49,862 nucleotides of DNA, taken from Candidatus Binatota bacterium (GTDB lineage: Bacteria; Desulfobacterota; Binatia; UBA1149; CAITLU01). Position numbers and translations under genes: made by a program. Positions 1 through 49,862 of the stretch are shown here, piece after piece. Below the pieces are notes generated by a model. That model saw only the letters and a program-made list of their open reading frames with translations. It searched no databases and was not told the origin of the DNA. Position 1 is the stretch's first letter. Every line of letters begins with the position of its first letter. The stretch lies in NCBI GenBank assembly GCA_024276575.1, contig JAJRWY010000005.1:1-49862 (forward strand), given 5' to 3'.

Positions 1-116
1 ATGAGCGAAAATGTGCTGGAGTGCGTCAGCCGTGGCCTAACGGAGCGTTCACCGAGCGCAGCGTACCCAACCGTACGTGAGCATCGGCGGGCGCGAGTAG
101 GGCCGTGTATAGCGTG

Positions 117-134
117 CTCCGGCGCGAGCCGGAG
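117..134. other. Perfect 7-bp stem-loop near the left window edge
   Basis: CTCCGGC-GCGA-GCCGGAG forms a perfect 7-bp stem with a 4-base loop, about 80 bases downstream of the smc stop on the minus strand. A weaker stem (GGGCG/CGCCC) lies at 184-199, closer to smc. Neither is followed by a convincing T-run, so a rho-independent terminator is only a possibility. I see no convincing gene in bases 1-214. Confidence 0.35.
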
Positions 135-214
135 GCGATTTACGCCGTGAATTATTGTCCGATCAAGGTTAATACAACCGCAAGGGCGGAATCACGCCCG
201 CTAGTACTCGAGGC

Positions 215-3200
215 TCACAGGTTTACGGACACGATCTTCGAAACTCCCGGCTCCGGCATGGTCACTCCGTACAAGCGCCCGCAACGCTCCATGGTCCGTT
301 TATTGTGCGTGATCAGTACAAACTGCGAACGCGAACTCATCTCCGCAACCATGTTTATAAAACGGCCGACATTCGCCTCATCAAGCGGCGCATCGACTTC
401 GTCGAGAACACAAAAAGGACTGGGCTTGTAAAGAAAGAGCGAGAAAATAAGTGCAATCGCCGTCAACGCCTTCTCGCCGCCGGACAAAAGATTGAGGTTG
501 CCCAATTTCTTCCCGGGCGGCTGAACGAAAATCTCGACACCGGTCTCCAATAAATTGTTCTCATCCGTCAACGACAGCGAGGCCTTTCCCCCGTGGAAGA
601 GTTTTGGAAACGTTTTCTGGAAGATCGCATTCGTTTCGTTGAAAGCATCATGGAAACGCTTGCGTGACAGGCGGTTCAGTCTAGTTATGGTCCCCCGTAG
701 ATCCTCGATCGATTTCTCCAGGTCGTCACGCTGGCCAGTCAGTTCGTCGAGCCGCGTCTTAATCTCTTCGAGCTCGACGATCGCACCCAGATTAACCACT
801 CCCAGCCTACGTATCTTGTTGCGCACGGCGGCCAACGAGGCCTCGAGCTCACTACGCTCGCATCCTTGTAGTTCTCGAGCCTCTTCCGGCAACGGTAGCC
901 GCAACTCATCAAGAGATAGGCCGAGACGTTCAGCAACACCCTCGCCTAGCGAAGCCCGTTCGAGCAAACTCTGTTTGAGCTTGACGTCAAGGGAGTTCTG
1001 TTCCCGCCGCAAGCTCTCCAACCGGCTCGCCACATCACCAAGCTTCTTTTCTGTATCATCGAGTTCACGCAATAATTCGCGGCTGTCACGTTCAACGGCA
1101 GCCAACGCGGCTTCGCTTTCTTCAACACGAATACGCGCGCCCGCCAGATCCAGCTCCGGCCCTTCGAGACGGGCCGTCGTCAAACGTAAGCTCGACGAAT
1201 CACGGCCAATACGGGCATCGATAGCCTCACGCCGCGCGGCTATATCCTCCGCAGCAGCGTGCAAGCTGCGAGAGCGAAGTTCGAAGCCCTCTATTTTCTG
1301 CCGCAGTGCGGCCTCGCCGACTCGAGCCGCCTCGATCGCCGAACGAAGCTTGCTGCGCTCCGCATCAAAACCGCTGCCGCTACTTTCCAAGACCCGGCGC
1401 CTGGACTCCAACTCTTCAAGACGCGCCTCTACTTCACAAAGACGGTCACTGAGTTCGGCATAAGCCTTCTTGTCTTCCCGGATCTCTTCGGAAAGCGCGG
1501 CGCTCTCCGAAGTAACCGCAGCGAGACGGTCGGCCGTAAGCGAGACATTGTGGCGTTTCAGCTCCAGTTCCGCTTCAACCTCAACCCTCTCGAGCGTAAG
1601 TTGGTGCAAACGCTCGTCCATCGCTGCCAGTTCTTTTCCCGCCCGTTCAGCTTCAGCGGCCGCCCTCTCATATGCAGCTTTCGCATCACCGAGGGCGCTT
1701 CGTGCTTCAGATAACTCGACGGCGAGGCTACGCAACTCCGACTTTCTCGCCAACAGCCCCTCATCGGCGGCCTGGCCGCTCCCGCCGGTGACGACGCCGC
1801 TGGCTTCAACCACCTCACCGGCCAAAGTCACAAAAGTTGCGTGGTACCCGTTGCGCTGCCACTGCTCGCTGGCTTGGTCCAGCGAGTCCGCAACAACGAC
1901 CCCGTCGAGCAAAGGACCAACCACTCCCTCATAGCCCTCGTGCACGGTCATATGCTCGGAAAGCAGACTGTATCCAGGTGGAACGTTCGCCGGAATTCGC
2001 TGATGCCTAGGAGAAACCGGTATGAAACTGGCCCTGCCACTGCCCGTATCCTTCAGATACTCTGCACCAGCGACCCCCGCTTTAGGATCAGGCACAACGA
2101 CGTATTGCAGACGCTCGTGGAGCACCGCCGCCGCCGCCCGTTCGAAACCTTTCTCTATCTCCACCACGTCCGCAACCACGGCCGTGGCCCCGGTCTTCTC
2201 ACGACCACCGTTGCTCATGAAATGCCGGACCCCCTCCCCGTAGCCAGCGAAGCTTTCGTGCAACTCCTGCAGAGACTCCAGTCTTGATCTGATCTTGGCG
2301 ACCGCTTCCTGTTCCGAATCCACCTCACGTTGCCTGGCTGCTTTGACACCCAACGATCGTTCCAAAGCGGCCGCGGCCCTTTCCTTACCCCCCTCAGTAT
2401 TGCCGATCTCGCCTTCTAGCTTATCAAGGCGCAAACGGCTGCATTCGGCTTCCTCCGCAAGTTTGCTCTCTACTGTGCGTAACGCCTCAGTTTCCTGCTG
2501 AAATCGTTCCGCCTTCGCACCAAGGGTATCAAGCCTACGCTTCAGCCCAGCTTTCTGGTTTTTGAGTGACGCCTGCTCGGCGAGATTCTGAATCAACTCC
2601 GTCTTCACAGAGTCGCTTTCTCTCGTCCACTCTAGATACTTGGTCTCGAGTTCCTCAGCTTTGCGCTCCAGCCGAACTCGTTCATCTGAAGACGACGATA
2701 CGCGTCGCACCATGCTCGCAAGCTCGGCGTCAACCTCGCTAGCCTCCGTCACACACTTAGAGTATTTTTCGGCAAGCTCGGAAACTTCAGCGTGCGCTTC
2801 ACTCAACGCGGACCCGAGTTCCTCCACCTTTGATTCGGCGAAGCGTCGTTCCCTCTCCAACTCTGACAAAGCGTTTCTCGCCTGGTAAACCGCCGAGCGG
2901 CTCTGCTCAGCTTTGCTCTCGAGTCCCCGGCGCTCGTCGCGCACCGTATCCCGGCGTACAGCAGCGGCTTCCTGCTTGAGACGAGCAGCAAGCTCGCGGC
3001 CTGAAACATCGGCAAGCACCAAACGCAGACGGTCGATCTCGCCGTCTATTCCCGACAGACGCCCCGCCGACACAGTGCGATCGAGCAACTCTTCTTCGGC
3101 CTTGAGTTCCTGGAAACGGACCGCTCCACGCGCCTGCCGAGTCAGGGAGCGCGACTGTCTCTCGAGCTCCCGAACGATGTCGGTCACCCGCAGGAGATTG

Positions 3201-3799
3201 TCCCTAGTCCGCTCGATCTTTCGCTCGGCGGCAAGTTTCCTACTCCGGTAAAGCGTGGTTCCCGCCGCTTCCTCGATGAAAAGCCTCAGCTCATCCGGCT
3301 TCGCGTTGACCACTTGCCCGACGCGGCCTTGCTCGATCATCGAATAAGCCTTGGTACCGACTCCGGTGCCAAGGAATAATTCGGTGATGTCTCGAAGGCG
3401 GCACGGGCGAGAATTGATCAGATACTCCGCCTCGCCCGAACGGTAGAGACGCCGGGTAACCTGTAGTTCCGAAGCTTGACGAAGAGCGCGGATGACCTCG
3501 CTATCTTCATCATCCGCCGCCCGGTTATCGCTAGCTTCGTTGTTGTCTAGAATTATGCTGACTTCCGCCGCGCCCAACGGGCCATGCCGTTGATTCCCGG
3601 CGAAGATCACGTCCTCCATGGCCGCGCCGCGAAGTTGTTTGGCGCTTTGCTCGCCCAGCACCCAACGCAGCGCGTCAACGATATTGGATTTACCACACCC
3701 GTTAGGCCCGACGATTCCCGTTATCCCCTCCGGGAATTCGAGCACCGTACGGTCCATACAAGACTTGAAGCCGGTCAGTTCCAGCCGCTTTATCCTCAC
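215..3799 (-). CDS. smc: Chromosome segregation protein SMC
   Basis: This is the SMC ATPase of the bacterial condensin complex, which works with ScpA and ScpB to compact and segregate the chromosome. The 1194-aa length is normal for the family. The N-terminal head carries Walker A (GPNGCGKS, residues 31-38). Two long charged coiled-coil arms flank a hinge at roughly residues 520-680. The C-terminal head carries the ABC signature LLSGGEKALTAIA (from about residue 1104) and Walker B FCVLDEVDAPLDEAN. The start is GTG, and MRIKRLELTGFKSC is the typical SMC N-terminus. The sequence gagg-agagg precedes it. scpA and scpB are not in the window. The HNH gene upstream is on the same strand, 167 bases away. 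The assignment is secure. Confidence 0.97.
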   Translation of the reverse strand: MRIKRLELTGFKSCMDRTVLEFPEGITGIVGPNGCGKSNIVDALRWVLGEQSAKQLRGAAMEDVIFAGNQRHGPLGAAEVSIILDNNEASDNRAADDEDSEVIRALRQASELQVTRRLYRSGEAEYLINSRPCRLRDITELFLGTGVGTKAYSMIEQGRVGQVVNAKPDELRLFIEEAAGTTLYRSRKLAAERKIERTRDNLLRVTDIVRELERQSRSLTRQARGAVRFQELKAEEELLDRTVSAGRLSGIDGEIDRLRLVLADVSGRELAARLKQEAAAVRRDTVRDERRGLESKAEQSRSAVYQARNALSELERERRFAESKVEELGSALSEAHAEVSELAEKYSKCVTEASEVDAELASMVRRVSSSSDERVRLERKAEELETKYLEWTRESDSVKTELIQNLAEQASLKNQKAGLKRRLDTLGAKAERFQQETEALRTVESKLAEEAECSRLRLDKLEGEIGNTEGGKERAAAALERSLGVKAARQREVDSEQEAVAKIRSRLESLQELHESFAGYGEGVRHFMSNGGREKTGATAVVADVVEIEKGFERAAAAVLHERLQYVVVPDPKAGVAGAEYLKDTGSGRASFIPVSPRHQRIPANVPPGYSLLSEHMTVHEGYEGVVGPLLDGVVVADSLDQASEQWQRNGYHATFVTLAGEVVEASGVVTGGSGQAADEGLLARKSELRSLAVELSEARSALGDAKAAYERAAAEAERAGKELAAMDERLHQLTLERVEVEAELELKRHNVSLTADRLAAVTSESAALSEEIREDKKAYAELSDRLCEVEARLEELESRRRVLESSGSGFDAERSKLRSAIEAARVGEAALRQKIEGFELRSRSLHAAAEDIAARREAIDARIGRDSSSLRLTTARLEGPELDLAGARIRVEESEAALAAVERDSRELLRELDDTEKKLGDVASRLESLRREQNSLDVKLKQSLLERASLGEGVAERLGLSLDELRLPLPEEARELQGCERSELEASLAAVRNKIRRLGVVNLGAIVELEEIKTRLDELTGQRDDLEKSIEDLRGTITRLNRLSRKRFHDAFNETNAIFQKTFPKLFHGGKASLSLTDENNLLETGVEIFVQPPGKKLGNLNLLSGGEKALTAIALIFSLFLYKPSPFCVLDEVDAPLDEANVGRFINMVAEMSSRSQFVLITHNKRTMERCGRLYGVTMPEPGVSKIVSVNL

Positions 3800-3966
3800 C
3801 TACACCCTCTCCTCACGCCTGCGGCGAACTCTACGAAGAACCAGGCTTAAGTATCCCACGTCGCAAAGTAGCGAGTCAATATCCGTGCGGCCCTTCGACA
3901 ACAATCCCTAGTGGTGCAGTCCTGGGTCCAACCACAAAATCTTGGGTATCCCACCCCGGCAAGGCG

Positions 3967-4590
3967 TCAAGGCGAATCGAGTTCCACGTTCCAGTAGGCG
4001 GTGTCGGCCGGACTCAAGAAAGGCTTCCACTCCCTGTAGCCTCGAGCAGCCAAATGCTTAGCCACGAAAGGAGTCCAGGCCGGCGCCCGCGGAGGACGCA
4101 ACAGGCGCATTCCTACCTGCTCTGGACGATTGCCACCCTTGCGCCGATTGCACTCCAGGCAAGAGCAAACGACGTTTTCCCAACTCGTGGGGCCGCCATG
4201 AGAACGCGGCACGACATGATCCAGGTTGAGTTCACGCCGCGGCAAGCGGCGCCCGCAGTATTGGCAGGTGCTAAGATCGCGCACGAAAATATTGTGGCGG
4301 CTAAAGCGTACCCTCCTGCGCGGAACCCGGTCGAAACTCCTCAACAAAATCACCCGTGGAACGCGAATGGCGCAATCGACAAGACCGATGCTGTCACAAC
4401 CGGCCACCGACAAGTCCGACCATTCTTGGAAATCAAAAGTGCGGTATTCCTCATCCACCGCGCGCGCCACGCCGCAGTAAAGAAGCGACAGCGCCCGGCG
4501 CACGCTGGTCACATGCACCGGCAGATAGGCCTTGTTGAGCACCAAGGTCCGGCCTAACAAGCCCCCGGCACCCGCATCCGCGGCAATCAT
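3967..4590 (-). CDS. HNH endonuclease family protein
   Basis: This is a small HNH nuclease-fold protein. A zinc-binding pair, CQYCGRR and CLECNRR, brackets the core LNLDHVVPRSHGG, where the DH supplies catalytic and metal-binding residues. The N-terminal part (TLVLNKAYLPVHV, then RRALSLLYCGVARAV) is the usual lead-in of the stand-alone HNH family common in environmental bacteria. The ORF in the track begins at 4770, but that extension runs through the inverted-repeat element at 4638-4809. I therefore place the start at ATG 4590 (207 aa), and a slightly later start is possible. The family is usually chromosomal and of unknown biological role. Nothing nearby suggests restriction or toxin activity. 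Confidence 0.85.
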   Translation of the reverse strand: MIAADAGAGGLLGRTLVLNKAYLPVHVTSVRRALSLLYCGVARAVDEEYRTFDFQEWSDLSVAGCDSIGLVDCAIRVPRVILLRSFDRVPRRRVRFSRHNIFVRDLSTCQYCGRRLPRRELNLDHVVPRSHGGPTSWENVVCSCLECNRRKGGNRPEQVGMRLLRPPRAPAWTPFVAKHLAARGYREWKPFLSPADTAYWNVELDSP

Positions 4591-4637
4591 GGCAGCGAGG
4601 CTAGCAGCGCCGTGATTGCAGTCAACACCCTGCTGAC

Positions 4638-4809
4638 CTGGACTATTCATGAAAAGCTCTGCTACGAGCGCCAAGTGCGCGCCCGCTCGGGGCCTGCTTC
4701 TCTTCAACCCTCTACGTACTATCACGACACCTACGGGTATCGTTGCTACGCTCGCCCCGAGCTTACGCACGCTTGGCGCTCTTGCAGCGAACTTTCATGA
4801 ATAGTCCAG
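4638..4809. repeat. Inverted-repeat (MITE-like) element, copy A
   Basis: This 172-bp element has two arms of about 56 bp (4638-4693 and 4754-4809). The arms are inverted copies, roughly 75-80% identical by eye, and both begin CTGGACTATTCATGAA. It contains no ORF of its own. Related ends occur at 12760-12814, 27622-27661 and at both ends of 35801-36018. The length, inverted ends and dispersal fit a miniature inverted-repeat element. The transcript could fold into a long hairpin. The element separates the HNH gene from the RNase G promoter region. Confidence 0.75.
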
Positions 4810-4823
4810 TCTAAGTCCCGGCA

Positions 4824-4851
4824 TTGATACGTGAAGTCACTGTGCTAATTA
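4824..4851 (+). promoter_or_regulatory. Candidate sigma-70 promoter for rng, with a long leader
   Basis: TTGATA (4824-4829) is followed after 16 bases by TAATTA (4846-4851), preceded by TGC as in an extended -10. Transcription from here would give a leader of about 165 bases before the TTG start of RNase G, including a run of seven T at about 4949. With element A, this accounts for the 433-base gap 4591-5023. I see no small gene in it. Confidence 0.4.
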
Positions 4852-5023
4852 GAGCCGCAATGCTTTTCTGCATGGACTTCCTTCCGACAGTGCTGAGGAC
4901 GCTCGCTTTGGGCGCGGCCCGCCGAGCGCGAGGAACCATGCCGCCGATTTTTTTCAGTCAAGGAATGCGGCTCATAGATATAAGCGACATTCAGAGCCCG
5001 GCCACCGAACTCGGAGACTTCTC

Positions 5024-6529
5024 TTGCGTAAACAGATCATTATCAATTCAACCCCCAGCGAAGTCCGCGTCGCTCTTCTCGAGAATGGAGTGCTCGCTGA
5101 AATTCACATCCAACGAAGCACCGAGGAAGCCGCCGCAGGGAACATTTACAAGGGCAAGGTGCTACGTGTACTACCCGGGATGCAGGCCGCTTTCGTGGAC
5201 ATCGGCCTCGAGAAAGCCGCGTTTCTCCATGCCTCCGATGTCGTAGCCGACGAAGATATCGATGCCGACGAGGGCGAGGAAGAGACCACCGAGACTTCCC
5301 GGGAAAGCGGCTCGCGCAAAGAACATACCCCGATTGAAGAACGAGTCCGTCGCGGCGACGAAATCATTACACAGATCGCCAAGGAGCCTATCGGGACCAA
5401 AGGCGCCCGCATCACTTCCCATGTCTCCCTGCCCGGGAAATATTTGGTATACATGCCGCAGGGCAACCTGACCGGTATCTCCAAGAGAATTTCGGACGAC
5501 CGAGAGCGCCGGAGGCTTCGCGACATAATAAACTCTGCCAAACCGGCGCAAGGCGGTATCATCGCTAGAACCGCCTGCCAGGGGCTGCCCCGTAAGGAAA
5601 TAGTCGACGACATTCGAGCCCTTGAAAAGCTTTGGCAGTCCGTTCAAAGCAAGAGCGAAACGGTAAGTGCACCGTCTCTGCTCCACGCGGACCTAGATCT
5701 GGTGTTGCGCACCATCCGTGACATCCTCTCACCAGACGTGGACGAAATAGTCCTCGATTCACAGGATGATTTCCGTCGAACTCGACAGTACGTCCAGGCG
5801 TTCATGCCGTCACTGGCAGAAAGGGTCGCTTTTTACGAACGACTTGAACCCATCTTCGACCGCTACGGCGTCGAGGACCAGATTACGCGTGCTACTGAGC
5901 CGAAGGTCTGGCTGAAGTCGGGCGGCTACTTGGTCATCGATCAGGGTGAAGCCTTGACCATGATCGATGTCAACACGGGACGCTTCGTGGGCAAGCGATC
6001 GCAAGAGGAAACTGTACTCAAGACCAATATCGAAGCCGCCCAGGAAATTGTGTGCCAGCTTCGCCTTCGCAATATCGGTGGAATCATCATCCTCGATCTC
6101 ATCGACATGGACGACCCTGTACACCGGCGCCAAGTGACGGAAACCCTGGAAGCGGCTCTAGCACTCGACAAGGCCAGAACCAGCATACTCAGAATTTCGG
6201 AACTGGGACTGATCCAGATGACTCGAAAGCGCACTCGCGAAAACCTGGAGCGCCTACTGTCGAGTCCCTGCCCGTACTGTGACGGGCGCGGACGCATAAA
6301 ATCCATACCGACCGTCGCCGGGGAGATACTTCGAGCGATCCGGCGGGAAGCCACCCACCACCCTGACTCGTCGCGGATCATGGTCCGCGCCAACAAGGAG
6401 GTCGTATCCTACCTATACAAGGATGAAGACAGTGCTATTCGCTCACTGCAGGAAAAGCTTCAACGAAATGTGACACTGAAGGTGGCGGAGACATACCACC
6501 AGGAACAGTATGACGTCGCAGCCGGCTAA
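5024..6529 (+). CDS. rng: Ribonuclease G / RNase E family
   Basis: This endoribonuclease acts in RNA decay and in maturation of rRNA ends. The 501-aa length matches RNase G rather than the longer RNase E. An S1-type RNA-binding region is near residues 35-125 (NIYKGKVLRVLPGMQAAFVD), with an acidic insert (DEDIDADEGEEE) typical of this branch. Catalytic Mg-binding aspartates sit in IDVNTGRFVG and IILDLIDMDD. The zinc-link is CPYCDGRG. The start is TTG at 5024 with GGAG seven bases upstream, and no in-frame ATG gives the conserved beginning MRKQIIINS. The next gene overlaps the 3' end by 20 bases, so the two are probably translationally coupled. Confidence 0.96.
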   Translation: MRKQIIINSTPSEVRVALLENGVLAEIHIQRSTEEAAAGNIYKGKVLRVLPGMQAAFVDIGLEKAAFLHASDVVADEDIDADEGEEETTETSRESGSRKEHTPIEERVRRGDEIITQIAKEPIGTKGARITSHVSLPGKYLVYMPQGNLTGISKRISDDRERRRLRDIINSAKPAQGGIIARTACQGLPRKEIVDDIRALEKLWQSVQSKSETVSAPSLLHADLDLVLRTIRDILSPDVDEIVLDSQDDFRRTRQYVQAFMPSLAERVAFYERLEPIFDRYGVEDQITRATEPKVWLKSGGYLVIDQGEALTMIDVNTGRFVGKRSQEETVLKTNIEAAQEIVCQLRLRNIGGIIILDLIDMDDPVHRRQVTETLEAALALDKARTSILRISELGLIQMTRKRTRENLERLLSSPCPYCDGRGRIKSIPTVAGEILRAIRREATHHPDSSRIMVRANKEVVSYLYKDEDSAIRSLQEKLQRNVTLKVAETYHQEQYDVAAG

Positions 6530-7379
6530 AAGCGCGGCTGGCCGCTTTCGAGCCGTAGTGGCGCGCATCACCATCCGCAGGATATTCGGCAACGTCGTGC
6601 TGGCCGCAACCCTACTTGCACGTGCGGTCGTTGCTGATGCCGGGACCATCGGATTCCAGATTCAGACCTCGGTGACTACGGGTCCGGGTGTCTCTGTAGA
6701 AGTAACTCTCACGCACACCGGGGACGAAACCGCTAGAACCGTCGTCCCTAGCGTCATGCTTCGCGGCCGTGAGGTGGCCGGCAAACAATTGGAGCGCCTC
6801 CACCCCGGCCAAAGTCATCGCTGGAAGATCGAGTTCCAGAAGGAAGACCTACCACCCGGGGTATACACACTGATCACCCGGGTGGTCTACTCAGACGCCA
6901 ATGCCTACCCGTTTGAGGTAACCGCAGCTACGCCTTTCAACGTCGCGATGGATCCGCTGCCGCGGGTCACAGGACGGCTCCTACTCCCCTCCATCCAAGG
7001 GAAGAGTAGCACCACCGCTACGTTGACTCTCTCTTTCCCCGAGACTCGCAAGGGACCTTTCAAGATAGAGTTGGTGCTACCTGCTGGGTTGCATGCTCCT
7101 AAAACGAAATTCACTATTACCCCGGACGGGACCCGTAGTTCGACCACTTCGTTGCGCCTGAGCAACCGGAGCTTGCTTGCGGGCACGCGCATAAATCTCT
7201 TCGCTCTCGTAACCAACCAAGGCACTCCTCCACAGACCGATCTCATTCAAGGAACGCTGCGCATCATTGAGAAGAAGAAGTCCCTGACTACTGGATTCTT
7301 TGTAAAGCTAGCACTGGGCGCAGGGTTGAGTTTCGCCCTGCTCGAACTCATCTGGGCGCTAAGGAAGCTGAAGAAATGA
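6510..7379 (+). CDS. Membrane-anchored beta-sandwich protein, function unknown
   Basis: I do not recognise a named family. The 289-aa protein has an N-terminal hydrophobic signal or anchor segment (residues about 24-44, VVLAATLLARAVVADA). An extracytoplasmic stretch follows, rich in beta-strand-like Thr/Val/Gly sequence, and resembles two Ig-like or CARDB/NPCBM-like sandwich domains (about 45-140 and 145-255). It ends with a C-terminal membrane helix (about 263-283) and a positive tail (LRKLKK). The start ATG lies inside the end of rng with AGGAACAG just upstream. Its stop overlaps the start of the next gene (ATGA). The tight coupling suggests it assists the large membrane protein that follows, but that is inference. 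Confidence 0.75.
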   Translation: MTSQPAKSAAGRFRAVVARITIRRIFGNVVLAATLLARAVVADAGTIGFQIQTSVTTGPGVSVEVTLTHTGDETARTVVPSVMLRGREVAGKQLERLHPGQSHRWKIEFQKEDLPPGVYTLITRVVYSDANAYPFEVTAATPFNVAMDPLPRVTGRLLLPSIQGKSSTTATLTLSFPETRKGPFKIELVLPAGLHAPKTKFTITPDGTRSSTTSLRLSNRSLLAGTRINLFALVTNQGTPPQTDLIQGTLRIIEKKKSLTTGFFVKLALGAGLSFALLELIWALRKLKK

Positions 7380-8677
7380 ATCGCAGGCTTTCCCTGACAA
7401 TCACTGAGTACGCGCTGGCCTGCCTGGCAACGTTTTACTTGCTCTACATCTACCCGTGGCCCGAGTTGCTCAGTCCAACCGTAACTGCCGGCGGCGACAT
7501 GGCCTCTCACTACTACCCGGCCTGGATCATGCACAATGAACTTCTTCCGCACGGACAGGTTACCGGGTGGACGATGGGCAACTACGCCGGATTTCCCATC
7601 TTCCATTTCTATTCTACGTTCCCCTTCGTCCTGATCGCTGCGCTCGGCTACATCTTTCCGATGGAGCAGGTGTTCAAGCTCGTGACCTTGCTCGGGCCGA
7701 CTACGCTGCCCTTGGCAGCGGCATACTTCTTTCGCAGCCTCGGCTACACGCGCGGGGGTTCCGTAATTGCGGCGGCCTCCGTGCTGCCAGTGCTGTTCCA
7801 ACAAGGGAACTCGATGTGGGGCGGCAATCTTTCAAGTGTACTCGCTGGCGAGTTCTGCCACTCTATCGGGATCTCCTTGTCGCTGGTCTTCCTAGGACTG
7901 TTTCACCGTACCGTAAACGGGCGCGGATCATGGATCGGTTCCGCGTTCCTGCTTGCGGCAACCGGTTTGAGCCACGCATTCGCGTTCATGGCGGCTCTAT
8001 GGTCGGCCCTCTTTTACGTCTGGCCCCGGCGAACGACGATCAAATATGGACGTTACGCTGCACCGGTATTCCTGCTGAGCTTCCTACTACTGTGCTTCTG
8101 GGGTTTGCCGCTGGCCCCGCGCGTACAATTCACCACAGAGTTCAACCCGGTTTGGCACATCAACGATTGGAAGACTGTGGTCCCAGAGCTGCTCTGGCCG
8201 GCCAGTCTGCTGGCCCTGGCCAACTTATTCCTACTGCTGCAGCGGCCCCGGCAATTCGAAGAGTATCCCAAGACCCGCGTGATTCTCGGCTTGCTGGCAG
8301 CGGCCGTCATCGGCGGTCTATGGTATTCTATCGACTTCAGTGCCGGCTTGAGCCAGGGGCCAGCCTGGTACACCGGGGCTACCACTGCCTTCGTCCTAGC
8401 TTGGATCGCCGTCCCCGGCCGGAGTTTTTGCGCCGACCGTCAAGGCATGTTGCTGTTTACCTTTTTTGGTGCAGCGTTCCTTTACGCGGTGGTGCCCGAT
8501 GTCGGTTTCCCCGACATACGTTTCGTTCCCCTCGGACAGTTTTTCGCAGGCTTTCTCGCCGCCGACCTGTTGACCTGGCTCGGATCGAAGTTCAAGTTCA
8601 AACTTCTTTACGCGGTGACGATTGCGCTGGCCACCATAGCCTGGACCAACGATCATATCGGTTACGTACCGTCCTAG
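7376..8677 (+). CDS. PTPS-related polytopic membrane protein, N-terminal part (ends at in-frame TAG)
   Basis: This is the first 433 codons of a large polytopic protein resembling the 'PTPS-related' membrane family (distantly glycosyltransferase-like or YfhO-like). Early loop motifs GGDMASHYYPAW and NYAGFPIFHFYSTFPF are typical, as is WGGNLSSVLAGEF. About ten hydrophobic segments follow. The frame stops at TAG 8675-8677, but homology-like sequence continues in the same frame without a gap (LKWNYSGYEGK), so the natural protein would be about 944 aa over 7376-10210. A TGG codon would give VPSWLKWNYSGYE, which looks right for the family. Causes could be a real nonsense mutation, readthrough or a sequence error. 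The gene is coupled to the upstream gene by ATGA. The substrate is unknown; a role in cell-envelope glycan or lipid handling is plausible. Confidence 0.8.
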   Translation: MNRRLSLTITEYALACLATFYLLYIYPWPELLSPTVTAGGDMASHYYPAWIMHNELLPHGQVTGWTMGNYAGFPIFHFYSTFPFVLIAALGYIFPMEQVFKLVTLLGPTTLPLAAAYFFRSLGYTRGGSVIAAASVLPVLFQQGNSMWGGNLSSVLAGEFCHSIGISLSLVFLGLFHRTVNGRGSWIGSAFLLAATGLSHAFAFMAALWSALFYVWPRRTTIKYGRYAAPVFLLSFLLLCFWGLPLAPRVQFTTEFNPVWHINDWKTVVPELLWPASLLALANLFLLLQRPRQFEEYPKTRVILGLLAAAVIGGLWYSIDFSAGLSQGPAWYTGATTAFVLAWIAVPGRSFCADRQGMLLFTFFGAAFLYAVVPDVGFPDIRFVPLGQFFAGFLAADLLTWLGSKFKFKLLYAVTIALATIAWTNDHIGYVPS

Positions 8678-10210
8678 CTCAAATGGAACTACTCGGGCTA
8701 CGAAGGAAAAGTCACCTGGGATTTGTTCAAACAGATCAACGATCACGCTCGCGGAGATATCAACAGTCCGCGAATGGTCTTCGAGCATTCACAACAACAC
8801 AACAAGTTCGGAAGTTCTCGCGCCTTCGAGAACCTTCCTTTTTTTGCGGGACGATCCACGCTGGAAGGAGTATTCCACCAAGTTTCACTCAACTCTCCTT
8901 ACGTCTTCTACATTCAATCCGAAGTCTCCGAGAAGACCTCGGGGCCTTTCGCCCAATACACTTACATGCGCCTCAACCCCGATGCAGCGCTACCGCATCT
9001 TCGCCTATACAATGTGAGCACGATCGTGGCGGTCTCGGCAAAGGCCCGGCAGGCCTACGACGCTCACCCTCGGTTCAAGAAGACTTTTTCGGCCGGAGGC
9101 TATTCAATTTACGAAATTGTCGACGAACCGACCGGATACGTCGTAGCAGCTGAGAATGAACCGGTCCTCTACGAGGGAGACGACTACAAGCTCGCTTTCT
9201 ATCGATGGTTCAAGCATCCGGAGCTGCTGGATATCCCCATGGTCCCGGAGAAAATAATCGGCGAACAAGCCGGCCGCTCTTTCGCGCTCCGAACCGACAC
9301 GCCTGCACACCTCCCGAGAAATCCGTACCCCACGAAGTGCGAGGTCAAATCTCACCTTGAGCAGCAAAGAATCAGTTTCGACACGAGCTGCCCCGGACGC
9401 CCACACATAGTCAAGGTCTCTTATTTCCCTCGTTGGAAGTCTCTCGACGGATCACCCGTCTACCCGGTTTCACCGGGATTCATGCTCGTGTACCCGCCGC
9501 AATCGCACTTCGAACTATATTACGGAAGAAGGTTACTAGACTGGTTCGCGCTCGGCCTCACGTGGTTGGGCTTAGCCTGGGCGCTGATCTCGGTTTTCAG
9601 TCGCCGTGCTTCCGAAGCTGGGATCGACGCGTTGAGCAGGATATTGGGACCGGTCTTTGCAGCTATGCAGCAGCGGCGACGCGTTCTCTCCACCCTATTG
9701 TTGCTACTATGCATCTTGCTCGCTTTCGGAAGCCGTTACGCGTTGAAGAAGCCCGACGATACCTTGCATAAGCAGGCTCAGGAAGCTTACAGACAGCGTG
9801 ATTTCGAACGTGCAGTCGACCTGCTCTCTCGCTGGACCGCAGAAGACAAGGACACCTTCAAACAGGCCACGGCTCTGTATCAATTGGGCGTAAGCCAGAG
9901 TGAACTAGGCAACCACGCCGCCGCCGTCATGGTTCACGAGAGACTTCGCTTCGACTTCCCCAACGTAAACTACGGAGCGGGTACTCTCTTCCACTTGGCA
10001 AGGAATTATTCAGCGCTCGGACTTTCCGAAAAATCCCGGAAGGCCGCCGCCTTGCTCGATAAAGATTTCGGTGACAGCAACTGGACGAAGCGGCTCAAAC
10101 GGGAAGAAGCGCAGTTGTTCGATCGCGACTCCAGCGTAGATGCCGAGTCTCAGCCTCCGGATGCCGAAGCCCCCCTCGACTCCGGCAAGGCTGGCAATGG
10201 AGGGTCATAA
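8678..10210 (+). CDS. PTPS-related membrane protein, C-terminal part with TPR domain (downstream of in-frame TAG)
   Basis: This continues the preceding gene in the same frame after TAG 8675-8677. The first ATG in this part is at 8723-8743, so an independent shorter product is conceivable. The beginning (RAFENLPFFAGRSTLEGVF, then YIQSEVSE) is the extracytoplasmic domain usual after the membrane region in this family. Two membrane helices follow (about 9540-9600 and 9685-9745). A cytoplasm- or periplasm-facing tail carries at least two TPR-like helical repeats (AYRQRDFERAVDLLSRW, ALYQLGVSQSELGNHAAAV) and ends in an acidic, Pro-rich tail. The last 61 bases overlap the convergent gene at 10150. 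The whole would be a fused membrane-plus-TPR protein. Confidence 0.75.
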   Translation, partial: LKWNYSGYEGKVTWDLFKQINDHARGDINSPRMVFEHSQQHNKFGSSRAFENLPFFAGRSTLEGVFHQVSLNSPYVFYIQSEVSEKTSGPFAQYTYMRLNPDAALPHLRLYNVSTIVAVSAKARQAYDAHPRFKKTFSAGGYSIYEIVDEPTGYVVAAENEPVLYEGDDYKLAFYRWFKHPELLDIPMVPEKIIGEQAGRSFALRTDTPAHLPRNPYPTKCEVKSHLEQQRISFDTSCPGRPHIVKVSYFPRWKSLDGSPVYPVSPGFMLVYPPQSHFELYYGRRLLDWFALGLTWLGLAWALISVFSRRASEAGIDALSRILGPVFAAMQQRRRVLSTLLLLLCILLAFGSRYALKKPDDTLHKQAQEAYRQRDFERAVDLLSRWTAEDKDTFKQATALYQLGVSQSELGNHAAAVMVHERLRFDFPNVNYGAGTLFHLARNYSALGLSEKSRKAAALLDKDFGDSNWTKRLKREEAQLFDRDSSVDAESQPPDAEAPLDSGKAGNGGS

Positions 10211-11613
10211 ATCCCTGCGCGGTATCTAGTCGCACCGAGAGTTTCTAGCTTAGCGGGATCAAGACGCTCCACAGCAGGCTCGGCAGTGTTCTGCCCCGTC
10301 GAGAATTGATAGCCTGCAGAGGAACGAAAACGCCAGCGCAAGAGATCCGGTACCGGAGGCAAAGCCCCTGGCATAGCCGCCCCTGCGACATAATATAGAC
10401 CGGCAGCAAGGGCTTCCGGAGACAGGTCCAGGGTTGAAGCCGCCCCGCGAAAGTTCGATACAGCATAAAAGCCCTCGAAGTCTCCGCCGGATAAATCTCC
10501 CGGCGCCGGCGCTCCCAAAATAACGACAGTCGAGGCGCCTCCACGGCCTGTAAGAATGCGCCCGAGGCGTCGCTCGATCTCACGATAGGCATCACGCTCG
10601 AAGCTAGCAGCGGCTAGTTCCCTGACGCCGGAGAACGGCTCACTATCCAAGCCGCCGCCCTCCCGTGTGTCCCCGGCTCCATCCAACACGACCGCCGCCG
10701 ACAGTAGTGTCTCGTAGTAAACGGCCATCCCCCAGGACTCCGGCTTCCAGCCTTGCACCAAAGAACGCACGACTTCGAATCGCATGCCCGATAGATCGCG
10801 TATGTGCTCGTATAGAATCGGAGCCAAGTCGACCCCGGCAGCGTAGGTAGCCGGCTCTTCCGCCACATAAAAATGCCCTCGCTCACTTCCGCCGATCACA
10901 CGCCGCCGTAAGTACACCGGGGTAAGATACATGGTCTCCGGTGACATCCGGCAGAGCTTGAATACACCCTGCGAAACCAGCTCCTCCATACTACTCGGCG
11001 ATTCATCGTACGTTCGCTTCACTGAAACATCGTAGTTCTGTACCCATTCGCTACACTGGCCTATGTCGAGAACTCGCCCAGTGCTCGCGAGTGCTCGCCG
11101 GCCCACCGAGTAAGGCCACGGAAGCAACTCCCCGGAAGGTTCTTCCAAGGTCAAGACGAGGCCCATGTTGCCGCCAAGGAATCCGGAAGCGGGGTCAGCA
11201 CCGGCCCAGCGCTGGACACCCGGAAAAGGAGGATCACCGGCACCCGGAACGGCCGCTACAACTGCATGGCGTCCACCGAGTTCTCCCCAGACCGGCGGGA
11301 AGCGGCGTGGCTGAGGTAATAGAGCCTCGGCACCGGGATCTTGCCGGAGTCCGGGCAGTAGCCGCTCCCATAGGGGTTTGGCAGACAAAGCTCCAGCACG
11401 AATGTGGCCGTTGACGGAAGTCTCCAAGAGCACCTTGAAAAGGGGGAGTTCTCCTCTTTCGGTCAAAGCAGACAAAGCCGGCCAACGCGCACCGGGAATT
11501 GCGAATACTATAAGACGGTCGTGTTGCGGCGGCGCGTGCACATAAAACACCGCGGCGAGAATCACGAGGGCGAGAAAACGTAGTGCATCTCTGAACAAGA
11601 TAGAAAATCGCAT
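10150..11613 (-). CDS. Secreted or anchored protein, degenerate phosphodiesterase-like fold
   Basis: This 487-aa protein starts with a positively charged end and one hydrophobic helix (FLALVILAAVFYVHA). The following stretch (RLIVFAIPGARWPALSALTERG, then LPLFKVLLE) matches the opening pattern of type I phosphodiesterase / nucleotide pyrophosphatase proteins of the alkaline phosphatase superfamily. The metal-binding Asp expected in the first strand is replaced (AIPG instead of a GxDG-like turn), and the nucleophile region reads LWERLLPG rather than a Ser/Thr-containing turn. It is probably a catalytically dead relative, or the resemblance is only of fold. The middle third shows no motif I know. 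It converges with and overlaps the membrane/TPR gene. The start is ATG 11613 with no strong ribosome-binding site. Confidence 0.7.
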   Translation of the reverse strand: MRFSILFRDALRFLALVILAAVFYVHAPPQHDRLIVFAIPGARWPALSALTERGELPLFKVLLETSVNGHIRAGALSAKPLWERLLPGLRQDPGAEALLPQPRRFPPVWGELGGRHAVVAAVPGAGDPPFPGVQRWAGADPASGFLGGNMGLVLTLEEPSGELLPWPYSVGRRALASTGRVLDIGQCSEWVQNYDVSVKRTYDESPSSMEELVSQGVFKLCRMSPETMYLTPVYLRRRVIGGSERGHFYVAEEPATYAAGVDLAPILYEHIRDLSGMRFEVVRSLVQGWKPESWGMAVYYETLLSAAVVLDGAGDTREGGGLDSEPFSGVRELAAASFERDAYREIERRLGRILTGRGGASTVVILGAPAPGDLSGGDFEGFYAVSNFRGAASTLDLSPEALAAGLYYVAGAAMPGALPPVPDLLRWRFRSSAGYQFSTGQNTAEPAVERLDPAKLETLGATRYRAGIYDPPLPALPESRGASASGG

Positions 11614-11792
11614 GAGTGAGGCCTGGGCTCCAGCCGGAAAATCCAGCGCTCCGGCAACGAATTCATATGAACGATTCGCATTATAACAAGCTAGACTTCC
11701 GGAGCACCTCTCTCTACACTAGGCGCGCGGCGCGGTTCAAGCCAAGCCATAGATCTCGAGATGGGGGGGATCACTGCGATCTCGTGTAGCCG

Positions 11793-12755
11793 ATGCGTCC
11801 TGAACATCCACTCTTGTCGATAATCATTCCGGTCTTCAATGAGGAAGGCTGCGTAGACGAGATGCTTTCGAGGCTCACCGCCGTGCTCACGCGGCTCGAT
11901 TGCTCCTACGAAATAATTTTTGTGAATGATGGAAGTCGGGACGGCACTCTCGGCCGTATCAAGGCCCATGCCGTACAGGACCGCCGAATCCGCTATCTAT
12001 CCTTTTCTCGAAATTTCGGACATCAAATGGCCCTGGCAGCGGGCTTCGACCACGCTCGTGGTGACGCGGTGATCTCGCTGGATGGGGACCTACAGCACCC
12101 GCCCGAGCTTATCGAGACTTTGTTCGAGTACTGGCGTGCAGGCAAAGACGTAGTTTATACGGTCAGAGAAGGTACCCCGGGAAGTAGTGCAAAAGAGCTG
12201 ATATCGAAGTATTTCTACTGGGTGCTGCGGAAATTAACCGGAGTCGACGTCCCGACCGGTGGGGCTGACTTCAGGCTTCTGGATCGCAAAGCGGCCGATG
12301 CCCTTCGTGACTGCAGGGAGCACTACGTGTTTGTGCGGGGCTTGGTACCGTGGCTGGGGTTCGAAAGCCAAGCGGTTCCGTACCAAGCCGACAGCCGTTT
12401 CGCGGGTGAAACGAAATACGTCTTCACACGCATGCTGCGCTTCGCTCTCGACGGTATATTCGCCTTCTCTATCGTTCCCTTGCGTGTAATCTCACTACTT
12501 GGGGCGCTAACTGCGGGGCTGGGGCTCCTGTACGGATGCTATTCCGTATACATTCGTTTGTTCACCGACACTGCGGTTTCCGGATGGACCTCGCTGGTGG
12601 TCATAGTTCTGGTCTTCAGCGGAGCGCAGATGCTCAGCCTCGGGATTCTCAGCGAATACGTAGGGCGGGTCTATGAAGAGGTAAAGCAACGCCCGCGCTA
12701 TGTAATCTCCGACCGCAGCGACGACTTGACACCGGTTACGGAAAAGAAAACCTAG
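11793..12755 (+). CDS. Polyprenyl-phosphate glycosyltransferase (GT2, DPM1/GtrB-like)
   Basis: It transfers a sugar from a nucleotide donor to a polyprenyl phosphate on the inner face of the cytoplasmic membrane. The GT-A domain begins LSIIIPVFNEEG and carries FVNDGSRDGT and the metal site SLDGDLQHPP. Two C-terminal membrane helices lie at about residues 235-258 and 268-290 (VISLLGALTAGLGLLYG, SLVVIVLVFSGAQML), and the protein ends in a charged tail. The 320-aa length and this layout are typical of the ArnC/GtrB/DPM1 group. The sugar cannot be told from sequence. The stop is TAG, followed directly by a partial repeat copy and the convergent NSS transporter. A short inverted repeat (CGAGAT/ATCTCG) lies just upstream of the start. 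Confidence 0.92.
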   Translation: MRPEHPLLSIIIPVFNEEGCVDEMLSRLTAVLTRLDCSYEIIFVNDGSRDGTLGRIKAHAVQDRRIRYLSFSRNFGHQMALAAGFDHARGDAVISLDGDLQHPPELIETLFEYWRAGKDVVYTVREGTPGSSAKELISKYFYWVLRKLTGVDVPTGGADFRLLDRKAADALRDCREHYVFVRGLVPWLGFESQAVPYQADSRFAGETKYVFTRMLRFALDGIFAFSIVPLRVISLLGALTAGLGLLYGCYSVYIRLFTDTAVSGWTSLVVIVLVFSGAQMLSLGILSEYVGRVYEEVKQRPRYVISDRSDDLTPVTEKKT

Positions 12756-12759
12756 TCGA

Positions 12760-12814
12760 GATTGCGGGCGATTGAGGCTCATAGCAGAGGTTTCAGTAGA
12801 ATGATGCAGGCTAG
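12760..12814. repeat. Solo end of the inverted-repeat family, copy D
   Basis: This closely matches the right end of the element at 35801-36018. The shared run is GATTGCrGGCrATTGAGGCT, then Tagcagaggtttca, then an ATGC-GG-TAG end. No partner end is seen on the left, where the glycosyltransferase coding sequence ends at 12755. It is therefore a truncated remnant in the convergent gap between the glycosyltransferase and the NSS transporter. Confidence 0.65.
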
Positions 12815-12841
12815 GCGCCCCGGAATCACACGCGAAAAGGG

Positions 12842-14173
12842 TTAACCGCCGAAATCACGGACGAATCTTACTAGGCTCTGTACTAGTATGATTCCGACCG
12901 CAGCCGGAGCCGCATAACGCACGCAGAAGCGCCATGCAGCAAACCCCGCGAGACTGCTACCCTTTCCGCGATAGCCGTTGCGCGCCTCATCGCCGCCAAG
13001 TGTCCAACCCGCGAACAGCCCGATAAACAAACCTCCGATCGGTAACATCCAATCGCTGGCCAAACCATCCATCGCATCCAAAAAACCGCCCACCACTGCC
13101 GACGGAACGCCGAGTGCGAAAATGAGCCCCCCAGCGACCCAGGAAGCCTGCGGACGGCTCCACTGAAACTCATCGACGAAGAACGCGACTACGACCTCTA
13201 GCAGCGATATCGCGGAGGTCAGAGCAGCAAAGGTAAGCAATGCGAAAAACCCCGTGGAAAGAAAACTCGACGCAGGCATAAGGGCAAAGGCTTTGGGCAA
13301 GGTGATAAAGACCAAGCCTGGTCCCGCACCAGGTTCGAGGCCAAAAGTAAACACCAGCGGGAAAATCACCAAACCCGCTAGTACCGCCAAACACGTATCC
13401 GCAGCGGCGATCAAGAAGGCGGACCGGACTATCGACTGATCGACCTCGAGATAGCTACCGTAGGTGATCATCGCGCCCATCCCCAGACTCAACGAAAAGA
13501 AGGCCTGTCCCAGCGCCGCGAGAACCCCGCTCCAGCCGAGTTCATCGAATCGCGGATTGAGCAAAAAGGCCAAGCCCTCCGGTGCGCCTGGAGACGTTAG
13601 CGAAAACCCCAGCAACACCAACACCAAGCCGAACAACGCAGGCATGAGCACCTTGCTAGCCCTTTCGATACCGGCTTCAACCCCGCGAGACACCACCACC
13701 GTAGTGACGAGCATGAACGCGGCTTGCCAGCCCACCTGCCGGTACGGATCCCCCATCAGCACGTCAAAGGCCTCCGTCATTCGCTGTGCCGTACCGGCCA
13801 TTAGGGCACCGCTCGCTGAAGCCCACATGTAGTCCATCGCCCAGCCGGCGACTACGCCGTAATAGGAAAGGATGACAAAGCCGGAAGCGACGCCGAGCCA
13901 ACCCACGATTTGCCATCCACTCCCCGGCCGTAGAATACGAAACGCCCCGACCGGGTTGCGGCGAGTAGCGCGGCCCAGCATGACTTCGGCTACGATCAGG
14001 GGGATACCGACCACTGCAACGAAAGCCAGATAGACGAATACGAACGCCGCGCCTCCGTTACTGCCGGTACGGTAAGGGAACATCCATATATTGCCCAAGC
14101 CTATCGCCGAACCGGCAGCCGCAAGCACAAAGCCCACATGGCCGCTCCACGAACCGCGCGCCGAATCCTTCAT
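12842..14173 (-). CDS. Sodium-dependent transporter, NSS (SNF) family
   Basis: This is a sodium-coupled symporter of the neurotransmitter:sodium symporter family, LeuT-like, which typically imports amino acids or related amines. The N-terminus has the family signature GSAIGLGNIWMFPYRTGSNG, which forms the unwound TM1 substrate and Na+ site. The 443 residues give about 11-12 membrane helices, as usual for bacterial members. The start is ATG 14173 with a good GGAGG about seven bases before. It is monocistronic: convergent with the glycosyltransferase and divergent from the acyl-CoA synthetase genes. The substrate cannot be inferred from context. Confidence 0.95.
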   Translation of the reverse strand: MKDSARGSWSGHVGFVLAAAGSAIGLGNIWMFPYRTGSNGGAAFVFVYLAFVAVVGIPLIVAEVMLGRATRRNPVGAFRILRPGSGWQIVGWLGVASGFVILSYYGVVAGWAMDYMWASASGALMAGTAQRMTEAFDVLMGDPYRQVGWQAAFMLVTTVVVSRGVEAGIERASKVLMPALFGLVLVLLGFSLTSPGAPEGLAFLLNPRFDELGWSGVLAALGQAFFSLSLGMGAMITYGSYLEVDQSIVRSAFLIAAADTCLAVLAGLVIFPLVFTFGLEPGAGPGLVFITLPKAFALMPASSFLSTGFFALLTFAALTSAISLLEVVVAFFVDEFQWSRPQASWVAGGLIFALGVPSAVVGGFLDAMDGLASDWMLPIGGLFIGLFAGWTLGGDEARNGYRGKGSSLAGFAAWRFCVRYAAPAAVGIILVQSLVRFVRDFGG

Positions 14174-14334
14174 GCAAACCTCCGCGCAAACATGAGAGCG
14201 ACACTATAGCCACCCGCAGAGCAACCCGAAACGCAGGCTCTAATACACGCACAAGTCCATGACCGCCTCGCGAAGGAATCGCGGTGGCGCAAAACCCGCA
14301 GCTGTCATGACTACGCCAGGTAAGAACCTATGAC

Positions 14335-14362
14335 TTTACATACCCGCGTCGCCCGCTATGCT
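14335..14362 (+). promoter_or_regulatory. Candidate promoter giving a near-leaderless acyl-CoA synthetase mRNA
   Basis: TTTACA (14335-14340), 16 bases, TATGCT (14357-14362). Transcription would begin about 14369, only a couple of bases before the GTG start at 14371, where no ribosome-binding site is visible. This suggests leaderless or very short-leader initiation. It rests on one match only. Confidence 0.3.
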
Positions 14363-14370
14363 CCGACGCC

Positions 14371-15030
14371 GTGAGCTACACTCTTTCCGAGTACGAATCT
14401 AAGCAGCTGTTGGCGCGAGTTGGTATCGATATTCCCAGGCAGTTCTTGGTTAAAGACGCTAAAGCGGCTGTTGACGCGGCTCGCAGCCTCGGCCACCCGG
14501 TCGCCCTGAAGTTATGCGGGCGCAACATTGCGCACAAAACCGAGCGAGGGCTTGTGCGTCTGGGGCTCGGAGAAGACGAGACGGTCGCTGCGGCAGCCCG
14601 AGCGCTATTGGCAATGGCCGTTCCGGCCGACGGTGAATGTGGACTCCTCGTTCAATCAATGGCGTCCGGGCACCGGGAACTGATCGCCGGGCTGGTTCGC
14701 GATCGACAATTCGGCCCCTGTGTAATGCTCGGTCTCGGTGGAATTTTCGCCGAAGTTATCAACGACGTAGTCTTCGCCGCCGCCCCTTTGCAGGCGGGTG
14801 ATGCGCGGCGTCTTATTCTCTCTCTTGAGCACTGCGATATTCTCAAGCAGTTCCGTGGAGAAAACGCGGTGGACATCTCCTTACTGGCAAGTATCCTTGA
14901 ACGCCTCGGTAATATCGGCACCGACATGCCCGAGGTGGCGTCTGTCGATATAAATCCGATCATCATAGAGGACTCCCGGCCCGTCATAGTCGATGCGTTG
15001 GTAGAACTCAGCAACGAGGCTAGGTCTTGA
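14371..15030 (+). CDS. ADP-forming acyl-CoA synthetase, beta (ATP-grasp) subunit
   Basis: This is the ATP-grasp subunit of an NDP-forming acyl-CoA synthetase, which interconverts acyl-CoA + ADP + Pi with acid + CoA + ATP. The opening LSEYESKQLLARVGI and the stretch GHPVALKLCGRNIAHKTERG are typical of the ATP-grasp N-terminal half. The stretch GLVRDRQFGPCVMLGLGG and the closing VASVDINPIII are the C-terminal half, where the DINP Asp and Asn bind metal. The 219-aa length suits the separate beta subunit rather than the fused form. The start is GTG. Its stop overlaps the TTG start of the alpha-subunit gene (TTGA), so the two are coupled. The acid substrate is unknown. Confidence 0.88.
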   Translation: MSYTLSEYESKQLLARVGIDIPRQFLVKDAKAAVDAARSLGHPVALKLCGRNIAHKTERGLVRLGLGEDETVAAAARALLAMAVPADGECGLLVQSMASGHRELIAGLVRDRQFGPCVMLGLGGIFAEVINDVVFAAAPLQAGDARRLILSLEHCDILKQFRGENAVDISLLASILERLGNIGTDMPEVASVDINPIIIEDSRPVIVDALVELSNEARS

Positions 15031-16163
15031 ACCCCCTACTCGAACGTTTCAGGCCCTTGTTCCATCCACGCGGAGTAATAGTCTCCGGCGTATCGTCTCA
15101 TCCGGGCAAGTTCGGTAGCGTAGCCTACCACAACCTGCTTCGTTACGGCTTCAAAGGAGAGGTCTTCCCCATCAATCGTGAGGGAATTACCTGCCTCGGA
15201 CGGCCCACTTTCAAAACAATCGCCGAAATCGAGCCGGGCAGCGCTGACCTCGTTTTGCTATGCACCCCCGCAGCGGTCAACGAACAACTTCTGCGAGACT
15301 GCGCGGCGGTCGGCGTACGCGCCGCTTTCGTCGCCAGTGGAGGCTATGCCGAAGGCGGCGAGGAAGGCCGGCGGCGGCAGTCTCGATTGGTCGCGTTGGC
15401 GAAAGAACTCGGGATGGTTGTGGCCGGCCCTAACGGGCAGGGATTGGTTTCCACCGGCGTCTCAATGTGCGCACAGATCGTGGCCCCTTACCCTCCGCAA
15501 GGATCAATCTCGTTGGCAAGCCAAAGCGGCAACCTAGCTTCCAGTTTGATGAACTACGGATGCCTGACCGGAGTAGGATTCAGCAAAGTAGTATCGAGCG
15601 GGAACTCGGCCCAACTGGCCATCTCGGACTACCTGGAATACTTCGCCGCCGATCCGGAGACTTCGGTCTCGCTGTGCTATGTCGAGGGCATAGAAGACGG
15701 CCGGCGTTTCTTCGAAATTGCGCGTAGCCATAGCGCGGACAAGCCTCTGGTTATACTGCGCGGTGGGAGCAGTGAACTGGGCAAGCGCGCTGCCTCCAGC
15801 CACACCGGAGCCTTGGCCTCCAACGAGGCTATCTTCTCCGGTCTTTGCCGCCAGGCCAACTTATGCCGCGCTCTCAGTGTCGAGGAGGCCTATGAAGCTG
15901 CTGCCACCTTCGCCACCCAGCCACTACCGCGCGGGCGCCGGACTCTGATCTTTACCGTAGCCGGTGGCTGGGGCGTGCTGACAGCCGACGCCTGCGCCCA
16001 GGCCGGGCTGGAGCTAATCCCCTTACCCGAGGATTTACGGAGCAAATCGACGCCCTGGTTCCCGCACGTTGGAGCCGCTCGAACCCCATCGATCTGGCGG
16101 GTGGAGAGACTCGTGACACTATCCCCGAAGTGCTCGACCTGGCTGCTTCTCATTCCGAGGTAG
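15027..16163 (+). CDS. ADP-forming acyl-CoA synthetase, alpha subunit, N-terminal part (frameshifted)
   Basis: This is the alpha subunit with a CoA-binding Rossmann domain (FHPRGVIVSGVSSHPGKFGS), then succinyl-CoA ligase-like domains (VAGPNGQGLVSTG, SLASQSGNLASSLMNY, SHTGALASNEAIF). The family sequence is continuous to LELIPLPEDLR at about 16040. The frame then runs into unrelated residues, while the expected continuation (EQIDALVPARWSRSNPIDLAGG) appears one frame away. Restoring one G in CGGAGCAA (CGG GAG CAA) rejoins the two halves, so a single-base deletion at about 16039-16041 is the likely cause. Everything from 16041 to the stop at 16163 in this frame is spurious. The catalytic phospho-histidine (SHTG) lies in the intact part. 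Confidence 0.8.
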   Translation: MNPLLERFRPLFHPRGVIVSGVSSHPGKFGSVAYHNLLRYGFKGEVFPINREGITCLGRPTFKTIAEIEPGSADLVLLCTPAAVNEQLLRDCAAVGVRAAFVASGGYAEGGEEGRRRQSRLVALAKELGMVVAGPNGQGLVSTGVSMCAQIVAPYPPQGSISLASQSGNLASSLMNYGCLTGVGFSKVVSSGNSAQLAISDYLEYFAADPETSVSLCYVEGIEDGRRFFEIARSHSADKPLVILRGGSSELGKRAASSHTGALASNEAIFSGLCRQANLCRALSVEEAYEAAATFATQPLPRGRRTLIFTVAGGWGVLTADACAQAGLELIPLPEDLRSKSTPWFPHVGAARTPSIWRVERLVTLSPKCSTWLLLIPR

Positions 16164-16489
16164 ATGCGATCATCTACCTCGGAATTGGTATTCAGGCTGC
16201 GCAGGCGGAGGCGTTCAAGAGCGGCCCCTTTTATCCCGGATACGGGTTGGACCGCATCGCCGAGTTCCACGAACGACAGGACGCTCGCTACGCACAGGCA
16301 GCCGCCGATGCGAGTAGCGCTTACGACAAACCGATCCTGGTGGCTAGTGACCTCGTCTATACGGACCGTGCCTACGGAAACGCTGGACCACTAGGGGTGA
16401 GCAGCAGTGGCCGGATCTGCTATCCCTCCGGACATCGAGCAGTCCAAGCGCTTGCGCACATGGTCAACTACGTAGAAGGCCGGTTCTAG
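16041..16489 (+). pseudogene. ADP-forming acyl-CoA synthetase, alpha subunit, C-terminal part after frameshift
   Basis: This is the remainder of the preceding gene, read in the +2 frame relative to it. It contains the conserved NPIDLAGG, then EVDAIIYLGIGI and the terminal VTDL-like stretch ILVASDLVYTDRAY. The ORF track starts it at ATG 16130, but family-like sequence begins at about 16041. If the frameshift is real, the enzyme is dead. If it is a sequence error, 15027-16489 encodes one protein of about 487 aa. It ends in TAG and is convergent with the cytochrome operon, 69 bases away. Confidence 0.75.
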
Positions 16490-16558
16490 CAACCGGCTCC
16501 ATTTCGTAGAATCCGGATCAAACGCGCCGCCGGAGGCAAAGCCCCAACCGCCTGCCCC

Positions 16559-19153
16559 TCACCTCCCACCTGTATCGAGATATCTACGAAGCGCCTCGGC
16601 GTGTTGAGATGCCGACATCGAAGCTGAATCCTCACTCCCGAGGTTCTCGGAAACCCACTGTTTCATCCGCTCTGGAGGCAATCCATAATCGCTGACCACA
16701 AGACTTTCGTCGGCTGGCCCCTCCGCACGCTGCACGTGGCAGGCATAACAATCGAACACTCCCTCGGGAATCAACGAATGGAAGGCTTCTTCGGCAGGCC
16801 CTGCCGATTCCTCAGCCTCGATGACGACTGGTCCGAGCCGGTACCCGTCTACATTCGAAAAATAATCGACTATAGCAGCCGCATCTTCTCCCGACAGGCC
16901 AAAGGAGGGCATACGCACGTCAAGCCAAGGCCGCATCCTAATCGGCTTCATCAAGAAGTCGAAAAGCCAGCCCTCCGTCACCTTCGCCCCTTCGCCCTCG
17001 AGTATCGGAGGAGCGAACTCCATAGCATCCTCCTCCTCTGTCTTGGCTGCATAGTAACGACGGATATCGCCCTCATAGCCGTCGAGACTATGACAACCCC
17101 GGCAGTTGTAGTGATCCATGAGCCTACGGCCATGAATCAACGTATCCATCCTCGCACTCTCTCCGGCAAGATAGGTCACGTTTACCCGCTGCTCCGTCTT
17201 ACTGGCAAGAAATATCAGCAACGCCTCGGCATCATCCTCACTGAAGCCGAAGTCCGGCATGTTTTGCTCTATGCGCTCCGTTGCGTACACCCGGGGAGCG
17301 AGCAGTTTGTTAAGAGTCCACGCGTCCCAGGTCTGCGCGATATCGGTTCGATTACCAAAGAACAACTCCTCCACCGGCTTGCTTCCGACAGTGGTCAACT
17401 CGACACTCACCCGTGATTCATCCTTGAAACCCGGGATCAGATGGCAACCATAGCAGCCGTATTTGCGGATCAGCTTCGCCCCTTGGGCGATCTCCGAAGG
17501 ATCCGCCAATTCCTTGCGTAGGGTCACATCACGCGGCGCCGGTGGGAGCGCTTTCAGACTCGACAAATATCTTTGAACGGAGGTCCCTTCCTCTTCAGTC
17601 AGTCGAAGGTTAGGCATCCTGCTGGCGGGTGAATAGCCCTTGGGATCCCTGATCCAGTTGTATATCCATCGAGTTCCGACCTTCTCACCGATACGTGAAA
17701 GGTTGGGCGCAACATCCCTTCCGTGCGCGACCTCGGCCGAATACTCATCTTCTGAGAAGCCGTGGCACCCCAAGCAACCCAGCTGCCGGGTCAACACCCG
17801 TCCTTCATCTACAACCGTCGAAACGTCCGGTTGCCCAGGCTGGGGAAGATCCGCGGAATCCAACCAATTCAGCGATTCTTCAAGCGAAGCGTCGATCAGA
17901 TATGCTGCAATCGCAACCGCCTCGTTCCGGGGCAGAAAGAAGTCCGGCATCATGCTACGGGGACGAAACTTACGCGGATCCTGCAGCCACGCGAGTAGCC
18001 ATTCCGGTTCAACCTTGGCAGCAATGCGCTCCAGCGACGGTCCGATCGGACGAAGTTCCTCGAAACCCTCTACCAGGTGGCACCCGCCGCAACCGCTACG
18101 CTCGAACAACCGTTCCCCTCGTGCGGCGATTTCCGCACCCTTGAAACCCTGAACGGACCGGTGGCAACTAAGACATCGAGACTGAACCTTCCCTTGTAAG
18201 TCCAGTAACGGATCTTCCCAAAACGCGACCTTACCGTGAGCCTGTTCCACGGAGGACATCGCGGGTCCTTGGCCGCCGTGGCAGGGCGTACACCCGAAAC
18301 GGCGAACTTCATGGTTCCCCAAGTAGTACTCACGATCCGGATGAGTCGCGAAGGGTTGCTCCAGATCTTCAAAGCCGGGCCGGTCGATCGCCACGTGGCA
18401 ATTCACGCAACGATCGACGCGATCAACCCAATTGCCGAAGTTGTCGCGGTCCAGGTCCTCCAAAACAACCTGTTCCACCGTGGGAACGAAAGCGACACGG
18501 CCCAACAGCGGCCATTTTCTCGACACACTGTCGAGTTGCTCGACCAGCCTTTCTCGACGACGCTCCATACCGTGCAACTCATCGAGAATCTGGCCCTCCC
18601 GCCCCTGTATATCGGCGATCCTACGTGCCAACTCGTCACGCTCGGCGTCGATATGCTCGAGCCGCTGCCGGGCCTGCTCTGCTTGCCCCTGAAGATCCCG
18701 AAGCACCGCACGTTCGGCGCTGTCGTCCAACCCGTTGCGCTCGGCGTGCTCGACATGGTACCACGCCTCCTCGACTTCCCCTTTGACGATACGCAGATCG
18801 AGATCCGCCTCGTTTCGCCGTACATCCAGCGCCGCGGCACGTTGGCGCAAATCCGACAACCGTCGCGCAAGTTCCCCTTGCGACAAGTTTCGGCGCAAGT
18901 CGGCAAGCTCTTGACGAAGACGCCGGTAATCTTCGTCGGAGGCTAGCGCATCGTCCTCCTTCTGGATCGCTTCCGTGTAGTTCTCAATGGCAAGCTCAAA
19001 GAACTGGGACTTGTAGCTCTTCCAAAGATGGCGTGAAAAAACGTCCTGCCAAACCGCCCAGGCCGTTCCCAGGGCCAGTAAGCAAACCAGGAAGAGAAAC
19101 ACCGCGCTGTAGGACCGCTTCTCTTCCTCGGGGATGAGCCCGCGTCCCTTCAT
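16559..19153 (-). CDS. Membrane-anchored coiled-coil octahaem cytochrome c of a bc-type complex
   Basis: This is the electron-accepting cytochrome c of the Rieske/cytochrome b operon. The ORF opens at 19243, but the ATG at 19153 has GGAGG seven bases upstream and clears the small gene at 19206-19361, giving 864 aa. Order: a membrane helix (about 15-36, AVFLFLVCLLALGTAWAVW), a long charged coiled coil (about 60-205), then eight CXXCH haem sites (CVNCH, CTPCH, CLSCH, CGGCH, CLGCH, CYGCH, CRGCH, CYACH). Four of these are followed by Met-containing motifs (MMPDFF, RMPNLR, MPDFGFS, MPSFGLS), as in class I cytochrome c domains with Met as sixth ligand. The rest may be bis-His. It should sit on the periplasmic side and replace cytochrome c1/f. 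The coiled-coil fusion is unusual. Confidence 0.92.
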   Translation of the reverse strand: MKGRGLIPEEEKRSYSAVFLFLVCLLALGTAWAVWQDVFSRHLWKSYKSQFFELAIENYTEAIQKEDDALASDEDYRRLRQELADLRRNLSQGELARRLSDLRQRAAALDVRRNEADLDLRIVKGEVEEAWYHVEHAERNGLDDSAERAVLRDLQGQAEQARQRLEHIDAERDELARRIADIQGREGQILDELHGMERRRERLVEQLDSVSRKWPLLGRVAFVPTVEQVVLEDLDRDNFGNWVDRVDRCVNCHVAIDRPGFEDLEQPFATHPDREYYLGNHEVRRFGCTPCHGGQGPAMSSVEQAHGKVAFWEDPLLDLQGKVQSRCLSCHRSVQGFKGAEIAARGERLFERSGCGGCHLVEGFEELRPIGPSLERIAAKVEPEWLLAWLQDPRKFRPRSMMPDFFLPRNEAVAIAAYLIDASLEESLNWLDSADLPQPGQPDVSTVVDEGRVLTRQLGCLGCHGFSEDEYSAEVAHGRDVAPNLSRIGEKVGTRWIYNWIRDPKGYSPASRMPNLRLTEEEGTSVQRYLSSLKALPPAPRDVTLRKELADPSEIAQGAKLIRKYGCYGCHLIPGFKDESRVSVELTTVGSKPVEELFFGNRTDIAQTWDAWTLNKLLAPRVYATERIEQNMPDFGFSEDDAEALLIFLASKTEQRVNVTYLAGESARMDTLIHGRRLMDHYNCRGCHSLDGYEGDIRRYYAAKTEEEDAMEFAPPILEGEGAKVTEGWLFDFLMKPIRMRPWLDVRMPSFGLSGEDAAAIVDYFSNVDGYRLGPVVIEAEESAGPAEEAFHSLIPEGVFDCYACHVQRAEGPADESLVVSDYGLPPERMKQWVSENLGSEDSASMSASQHAEALRRYLDTGGR

Positions 19154-19205
19154 ACCACTGCCTCCGCAACGCCCACAGCGAAACGCTTCGGTCCCGTCAA
19201 TCTCT

Positions 19206-19361
19206 TCATCCTTCCAAGCGGCGGCCGGTGTAGAACGCCGCAATGCTCATCAGCGCAACCGACACTTCCCTGGCCATCGATTCGGTCACTCCAAGGTACA
19301 GAGCCAACAGCAAGCCCCCGAGACCGGCCAGCTGCAGTCCTTTGGCAACGTAGAAACGCAT
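19206..19361 (-). CDS. 51-aa small membrane protein in the bc-type operon
   Basis: This gene is too short for the ORF track. It starts ATG 19361, seven bases after the cytochrome b C-terminal gene, and ends TGA 19206. The product begins MRFYVAKGLQLAGLGGLLL, has a hydrophobic helix (about 9-24), a second weakly hydrophobic stretch (about 32-43) and a basic tail ending in FYTGRRLEG. It lies exactly between the cytochrome b and cytochrome c genes, on the same strand and tightly spaced. This suggests a small accessory subunit like the PetL/PetN-type peptides of b6f complexes. That comparison is by position and size only. Confidence 0.65.
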   Translation of the reverse strand: MRFYVAKGLQLAGLGGLLLALYLGVTESMAREVSVALMSIAAFYTGRRLEG

Positions 19362-19367
19362 CGCCGC

Positions 19368-20201
19368 TCAGATGTTGATCCATGGAGTCACCATGATGTA
19401 CTTAACGTTGAACCCCTGGCGTAGCAGTATCTTCAGCACGATCGCTATCATGTTGAGAAACAGGAACGCGGTAAGCGAAAACCGCGCGGCCCCCCAGCGT
19501 TTCAGAAAAGCCCTGCCCTTCAATTTCGCTATTGCACCGTAGAGTGCAGCCGTGCCGAGAGCGAAGTAACCAACCACCACCGAAACACCGAAGGCAGCCG
19601 ACGCCCAGTAATCGCGGAAACCGAAAAGGTAAGGCAGGTCTACGGCCGTCATAGCGACAACCTTGTGCTTGTCCCATGGCTCCCATGGCCAGAACCAGTT
19701 CCACCCCGGTCCGCGCATGAAAGTCCCTACGATGATGAGAACTATCCACAACACATGAAAGCCGAGAACGAAGGTCCAGATCTCGAACTTGCGCTCTTCG
19801 TAAGTGTAGTAGCCGTTGCCCTTCGGATTGATGTCGATGTATGGCAACACCATGAGACCCAGAATGATCAGTACCGGAATTACGACCCCGGCGTGCCAGG
19901 GATCGAAGTAAACCAAGATCTCCTGAAGCCCCAAGAAGTACCACGGTGCCTTGGATGGATTGGGCGTGCGAGTGGGCGCCGCCGGCTCCTCCAGAGGCGC
20001 ATCCACCAGTATCGCCCACACCAACATGAAGGCAATCACCGCAAGCGCACAAAGAAACTCAATGCGGACTAGGTGAGGCCAAGAGTGGACCTTGTCATCC
20101 CCGGGGCCCTTGGCTTTGGAAATCGTCTTTTCCTTTCTCGCGGCGGCAGCGACTTGCTCAGGCGCGCGGCCGACGTCAGTCAGTACTTTTGGTTCAGCCA
20201 T
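19368..20201 (-). CDS. Cytochrome b C-terminal domain protein (subunit IV-like)
   Basis: This is the C-terminal half of a split cytochrome b, equivalent to PetD of b6f complexes. It helps form the quinol-oxidising site. The signature PSKAPWYFLGLQEILVYF, in the place of the PEWY motif, is clear (about residues 85-102). About five membrane helices follow, more than the three of plant subunit IV, as is common in bacterial versions of 250-300 aa. A long polar cytoplasmic N-terminus (about 45 residues, Lys/Asp-rich) precedes the first helix. The loop WNWFWPWEPWDKHK contains many Trp residues. The gene follows the cytochrome b6-type gene after 10 bases. Confidence 0.93.
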   Translation of the reverse strand: MAEPKVLTDVGRAPEQVAAAARKEKTISKAKGPGDDKVHSWPHLVRIEFLCALAVIAFMLVWAILVDAPLEEPAAPTRTPNPSKAPWYFLGLQEILVYFDPWHAGVVIPVLIILGLMVLPYIDINPKGNGYYTYEERKFEIWTFVLGFHVLWIVLIIVGTFMRGPGWNWFWPWEPWDKHKVVAMTAVDLPYLFGFRDYWASAAFGVSVVVGYFALGTAALYGAIAKLKGRAFLKRWGAARFSLTAFLFLNMIAIVLKILLRQGFNVKYIMVTPWINI

Positions 20202-20211
20202 GCCGCTTAAC

Positions 20212-20982
20212 TCACAGTGCCGGGCCGGAAAGGCCGTCTCTTCGAATGCGCCAGAAATGGACGATCAGCAACAACGAAGTCACGAGCGGGATGAAGATGC
20301 AGTGTAGAATGTAAAAACGAAGCAACGTATGGGCCCCGATTTCGCCACCCCCGAATAGGAAGGCGCGGGCGTCGTAGACTGGATTCACCCCCGTAAACTC
20401 TCCAAAAGGCCCCTCATGCCCCAACAACGGCGTTGCTCTAGCCATGTTGGATCCCACGGTCACCGCCCATATAGACAGTTGATCCCAGGGTAAGAGGTAG
20501 CCCGTAAAACTCAGCAGCAGGGTCAAAACCAGCAGGACCACTCCGACGACCCAGTTGAACTCTCTTGGCGGCTTGTAGGATCCGGTCATGAAGACACGGA
20601 ACATGTGCAGCCAGACCGTTATAACCATCGCGTGCGCCGCCCAACGGTGCATATTCCTCATCAACATACCGAAGGGCATGTCGAACTCGAGATACTTCAT
20701 GTCGGCATACGCATACTCCGCAACCGGCCTATAGTAGAACATTAGATATACACCAGTAACTACGGTAATTAAGTACATTAAAAACGTGATGCCACCCATG
20801 CACCAAGTGAATTTCAGACGAATACCGTGGCGGCGCACTTTGGACGGATGCAGATGCAGCCACACGTTTCCAGAGACCATCAACACCCGGTTACGGGGAG
20901 TGTCGTCATAGCCGTGGCGAAAAATTGATCGCCACACCTGGCTCGAGACGACCGCTCGTTTAAACTCGGACCACTTGCTCAT
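20212..20982 (-). CDS. Cytochrome b N-terminal domain protein (b6-type)
   Basis: This is the dihaem cytochrome b6-like half of the quinol:acceptor oxidoreductase. Two His pairs bind the haems. One pair spans [15 protein letters not shown] (first and last His, 14 apart as in b6). The other is RFYILH with the His of [12 protein letters not shown] (15 apart as in b6). Other family marks are [27 protein letters not shown] and the terminal DGLSGPAL. The 256-aa length and four helices fit. The start is ATG 20982 with AAGGAAGC upstream. The soluble N-terminal stretch (about 50 residues) is longer than in plant b6. Confidence 0.95.
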
Positions 20983-21015
20983 AAAGCTTCCTTCGCCTCC
21001 GAGACTCCCCGTGGT

Positions 21016-21615
21016 TCAAACGCGCAAATAGGCGCCGGGCCGGTCCCAGTCGCCCTTCTCCTGCCGATACTTGACGCCAACGTCGACGAGCAGTTGCCCG
21101 TCTTCGGCAAGACTCACTCTCACTCGTTCAAGTGGACGCGGCGCCGGTCCCTCAAAATTGATGCCGGATCGGTAAAACCCGCTGCCGTGGCACGGGCATT
21201 TGAATTTGTCGTCGGACTTGAGCCAGCGCGGTGTACATCCGAGGTGCGTACATTTGGCAAACAGCGCGTAGATCCCGCGATCCTCCCGCACTATCCACAC
21301 GCGATAATCGCGTATGAACTTTTCGCTGACCTCTCCGACCGGGAACTCATCTATCATCCCAGCCTCGAAAGAGGTGTCAGGCCTGAACAATACCCTGGGA
21401 AAGGCGGACCTGACCGCCGCCAAGAGGCCAACCAAAGAAATCCCTCCGAGTCCGCTCCACGCCAAGCGCCCGAAGAAATCGCGCCGCGTCCACAACCCAG
21501 CGGCCGATTCATCCTCGATGGACCGGCGCAGTTTCTCCCTGGACTGAGAGTCTTGCCGTTGCTGACGCAACTCCTGCAACTCCCGCTCCGAGATCTCTCC
21601 CTTGACCTTCGCCAT
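21016..21615 (-). CDS. Rieske [2Fe-2S] protein
   Basis: This is the mobile iron-sulfur subunit that takes one electron from quinol and passes it to cytochrome c. The cluster ligands lie in CTHLGC and CPCHGSGF. A charged N-terminus is followed by a twin-arginine-like signal (TRRDFFGRLAW) and a single anchor helix (about 48-66), consistent with Tat-dependent export as usual for Rieske proteins. The 199-aa length is normal. The start is ATG with GGAGAAGC upstream. It is followed after 33 bases by the cytochrome b gene. The C-terminal tail (after VGVKYRQEKGDWDRPG) is a little extended. Confidence 0.95.
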   Translation of the reverse strand: MAKVKGEISERELQELRQQRQDSQSREKLRRSIEDESAAGLWTRRDFFGRLAWSGLGGISLVGLLAAVRSAFPRVLFRPDTSFEAGMIDEFPVGEVSEKFIRDYRVWIVREDRGIYALFAKCTHLGCTPRWLKSDDKFKCPCHGSGFYRSGINFEGPAPRPLERVRVSLAEDGQLLVDVGVKYRQEKGDWDRPGAYLRV

Positions 21616-21658
21616 TGCTTCTCCACGGAGCGCATCATCGCGAGGAGACGTGCACGGC

Positions 21659-22105
21659 TCAGTCGTCCGACGTCCGGCGCCCCGACCTGGGACCGGAGAA
21701 CAGCACCGCGAACAGACCTGAGACCATCAATACGGCCCCTGCGATCATGAGCAACACACCAATCGGGGGAATTACCGGGGAGATGACGAAGCCGACCGGA
21801 ATCAGCATCAGCCCGTAGCCTATACCCGCCCTGGCCGCTCCCCCCGCGCTGTGATCGCCGGGGTTTTCGGTCAACGGGCCGGACTCCGCCCCCTTCGGGC
21901 GGGCCGGAGCGCGCTCACGGACCAAGCTTACGGCATAGTCATGTAGCGCGTCTTTTTCGCGAACTGGGCAAGCCTCTATTACGCGGCTTATCTCGTCTGC
22001 AAGCTCCTCGAGCCGTTGCTCGACCGATTCCTCCTCCTGCTCTTCCTCAGCTGAAGAAAGCTCGCGGGTTTGCTCCCTGTCGCTGTTGGCGTTGGACACG
22101 CTCAT
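21659..22105 (-). CDS. Small membrane protein heading the bc-type operon, function unknown
   Basis: I do not recognise a family. The ORF track uses a TTG at 22150, and the ATG at 22105 (148 aa) is more likely. An acidic, Glu-rich N-terminal third is probably helical (EEEQEEESVEQRLEELADEI). A polar linker and two adjacent hydrophobic helices at the C-terminus follow (about 95-140, IGYGLMLIPVGFVISPVIPP, then GVLLMIAGAVLMVSGLFAVL), ending in an Arg-rich tail. It lies 43 bases upstream of the Rieske gene in the same direction, so it is probably part of the operon. A role in assembly or as an extra subunit is a guess. Confidence 0.65.
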   Translation of the reverse strand: MSVSNANSDREQTRELSSAEEEQEEESVEQRLEELADEISRVIEACPVREKDALHDYAVSLVRERAPARPKGAESGPLTENPGDHSAGGAARAGIGYGLMLIPVGFVISPVIPPIGVLLMIAGAVLMVSGLFAVLFSGPRSGRRTSDD

Positions 22106-22266
22106 GCGTTCCGTCGAGGGACAGCTATTACAATGCCGAAGCTCCGTCAACTCTTAGCTCTCTCTTGGCTCTCTCAGCGATCGGCTCTCAGCTCACTCGG
22201 CAAGAGTACGCTAACATTAAAGAGCCTTCATTGCCGGAAACAACGCTATCCGGAGATCATCCGTAT

Positions 22267-23001
22267 ATGCACCGTGGTTCCGCACTGTTGTTACGCCTAG
22301 CCGGCCAGCTACGGTCGCATACATACATCTGCATTTGCTGCGGCAGTGAAGGCGACCGTCGTGTATGCCCGAGCTGCCTAAGGACATCCGGAATCACAGA
22401 ATCATCCGCCATCAAAACAGCACCGGCCGGCCCCCCGATAAAGCAGTTACACTATTGTGCGGACTACCACATTCGAACCACCACAGACACTGGGCCAGCG
22501 ATCGAGGACTCACCGCTGGCAGTGGCGCTCCGGCGCTTCAAGTACTGCGACGACCGGCGCGCCGGACGAGCGCTAGCGGATTTGATGGCTCGCCAAACGC
22601 GAGCCCTGGAGCTAGAGTTCGACGCCGTGGTGCCCGTGCCTCTACACAGCAACAAACTGAAACAGCGAGGGTTCAACCAGTCCGCCTGGCTTGCCAAAGC
22701 CGTTGCCCGCAGTGCCGGCTCGCGTTTCTTTCCTTGCGGCCTAGTCCGGCGGTTGAGCGGAAAGCCTCAGTGCGGCTTGAACGGTTGTGAACGCCGGATG
22801 AATTTGAGCAGAGCATTTCGCGCCCAACGCGACTTCTCGATCTACCTGCGCGTATTGCTGGTGGATGACGTGATAACCACTGGGACCACCCTGAAACAAG
22901 CCGGCCGTGCGTTATTCGAAGCCGGCGCCACCGACATCCATTGCGCGGTGCTTTTGAACGCTTCGGGTCCCTCTCAGGCCCACGAGACGGCCTCCCCATG
23001 A
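22267..23001 (+). CDS. ComF family phosphoribosyltransferase-like protein
   Basis: ComF-type proteins are linked to natural transformation and to handling of imported DNA in other bacteria. The N-terminal part has a zinc-ribbon-like cysteine pattern (CICCGSEG, then CPSC). The C-terminal part is a type I phosphoribosyltransferase domain with the PRPP loop LLVDDVITTGTTL and the family stretch RGFNQSAWLAKAVA. I take ATG 22267 (244 aa) instead of the ORF's upstream start, because the cysteine ribbon then falls at the usual distance from the N-terminus. It diverges from the cytochrome operon. Its stop overlaps the next gene's start (ATGA). Confidence 0.88.
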   Translation: MHRGSALLLRLAGQLRSHTYICICCGSEGDRRVCPSCLRTSGITESSAIKTAPAGPPIKQLHYCADYHIRTTTDTGPAIEDSPLAVALRRFKYCDDRRAGRALADLMARQTRALELEFDAVVPVPLHSNKLKQRGFNQSAWLAKAVARSAGSRFFPCGLVRRLSGKPQCGLNGCERRMNLSRAFRAQRDFSIYLRVLLVDDVITTGTTLKQAGRALFEAGATDIHCAVLLNASGPSQAHETASP

Positions 23002-23549
23002 GCCAAGCTGATCGCGACCGCTGGGAGAAACGCCATCAGAGGCCCATGATCGCCGAGCCCTATGAGTCGGTGTGTGCATTGCGTCCGCGCCGAAACAAAG
23101 AAACCGCTCTGGACCTAGCCTGCGGCCAAGGACGCCACAGCCGGGCCCTTCTCGAAGCCGGATTCTGGGTGGTAGCCGTCGACGTTAGCGCTACAGCACT
23201 CGCCCATCTCGAAGTAATCGCACCGAGTTTTTCCGGCCGCCTGTTACCGGTTCAGGCCGACCTCGACCACTGGCCCTTCGCCGCTGACTGTTTCGACCTC
23301 GTAGTGCAGTGCGATTTCCTCGATAGGGCGTTGCTCCCGGCGGTCCGCGACACACTCAAACCGGGAGGAGTCCTGCTCCTCGACACCTTCCTCCACGGTT
23401 CGCAGCCGAACCGCAACGGTCCAAGCAACCCCGATTACCTCTTGAAGGCAGGAGAGCTACTCAGCCTGTTCGAGAACTGGCAAATTCTAGACTTACAAGA
23501 AAGCAGTGGAGAAGACTGCCGGGGAAGGATACTTGCACGTAAACCCTGA
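22998..23549 (+). CDS. Class I SAM-dependent methyltransferase (TehB-like)
   Basis: This small methyltransferase has a Rossmann fold. Motif I is ALDLACGQGRHSRALLE, the acidic residue at the end of strand 2 is in VVAVDVS, and a later strand is LKPGGVLLLDTF. The N-terminal DRWEKRHQR resembles the TehB/thiopurine-methyltransferase-like group found beside other metabolic genes. The substrate is unknown. The ATG at 22998 overlaps the comF stop, so the ORF-track start at 22941 is unlikely. The product is 183 aa. Confidence 0.85.
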   Translation: MSQADRDRWEKRHQRPMIAEPYESVCALRPRRNKETALDLACGQGRHSRALLEAGFWVVAVDVSATALAHLEVIAPSFSGRLLPVQADLDHWPFAADCFDLVVQCDFLDRALLPAVRDTLKPGGVLLLDTFLHGSQPNRNGPSNPDYLLKAGELLSLFENWQILDLQESSGEDCRGRILARKP

Positions 23550-23586
23550 CCAAGATGGCACCGAGGCGGGCAGGCGGTTTTGACAT

Positions 23587-23621
23587 CCTTCATGCGCTTC
23601 GATAGTCGCAGCGCATGAAGG
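23587..23621 (+). promoter_or_regulatory. Perfect 12-bp hairpin enclosing the purM start codon
   Basis: CCTTCATGCGCT (23587-23598) and AGCGCATGAAGG (23610-23621) are exact reverse complements around an 11-base loop. The purM ATG (23615-23617) lies in the right arm. No purine-rich ribosome-binding site precedes it. In the mRNA the start would be paired, so translation could depend on hairpin opening. Confidence 0.6.
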
Positions 23622-24655
23622 CGCGAACCGCAAAACTCAGCTACCGTGACTCCGGCGTCGACATCAAGGCGGCAGACCGCTTGGTTGCAAAAATCGCGAA
23701 ACTCGCCGCTTCCACGCGAGGACCGGAAGTCTTGTCCGGTGTCGGCCCCTTTGCAGCGGCGGTTCGCCTCCCGCGCGGGTACTCAGAACCGGTACTCCTG
23801 TCTTCGAGCGACGGGGTAGGCACGAAGCTCGCCCTGGCCAGACTGGCAGGGCGACACGACAGCATCGGCATCGACCTCGTCGCCATGAACGTCAACGACT
23901 TGATCACTGCCGGAGCTAGGCCTCTGTTCTTCCTCGACTACTTGGCCGTCGGCCAACTGTCCTCGGTAGACTGCGAAGCTATTATAGCCGGCATCGCCCA
24001 AGGCTGCAGGCAATCAGCAACGAGCTTGGTGGGGGGAGAAACCGCGGAAATGCCAGGGTTCTACCGCAAAGGAGAGTACGACCTTGCCGGATTCTGCGTC
24101 GGCGTCGGGGAAAAGAAGAAACTCATCAACGGGCGCCGCATAAGACCGGGGAATGTGATCGTCGGCCTGCACTCTTCCGGATTGCACAGCAACGGTTACA
24201 GCCTCGCGCGTAAGGCCCTACGCATAAACGGTCCCCGGTCTCTCGCTTCGAAGCTCCCCGGCTCAACGACGAGCCTGGAAGAAGAGTTGCTGCGGCCCAC
24301 CACAATCTATGTAAAGCCGGTGCTGGCAGCGCTGGAGAATTTCGATGTGCGGGGTATGGCCCACATAACCGGCGGTGGAATCCCCGGGAACTTGGTCCGA
24401 GCCTTGCCTCAGGGTATACGGGCAGTAATAGACCGGTCCTCACTTCCGAACCTACCGATCTTCGATTATATCGAGAGGAAGGGGCACATTGACCGCAAAG
24501 AAATGGATGCCACTTTCAATTGCGGCATAGGCTATACCATGGTGGTACCCGCCACCCAGGCCACCGCTCTATGCCGCTTCATGCGCCGGCGGCGCGTGAA
24601 GGCTAGCGCAATAGGACACGTTGAATCCGGTCGGCGGCGGGTTCGCTATGAGTAA
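23615..24655 (+). CDS. purM: Phosphoribosylformylglycinamidine cyclo-ligase
   Basis: PurM is the AIR synthetase, the fifth step of purine synthesis: FGAM + ATP to AIR. The 346 aa match the family. Marks are SYRDSGVDI at the N-terminus, SSSDGVGTKLALA, the dimer/ATP region MNVNDLITAGARPLFFLDYLAVG, VGGETAEMPGFY and HITGGGIPGNLVRALP. The ATG at 23615 is the only start that keeps the conserved N-terminus, and it sits inside a perfect hairpin. The gene overlaps purN by eight bases, as the pair commonly does. Confidence 0.97.
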   Translation: MKARTAKLSYRDSGVDIKAADRLVAKIAKLAASTRGPEVLSGVGPFAAAVRLPRGYSEPVLLSSSDGVGTKLALARLAGRHDSIGIDLVAMNVNDLITAGARPLFFLDYLAVGQLSSVDCEAIIAGIAQGCRQSATSLVGGETAEMPGFYRKGEYDLAGFCVGVGEKKKLINGRRIRPGNVIVGLHSSGLHSNGYSLARKALRINGPRSLASKLPGSTTSLEEELLRPTTIYVKPVLAALENFDVRGMAHITGGGIPGNLVRALPQGIRAVIDRSSLPNLPIFDYIERKGHIDRKEMDATFNCGIGYTMVVPATQATALCRFMRRRRVKASAIGHVESGRRRVRYE

Positions 24656-25331
24656 ATACGAGGACAACAGCAACAGCCGTCTTAGAATCGGGATTCTCGC
24701 TTCGGGCACGGGCTCAAATTTCGACGCAATCGCGGAAGCCATCGACTCTGGACGCGTAGATGCCGATATCAGTGTCCTACTGTGCAATCGGCCCGAAGCC
24801 AAAGTACTCGACAAAGCCAAGGCCCGCGGGGTCTGCGTTGAAATCCTGCGCCACGGAGATTTCGACACTAGGGAGTCATTCGACGCCGCCTTGGCGGACA
24901 TTCTCGACCACGCCGAGGTCGGCCTAGTCGTCCTGGCCGGCTTCGACCGCATCATCTCCGCGACGTTGCTCAGGCGCTTTCCAAACCGCGTCATCAATAT
25001 CCACCCGGCCTTGTTGCCCGCCTTCAAGGGAACCGACGCGCAAGGACAGGCCGCGGCCTACGGTGTCGCAATCGCGGGGGCTACCGTGCATTTCGTAGAC
25101 GAAGATGTCGACCATGGGGCCATCATCATTCAAGCAGCCGTGCCGGTAGCTCCGGGAGAAGCCGCAAATTCAGTGCGCCAAAGAATTCTCGCACAAGAGC
25201 ACAGGATTTATCCTTACGCCGTGCAACTCTTCGCCGAGGGCCGCCTGAGTATCGTTGGCCGGAAAGTCATTGTAAAAGGCCGCAAATCCCCAGGAGACGA
25301 GGCCGTAATCAGCCCGCCACTGCCCGATTGA
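24648..25331 (+). CDS. purN: Phosphoribosylglycinamide formyltransferase
   Basis: PurN is the GAR transformylase, using 10-formyl-THF in the third purine step. Conserved features are IGILASGTGSNFDAI, the active-site region INIHPALLPAFKGTDAQ (His of NIHP) and the catalytic Asp in DEDVDHGAII. ATG 24648 is preferred over the TTG at 24621, giving 227 aa and an eight-base overlap with purM. The C-terminus (VIVKGRKSPGDEAV) is slightly longer than usual. Confidence 0.96.
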   Translation: MSKYEDNSNSRLRIGILASGTGSNFDAIAEAIDSGRVDADISVLLCNRPEAKVLDKAKARGVCVEILRHGDFDTRESFDAALADILDHAEVGLVVLAGFDRIISATLLRRFPNRVINIHPALLPAFKGTDAQGQAAAYGVAIAGATVHFVDEDVDHGAIIIQAAVPVAPGEAANSVRQRILAQEHRIYPYAVQLFAEGRLSIVGRKVIVKGRKSPGDEAVISPPLPD

Positions 25332-25348
25332 AGATTGAAGCAAGCGGT

Positions 25349-26092
25349 CTAGCGTTCATCGGAGTAAAAGCGGCTGAGCCTCCCGGCCGGAACTCCCAGC
25401 AGATAGGCCGATTTCAAAGCCCACATCAACAAGATGGTTTTCCAGGCGCCGCGATTGTGCCAACGGCGAGCCGAAGTGACCACACGGCCTTGCGGAACCG
25501 CCATTTCGCCGTGCCGGCGCAATCGCCGGCAGAGTTCCACGTCTTCGAAAAGATACTTCTCCGCGTATCCGCCGAGCGAGCGAAATAGCGCACGCCTAAC
25601 GAAAATGGCCTGGTCTCCGGTAGCGCCGCCGGTGATCCGCGAGCGCCGGGATATCAGCCAGGCAGTCAGCCGCATAAGAGGGCCTCCCGAGTCGAAAGCA
25701 AGGTCGAAACGCCCCCAGGAACTGCGACGATCCTCCAGCGATTCCAGCAACGCCGAGCGGAATCCCGGCGGCAGGCGGGTATCCGCGTGCAAGAATACAA
25801 GTAGGTCGCCGCGTGCGAGTTCGGCGCCGGTATTCATCTGCACACCGCGTCCGCGCTCGCTAGCCGCTACCTTCGCTCCGCAGCCAAGCGCCAGCGCAAC
25901 CGTCTCGTCCTCACTGCCGCCGTCGACGACGATAACTTCGTCATCAACCGAAAGCTCAGAGTACAACGACTCGAGAGAAGCCTGGATAAGGGAAGCCTCG
26001 TTGAGCACCGGAATGATCACCGAGACCGTGCCTGGCCGCGCTTCCCCGCCACTCGGGGCCCTGCTAGCATTGGATGATGTCGACAAGATCAT
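25349..26092 (-). CDS. GT2 glycosyltransferase (rSAM/selenodomain-associated transferase 2-like)
   Basis: This is a soluble GT-A glycosyltransferase. The core is VIIPVLNEASLI, IVVDGGSEDETVAL, the metal site FLHADTRLPPGF, and GDQAIFVRRALFRSLGGY, followed by LFEDVELCRRLRRHG. This set matches the short group often annotated as 'transferase 2, rSAM/selenodomain-associated' (TIGR04283-like). No radical SAM partner is visible here. ATG 26092 is used, because the ORF-track start at 26101 is a TTG. A GTG just before IIPVLNE is also possible. The 5' end overlaps the start of the divergent ACT gene. Convergent with purN. Confidence 0.88.
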   Translation of the reverse strand: MILSTSSNASRAPSGGEARPGTVSVIIPVLNEASLIQASLESLYSELSVDDEVIVVDGGSEDETVALALGCGAKVAASERGRGVQMNTGAELARGDLLVFLHADTRLPPGFRSALLESLEDRRSSWGRFDLAFDSGGPLMRLTAWLISRRSRITGGATGDQAIFVRRALFRSLGGYAEKYLFEDVELCRRLRRHGEMAVPQGRVVTSARRWHNRGAWKTILLMWALKSAYLLGVPAGRLSRFYSDER

Positions 26093-26631
26093 GGTTTGCA
26101 ATTGCGGCGATAGGACGCGACCGGCCCGGTATTGTCGCCGACCTCAGTGAATGCGTCTACGAGTGCGGCTGCAACCTCGAAGACGCCAGTATGACGATGC
26201 TCGGTAATGAATTCGCAACCCTGATGCTGGTGAGCGGCACCGAACGAGGCCTCGAGGACCGTCTCAAAGAAGCCGCAAAGCGCTTGGAGTGGGAAAGACG
26301 GCTGACGATCTTCATCCGCGAGTTGGAATCCGGCCCCGAGCAAAGCGCACAGGAGACGTTCGAACAGTTCACGCTGGCCGCGGTCGGCGTCGATAAAGCC
26401 GGCATCGTAGCCGGGATCTCACGCTGTCTGGCCGGCTTCGGTATCCTCATAACCGACTTGCGCGGCGAGGTGCAACACGTTCCCCAATCCGGAACGCCGC
26501 TGTATACGCTATCACTGCGAATGAACGTACCGCAGAGCCTCGAAATCGCCAAGGTAGAAAGTGCGCTCGAAGCAATAGCTCAACGCGTAGACATCGAAGT
26601 CTCGGTCAGACTCGAAGACAAGCGAGAGTGA
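26074..26631 (+). CDS. Double ACT-domain protein, GcvR-like
   Basis: It contains two ACT domains in tandem. The first (about 5-75) begins WFAIAAIGRDRPGIVADLSE. The second (about 92-170) begins TLAAVGVDKAGIVAGISR. ACT domains bind amino acids. GcvR-like proteins with this layout repress glycine-cleavage genes through GcvA in enterobacteria, while other members have no known role. The 185-aa length fits. It lies head-to-head with the glycosyltransferase and tail-to-tail with purU, and shares the one-carbon theme with purU, purN and glyA in this window. The start could be ATG 26074 or 26077. Confidence 0.85.
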   Translation: MMSTRSWFAIAAIGRDRPGIVADLSECVYECGCNLEDASMTMLGNEFATLMLVSGTERGLEDRLKEAAKRLEWERRLTIFIRELESGPEQSAQETFEQFTLAAVGVDKAGIVAGISRCLAGFGILITDLRGEVQHVPQSGTPLYTLSLRMNVPQSLEIAKVESALEAIAQRVDIEVSVRLEDKRE

Positions 26632-26647
26632 ATCTCGACCAGAGCGC

Positions 26648-27526
26648 TCAGGAGATGCGGCCGGGCCGGAACAAGACCTTGCCGTCGGCGATGACAATTT
26701 CATCACGCACAAAGAGTTGTACCGCCTTGTGCAACACTTTCGCTTCCAGTTCCTGCCCGCGCTTACGTATATCTTCAACACGATCCTCGCCTACGGCGAT
26801 GTGGAACACGTCTTGAAAGATTATCGGTCCCTCGTCCAAATCTTCGGTGACTACATGGGCAGTGCATCCGCAGACTCTGACACCGGCGTCGAAAGCTTGC
26901 TGATAAGCGTTGGCTCCTGGATAATGCGGCAGCAGCGATGGGTGGATATTGATGACCCTCCCCTCGTAGGCCTGCACGACGTCACTCGGAAGAATTTGCA
27001 TATAGCGAGCCAACACCACCAAGTCCGGTCGCAGCGAACCGAGTTCGCTCAACACGAAGTCCATATGCGCCCGTTTATCCTTGGAAGGAAAGTAGCGGAA
27101 AGGTAACGAGTAGCGCTCCGCCAACGGTGCCAGATCCTGATGATTCGACAATACGAGGCCGATATCGGCCTCCAGCTCACCGGAGCGGTGCGACTCGGCC
27201 AAAGCCTCGAGACAGTGCGGCTCGCGTGAAACCAACACAGCTATGGTCTTTCTGGCTCTCTCGGTATGCAGCCGGACCGTGGTCTCCATCTGCATTTCTT
27301 CACCGATGGCCTTGAGGTCCATGACCAGCTGATCCAAGCGCAGATCGAGATCCGCCAGATCAACCAGCATCGTCATGATGAACAAACCCTCCATGACGGT
27401 TTGGTCAATCTTTTCGATGTTCACACGGTGCTCAGCCAGATAGGTAGAGACGCGAGAAACGACCCCTTTCTGGTCGTTGCCGATTACCGAGATGACTGCA
27501 GGATTAGTGGCTGCCATGGCGCGCAT
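26648..27526 (-). CDS. purU: Formyltetrahydrofolate deformylase
   Basis: PurU hydrolyses 10-formyl-THF to formate and THF. It has an N-terminal ACT domain (VISVIGNDQKGVVSRVS, about residues 11-85) and a C-terminal PurN-like formyl-transferase/hydrolase domain. Active-site residues are in VINIHPSLLPHYPGANAYQQ and the Asp of VVTEDLDEGPII. The 292-aa length is normal. ATG 27526 or ATG 27517 could start it. It is convergent with the GcvR-like gene, 16 bases away. In other bacteria PurU supplies formate and balances the one-carbon pool when glycine and methionine levels change. Confidence 0.96.
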   Translation of the reverse strand: MRAMAATNPAVISVIGNDQKGVVSRVSTYLAEHRVNIEKIDQTVMEGLFIMTMLVDLADLDLRLDQLVMDLKAIGEEMQMETTVRLHTERARKTIAVLVSREPHCLEALAESHRSGELEADIGLVLSNHQDLAPLAERYSLPFRYFPSKDKRAHMDFVLSELGSLRPDLVVLARYMQILPSDVVQAYEGRVINIHPSLLPHYPGANAYQQAFDAGVRVCGCTAHVVTEDLDEGPIIFQDVFHIAVGEDRVEDIRKRGQELEAKVLHKAVQLFVRDEIVIADGKVLFRPGRIS

Positions 27527-27861
27527 TTTCTAGCGCCGGCACGCATCCGCAGCAAGCGCAGGGCCCGAACGCCGGACCCGGAATCTCTACGCGAGAGCGG
27601 AGATGTCCGGGTCGTCAGCACTTACCTTTGATTATTCATGAACCGTTCTGCTGCGAGCATAGACTGCACTTTGCCCCCTACAGGCACCGTGCTGGGAAAA
27701 ACGCGGCGTATGGGTGAAGGCGGGGAAGTATGTCTGGCCGGTCCGGAGAAACGGGAGGTGAAGCGCGGGCGGTAGCGGTGGGGCTGGTGGAGAGTCCGGC
27801 CTCCTTGATTGCGAGGCTCGGAGAGCCGGATACCGCCCGCGCTCGAGTTGCCGAGGGCCTG
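27527..27861. other. Intergenic gap with one solo repeat end (copy F)
   Basis: There is no gene I can support here. Positions 27622-27661 carry a single end of the dispersed repeat (CTTACCTTTGATTATTCATGAA, then a match to TCTGCTrCGAGC) that aligns with the left arm of element A. No partner end is found within several hundred bases. ORFs drawn across this gap lack any domain signal. Confidence 0.6.
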
Positions 27862-28242
27862 CTACTTGATATGCCCTCGCCATCCGCGGCGGTCATAGAT
27901 GCGTTCTCGTCGCAGCCGTCGGGCCGCACAGCGGGTCTGGCGGGCAAATGCGTTCCTCTTGAGACGGCGCAGGCCCGTGCGAATGTAGTCGGGGTCGATA
28001 GATAAAGTGCCGCAGATATTCTCGAAAGAAAAAGGCCAATCCGTGTCTTCGCTCGCCACCCAAGTATCGACCTCATGAAAACGCCTGCGCTGCTCAGCGA
28101 CCGGCGAATTCAACCCCCGCTGGAAGGTCACCAAAGCCTCTTCCAGGATCGCCAGCATCAGACGGTTCGACGGTTCGCGACAAACATCGCGCGAATCATC
28201 AGCGGCCTGTGACATCTCGTTTCGCATCAGACTCTCGATCAT
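27862..28242 (-). CDS. Conserved hypothetical protein, 126 aa
   Basis: No named function. The middle of the protein (DTDWPFSFENICGTLSID, then DPDYIRTGLRRL) resembles a small family that I have the impression of seeing widely in soil and sediment Deltaproteobacteria-like genomes, with an upstream helix RLMLAILEEALVTFQRGL. It ends in a strongly basic tail (RRLRRERIYDRRGWRGH). The ORF opens at 28302, but ATG 28242 has a near-perfect GGGAGGTGA five to six bases before it, so that start is chosen. A DNA- or RNA-binding role is conceivable from the basic end, but unproven. It ends in TAG. Confidence 0.75.
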   Translation of the reverse strand: MIESLMRNEMSQAADDSRDVCREPSNRLMLAILEEALVTFQRGLNSPVAEQRRRFHEVDTWVASEDTDWPFSFENICGTLSIDPDYIRTGLRRLKRNAFARQTRCAARRLRRERIYDRRGWRGHIK

Positions 28243-28717
28243 TGGGGTCACCTCCCTTCCTCGGATTCTCTTCTTCCGGCTCCTCATCTTAGGAAACTTC
28301 ATAGCCTCGTTCTCTAAGCTCTAGACTAGAGTCCGAACGGCAAAGCCAGCAACAAGATGAAGGCGACGCAATCAACTTTATTAGCCCTGGGCTGCAATGC
28401 TCCGCCAACGCTTGGATTGGCTTTGGCTGATGACAGAGTGCGTCGGCAAAAGATGGCTACGAGTACGACATGCGCAATTCGGTGATTGTTTTTGGTGTGG
28501 GCCTACGGGTAGTTGCCAGCGCCCTCAGCAAACTGAACGCGATTCAGCGTTTTTGACCCACCACTGCAGTGCAGGGGGCCACATTGAGCCTGGCCGTCCG
28601 GCGTGCTAAAAATACAATACCGGCACGGCAATGGTTTCGGTTCGTCACAAACGCTCGGAAAGGAACTCTCACGAGAACTCAACTGCCCCGATGTTACTCC
28701 CTCACGGTATTTGCCTA
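28243..28717. other. Intergenic gap between divergent genes, with a 13-bp palindrome
   Basis: This is about 475 bases with no supportable gene. CTCTAG-A-CTAGAG (28319-28331) is a perfect palindrome about 75 bases before the 126-aa gene and could be an operator. On the plus side, TTGAGC (28584) and TAAAAA (28606) with a 16-base spacer may form a weak promoter for the TPR gene. Both are tentative. ORFs called here (28397-28609 plus, 28503-28790 minus) look random. Confidence 0.4.
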
Positions 28718-29491
28718 ATGACGCTCCGCCCCGCGTCCAAGACCCTACAGCGGTCCCTAGCTGCCGTCCTTGTGGCTCCCTTACTAGCAATGCTCCCCGT
28801 TGATCCCGCTGCCGCTGGCGGCCAGCCGGTTGTGCGCCAGGCCGCAGTCCTCGGAGTTGCGAGACTCCGAGCGAGCAGCCAGGAGAGGAAAGATCCGGCG
28901 CCCAAGACCACTAAGCACGATGGAGAGGACGCAGCCCGAAAGGCCGCGGTGCAGCGAAAGGTAGACCGGGCTGATCGCTATCTCCGCATGGCCGAGCGCT
29001 ATCCGGCCGGAGAGGAGCGCAACCGCACCTACAGCCGGGCGGAGGCTTTGGCCGAGGAAATCCTTGAGGAGAACCCGGACTGCGCCGATGCCCATTTTCT
29101 CCTCTTTGCCGCCCGGGGACGCCGCTTGATGCAGAGCAGCCGGGCAACGATCGTTTTTGCACTGCCTTCCCTAAACGCACACCTCAACCGAGCCCTCGAA
29201 CTCAATCCGCGGCACGCTCGCGCCCTAGCAGTGAAAGGCGGCGTCTTGCTCGACCTCCCGAGTTTCTTGGGCGGAGACTTGGCTGAAGCCAAGCGCTACC
29301 TGACCCGTGCCACAGAACTAAACCCCACCGGTGTAGGAACGCGCCTGTCTTTGGCTAAAGCGCTGCTTCGCGAGGGACGGCGTGAGGATGCGCGCAAGCA
29401 ACTTCGCCTCGCCGCCCACTACGCCTGCGTCAAGCGTAACGCACTCGCACTCTCCGTCGCTGGCGAGTTACTGGCCGGATTGGACGGCTGA
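28718..29491 (+). CDS. Exported TPR-like protein, function unknown
   Basis: ATG 28718 gives a 257-aa product that begins with a classic signal peptide (LQRSLAAVLVAPLLAMLP, cleavage likely after DPAAA). A polar, charged linker follows. An all-helical part then resembles tetratricopeptide repeats: YSRAEALAEEILEENPDCADAHFLL, LNRALELNPRHARALAVKG and AKRYLTRATELNPTGVG, ending with LREGRREDARKQL. Such periplasmic TPR proteins are scaffolds. The arrangement resembles the TRAP-T family of 'TPR with export signal' proteins only loosely. mazG follows after 19 bases. Confidence 0.75.
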   Translation: MTLRPASKTLQRSLAAVLVAPLLAMLPVDPAAAGGQPVVRQAAVLGVARLRASSQERKDPAPKTTKHDGEDAARKAAVQRKVDRADRYLRMAERYPAGEERNRTYSRAEALAEEILEENPDCADAHFLLFAARGRRLMQSSRATIVFALPSLNAHLNRALELNPRHARALAVKGGVLLDLPSFLGGDLAEAKRYLTRATELNPTGVGTRLSLAKALLREGRREDARKQLRLAAHYACVKRNALALSVAGELLAGLDG

Positions 29492-29510
29492 GCAAACGGC
29501 TCAGACGTTA

Positions 29511-30332
29511 GTGAGCGGATCCGACAAACCATTCTCCGACCTAGTCGAGATCATGCAGCGGCTACGCGGTCCCGGCGGTTGCCCCTGGGACCGTGAGCAG
29601 ACCCATGAATCTCTCAGGCCCTACCTCCTGGAAGAAAGCTATGAGGTGCTGGAAGCCATGGACAGTGGCGACGACGACGAGTTCCGCGATGAGTTGGGCG
29701 ACTTGCTCCTGCAGGTCGTTTTTCACGCGCAACTCGCTCGAGAACGAGACGCTTTCGACAGTCGAGACGTAATCCAAGCCATTTGCGAAAAACTGGTTCG
29801 CCGCCATCCACACGTTTTCGGCGACGGCAAAGCCGTTTCCGCCGAGGAAGTCTCTGCCAACTGGTCAAGAATCAAAACTGCCGAGCGTATTGCTAAGAAT
29901 GCAGCAAGCGATCAAACCCCACCTTCGGCCGTCGATGGGATACCCGAAGCCCTACCTTCACTGCTTAGAGCGCATCGCATCGGGGAAAAAGCGTCCCACG
30001 CCGGCTTTGACTGGAGTCATCCCCGCGATGTCGAAAGCAAGATTTTAGAAGAACTCGAAGAGGTACGTGAAGCTGGAGATCAGCGTCCGGAACTCGAGGA
30101 AGAACTCGGCGACTTATTGTTCGCGGTCGTCAGCTACACCCGCCTCCACGGCTTTAACGCCGAGATCGTCCTTGGCAAAGCCGTACTTCGTTTCGACCAG
30201 CGCTTCCGCTGCATGGAACAGGAACTAAGCAAAAGCGGCAAGAATCTCAACGATTACTCCGCTGCGGAGCTGGAGCAAGCATGGAGACGCGCGAAGATCA
30301 CGTCAAGGCCGTCGAAACGCCAGCATGGATGA
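29511..30332 (+). CDS. mazG: Nucleoside triphosphate pyrophosphohydrolase MazG
   Basis: MazG hydrolyses NTPs to NMP and PPi and helps clean up aberrant nucleotides and tune the stringent response. Two MazG domains are present. The first begins MQRLRGPGGCPWDREQTHESL and has the metal-binding EESYEVLEAMDSGDD and DELGDLLLQVVFHA. The second has EELEEVREAGDQ and EELGDLLFAVVSYTR. The ORF starts at 29382 but overlaps the previous gene, so GTG 29511 (273 aa) is chosen to match the usual N-terminus. The end overlaps murJ by 30 bases on the other strand. Confidence 0.94.
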   Translation: MSGSDKPFSDLVEIMQRLRGPGGCPWDREQTHESLRPYLLEESYEVLEAMDSGDDDEFRDELGDLLLQVVFHAQLARERDAFDSRDVIQAICEKLVRRHPHVFGDGKAVSAEEVSANWSRIKTAERIAKNAASDQTPPSAVDGIPEALPSLLRAHRIGEKASHAGFDWSHPRDVESKILEELEEVREAGDQRPELEEELGDLLFAVVSYTRLHGFNAEIVLGKAVLRFDQRFRCMEQELSKSGKNLNDYSAAELEQAWRRAKITSRPSKRQHG

Positions 30333-31958
30333 AAGTTCCTTCAACTCGGAGCTGCCAAAGGCCCAGATCGCTACTAAGTACGACAGCGCCCCAGATGATA
30401 TCGCTACTACTAGCAGCAATGCCGCCGGTGCCTGCGGCATGAACATTTCGAACGACCGAAGCAGCACCGCCAATGCCGCCGCCATGAACGCGGCGGCAGC
30501 GGCATGTAAGCCCAAAGAAGCCGCCAACTCGCGCAGGCACAGACTCGGCAGCTTCGGCTTGAGCCAAGCAAGAAGCAATACGGCATTGACGCTTGCGGCA
30601 ATTCCCGTCGACAAGGCGAGTCCGGCGTGGCGCAGGTCTGCCAATCGTAGCGTAGCAGAGAACCGGGCTATCGCTTCGGCTCCCCACCACGGCAACTCCG
30701 GGTCGATAGGTCCCATCAATGCTAGGTCGAAAACAGCATTGACGAATAAGGCCACCAGGGCTGCGTACACCGTAATACGGGGCTTCTCCATGGCATAGAA
30801 GGCTGCCGTCAGTACACGAACCGTAGCTACACCCACTATTCCGAATACGTAGGCCCGCAATGCCCAAGCCGTATTAACGGTATCTACAGGAGAAAACCGC
30901 CCGCGCTCGAACAGCACTTCGACCACCTGCGGAGCGAGCATCCAAATACCGACCCCTGCAGGTAAGCACAGGGCCCACGTAAGCTTCAGAGAGTGGCCGA
31001 CGGTCTTGCCCATCTCTGAGTGGGCACCCGCCTTGGCCTGCGCACTAAGAGCCGGCAACGCGGCAGTGCCAACCGCCACGGCCACCAGCCCCAGGGGAAA
31101 CTCGAAAACCCGGTCGGCATACCAAAGATAAGAGATACTGCGCTCGGGAAGCAGGGATGCGAAGATCGTAGCTACCAAGATATTTACCTGGTAGACGGCC
31201 CCACCGAAAAGAACCGGAAGCAACAAGGCGCCGACTCTCGCGGTAGCTGCATGAGAAGGACGCGGCAGCGGCAACAGTCGCATCCCAAGGCCACGCAGAG
31301 TCGGTATTTGTACGATGAATTGCAACGCACCACCGATCAGAACCCCGCAGACCAGTGAAAGCACAGGTGGATCCACCCAAGGCGACACAGTCAGCGCGCA
31401 AGCTACGATAGAGACATTGAGAAGAATCGGCCCCAGAGCCGGCGCGACGAAGCGGCGAAAAGTGTGCAGGGCACCCATCGCCCAGGCCGCAGCACCGACC
31501 AAGCCGAGATAGGGAAACGTATAGCGGGTGAGCGTTACCGTCAGGTCGCGTTTAACCGGGTCGGCGACGAATCCGGGGGCGAAAGCCGATACCAGCGGGT
31601 CGGCCAGCAACACTCCACAGGCTACCAAGCCGCTCAAGATCAAGAATGCGGCAGCACCCACTGAACGTGCTGCCCGGATCATCGCGTCCGGCCCATCGTC
31701 AACAATTTCTCGTGTGAAAACAGGAACAAACGCTGCCGAGGCCGCCCCTTCTCCAACCACTCGACGAAACAAGTTGGGGATGCGAAACGCCACAAAGAAA
31801 GCATCCGCACCGCTCGAAGCCCCGAACACGGCACTGATGACCATATCCCGGATCAAGCCGCTCACTCGGCTCAGCAACGTAAGCCCACCGAGTAACCCGG
31901 CAGCCCGGGTTATCCCACGCCGATCTTGTTCCCCCTCTTCGATTTGACCGTCAGGCAT
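30303..31958 (-). CDS. murJ: Probable lipid II flippase MurJ (MviN)
   Basis: MurJ flips undecaprenyl-PP-linked peptidoglycan precursors to the outer face of the inner membrane. The 551 residues are almost entirely hydrophobic helices (about 14). The N-terminal signature is LLSRVSGLIRDMVISAVFGASSGADAFFVAFRIPNLFRRV, and VPVFTREIVDDG and FVADPVKRDLTVTLTRYTFPYL are typical. The start is ATG 31958. The gene diverges from rpsT, 44 bases away, and this pairing of mviN beside rpsT is frequent in Gram-negatives. Confidence 0.95.
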   Translation of the reverse strand: MPDGQIEEGEQDRRGITRAAGLLGGLTLLSRVSGLIRDMVISAVFGASSGADAFFVAFRIPNLFRRVVGEGAASAAFVPVFTREIVDDGPDAMIRAARSVGAAAFLILSGLVACGVLLADPLVSAFAPGFVADPVKRDLTVTLTRYTFPYLGLVGAAAWAMGALHTFRRFVAPALGPILLNVSIVACALTVSPWVDPPVLSLVCGVLIGGALQFIVQIPTLRGLGMRLLPLPRPSHAATARVGALLLPVLFGGAVYQVNILVATIFASLLPERSISYLWYADRVFEFPLGLVAVAVGTAALPALSAQAKAGAHSEMGKTVGHSLKLTWALCLPAGVGIWMLAPQVVEVLFERGRFSPVDTVNTAWALRAYVFGIVGVATVRVLTAAFYAMEKPRITVYAALVALFVNAVFDLALMGPIDPELPWWGAEAIARFSATLRLADLRHAGLALSTGIAASVNAVLLLAWLKPKLPSLCLRELAASLGLHAAAAAFMAAALAVLLRSFEMFMPQAPAALLLVVAISSGALSYLVAIWAFGSSELKELSSMLAFRRP

Positions 31959-32002
31959 GCAATTGCTACGACAACGCGCTCAAAGGGCTCTCAGGAGGAA
32001 AC

Positions 32003-32287
32003 GTGGCAAACCATCCGTCCGCAGTAAAGCGGCACCGACAATCTCTCAAGAAACGTGCGGCCAACCGAGAGGTCAAATCGCGCATACGCACCTTGCTACG
32101 CAGGGTAAACGAAGCAATCGAGCAGGGCGACGCCGAAAAGGCTCGCAACTCGTTCACCGAGGCTGAGCAAGCGTTGGCTCGTGCATCGTCGAAAAAGGTT
32201 CTGCACAAAGCTAACGCAGCCCGCCGAACCGGTCGTCTTGCCAAGAAAGTCGCCAAACTGACCGCTTCCACCGGCCAGCCCGGCTAG
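32003..32287 (+). CDS. rpsT: 30S ribosomal protein S20
   Basis: This is a small basic helical protein that binds 16S rRNA early in 30S assembly. The start is GTG with AGGAGGAA six to seven bases upstream. Typical beginning: MANHPSAVKRHRQSLKKRAAN. Central part: VKSRIRTLLRRVNEAIEQGD. The closing helix (SSKKVLHKANAARRTGRLAKKVAKL) is standard. The product is 94 aa, slightly longer than E. coli S20. Its TAG stop shares the CTAG palindrome with the stop of lptE on the other strand. Confidence 0.97.
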   Translation: MANHPSAVKRHRQSLKKRAANREVKSRIRTLLRRVNEAIEQGDAEKARNSFTEAEQALARASSKKVLHKANAARRTGRLAKKVAKLTASTGQPG

Positions 32288-32874
32288 ATTCCTTCACCCA
32301 TCGTAGCGAGGATGCTGCTGGCCAGATCCGCTACGAGGCGTTCACGAGCAACGGCTTTGCGCTCTTCGCCGAGTTGAACATCGTCAAACACGGTGAGGGT
32401 GGCCGCGTCGAGCCGCTCACCGGCCTGAAAAGACGAGCTGGAACTGACCACTGCACCCGCCACTGCGGCATGCCCGCGCGACGACGATATCCGGTCAGCC
32501 TTCCACAACAGCTCCCCATCGCTTCTTGCCAAAGCCGCATCGGCGGCCAGAGTCATTTGGTAGTCTAAAACACTATCGAACTCGTTGAAGGCAACCGGGC
32601 GGGACCGGTCGGCGACCACTCGCACGCTCAACACCGCATCGGCGCGGCTCCCTTCTTCCGCTACCTGGAAACGCCCGCCACGGCGGATCTCACGCCGTAA
32701 ACGGCGCGTGAGCGCATCCGCGAGCAATGGGTCCCCCTCCCCCACGTCCACCCGCTCGACTCGCAGCGTTCGGACATCAGACGGAATGTTATCGGCCCTC
32801 AGCAAAGTGTACCCGCAAGCCGGCAACTCCACGGTGAATAACAGCAAAGAGAGCAGCAACATAGATCTCATCAC
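32284..32874 (-). CDS. lptE: LPS-assembly lipoprotein LptE
   Basis: LptE is the outer-membrane lipoprotein that plugs the LptD barrel for lipopolysaccharide export. The N-terminal signal ends in a lipobox-like LPACGY, with Cys for acylation and Tyr-Thr after it as in the family (CGYTLL). The rest shows the LptE pattern: an early DVRTLRVERV strand, LADALTRRLRREIRRGGRF, and later strands. The 196 residues are usual. Start could be GTG 32874 or ATG 32871; the leuS stop overlaps both. Its place directly after leuS is the usual genomic neighbourhood of lptE. Confidence 0.88.
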   Translation of the reverse strand: MMRSMLLLSLLLFTVELPACGYTLLRADNIPSDVRTLRVERVDVGEGDPLLADALTRRLRREIRRGGRFQVAEEGSRADAVLSVRVVADRSRPVAFNEFDSVLDYQMTLAADAALARSDGELLWKADRISSSRGHAAVAGAVVSSSSSFQAGERLDAATLTVFDDVQLGEERKAVARERLVADLASSILATMGEGI

Positions 32875-35363
32875 ACCACCATACTTACCAAACGCCCGGG
32901 AACTACCACTGTCTTGCGCGGACTACGGCCCGCCAATGCGGCAGCTACCCGTGGCTGCTTAGCTGCCAGTTCCAGCAACTCAGTTTCAGGGATATCCGCT
33001 GCCACCTGTATACGCCCCCTAACTTTACCGTTTACCTGGACTACCATTTCAATGGTCTCTTTGACCAGGGCAGAGGCATCGTAGTCGGGCCATGGGATTT
33101 CGTCTACGCCCGGCCCTACGACCACCCTGCTCCACAGCTCGCTACACATGTGAGGAGCAAAGGGGAACAACAAACGGAGAGTCATGGCTACTGCGAAATC
33201 CAAAACCGCATCGTCACTGCTATCGTCACGCTGTCGATACTCGTAGGCTCCATTGACCAGCTCCATTATGGCGGCCACCGCAGTGTTATAACGCATACGC
33301 TCGCCTATGTCCCGGCCTACGCGGCGGATGGTGTCGTGGACGAGAGAACGCAGGCCGGCTGCGGGCTTCGATAGTCCTTCGCAACCCGGATCCGCCCACG
33401 CCAACGACCTCCGGACGACACCCCCTGCATCTGCGGCACCCACGGCAAGCGCCAGACGCCATACCCTCGAAAGAAAGCGGTGGGCGCCTTCGACGCCCCG
33501 GTCACTCCAGTCAAGGTCCTTTTCCGGAGGGGCCGCAAACACTGAGAACAGTCTCGCCGTATCGGCCCCGTAAGCAGCCACCAACTCGTCGGGATCAACG
33601 ACATTCCCCTTCGATTTGCTCATCTTCGCACCGTCTTTGATGACCATGCCCTGAGTGAGCAAGCGCTCGAAAGGCTCAGAAACCTCCAACCAACCGAGGT
33701 CCCGGAGCACCCTGGTAAAAAAACGCGAATACAGCAGATGTAGCACCGCATGCTCGACCCCGCCGATGTACTGATCAACCGGCATCCAACGCGCCACCTC
33801 ATCGCGGTCGAAGGGGATTCCGTCACGCTCAGCAGAAGCAAAGCGTATGAAGTACCACGATGACTCGACGAAGGTGTCCATGGTATCGGTATCACGCCGG
33901 GCCTGGGCACCGCACTGAGGGCAGCGGATCGAAACGAAATCTTCGAGTTCCGGCAAGGGAGAGCCGCCGCCTTCGAGCAACTCCACGCCAGTCGGCAAAA
34001 CCACCGGTAGATCTGCTTCCGGTACTGCGACGACATCGCAATTGGGACAGTGGATTATCGGAATAGGCGTGCCCCAGTATCGCTGCCGGGAAATCCCCCA
34101 GTCCCGCAGACGGTAGTTCACCACCTCCTTGCCACTACCCTTTTCGGCAAGCGCCTTCGCGATCGCCTTACGCCCGTCGGCGCTGCTGAGTCCCGAAAAC
34201 TCTCCACTATCGTGCAAGCGCCCATCTTCTTCGAAGGCCTCGAGCATGGAGGAAGCATCGAGACATCCGTCCTCGCCTTCGATGACCGGAATCACTTCGA
34301 TCCCATAGCGGGCGGCAAATTCAAAGTCTCTTTGATCGTGGGCGGGTACTGCCATTACCGCTCCGGTGCCGTATTCCATCAAAACAAAGTTGGCTAGATA
34401 CACAGGAACACTTCGCCCGTTTATCGGGTTTATCGCGTGACAGCCCGTAAAAATCCCCTCCTTGCCCTGCGCACGCTCGGCGGTTTCCAGACGGGAAATA
34501 CTGTCGATAAACGCACAAACCTCTTCTTCATTGCCGCCTGCGCGGGCCAACTCCGCCGCCTGAGGGTGCTCTACCGCAAGACTGACGAAGGTACAGCCGA
34601 ACAATGTGTCGGCCCTGGTGGTAAAAACGGGCAACGACTTCCCGGTTTCAACAATGGGAAACTCTATCTCCACGCCCTCGCTGCGACCGATCCAATTGCG
34701 CTGCATGGTGCGCACTTTCTCCGGCCAACCGTCGAGGCCATTCAGGCCCTCCAATAACTCGTCCGCGTACGCGGTAATACGCAGGAACCATTGGTCGAGT
34801 TCTTTTTGCCGCACTGGAGAATGCCCGCGCCAGCATTCCTCGCCTTCCACTTGCTCGTTGGCCAGCACAGTGCCACAGGCGTCGCACCAATTGACCCGCG
34901 CTTTCTTACGATAGGCCAAACCGCGATCAAGCATTTGTAGAAAGAACAACTGCTCCCATCGATAGTAGTCAGGATCACAGGTCGCTACTTCGCGCGACCA
35001 ATCGTAACTGAAACCGAGCCGCGAAAGCTGCTGGCGCATCGCCGAAATGTTCTCCCGCGTCCATCGCGCAGGGTCTATGCCTCGCTGTATCGCGGCAGTT
35101 TCCGCAGGCAACCCGAAGGCATCCCAACCCATTGGGTGCAAAACCCGATGGCCCTTTGCCCGCAGAAAACGCGCATAGACATCCCCAATGGTGTAGTTGC
35201 GGACGTGCCCCATATGAATGCGTCCGGAAGGATACGGAAACATTTCGAGTAGATAGAACGGCTCTCCTTGGTCACAGTCGGCGTTACCGCCCCCGCGTTC
35301 GGCCCAAATCTGTTGCCAGCGCTGTTCTACTTCCGCCGCGTTATAGCTTTCCGATAAGTCCAT
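32871..35363 (-). CDS. leuS: Leucyl-tRNA synthetase
   Basis: LeuS charges tRNA-Leu. Class I motifs are seen: HIGH-type PYPSGRIHMGHVRNYT at about residue 43 and KMSKSKGNVVDPDELV at about residue 580. The editing domain carries the threonine-rich part TTRADTLFGCTF, and the zinc-like cluster CDACGTVLANEQVEG is present. The 830-aa length and the C-terminal PGRLVSMVV match bacterial LeuRS. The start is ATG 35363, four bases after the nusB stop. No T-box leader is visible, so expression is probably from the upstream operon. Confidence 0.97.
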   Translation of the reverse strand: MDLSESYNAAEVEQRWQQIWAERGGGNADCDQGEPFYLLEMFPYPSGRIHMGHVRNYTIGDVYARFLRAKGHRVLHPMGWDAFGLPAETAAIQRGIDPARWTRENISAMRQQLSRLGFSYDWSREVATCDPDYYRWEQLFFLQMLDRGLAYRKKARVNWCDACGTVLANEQVEGEECWRGHSPVRQKELDQWFLRITAYADELLEGLNGLDGWPEKVRTMQRNWIGRSEGVEIEFPIVETGKSLPVFTTRADTLFGCTFVSLAVEHPQAAELARAGGNEEEVCAFIDSISRLETAERAQGKEGIFTGCHAINPINGRSVPVYLANFVLMEYGTGAVMAVPAHDQRDFEFAARYGIEVIPVIEGEDGCLDASSMLEAFEEDGRLHDSGEFSGLSSADGRKAIAKALAEKGSGKEVVNYRLRDWGISRQRYWGTPIPIIHCPNCDVVAVPEADLPVVLPTGVELLEGGGSPLPELEDFVSIRCPQCGAQARRDTDTMDTFVESSWYFIRFASAERDGIPFDRDEVARWMPVDQYIGGVEHAVLHLLYSRFFTRVLRDLGWLEVSEPFERLLTQGMVIKDGAKMSKSKGNVVDPDELVAAYGADTARLFSVFAAPPEKDLDWSDRGVEGAHRFLSRVWRLALAVGAADAGGVVRRSLAWADPGCEGLSKPAAGLRSLVHDTIRRVGRDIGERMRYNTAVAAIMELVNGAYEYRQRDDSSDDAVLDFAVAMTLRLLFPFAPHMCSELWSRVVVGPGVDEIPWPDYDASALVKETIEMVVQVNGKVRGRIQVAADIPETELLELAAKQPRVAAALAGRSPRKTVVVPGRLVSMVV

Positions 35364-35366
35364 TAC

Positions 35367-35744
35367 TCAGGCGTCCCCAATACGTCCCAACTGCTTGGCA
35401 ATACGATCCAAAACCCCATTGATAAAACTTGCCGAGTTTACATCGGCGAACTCCTGCGCGATTTCAACAGCCTCATTGACAACGACTGCGGCAGGAACTT
35501 CCGGAGAACACATCAACTCACTAACCGCCAACCGCAAGAGATTGAGGTCTACGCGGGACAAGCGAGGCAACTCCCAATTATCTGAAGCTGCGTCGATCAA
35601 GCGGTCTAGCTCCGCCCTCTTCTGCAGAACCTGGGTTACAATCCACTCCGCGAACTGCCGCTCTTCAGCGGTGACGGGCCCGGAAGCGAGATGCTGCCAG
35701 TAAAGCTCGAATGCCGGATCAGACGACTCGCCCATCAACTCCAC
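35367..35744 (-). CDS. nusB: Transcription antitermination factor NusB (coding part downstream of an in-frame TAG)
   Basis: NusB pairs with NusE (S10) to bind boxA and promote rRNA antitermination. This ORF (GTG 35744 or ATG 35735, 125 aa) carries the core: NWELPRLSRVDLNLLRLAV, then the conserved NEAVEIAQEFADVNSASFINGVLD. It lacks the family's N-terminal arginine-rich helix. That helix lies directly upstream in the same frame (RRRGREAALQLLY) and is separated from this part by a single TAG at 35745-35747, where family members usually have Gln. The true gene is therefore 35367 to 35801 or 35816, interrupted by a stop. A truncated product would lack the RNA-binding arm. Confidence 0.85.
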   Translation of the reverse strand: MELMGESSDPAFELYWQHLASGPVTAEERQFAEWIVTQVLQKRAELDRLIDAASDNWELPRLSRVDLNLLRLAVSELMCSPEVPAAVVVNEAVEIAQEFADVNSASFINGVLDRIAKQLGRIGDA

Positions 35745-35816
35745 CTAATATAGAAGCTGCAAGGCGGCTTCCCGGCCTCTGCGCCGCCCTCCCCGTTTCA
35801 CCCTAGCCCGCATCAT
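35745..35816 (-). pseudogene. nusB: 5' part of nusB, upstream of the in-frame TAG
   Basis: Reading back from 35744 in frame: TAG, TAT, CTA, CTT, CAG, and so on, giving RRRGREAALQLLY before the stop. This is the RNA-binding first helix of NusB. The likely start is GTG 35801 (MKRGGRRRGRE). ATGs at 35813 and 35816 lie inside the left end of repeat element B, and one of them may now serve as the start. Changing TAG to CAG would restore LLYQVELM, a normal NusB sequence. Confidence 0.75.
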
Positions 35817-36018
35817 TCATGAGACCTCGTCGCGATAGTCGCAAGCGCGGGTGAGAGCGGCCAGATCGGGCCACGTGTGGCGTTGTGACCTGCAGGCATA
35901 GTGACACTAGGTCGGGACCGTGGGGCCCGCGAGCCCGCGCAACGGGCGAACGAGCACGGGCCGGGATTGCAGGCAATTGAGGCTCGTAGCAGAGGTTTCA
36001 TGAAAAATGCCGGTTAGA
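35801..36018. repeat. Inverted-repeat (MITE-like) element, copy B, between ribH and nusB
   Basis: The element has inverted ends of about 35 bp: left CCTAGCCCGCATCATTCATG, then AGACCTC; right, read on the other strand, TCTAACCGGCATTTTTCATG, then AAACCTC. The inside (about 150 bp) is G+C-rich with several smaller inverted repeats. It carries no gene. It fills the 274-base gap inside the rib-nusB-leuS operon, and its left end contains possible nusB start codons. Related copies: A (4638), D (12760), F (27622). Confidence 0.7.
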
Positions 36019-36474
36019 TCAAGACCTCGGAACCCGTGCGAGCACGGCTAGCGTATCCAGTGCCGCGATGACCGCCTCGTAGCCCTTATTGCCCACCGAG
36101 CCGCCGGCACGTTCGAGCGCTTGAGCCATGGTGTCGGTAGTAAGGACCCCGAAAGACACCGGCTTGCCGCTGTTGATAGCAGCCCTTTGTATTCCCGACG
36201 AAGCCTCGGCGCAGACGTAGTCGAAATGAGGAGTATCCCCGCGAATGACCGCGCCCAAGCACACCACGGCGTCATAGCGGTCGCTGTCGCTCAGCGCCGA
36301 CGCCAGCAACGGCAATTCGAAGGCACCGGGGACCCGATAAATGTCGTCATCACCCAGCTCGACACCCCGTGCAGAGGCAGCTTCCAGGGCCCCCTGAAGC
36401 AGGCTCTCCGTGACCGATCTGTTGAACTCGCTCACCACCACGGCCAAACGCGCCTTCACGTTATGGCCGCTCAC
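36019..36474 (-). CDS. ribH: 6,7-dimethyl-8-ribityllumazine synthase
   Basis: RibH condenses the pyrimidine from RibD with dihydroxybutanone phosphate in riboflavin synthesis and forms 60-mer or 10-mer shells. Marks: VVSEFNRSVTESLLQGA, YRVPGAFELPLLA, and the catalytic His region CLGAVIRGDTPHFDYV. The 151-aa length fits. The start is GTG, overlapping the ribBA stop (GTGA). The usual final partner, riboflavin synthase (ribE), is not in this window. Confidence 0.96.
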   Translation of the reverse strand: MSGHNVKARLAVVVSEFNRSVTESLLQGALEAASARGVELGDDDIYRVPGAFELPLLASALSDSDRYDAVVCLGAVIRGDTPHFDYVCAEASSGIQRAAINSGKPVSFGVLTTDTMAQALERAGGSVGNKGYEAVIAALDTLAVLARVPRS

Positions 36475-37754
36475 CGCCGCTCGCCCCCATCCGTTGAGCC
36501 GGCACGCGCAGTGTCCAGGCTACTCTCATCGAGCAGATGGCCGAGCTTGCTCCGTTTGGTACGCAGATATGCGATGTTGTCGTCATGGGGCTGCGTCTCT
36601 ATCGAGCGCCTTTCCACCACTTGCAAACCGTAACGCTCGAGCCCCTGCACTTTCTGCGGATTGTTGGTCAACAGCCGAATCTTAGACACCCCTAATTCCT
36701 TTAAGATTTGGGATGTTATGCCGTAGTCTCTCAAGTCTTCCTTAAAACCTAGTTCAAGGTTTGCTTCAACCGTATCGCGGCCAAGGTCTTGTAGTGCGTA
36801 GGCGCGTATCTTGTTGGCCAAGCCGATTCCACGTCCCTCCTGACGCATATATACGATTACCCCGCGCCCTTCGGAGCTTATGGTCTCGATGGCCAGCCGC
36901 AACTGGTCTCCGCAGTCGCAGCGGTTCGAGCCGAACACATCACCCGTGAGACACTGGGAATGTACACGGACGGTCACCGGAGCGTCCGTGGAAATATCGC
37001 CCGCGACAAGCGCGAGGTGTTCGTTGTGATCAAAATCGTTGCGATAGGAAATGGCGGTAAAACTTCCCCCATAACCGCTCTCTATTTCCCGCTCAGCCAC
37101 GCGTTCGACGACTGAATCCTCTCGCAGGCGCCGGGCCACTACCGAACCAACGTCGATCAACGGAAGTGAAAACTCCCCGGCAAGAGCCCGAAGTTCCTCT
37201 ATACCCGCTATGTCTCCCTCATCGTCAAGAATCGCGCACAAGGCGGCCACAGGCTCCTCACCGGCGATCCGGCAAAGATCCGCGGCCGCTTCCGGCATAC
37301 CCGGCCGCTGAAGAACGCCACCCTCGCGCACCTGCATCGGAAACACATGGCCCGGCATTACCAGATCCTCAGGCCTAGCGTCGGGAGCAGCAGCTACCAG
37401 TATAGTGCGAGCCCGATCAGCGGCGGAAATTCCGGTGGTCACCCCGGACGCCGCTTCAATTGAAGCGCCGAAACAGTGGCGCCTTCCATAGGGGCTTTCA
37501 GGTGCCATCAAGGGTATTCCCAGTTGCTTCATCCTCGCATCCGTAAGCGCGACACAGACTAGGCCACGGGCATGGGTCGCCATGAAATTCACTTTACCCG
37601 GCGTGATCTTACGCCCGCTCGTACACATGAAACCGCCGCTCTCCGGATGATCGTCATCATAGACGATCAGCATCTCACCGTCGGCCAGCGCCCGCAGAGC
37701 CAGGTCAAGGGACTCCCGCCCCTCTCCGCTTTCCCTCGAGCCTGAATCCTTCAT
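36471..37754 (-). CDS. ribBA: Bifunctional DHBP synthase / GTP cyclohydrolase II
   Basis: The N-terminal domain (about 10-205) makes 3,4-dihydroxy-2-butanone 4-phosphate. The acidic loop [12 protein letters not shown] and AADRARTI region are characteristic. The C-terminal domain (about 210-400) opens GTP, with the zinc cysteines in [14 protein letters not shown] and the motifs [10 protein letters not shown] and [14 protein letters not shown] 37754 overlaps the ribD stop (ATGA), so it is preferred over the GTG at 37772. The product is 427 aa. The tail after [10 protein letters not shown] is a little long and charged. Confidence 0.96.
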
Positions 37755-38866
37755 GAAAACTCTCCCGTCCACACCAAGTCGCCGCCGGACTCCGACCAGG
37801 TTTCGGTCGACAATCGAAGCGCATCAGCGGGCGTCCGCACACCGAGCGATTCCACCATGGGAATGCCGTCACCGCCAATCAAGCGCGGGCTGAAGTAAAA
37901 CGTAGCACGATCCACCACCCCAGCCTTCAGTGCAGAAGATGCAACGCGCGCACCGCCTTCGATGAGCAGTTCCAGCACATCGCGCCGGGCCAACTCGGCC
38001 AGTAGCCGCAACCACCCCCTGCGCCCACGCATATCTAGAGGAAGCACCGTAGCACCGGCCTCTTGTAGCCGCCGGCGTGCCACTACGGAATGCCTAGGCG
38101 CACACACTATCAAGGGGCTCCTGCCGGCAGTGAGCACTCGCGCGGAAAGTGGCGTTCTCAGCTTTCTATCCAACACTACCGGAAGCGGACGAGCCCGCCC
38201 GCGCAGACGGCAGTTGAGTCTTGGGTCGTCAGCCTTCACCGTCCCGATTCCAACCATCACCGCTTCCGAACGCGCACGCAAAAGCTGCACGGTAGCGCGA
38301 GATTGCCGCGAACTGATCCACTTCGAATCTCCTCCGCGGGCAGCTATTCGTCCATCGAGACTAGCTGCAAGCTTGAGATGCACATAGGGAAGACCGCTTT
38401 CAGCGACCTTTCGAAAACCGCGGATCACGTCCGTGCAGCTATCCCGAAGAACCCCGGACTTGACCTCGAGCCCACGGGCGCGCAATCGCCGCACACCGCG
38501 ACCCGCTACCAGTGGATTAGGATCCTTACATCCCACTACCACACGGGTAATTCCAGCTTCTATCAAAGCATCGGCGCAGGGCGGGGTCCTGCCTTGGTGA
38601 GAGCAAGGCTCCAGGCTTACATAAGCGGTCGCGCCCCGGGCACCGCCTCCAGCAGCCGACAAAGCTTCAATCTCGGCATGGGCAGAACCCGCACGGCGAT
38701 GATATCCGCTTGCCAGCAACCGGCCGTTCTTGACCAGCACACAGCCCACTGCGGGATTGGGCGTGGTAAAGCCCAATCCCTTGCGGGCTTCCTCGACGGC
38801 AAGGCGCATCCACTCCTCGTCGCTTGGCGCGCAACCCACCGTCTGTCGCCGCGATACCGCCACCAC
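37751..38866 (-). CDS. ribD: Bifunctional pyrimidine deaminase/reductase RibD
   Basis: RibD deaminates and reduces the riboflavin pyrimidine intermediate. The deaminase zinc site is HAEIEAL with PCSHQGRTPPC. The reductase half starts near FRKVAESGLPYVHLKLAASLDGRIA, and includes WISSRQSRATVQLLRARSEAVMVG and LLIEGGARVASSALKAG. The 371-aa length is standard. The GTG start overlaps the nrdR stop by one base (TAGTG). In many relatives ribE lies between ribD and ribBA. Here the two overlap directly. Confidence 0.96.
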   Translation of the reverse strand: MVAVSRRQTVGCAPSDEEWMRLAVEEARKGLGFTTPNPAVGCVLVKNGRLLASGYHRRAGSAHAEIEALSAAGGGARGATAYVSLEPCSHQGRTPPCADALIEAGITRVVVGCKDPNPLVAGRGVRRLRARGLEVKSGVLRDSCTDVIRGFRKVAESGLPYVHLKLAASLDGRIAARGGDSKWISSRQSRATVQLLRARSEAVMVGIGTVKADDPRLNCRLRGRARPLPVVLDRKLRTPLSARVLTAGRSPLIVCAPRHSVVARRRLQEAGATVLPLDMRGRRGWLRLLAELARRDVLELLIEGGARVASSALKAGVVDRATFYFSPRLIGGDGIPMVESLGVRTPADALRLSTETWSESGGDLVWTGEFS

Positions 38867-39339
38867 TATTCGTGCCGGCCGCCGCTTCTTTCACGGGCCA
38901 GCGAATCAAGCGCCGCCACGAACTCGTCTATATCTCGAAAGGACTTATACACAGAGGCGAAACGCACGTAAGCAACGTCGTCAAGACCCTTCAAGCAGTT
39001 CATCACAGACTCTCCAACCAACGAGCACGGGATTTCGCGGGCACCTTTGTCTTGAACCAACCGCTCGATCTCATCTATAGACTTATCGATTTCGTCCGCC
39101 GACACCGGCCGCTTCTCGCAGGCCTTCTGTATGCCGACGAGAACCTTGCCACGGTCCCAGCTTTCCCGCCGTCCATCCTTCTTTACTACCATCGGCATCG
39201 CGATTTCGATCCGTTCGTAGGTCGTGAAGCGACGACTACAGGCCAAACATTCCCGCCGCCGGCGGACGATACCCCCCTCCGAGGTCTCCCGAGAATCCAC
39301 GACTTTGTCGTCCGGGTTTTGGCAGAACGGACAGCGCAT
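38866..39339 (-). CDS. nrdR: Transcriptional repressor NrdR
   Basis: NrdR is the ATP/dATP-sensing repressor of ribonucleotide reductase genes. It has a zinc ribbon at the N-terminus (MRCPFCQNPDDKVVDSRETS, then CLACSRRFTTYERIE) and an ATP-cone domain (VVKKDGRRESWDRGKVLVGI, onward to about 135). ATG 39339 gives 157 aa with the exact family beginning, so the ORF-track extension to 39426 is not used. The nrd genes themselves are not in the window. It lies between glyA and ribD, the usual delta-like order. Confidence 0.96.
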   Translation of the reverse strand: MRCPFCQNPDDKVVDSRETSEGGIVRRRRECLACSRRFTTYERIEIAMPMVVKKDGRRESWDRGKVLVGIQKACEKRPVSADEIDKSIDEIERLVQDKGAREIPCSLVGESVMNCLKGLDDVAYVRFASVYKSFRDIDEFVAALDSLARERSGGRHE

Positions 39340-39382
39340 CGGTCGAGTCAGCGTAGCTGCTGGCGCGAAGCCAACCGGGCTC

Positions 39383-40636
39383 TCACGCGGCCGCCGGCCG
39401 GCTCGAATAAAGCGGGAAACGGGCACACAGGGCTTCCACCTCGCTTCTTATCGAATTCAAAGCTGCTTCATTCTCCACGTCCTCGAGCACCCGCGCGATA
39501 AAAGCGGCGATCGCCTTCATTTCCTCACGGCCCATACCGCGCGATGTCACCGCCGGAGTCCCGAGCCTCAGGCCTGAAGTGACGAAAGGGCTTCGGTGAT
39601 CGAAGGGTACCGTATTGCAGTTGGTAGTAATCCGAGCCTTGTCGAGACTCTGCTGTGCGAGGCGCCCGGTGAGGTCTCCTTCGCGCAGATCGATGAGCAT
39701 CAGATGGTTGTCGGTGCCGCCCGAAATGAGTTTGAAACCGCGTTCCAATAGACCTTCTGCAAGAACGGCGGCGTTGTCGAGTATGGCGCGCTGGTAATCC
39801 GCAAAACCCGGAGCCAAGGCCTCGCGAAACGCCACCGCCTTGGCAGCGATCACATGCATCAGGGGCCCGCCTTGATTTCCCGGAAAAATCGAAGAGTCGA
39901 TTGATTTAGCGTACTCGGCCCGCGAAAGGATCATGCCGCCACGAGGCCCGCGAAGAGTCTTGTGCGTGGTAGTGGTAACGAAATCGCAGTGTGGGACCGG
40001 AGACGGATGCAATCCGGCTACCACCAAGCCCGCAACGTGGGCAATGTCGGCCATCAACAGGGCTCCGACTTGCTTGGCGATATCGGCAAAAGTCTCGAAA
40101 TCCAGCACCCGGGGATAGGCGCTGTGTCCGGCAACGATCATCTTCGGTCTGTGTTTCTTGGCTAGATCGGCGACTTCGTTGAAATCGATACGGTGGTCGC
40201 CTTCGCCGACTCCGTAAGCGACGATATCGAAAAAGCGACCCGAGAAGTTGACCGGACTGCCGTGAGTGAGATGGCCGCCGTGTGACAGGTTCATCGCCAG
40301 GACCGTGTCCCCAGGCTTCAGTTGGGAGAAGTACACCGCCATATTCGCCTGCGAACCCGAATGTGGTTGCACGTTGACATGATCGGCGCCGAAGAGCTGT
40401 TTGGCCCTTTCTATGGCCAATCGCTCGACATCGTCGACACATTCACAGCCGCCGTAGTAGCGCCGTCCGGGGTATCCTTCAGCGTACTTGTTGGTCAGGA
40501 CCGACCCCGCAGCCTCGAGAACAGCCTCGCTCACGATGTTCTCGGAGGCGATCAATTCAAGGTTGCGCTCCTGCCGTTCCCGCTCCCGGGCGATGGCGTC
40601 AAATATCTCAGGATCCGCTGTTTGGAGAAAACTCAC
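39383..40636 (-). CDS. glyA: Serine hydroxymethyltransferase
   Basis: GlyA is a PLP enzyme that interconverts serine and glycine and charges THF with a one-carbon unit. Features: [31 protein letters not shown], the PLP lysine in [13 protein letters not shown], and the C-terminal substrate region [10 protein letters not shown]. The 417-aa length is normal. The start is GTG 40636. It is followed by nrdR after 43 bases and preceded by rpiB with a 97-base gap. Confidence 0.97.
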
Positions 40637-40733
40637 AGACTCGATTCCTCTGTCCGGCTACCGGCGTGCGGCGCCCGACTCCATGGCCGCAGCCGCCATA
40701 CGGCCGCATTCCAGCCCCCGGCCCCAACCCCAG

Positions 40734-41186
40734 TTAAGCTTCAGGGCCCTTACTCGGGGCCGCCTCCAAGGCGTGAATCTTATCGATCCGCCGATGATGG
40801 CGTCCGCCTTCGAATTCGGCCGCAACCCAGGCTTTGACGATATCTTTGATCAGGCGCTCGCCGAGCACCCCACCGCCGAGCACCAGCACATTCGCATCGT
40901 TGTGCTCTCTGGACATCCTCGCACCGGTCACATCGTGAACCAAGGCTGCGCGGATACCGTCGATCTTATTCGCGGCGATGCTCATACCGATTCCGGTGCC
41001 GCACAGCAGCACTCCACGGTCGACATCTCCGCCGGCAACCGCTTTCGCAACGACCTCAGCATAGTCGGGATAATCCACTGAATCCTCGCTATCAGGACCG
41101 GCATCTTCAACATCCCAACCCAGCGCCGTAAACTCGGCAACGACTAGCGCTTTGGCGGCGAGAGCCGCATGGTCGCTGCCAACCAT
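40734..41186 (-). CDS. rpiB: Ribose-5-phosphate isomerase B
   Basis: RpiB isomerises ribose 5-phosphate and ribulose 5-phosphate. Key parts: VGSDHAALAAK, the active-site Cys in LLCGTGIGMSIAANK, and GARMSREHNDANVLVLGGG. The ORF track extends upstream across acpP. ATG 41186 or GTG 41189 gives 150 aa and leaves acpP free. The C-terminus has the usual FEGGRHHRRIDKI. In the classic order fabF lies between acpP and rpiB. Here the spacing is only 34 bases. Confidence 0.93.
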   Translation of the reverse strand: MVGSDHAALAAKALVVAEFTALGWDVEDAGPDSEDSVDYPDYAEVVAKAVAGGDVDRGVLLCGTGIGMSIAANKIDGIRAALVHDVTGARMSREHNDANVLVLGGGVLGERLIKDIVKAWVAAEFEGGRHHRRIDKIHALEAAPSKGPEA

Positions 41187-41220
41187 CACTCTGCGCGGCG
41201 CCGCGGCCTCGGCCGTAGTG

Positions 41221-41454
41221 TTACTGCTGCCGGTTGTCGATGTAGTCGACAATGTCTTGGACGGTGCGGATTTTCTCCGCCTCTTCATCAGAGATTTCTA
41301 GGCCGTACTCTTCTTCCAGAGCCATGATCAACTGAACGATATCGAGGGAGTCGGCACCGAGATCCTCGAGAAATGACGATTCCGGCGTCACCTGAGATCT
41401 ATCCAAGGTAAGCTGGTCACATACGATTTCCACAACGCGTTCCACTGCCGACAT
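41221..41454 (-). CDS. acpP: Acyl carrier protein
   Basis: This is the carrier of growing acyl chains via 4'-phosphopantetheine on the Ser of [10 protein letters not shown]. The protein is 77 aa and very acidic in the second half ([16 protein letters not shown]). The start is ATG 41454 with GGGAGG about eight bases before. It comes after fabG and before rpiB. Confidence 0.97.
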
Positions 41455-41490
41455 CGAAAAACCTCCCTGATGCTCCGGTCCGAGCGGGCA

Positions 41491-42243
41491 CTACATATAC
41501 ATGCCTCCGTTGACATGCAAAACTGCGCCGGTGACGTAGGACGACGCTTCATCACAGAGGAACTGCACCGCCCACGCCACGTCTTCAACACTGCCCAAGC
41601 GGCCGACCGCAGTCGCTTTGAGCACTTCCCCCCGCTGAGCCTCGCTCATGGCCGCGGTCATATCGGTTTCAATGAAGCCAGGACTCACGCAATTTATCGT
41701 AATCCCACGGCTTCCAACCTCTCGGGCTAGGGACCGCGTAAAGCCCTCCAATCCGGCCTTCGCGGCGCAATACAAGCTCTGCCCCGCATTGCCCATCGAG
41801 GCGACGACGCTACCGATGTTCACGATCCTGCCATAGCGTGCTCTGAGCATATACGGCAGGGCCGAACGAGAACACGATATCGCCGACTCCAGGTTCAACG
41901 CCAGGGCCTCGCGAACCCGCTTAGCCGAAGCGCGCAACAACAGGGCATCAGCCGAGCCCCCGGCACAGTTCACCAGAATGTCTAGGCGCCCGCGACAGAA
42001 ATCCTCCTGTTTGAAGAATTCATCGATCTGGTTTGGTTCGGTGAGATCGATTCGAACCGGAAACAGATTGCCGCCGAACTCCCCGAGTCCATCTTTCAAG
42101 GCTGAGAAACGGGTGTCTGCACTGCGGTAGACGCAGTAAACCTTAGCCCCCTGCCTCGCCAGCGTGGCCGCAATGGCAGCCCCGATGCCCCGCGAAGCCC
42201 CGGTCACCACGGCCACGCGGTCACGATAGCGCCCGCCGGTCAT
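41491..42243 (-). CDS. fabG: 3-oxoacyl-ACP reductase FabG-like
   Basis: This is an NADPH-dependent short-chain reductase of fatty acid elongation. The cofactor site is VVTGASRGIGAAIA. NCAG replaces the common NNAG. The catalytic set is Ser in IVNIGSVVASMG and YCAAKAG (Tyr and Lys). The C-terminal end HVNGGMYM is the FabG hallmark, followed immediately by TAG, which supports TAG as a normal stop. The 250-aa length fits. The place between rpmF and acpP supports true FabG. fabH and fabD are absent from this spot. Confidence 0.93.
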   Translation of the reverse strand: MTGGRYRDRVAVVTGASRGIGAAIAATLARQGAKVYCVYRSADTRFSALKDGLGEFGGNLFPVRIDLTEPNQIDEFFKQEDFCRGRLDILVNCAGGSADALLLRASAKRVREALALNLESAISCSRSALPYMLRARYGRIVNIGSVVASMGNAGQSLYCAAKAGLEGFTRSLAREVGSRGITINCVSPGFIETDMTAAMSEAQRGEVLKATAVGRLGSVEDVAWAVQFLCDEASSYVTGAVLHVNGGMYM

Positions 42244-42252
42244 GATCGGGAC

Positions 42253-42435
42253 CTAGTCCTCTACGGTAGAGACGACTTCCCTGCCGCGATAATGACCGCA
42301 GGCCGGGCAGGCTCGGTGCGGGACCATCGATTCTCCGCAATTTGGGCATGCCACGTAAGTCGGTGGCGACAGAAAATCGTGTGCACGGCGCGACCGTTTT
42401 TTCGACTTCGACGTTCTTCTCTTGGGAACTGCCAT
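42253..42435 (-). CDS. rpmF: 50S ribosomal protein L32
   Basis: This small basic protein of the large subunit starts [20 protein letters not shown], as expected. The zinc form has CPNCGE and CPACGH cysteine pairs. It is 60 aa and ends in TAG. Ten bases separate it from fabG. In most relatives plsX, fabH and fabD come between them. Confidence 0.97.
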
Positions 42436-42592
42436 CTACTTATAACTCCATTCGAAATACGTTGGGCGCTCCACAGCAAATAAGCTCGCCACTACCGCGC
42501 ATAGCAACTCTGAGGGCAACTCCGAGGCCGGCAGAAGACCCTTCCAAATTTCCGTACTCACACGACGCGAGGATCACAAACCGGCCCTGGAG

Positions 42593-43069
42593 CTACGCGG
42601 GCGAAGCCCCGCAATCGCAAAGTTCGCGATTGAGATTTGCCCCGCAACGCTGACACAAGCCTCGGCACTCGGGACTGCACAGCATCACGCTTCGCAAGCC
42701 CAACATGGCCTCGTCGCAGACCAGCGGCATCAAGTCCAGCTCTTCGCCCGCATAGTGATCGACACCGACATCGTCCTTCTGCCCCACAGAGCCTTCCTTG
42801 GCGATCACATAGCTAAATTTGCGCTCGAGATCCCAGTAAAACTCGTCAAGACAGCGCGAGCACTCACAACGCATCTTGCAGCCAAGAGCGCCGGTGAATA
42901 TTACGTCGTCGCCACTGCGGTAGATTTCGCCGCTTACACGCAGGTCAGCGCCGAAATGCTGGCCGCTGGAGTGTGATCCGCTAGCCAGAAGCGCGTCCAT
43001 CTCGCTAGCGGATCGGCTGAACTCGACCAGCCTTACTTCGTCGGAAAGGTCCGCTACCCTGAGCTTCAC
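42593..43069 (-). CDS. YceD/DUF177 family protein
   Basis: This family lies beside rpmF in most bacteria. It is known to bear on 23S rRNA metabolism in plants and E. coli, though its exact action is unsettled. The cysteine pattern is typical: CKMRCECSRCLDEF in the middle, then CSPECRGLCQRCGANLN near the end. Start: GTG 43069 (158 aa) with GGAGA seven bases upstream, in preference to the ORF-track start 43099. It probably shares the promoter at 43109-43137 with rpmF and the rest of the operon. Confidence 0.9.
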   Translation of the reverse strand: MKLRVADLSDEVRLVEFSRSASEMDALLASGSHSSGQHFGADLRVSGEIYRSGDDVIFTGALGCKMRCECSRCLDEFYWDLERKFSYVIAKEGSVGQKDDVGVDHYAGEELDLMPLVCDEAMLGLRSVMLCSPECRGLCQRCGANLNRELCDCGASPA

Positions 43070-43108
43070 CGCTTCTCTCCAGCCCCGAGCCGGAGCCACA
43101 ATCGAAAA

Positions 43109-43137
43109 ATGCTACACGCAACCGATTTACAAGGCAA
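43109..43137 (-). promoter_or_regulatory. Candidate promoter for the yceD-rpmF-fabG operon
   Basis: On the minus strand: TTGCCT (43137-43132), a 17-base spacer, TAGCAT (43114-43109). It lies about 40 bases before the yceD start. A run of six T precedes the -35. A small stem at the lpxD end (GGCTA/TAGCC) could slow read-through from lpxD, but it is too weak to call a terminator. Confidence 0.45.
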
Positions 43138-43158
43138 AAAAGGCGTGCCTGGCTAAAT

Positions 43159-44163
43159 CTAATCTCTAGCCTTGGCCAAGCGTCTCACCATCTTGAATAA
43201 ATCCGGCAATTTGGCCAGCAGCACCGCATAGCGGCGCCAAACCCCTATATCGACGGCAGGAGTCCCCGAATACGCTTTTCCACCCTCGAGATCTCCCATC
43301 ACGCCACATTGCGCCGCCAACTGGGCGTCATCACCAACCCGCAAATGTCCGCCGATGCCCACCTGACCACCCACCATAACCCGTGCTCCTAGCCTAGTGC
43401 TTCCCGCCAGCCCGGTCTGAGCCGCTATCATGCTGTTGGAACCGATGCGACATCCATGCGCAATCATCACCAGATTGTCGATCTTGACACCCGGCTCCAA
43501 GCGCGTAGCCCCTGCCGCCGCACGATCCACGGTGCTGTTGGCTCCCAGTTCCACGCCATCGCCGAGCGACACCGTCCCAATCTGCGGAATCGGCAGCGGC
43601 GCCCTATCGCCCATCGGCAAAAACCCGAAACCGTCTCCGCCCACAACCGCCCCGGGCTGCAGCACCACGCCGTCACCAAGTTCGACGAGTTCACGAAGTA
43701 CCGCCCCGGCATGCAATACACAGCGCCGCCCCAATACGGCTCCGGGGTATATCACCACATGCGGATGGATTACGCTTCCCGCTCCGATTCTCGCGCCCGC
43801 CCCAACCACCGCATAAGGGCCAATATGACAACCCTCACCAATCTCCGCCGAATCGTCGACGGCTGCGCGTTCGTCCACGCCGGAAACGGGCTGCGGCCGG
43901 CGGTCAAAAATAGTGAGGACTCGGACGAAAGCCGCATACGGATTATCGACCCGTAGGCAATTTTTCGAACCTGCGTCTTGGCCCGGACCCAAGATTACGG
44001 CCGCCGCTCGCGAAGATTCGAGTAGCGGCTTGTACTTGGGGTTGGCGAGAAAGCTCAGATCTCCCTCCCCCGCTTCTTCGAGCGGCGCGACCGAGGATAT
44101 TTCGACTTCCCCATCGCCTTCTAGGCGTGCTCCCAATTCCTCAGCGAGTTCACTCAGGCGCAT
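43159..44163 (-). CDS. lpxD: UDP-3-O-acylglucosamine N-acyltransferase
   Basis: LpxD adds the N-linked acyl chain in the third step of lipid A synthesis, using acyl-ACP. The N-terminal uridine-binding domain (about 1-100) includes [16 protein letters not shown]. The left-handed beta-helix of hexapeptide repeats follows (about 105-290; for example [16 protein letters not shown]). The catalytic His is in [15 protein letters not shown]. The start ATG 44163 ([16 protein letters not shown]) is chosen over 44229 because it matches the family. The product is 334 aa and ends in TAG. It lies divergent to hisI. Confidence 0.95.
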
Positions 44164-44379
44164 GCCAGCCGGTTTAGCGCAGTGCACGCTGATCGACAAG
44201 CTGATCGACGAACCCGAGGGCTGCGACAATTGCGTTTCTGGGCCCCCCTGCTAACTATCGCGTTTCCGAACCGCCTACGCGCCGAAACACCCTACACGCC
44301 CATAGCGCCAAAAGGGCCTGGAGCGACCAAAGAATCCGGAGCGGCCGCAGCGGTAGCAACGACAAGCAGGACGGCTCCA

Positions 44380-44757
44380 ATGATCGACATAGATTTCAAG
44401 AAGCAAAACGGGCTGGCTACGGCAGTGGTCCAAGACGCTAGCGACGGCACGGTGCTAATGGTCGCTTACATGAACGAGGAGGCCTGGAAGCACACGCTCG
44501 CGACCGGCACTGCCACGTTCTGGAGTCGATCTCGAAAACAACTGTGGATAAAAGGCGAATCGTCAGGCAATACACAGGAAGTCAAAGAAGTCTACGTCGA
44601 CTGCGACAACGACACGATACTGCTGAAAGTCGTTCAGCACGGAGGGGCAGCCTGCCACGAAGGCTACCGTTCCTGTTTTTTTCGCCGGGTTGACGGTGAC
44701 TCCGTTTCCACGGTGGGAGAACGCCTGTTCGACCCGGCGGAGGTATACAAGAAGTGA
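44380..44757 (+). CDS. hisI: Phosphoribosyl-AMP cyclohydrolase
   Basis: HisI opens the adenine ring of PR-AMP in histidine synthesis and needs zinc. Marks are [12 protein letters not shown]-like [33 protein letters not shown] and the metal ligands in [12 protein letters not shown], then [12 protein letters not shown]. The ORF track opens upstream at 44182, but ATG 44380 (MIDIDFKK) gives the family's normal 125-aa single-domain form. The stop overlaps the hisG start (GTGA). Confidence 0.95.
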
Positions 44758-45626
44758 ACCCACTAAAACTCGGTTTGCCCAAAGGCAGCCTTGAAAAAAC
44801 CACCGTAGAGTTGATGCGCAAGTCGGGGTGGCGGGTCAGCAGCAGTTCGCGCAGTTACTTCCCCTCTATCGACGATCCGGAGATCAGTTGCTCGCTGGTG
44901 CGTGCCCAAGAGATGTCGCGCTATGTGGAACTCGGAAGCCTTGACTGCGGGATCACCGGCAAAGACTGGACCGCCGAGAACGGGTCGGATGTCGAAGTAA
45001 TCTGCGACTTAGTATATTCCAAGGCGTCTTTCAGGCCCACGCGATGGGTACTCGCAGTCCCCAACGAATCACCGTTTAATTCTTCCGCGGATCTTGGCGG
45101 CAAACGGATTTCCACAGAACTGGTGGGCTTTACCAAACGTTACTTCGCGGAACGCAATATCGAGGTGACGGTCGAGTTTTCATGGGGTGCCACAGAGGCA
45201 AAGGTAGCGGCCGGACTCTGCGATGCGATCGTCGAAGTCACCGAAACCGGAAGCACGCTCAAAGCCAACGGTCTGAAGATCATCGAAGACTTGATGGAGT
45301 CCAACCCGCAGCTGATCGCCAACCGGCAAGCTCTCGAGCATGTGGACAGCCGCAAGAAGATCGAGCAAGTTGCCCTACTGCTGCAAAGCGCACTGCAGGC
45401 TGAAGCGCAAGTAGGACTGAAGATGAACGTCCCCCAGGACAAACTCTCTGAGATAATCGCCCTACTGCCGAGCATAACCGCTCCCACCGTTGCCAACCTG
45501 TATCAAAAGGATTGGGTTTCCGTTGAAACCGTGATCTCCGAAGCTACCGTCCGGGATCTTGCTCCCCGCCTAGTAGCCGCGGGTGCTAAAGGAATCGTCG
45601 AATATCCGCTCAATAAAGTCATCTGA
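44754..45626 (+). CDS. hisG: ATP phosphoribosyltransferase (long form)
   Basis: HisG begins histidine synthesis by joining ATP and PRPP. The 290-aa length and the C-terminal ACT-like HisG_C domain (about 215-290: [18 protein letters not shown]) show the long, histidine-feedback-regulated form that needs no HisZ. The catalytic part includes [20 protein letters not shown], and the PRPP loop [16 protein letters not shown]. The start is GTG 44754, overlapping hisI. Other his genes are not in the window. Confidence 0.96.
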
Positions 45627-45741
45627 CCGAAACGAAACGACTGTATTATGTAGTCGCTGTAGTTGAGAGCCGTAGTGGGGGCTGCCATCCCAGACACGGT
45701 AGCGCGGGGACCATCGCGCGACACCGTTTTGGGAGGTAGGC

Positions 45742-47061
45742 ATGAACACATCTTTTTCCACCATCGTCCAAGGCTTCGAGATTCTCCTGATACAGAGGCC
45801 GGCGACACAGCCGTTGGCCACAGTGCTGTTGGCCACAGTGCTATTGGTTACAGTGCTGTTGGTTACACTGTGCGGTACGCCGGTAGCAGCGCAGGAGGCA
45901 TCAATTGACGCGAAGGTCTTGCGCTGCTCGAAGGTCTTGAACGAAAGTAACGCGCGCCTGATTCGCACCGACCTTCGCGCCCTGGGAAGATGTGGATTGG
46001 CTCTGCTCGACAGTGCTTCAAACCGCAGTGCGGCAGTCGCATGCAAGGGACTACACACTTACCGAGACGGGCTCGATCGCCTCGATCGACGGGTGCGCAA
46101 GCGGGTTCGGCGCGCTTGTGGCCCTTCCCTACCCCGCATCCTCCCCGATCCCTGTAGCACCCTGAAAGGACAACTCGGAGACTTGGCCGACGCGCCAGTC
46201 TGTGCGACAACCCGTGCCCACTGCTGGGCCGCCGAGATCTTCATTTCTAGCATGGGTGATATGCGCAGCTTGCTTCAAGCCGAAGACCCGCAGAACTGGG
46301 ACTTCGAGTTCGGAGAGATCCAGGGCAATAGCTTTGCCGCATGCCGGATCCCGGCTTGGGGCACTACGACTTCATCGACGACGACCACCACCACTTCCAC
46401 GACGTCTACCACTACAAGCAGCACTTCCACCACTACGGAGATCACTACAGGCGGTGGCGCCTCGACGACCACCACAACACTCGACGGCCCCGGCAAGAGC
46501 AGCACGACAAGCAGCAGCACGACGACGACCGTGGCCGGTGCAACCACGACGTCAACCTTGAACACCGGGGGTGCGCCCTTGCGCATAACCGAGTTTCTGG
46601 CAGATCCCTCGGCACAGGCGGATTCAGCGGGTGAGTTTTTCGAAATCACCAACGTCTCACAACGAGCAGTGCTCCTATCCGGCCTACAAGTACGCGACGG
46701 CGGCTCCGATGCTTTCACGGTGTCAGACGCCCTGCAGATCGAAGCAGGTGCTTACATGGTATTCGGCCGCTCGGCGAGCGCGGCCGGAGGTTTAGTGGAC
46801 TACGTCTACGGACGGGCGATGACACTTGCCAACAGCGCCGACGAGATAGTCTTGATTCTCGATGGTGTCGAAATCGACCGGGTTGAATACGGGCCGGGCT
46901 GGCCATTGAAGGCGGGACGCTCTACGCAACTGGATCCCAGCGATCTAAGCGAAACCAAGCCTGTACCCAAGAGGCGTTGGTGTCTATCGGAGTTCGTCAT
47001 GGCCGACGGCGATTTAGCCACGCCGAAACACGCCAACCACGCTTGCCCCGCAGCACCTTGA
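45742..47061 (+). CDS. Secreted protein with Thr/Ser-rich linker and C-terminal lamin-tail domain
   Basis: This 439-aa exported protein starts at ATG 45742 behind GGGAGG. Its signal peptide hydrophobic core is a 15-nt tandem repeat (PLATV LLATV LLVTV LLVTL). A Cys-containing helical domain follows (about 55-205; paired Cys in ALGRCGLALLD, CGPSL, DPCSTL, CATTRAHC). A long Thr/Ser low-complexity linker (about 208-275) comes next. A lamin-tail (LTD) domain (about 278-400) ends it, beginning LRITEFLADPSAQADSAGEF and including FFEITNVSQRAVLLSGLQV. LTD domains in bacteria are cell-surface or matrix modules. Function is unknown. The repeated-Thr linker style resembles Binatota-like secreted proteins, by impression only. 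Confidence 0.82.
   Translation: MNTSFSTIVQGFEILLIQRPATQPLATVLLATVLLVTVLLVTLCGTPVAAQEASIDAKVLRCSKVLNESNARLIRTDLRALGRCGLALLDSASNRSAAVACKGLHTYRDGLDRLDRRVRKRVRRACGPSLPRILPDPCSTLKGQLGDLADAPVCATTRAHCWAAEIFISSMGDMRSLLQAEDPQNWDFEFGEIQGNSFAACRIPAWGTTTSSTTTTTTSTTSTTTSSTSTTTEITTGGGASTTTTTLDGPGKSSTTSSSTTTTVAGATTTSTLNTGGAPLRITEFLADPSAQADSAGEFFEITNVSQRAVLLSGLQVRDGGSDAFTVSDALQIEAGAYMVFGRSASAAGGLVDYVYGRAMTLANSADEIVLILDGVEIDRVEYGPGWPLKAGRSTQLDPSDLSETKPVPKRRWCLSEFVMADGDLATPKHANHACPAAP
45811..45870 (+). repeat. Four 15-bp tandem repeats in a signal peptide
   Basis: The units are ccgttggccacagtg, ctgttggccacagtg, ctattggttacagtg and ctgttggttacactg, in frame. They encode PLATV, LLATV, LLVTV and LLVTL. Units are 15 bases, so a gain or loss keeps the frame and lengthens or shortens the hydrophobic core by five residues. 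Confidence 0.85.
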
Positions 47062-47114
47062 CGACACCGGCTTCATAGACGCAGGCAGTACTGCCGTTGC
47101 GGGACGCGGCAGCA

Positions 47115-47582
47115 CTATGCTTCGACAGTTCCAATACTCAAGGTGGCAAGGAATTGCGGCTTCTCGGCGGCGGTCATCACGTAGATACCATCCCAGCCGC
47201 ACACGTCCTCACAAAGCTTACAGCCCGTACATTTCTTCTCCGCAACTTCCACCAAGCCAAAGTATAGCGGCCCGGTACCGGCATGAGAGGGCGTGATCGC
47301 ATCAAAAGGGCAAACGTCGACACATACGCCGCATCCGTTACAATCGTCGCTATCGACCACCGCAATCGGCCGCTGAAGTTTCTTCTGAACAGAAGTGAGA
47401 TTGCCGAAGGTGTCCAGAATCGCATCGTCCGGACATATCACTCCGCAAGCGCCGCAGTCGATACACGAAGCGGCTTCGATGTAGAATACTTCGTTCTTTA
47501 GACCGCTGATAGCGCGCGTCGGGCAGCGTTGCTCACAGGCCGTACAGCCGGTGCAATTCTCGGCGATTATCTTAAAAGGCAT
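47115..47582 (-). CDS. Four-cluster ferredoxin-like protein
   Basis: This small soluble electron carrier has four [4Fe-4S] motifs in 155 aa: CTGCTACEQRCP, CIDCGACGVICP, CNGCGVCVDVCP and CTGCKLCEDVCG. The first two form a classic 2[4Fe-4S] ferredoxin. The second pair are spaced with an insert (DAITPSHAGTGPLYFG) and look like a second ferredoxin unit. The fourth motif ends in Gly instead of Pro. No partner enzyme is seen next to it. It ends in TAG. Convergent with the lamin-tail gene. Confidence 0.92.
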   Translation of the reverse strand: MPFKIIAENCTGCTACEQRCPTRAISGLKNEVFYIEAASCIDCGACGVICPDDAILDTFGNLTSVQKKLQRPIAVVDSDDCNGCGVCVDVCPFDAITPSHAGTGPLYFGLVEVAEKKCTGCKLCEDVCGWDGIYVMTAAEKPQFLATLSIGTVEA

Positions 47583-47667
47583 AGGCCATTTTCACTCGAC
47601 ACGACTAGCCCGCACGAAGCAAAGGGGTGATGGGAACCGGCAGCAACGTAGACACCCGTAGGACTGT

Positions 47668-47847
47668 TCAAGGTTTCCGCATATCGGAAAGGATCTCATC
47701 TCGACGGCCCTCGGCAATCAACTTATCGTTGTGCCTGGCTTGCCGGAACGCAATCCAGGTACTGAGGAGAACCAGCGCCAACGCACCCGCGACAGGCATA
47801 TTATCGGGTTTGCTGATGATGGCGACGAAGCTCTCCCAAGCCGTCAT
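47668..47847 (-). CDS. Small single-helix membrane protein, 59 aa
   Basis: The ORF in the track (47668-48432) is mostly spurious sequence from the 8-bp repeat, but its last 59 residues look real. MTAWESFVAIISKPDNMPVA is followed by a membrane helix (ALALVLLSTWIAFRQA) and a charged tail (HNDKLIAEGRRDEILSDM). The KPDNxPxxG-helix-QAxxND layout resembles small proteins I have seen in delta-like genomes, sometimes near respiratory genes. Function is unknown. ATG 47847 has no clear ribosome-binding site. An upstream non-ATG start after AGGAGG (about 47910) is possible. Confidence 0.55.
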   Translation of the reverse strand: MTAWESFVAIISKPDNMPVAGALALVLLSTWIAFRQARHNDKLIAEGRRDEILSDMRKP

Positions 47848-48000
47848 CTGATGCGTGGCGGCCACCACAGTTATCAACGAAATCGACAGAACTATCTTCG
47901 CCTCCTGTATTCCCTCCGGGAACGCGCTGCCCACTATCCTAGACCCCTGGCTACTGGCAACGCTCCGGCAGCAAAGTCCACGAAAACCAAACCGCGTCCG

Positions 48001-48102
48001 GTCTCGCGGTCTCGCGGTCTCGCGGTCTCGCGGTCTCGCGGTCTCGCGGTCTCGCGGTCTCGCGGTCTCGCGGTCTCGCGGTCTCGCGGTCTCGCGGTCT
48101 CG
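48001..48102. repeat. 8-bp tandem repeat GTCTCGCG, 12.75 copies
   Basis: Twelve exact copies of GTCTCGCG (48001-48096) are followed by GTCTCG. The array lies between the epimerase stop (48131) and the small membrane-protein gene (47847), in an intergenic stretch of about 280 bases. Six-frame ORFs reading RDRETARP or SRGLAV are artefacts of this repeat. No other feature is visible in this gap. Confidence 0.95.
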
Positions 48103-48130
48103 AAAACGGTAGGGATGCAACCGCGGCAAG

Positions 48131-49069
48131 TCAACCCATGGAATGCTTAGTACAAAACTTTTCCCAGGTGCGTGCCAAGCCTTCGGAAAAAGGGACCAGC
48201 ACTTCGTAGCCAAGCGACTTCCTGGCGGCGTCGATCCCGGCAAGGCTCTTGCGGATATCACCAGGGCGGCTCTCCGAGTGCTTTCGCTCCAGCCCCCGTC
48301 CGAGCGCACGCTCCAGTGCTTCGACAATGTCGAGAAGAGAGTAGCTCTCACCGCAGGCACAGTTGAACACCTGTCCGGAAACCCCGGGAGCGTCGGCAGC
48401 CAATAGGTTGGCGCTGACCACATTGTCCACATAGGTAAAATCCCGCGACTGCTGACCGTCTCCGTGGATCTCGAGCGCTTCGCCGCTGATCGCCCAATGC
48501 ATGAATTTGGGAATGACCGCCGCGTAGGCGGCGTCCGGCCTTTGCTTCGGACCGAACACGTTAAAGTAGCGCAGGCAAACCGTCTCCATATCGTAGATCT
48601 GGGAAAATACGCGGGTATAGCTTTCCGCCGCCATCTTACTCACTGCGTATGGCGAAACCGGCGCGTACGGCAACGCTTCTGTCTTGGGCGTCACCGGCGT
48701 ATTGCCGTAAACCGACGAGGAAGATGAAAACACCAACCTCCTGGCTCCAGCTTTGCGCGCAGCCACCAGCACGTTGACCGTGCCCGCAACGTTGACCGCA
48801 TTGGTGGCCGCCGGATCCGCGATCGACCGTGGAACCGAACCCAAAGCCGCTAGGTGAAAAACCACCTCGACGCCCGCAACCGCACGCTCAACCGCAGCGG
48901 GATCACGAATATCGCCGTGCAGGAAATCGACGTCATCGCCGAAGTCTTCAAGGTTGGAAGCCAAACCGTTGGAAAGGTCGTCCAAAACTCGCACTCGGTG
49001 CCCACGCCGCAGTAGTTCCCCAACTATGTTAGAACCTATGAAACCCGCCCCACCGGTCACCAGATACAC
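48131..49069 (-). CDS. NAD-dependent sugar-nucleotide epimerase/dehydratase (GalE-like)
   Basis: This is an extended short-chain dehydrogenase, probably UDP-glucose 4-epimerase-like. The NAD site is LVTGGAGFIGSNIV, then VRVLDDLSNG. The catalytic Tyr-Lys is in SPYAVSKMAAESY, with the Ser region FSSSSSVYGNT. The substrate region includes CLRYFNVFGPKQRPDAAYAAVIPKF and SRDFTYVDNVV. The 312-aa length suits epimerases of surface-sugar synthesis. The start is GTG 49069. It follows the glycosyltransferase on the same strand, so a role in surface glycan synthesis is likely. Confidence 0.93.
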   Translation of the reverse strand: MYLVTGGAGFIGSNIVGELLRRGHRVRVLDDLSNGLASNLEDFGDDVDFLHGDIRDPAAVERAVAGVEVVFHLAALGSVPRSIADPAATNAVNVAGTVNVLVAARKAGARRLVFSSSSSVYGNTPVTPKTEALPYAPVSPYAVSKMAAESYTRVFSQIYDMETVCLRYFNVFGPKQRPDAAYAAVIPKFMHWAISGEALEIHGDGQQSRDFTYVDNVVSANLLAADAPGVSGQVFNCACGESYSLLDIVEALERALGRGLERKHSESRPGDIRKSLAGIDAARKSLGYEVLVPFSEGLARTWEKFCTKHSMG

Positions 49070-49145
49070 TTATTCGATCTCCTCTCGATCAAGCCCGGTG
49101 CCTCGACATTATCGACACCGAATCCTCTTCGCCGTTCGGGTAGCT

Positions 49146-49862
49146 CTAGCGGTGGCACGCCTGCGACGCCGGCATGCGGTCAAGAACGTTGAACTTGAAT
49201 ATATGCCACAAAGCGGCGACTCCGTCTTTCCATGTGATTTTCTTGCCTGCGCCGTAGTCCCGCCCCCAGTAGGAGATCGGCACCTCGTAGAGCCGGCAAC
49301 CCATCTGAGCCACTCGCGCCGTCACCTCAGGTTCAAATCCGAAACGATCCGTAGTCAAACGCATACGCTTGAGCAAATCGGTACGGAAGAGCTTATAGCC
49401 GGTCTCCATGTCCGTGAGATTGAGATTCGTCATGATGTTCGAAAACAGCGTCAGCGCCGTGTTCCCAAGCTGATGCCAAAAGAAGAGGACTCGATGAGGT
49501 CCGCTGAGGAACCTCGAACCGTAAACTACATCCGCTACCCCTTGCTCGATGGGGGCCAGAAGGGTCGGATACTCGGCCGGATCATATTCCATATCGGCGT
49601 CTTGAATGATGGTGACATCGCCGTCGGCCTCCGCCAAAGCCGTACGAATAGCCGCCCCCTTGCCTCGGTTGCGGTCGTGAAATCGCACCACCAGCCCGGA
49701 ATCTTTCTCCGCAAGCGACTCCAGCAAAGTACGGGTACCGTCAACCGAGTAATCGTCGACCAATATGATCTGAGTCTCCAGCGGCACCGCCCGGACCTTC
49801 TCTATAACCGTCTCGAGCGTGTCGACCTCATTATACACCGGTATCAACACCGACACTCGTAA
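49146..49862 (-). CDS. GT2 glycosyltransferase (DPM1-like), possibly partial at window edge
   Basis: This GT-A glycosyltransferase resembles dolichyl- or polyprenyl-phosphate sugar transferases without C-terminal membrane helices. Motifs: SVLIPVYNEVDTLE, ILVDDYSVDGT, FHDRNRGKGAAIRTAL, the metal site IIQDADMEYDPAEY, then DVVYGSRF and DMETGYKLFR. The ORF-track start is a GTG at 49856, but the frame stays open to the window end (LRVSVLIP), so a few N-terminal residues may be missing. It is 236 aa as seen. TAG stop. Same strand and close to the epimerase. Confidence 0.9.
   Translation of the reverse strand, partial: LRVSVLIPVYNEVDTLETVIEKVRAVPLETQIILVDDYSVDGTRTLLESLAEKDSGLVVRFHDRNRGKGAAIRTALAEADGDVTIIQDADMEYDPAEYPTLLAPIEQGVADVVYGSRFLSGPHRVLFFWHQLGNTALTLFSNIMTNLNLTDMETGYKLFRTDLLKRMRLTTDRFGFEPEVTARVAQMGCRLYEVPISYWGRDYGAGKKITWKDGVAALWHIFKFNVLDRMPASQACHR

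Follow-up and report, generated by a model that had tools for sequence, protein, structure and literature searches.

The nusB locus

The window analysed here, i.e., the whole stretch of 49,862 nucleotides, carries a ribH-nusB gene pair whose nusB frame, on the minus strand, reads MMRARVKRGGRRRGREAALQLLY, is interrupted by a TAG codon, resumes with VELMGESS and then stays open up to the stop codon at 35367-35369. The coordinates of this and of the other features are reported in Table 1.

Table 1. Features of the window related to the interruption of nusB and to other lesions of coding frames
Feature	Position	Strand	Remarks
In-frame TAG in nusB	35745..35747	-	Gln in 27/29 relatives, Lys in 2/29
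nusB frame, interrupted	35367..35801	-	start most likely GTG 35799-35801 (predicted)
125-aa ORF behind the TAG	35367..35744	-	starts at the GTG directly after the TAG; without the N-terminal arm
Dispersed repeat of ~215 bp, MITE-like	35803..36017	.	terminal inverted repeats of ~26 bp (21/26 identical)
Second in-frame TAG in the window	8675..8677	+	splits a membrane protein of ~930 aa; Trp in both relatives compared
Apparent 1-base frameshift, ADP-forming acetyl-CoA synthetase-like gene	16040..16065	+	frame runs on to ~16488; exact base predicted

In profile searches, the frame read through the TAG matched TIGR01951 over residues 11-143 with 133.6 bits, well above the curated cut-off of 88.35, and the Pfam family NusB (PF01029) with 121.8 bits. 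When the part following the TAG was searched alone, the TIGR01951 score dropped to 114 bits and the first ~25 positions of the model were lost, which indicates that the TAG splits one gene. The match is therefore full-length only on reading through, and an uninterrupted frame including the N-terminal arm does not exist in this sequence. The TAG is truly present in the assembled sequence and lies within one continuous nusB frame, as the initial annotation had proposed. The product resembles known NusB proteins in its sequence, in the ribH-nusB gene order, in its arginine-rich N-terminus, in the RRRGREAALQLLY motif and in every conserved block located 3' of the stop. It differs from them in two respects: a near-invariant Gln is replaced by the in-frame TAG, and a MITE-like repeat abuts the start codon.

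This repeat fills the gap between ribH and nusB, with arms at 35803-35828 and 35992-36017 whose terminal inverted repeats read about CTAGCCCGCATTATTCATGAAACCTC and GAGGTTTCATGAATAATGCGGGCTAG, and it ends one nucleotide before the GTG that, being aligned with the GTG starts of the relatives, is most likely the native start of nusB. Two in-frame ATGs are located further upstream (35814-35816 and 35811-35813); since the repeat ends just before the GTG, these ATGs belong to the element. Dozens of copies of about 180-230 bp are present in the genome (at least 43 entries, including the window's own copy, with 40 of 291 candidates scored), whereas ~0.9 Mb of two relatives, like the nusB loci of the other relatives, yielded none. 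The repeat looks like a MITE. Copies are also found at many contig ends.

Conservation of nusB and search for a second copy

At the position of the TAG, 27 of 29 relatives of the same class carry Gln (CAG or CAA), the other two carry Lys, and none carries a stop. The expectation of a Gln at this site, put forward in the initial annotation, thus agrees with the relatives, and their codons also support the proposed one-step change, the passage from CAG to TAG being a single C-to-T step. More generally, nusB is present in 56 of 58 relatives and is intact in all 56 with a match; a TGA apparently interrupting the gene of one of them (G049) was rejected, since it lies upstream of the start of that gene.

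No second nusB was found in the bin, where the only other match to the NusB domain is an RsmB-like frame of 507 aa, and no alternative copy of the nusB locus was found on the other contigs of the genome. A scan of a contig database with nusB returned no match, and the same scan with LeuS returned distant matches only, none above 58% identity, of which many came from deltaproteobacterial MAGs.

In-frame stops across the draft genome

Over 1.01 Mb, or 23% of the genome, a coding-potential scan, evaluated in part by eye, and alignments to two relatives disclosed about 20 in-frame stops that interrupt conserved genes: about nine TAG, about ten TAA and one TGA. The TAG codons interrupt nusB, the membrane protein gene of the window (now split into ORFs 7376-8677 and 8723-10210), ileS, thrS, clpB, mrp, thiL, an AsmA-like gene and a sigma-54 regulator. 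TAA interrupts, among others, the genes for a 3-hydroxyacyl-CoA dehydrogenase (HADH), a thiolase, a CzcA-type RND pump, a molybdopterin oxidoreductase and an ArsR-methyltransferase, and the single TGA lies in the thiolase gene. In 11 genes, family profiles or PDB alignments continue across the stop, namely nusB, ileS, thrS, clpB, mrp, thiL and the genes for the 3-hydroxyacyl-CoA dehydrogenase, the thiolase (across two stops), the ArsR-methyltransferase, the RND pump and the molybdopterin oxidoreductase. The gene ileS is universal; its sole copy in the bin contains one TAG and reaches 925.6 bits.

The relatives served as a control, by means of a filtered tblastn, because an unfiltered tblastn that took every six-frame ORF as a query produced chiefly antisense artefacts; a coding-potential scan of the relatives was rejected as a control, because antisense ORFs of the GC-rich DNA made up most of its output. 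In two of them (G003 and G006), no stop was found in 172 alignments covering 56,420 residues, while the same test applied to the genome under investigation revealed three stops at conserved residues in 39,917 residues.

With this codon usage, random substitutions should produce TAG, TAA and TGA in proportions of about 51:27:22 percent. There is no excess of TAG among the surveyed stops, and TGA, at 1 of ~20 against the predicted ~22%, is under-represented. The residues replaced by TAG vary, including Gln, Trp and others. When the interrupted genes are classified by function, core genes account for 6 of the 9 TAG cases and for none of the 11 TAA/TGA cases, in a small set whose classification was post hoc and partly by eye.

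Lesions of other kinds can also be observed. The acetyl-CoA synthetase-like gene of the window shows an apparent one-base homopolymer frameshift, placed at about 16,045-16,060. The thiolase-like gene (L064:6698-7987, G000:C32) contains two different in-frame stops (TGA 7444 and TAA 7006), and a phosphotransferase-like (APH-like) gene (L126:2070-3179, G000:C259) contains two in-frame TAA. A literature search on premature stops in MAGs retrieved no paper matching the whole topic.

In-frame stops and contig overlaps

Neighbouring contigs of this genome overlap by exactly 141 bases, a hallmark of de Bruijn assembly at k = 141. Two of the TAG codons lie precisely at such junctions: in thiL (C2:141-143) and in the AsmA-like gene (C281:141-143), the middle base of the TAG, i.e., base 142, is the first one following a 141-bp exact overlap, with contigs C24 and C87, respectively. 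Since the assembly graph branches at the stop base in both cases, an alternative base was probably present in the reads. In this way, comparing the location of a stop with the k-mer overlaps of the contigs can reveal a variant of the assembly graph even without the reads.

Overall, 2 of about 50 base-142 positions falling in coding DNA create in-frame stops, as compared to ~2e-5 per base elsewhere in coding DNA, and this share fits the ~3% of random substitutions that are nonsense. The same base-142 positions are evenly spread over the first, second and third codon positions (17/18/15), a distribution that fits random errors, given that real strain SNPs favour the third position; contig ends due to coverage gaps would, however, likewise be spread evenly. 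The nusB TAG, in turn, is located mid-contig, with no visible branch.

Origin of the TAG in nusB

Since stops of all three kinds are scattered over many genes, one of which is essential and present in a single copy, the TAG of nusB most likely stems from an error of assembly or consensus. According to this explanation, which we regard as the probable one, the T is a wrong or minority base that is untypical of the organism, and the nusB of the population is intact and retains its Gln. Random substitution errors or minority bases would have entered the consensus, the assembly being a fragmented, metagenome-style one built from short reads; at nusB, such a T would have replaced the C, so that the Gln codon CAG would be read as TAG. 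Similar lesions do affect genes that cannot be lost (the single-copy ileS, as well as thrS and clpB), and the variety of residues replaced by TAG is what errors predict. The draft resembles known cases of nonsense artefacts in MAGs both in the scattering of three kinds of stops over unrelated genes, essential ones included, and in having stops on bases where the de Bruijn graph branches, next to overlaps of 141 bp; it differs from them in that no branch is visible at nusB. For the latter reason, we infer the erroneous origin of the nusB TAG from the other stops, whose origin it would share.

Some observations do not fit this explanation equally well. The concentration of TAG in core genes is not predicted by simple random error, the scarcity of TGA also speaks against it, and the homopolymer frameshift and the two genes carrying a pair of stops could reflect real decay or a local low quality just as well as random error. 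Even so, the occurrence of stray stops of all kinds across the draft, in essential genes too, makes the nusB site unremarkable. It is on this point that the initial annotation falls short: it was right about the Gln, the one-step change, the loss of the N-terminal arginine-rich arm upon termination at the TAG and, as far as the bin is concerned, the search for a second intact nusB, but it did not consider the stray stops in the rest of the draft. A single in-frame stop in a draft genome thus calls, as a caution, for a genome-wide census of stop types.

A genuine and recent nonsense mutation comes second, and we consider it rather unlikely. In this case, the population would lack a full-length NusB, or would produce only the 125-aa fragment restarted at the GTG; since this form is devoid of the RNA-binding arm, it would be null or nearly so for boxA binding. 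The C-to-T change is the commonest natural transition, and the event would have to be young, the frame being intact on both sides of the TAG. The bin contains no other nusB, and the MITE-like insertion at the start of the gene might have removed the native ribosome-binding site or the coupling with ribH. The genome may, moreover, hold real pseudogenes, such as the thiolase gene with its TGA and TAA and the APH-like gene with its two TAAs. Even though a knockout of nusB had been deemed surprising in the initial annotation, it would be less so than claimed, as the gene is dispensable in Escherichia coli, where, according to PMC4807359 (with reference to Taura et al. 1992), strains with a disrupted or deleted nusB remain viable but are cold sensitive. 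On the other hand, equally clean stops interrupt further core genes, ileS and thrS among them, which cannot all be null, nusB is intact in every relative with a match, and inspection of the sequence upstream of the restart GTG disclosed no evident Shine-Dalgarno motif. The loss of full-length NusB, if real, would be notable.

The reading of the TAG as a sense codon is remote. It would require that, in this lineage, an amber suppressor or inefficient termination place Gln, or a mixture of residues, at the site, yielding a full-length NusB, and we consider this very improbable. Equally improbable is a broader form of it, in which the lineage would tolerate or decode TAG in many core genes (nusB, ileS, thrS, clpB, mrp) through an undetected suppressor or a weakened RF1, still using TAG as a terminator. 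Amber recoding is known from pyrrolysine and from the TAG-to-Gln codes of phages and protists, and the in-frame TAG at a Gln position of a conserved gene recalls these systems. The distribution of the stops points in the same direction, with TAG in nusB, ileS, thrS, clpB, mrp and thiL, and TAA or TGA in dispensable genes. However, the machinery that the initial annotation had suggested looking for did not emerge: none of the 47 typed tRNAs has a CUA anticodon in this ~94% complete genome, and, with the profiles of the N- and C-terminal domains of PylS, TIGR03912 gave no match and TIGR02367 only 19.4 bits against a cut-off of 178.15. A suppressor tRNA might lie in the missing 5.8% of the genome, given that at least one normal tRNA (Asn) is missing too. 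RF1 (prfA) is, nevertheless, intact, and an in-frame TAG considered as a recoding signal in this gene was rejected, lying just upstream of the prfA ATG.

In a recoded genome, TAG would be depleted as a terminator and/or RF1 would be lost; here, TAG terminates 155 of 524 long ORFs (~30%) in the surveyed part, vs. 113 of 448 in the relatives, and remains a common terminator. Recoding would also leave interruptions by TAG alone, whereas TAA or TGA interrupt the genes for HADH, thiolase, the RND pump, the ArsR-methyltransferase and the molybdopterin oxidoreductase, a further difference from the known systems. Lastly, the TAG at 8675 replaces a Trp, and two TAGs (thiL and the AsmA-like gene) fall on assembly branch bases. 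If real, the decoding of amber codons in core genes would be notable. An odd, low-scoring tRNA (C63:74023) was also considered as a tRNA-Pyl or suppressor and rejected, being an Arg(UCU) tRNA without D-arm. This tRNA-Arg(UCU)-like gene (L142:9024-9086; G000:C63:74023-74085) has its D-arm cut to a few bases, while the acceptor, anticodon and T arms are intact and the CCA is encoded; it may be a pseudogene, the remnant of an attachment site or a true D-armless tRNA.

Finally, the GTG immediately 3' of the TAG might suggest a programmed stop-restart, i.e., a regulated junction yielding two forms of NusB, but this can practically be set aside, since the arrangement is conserved in none of the 29 relatives, no ribosome-binding site is evident, and GTG, GTC or CTC are common at the same codon in relatives without any stop.
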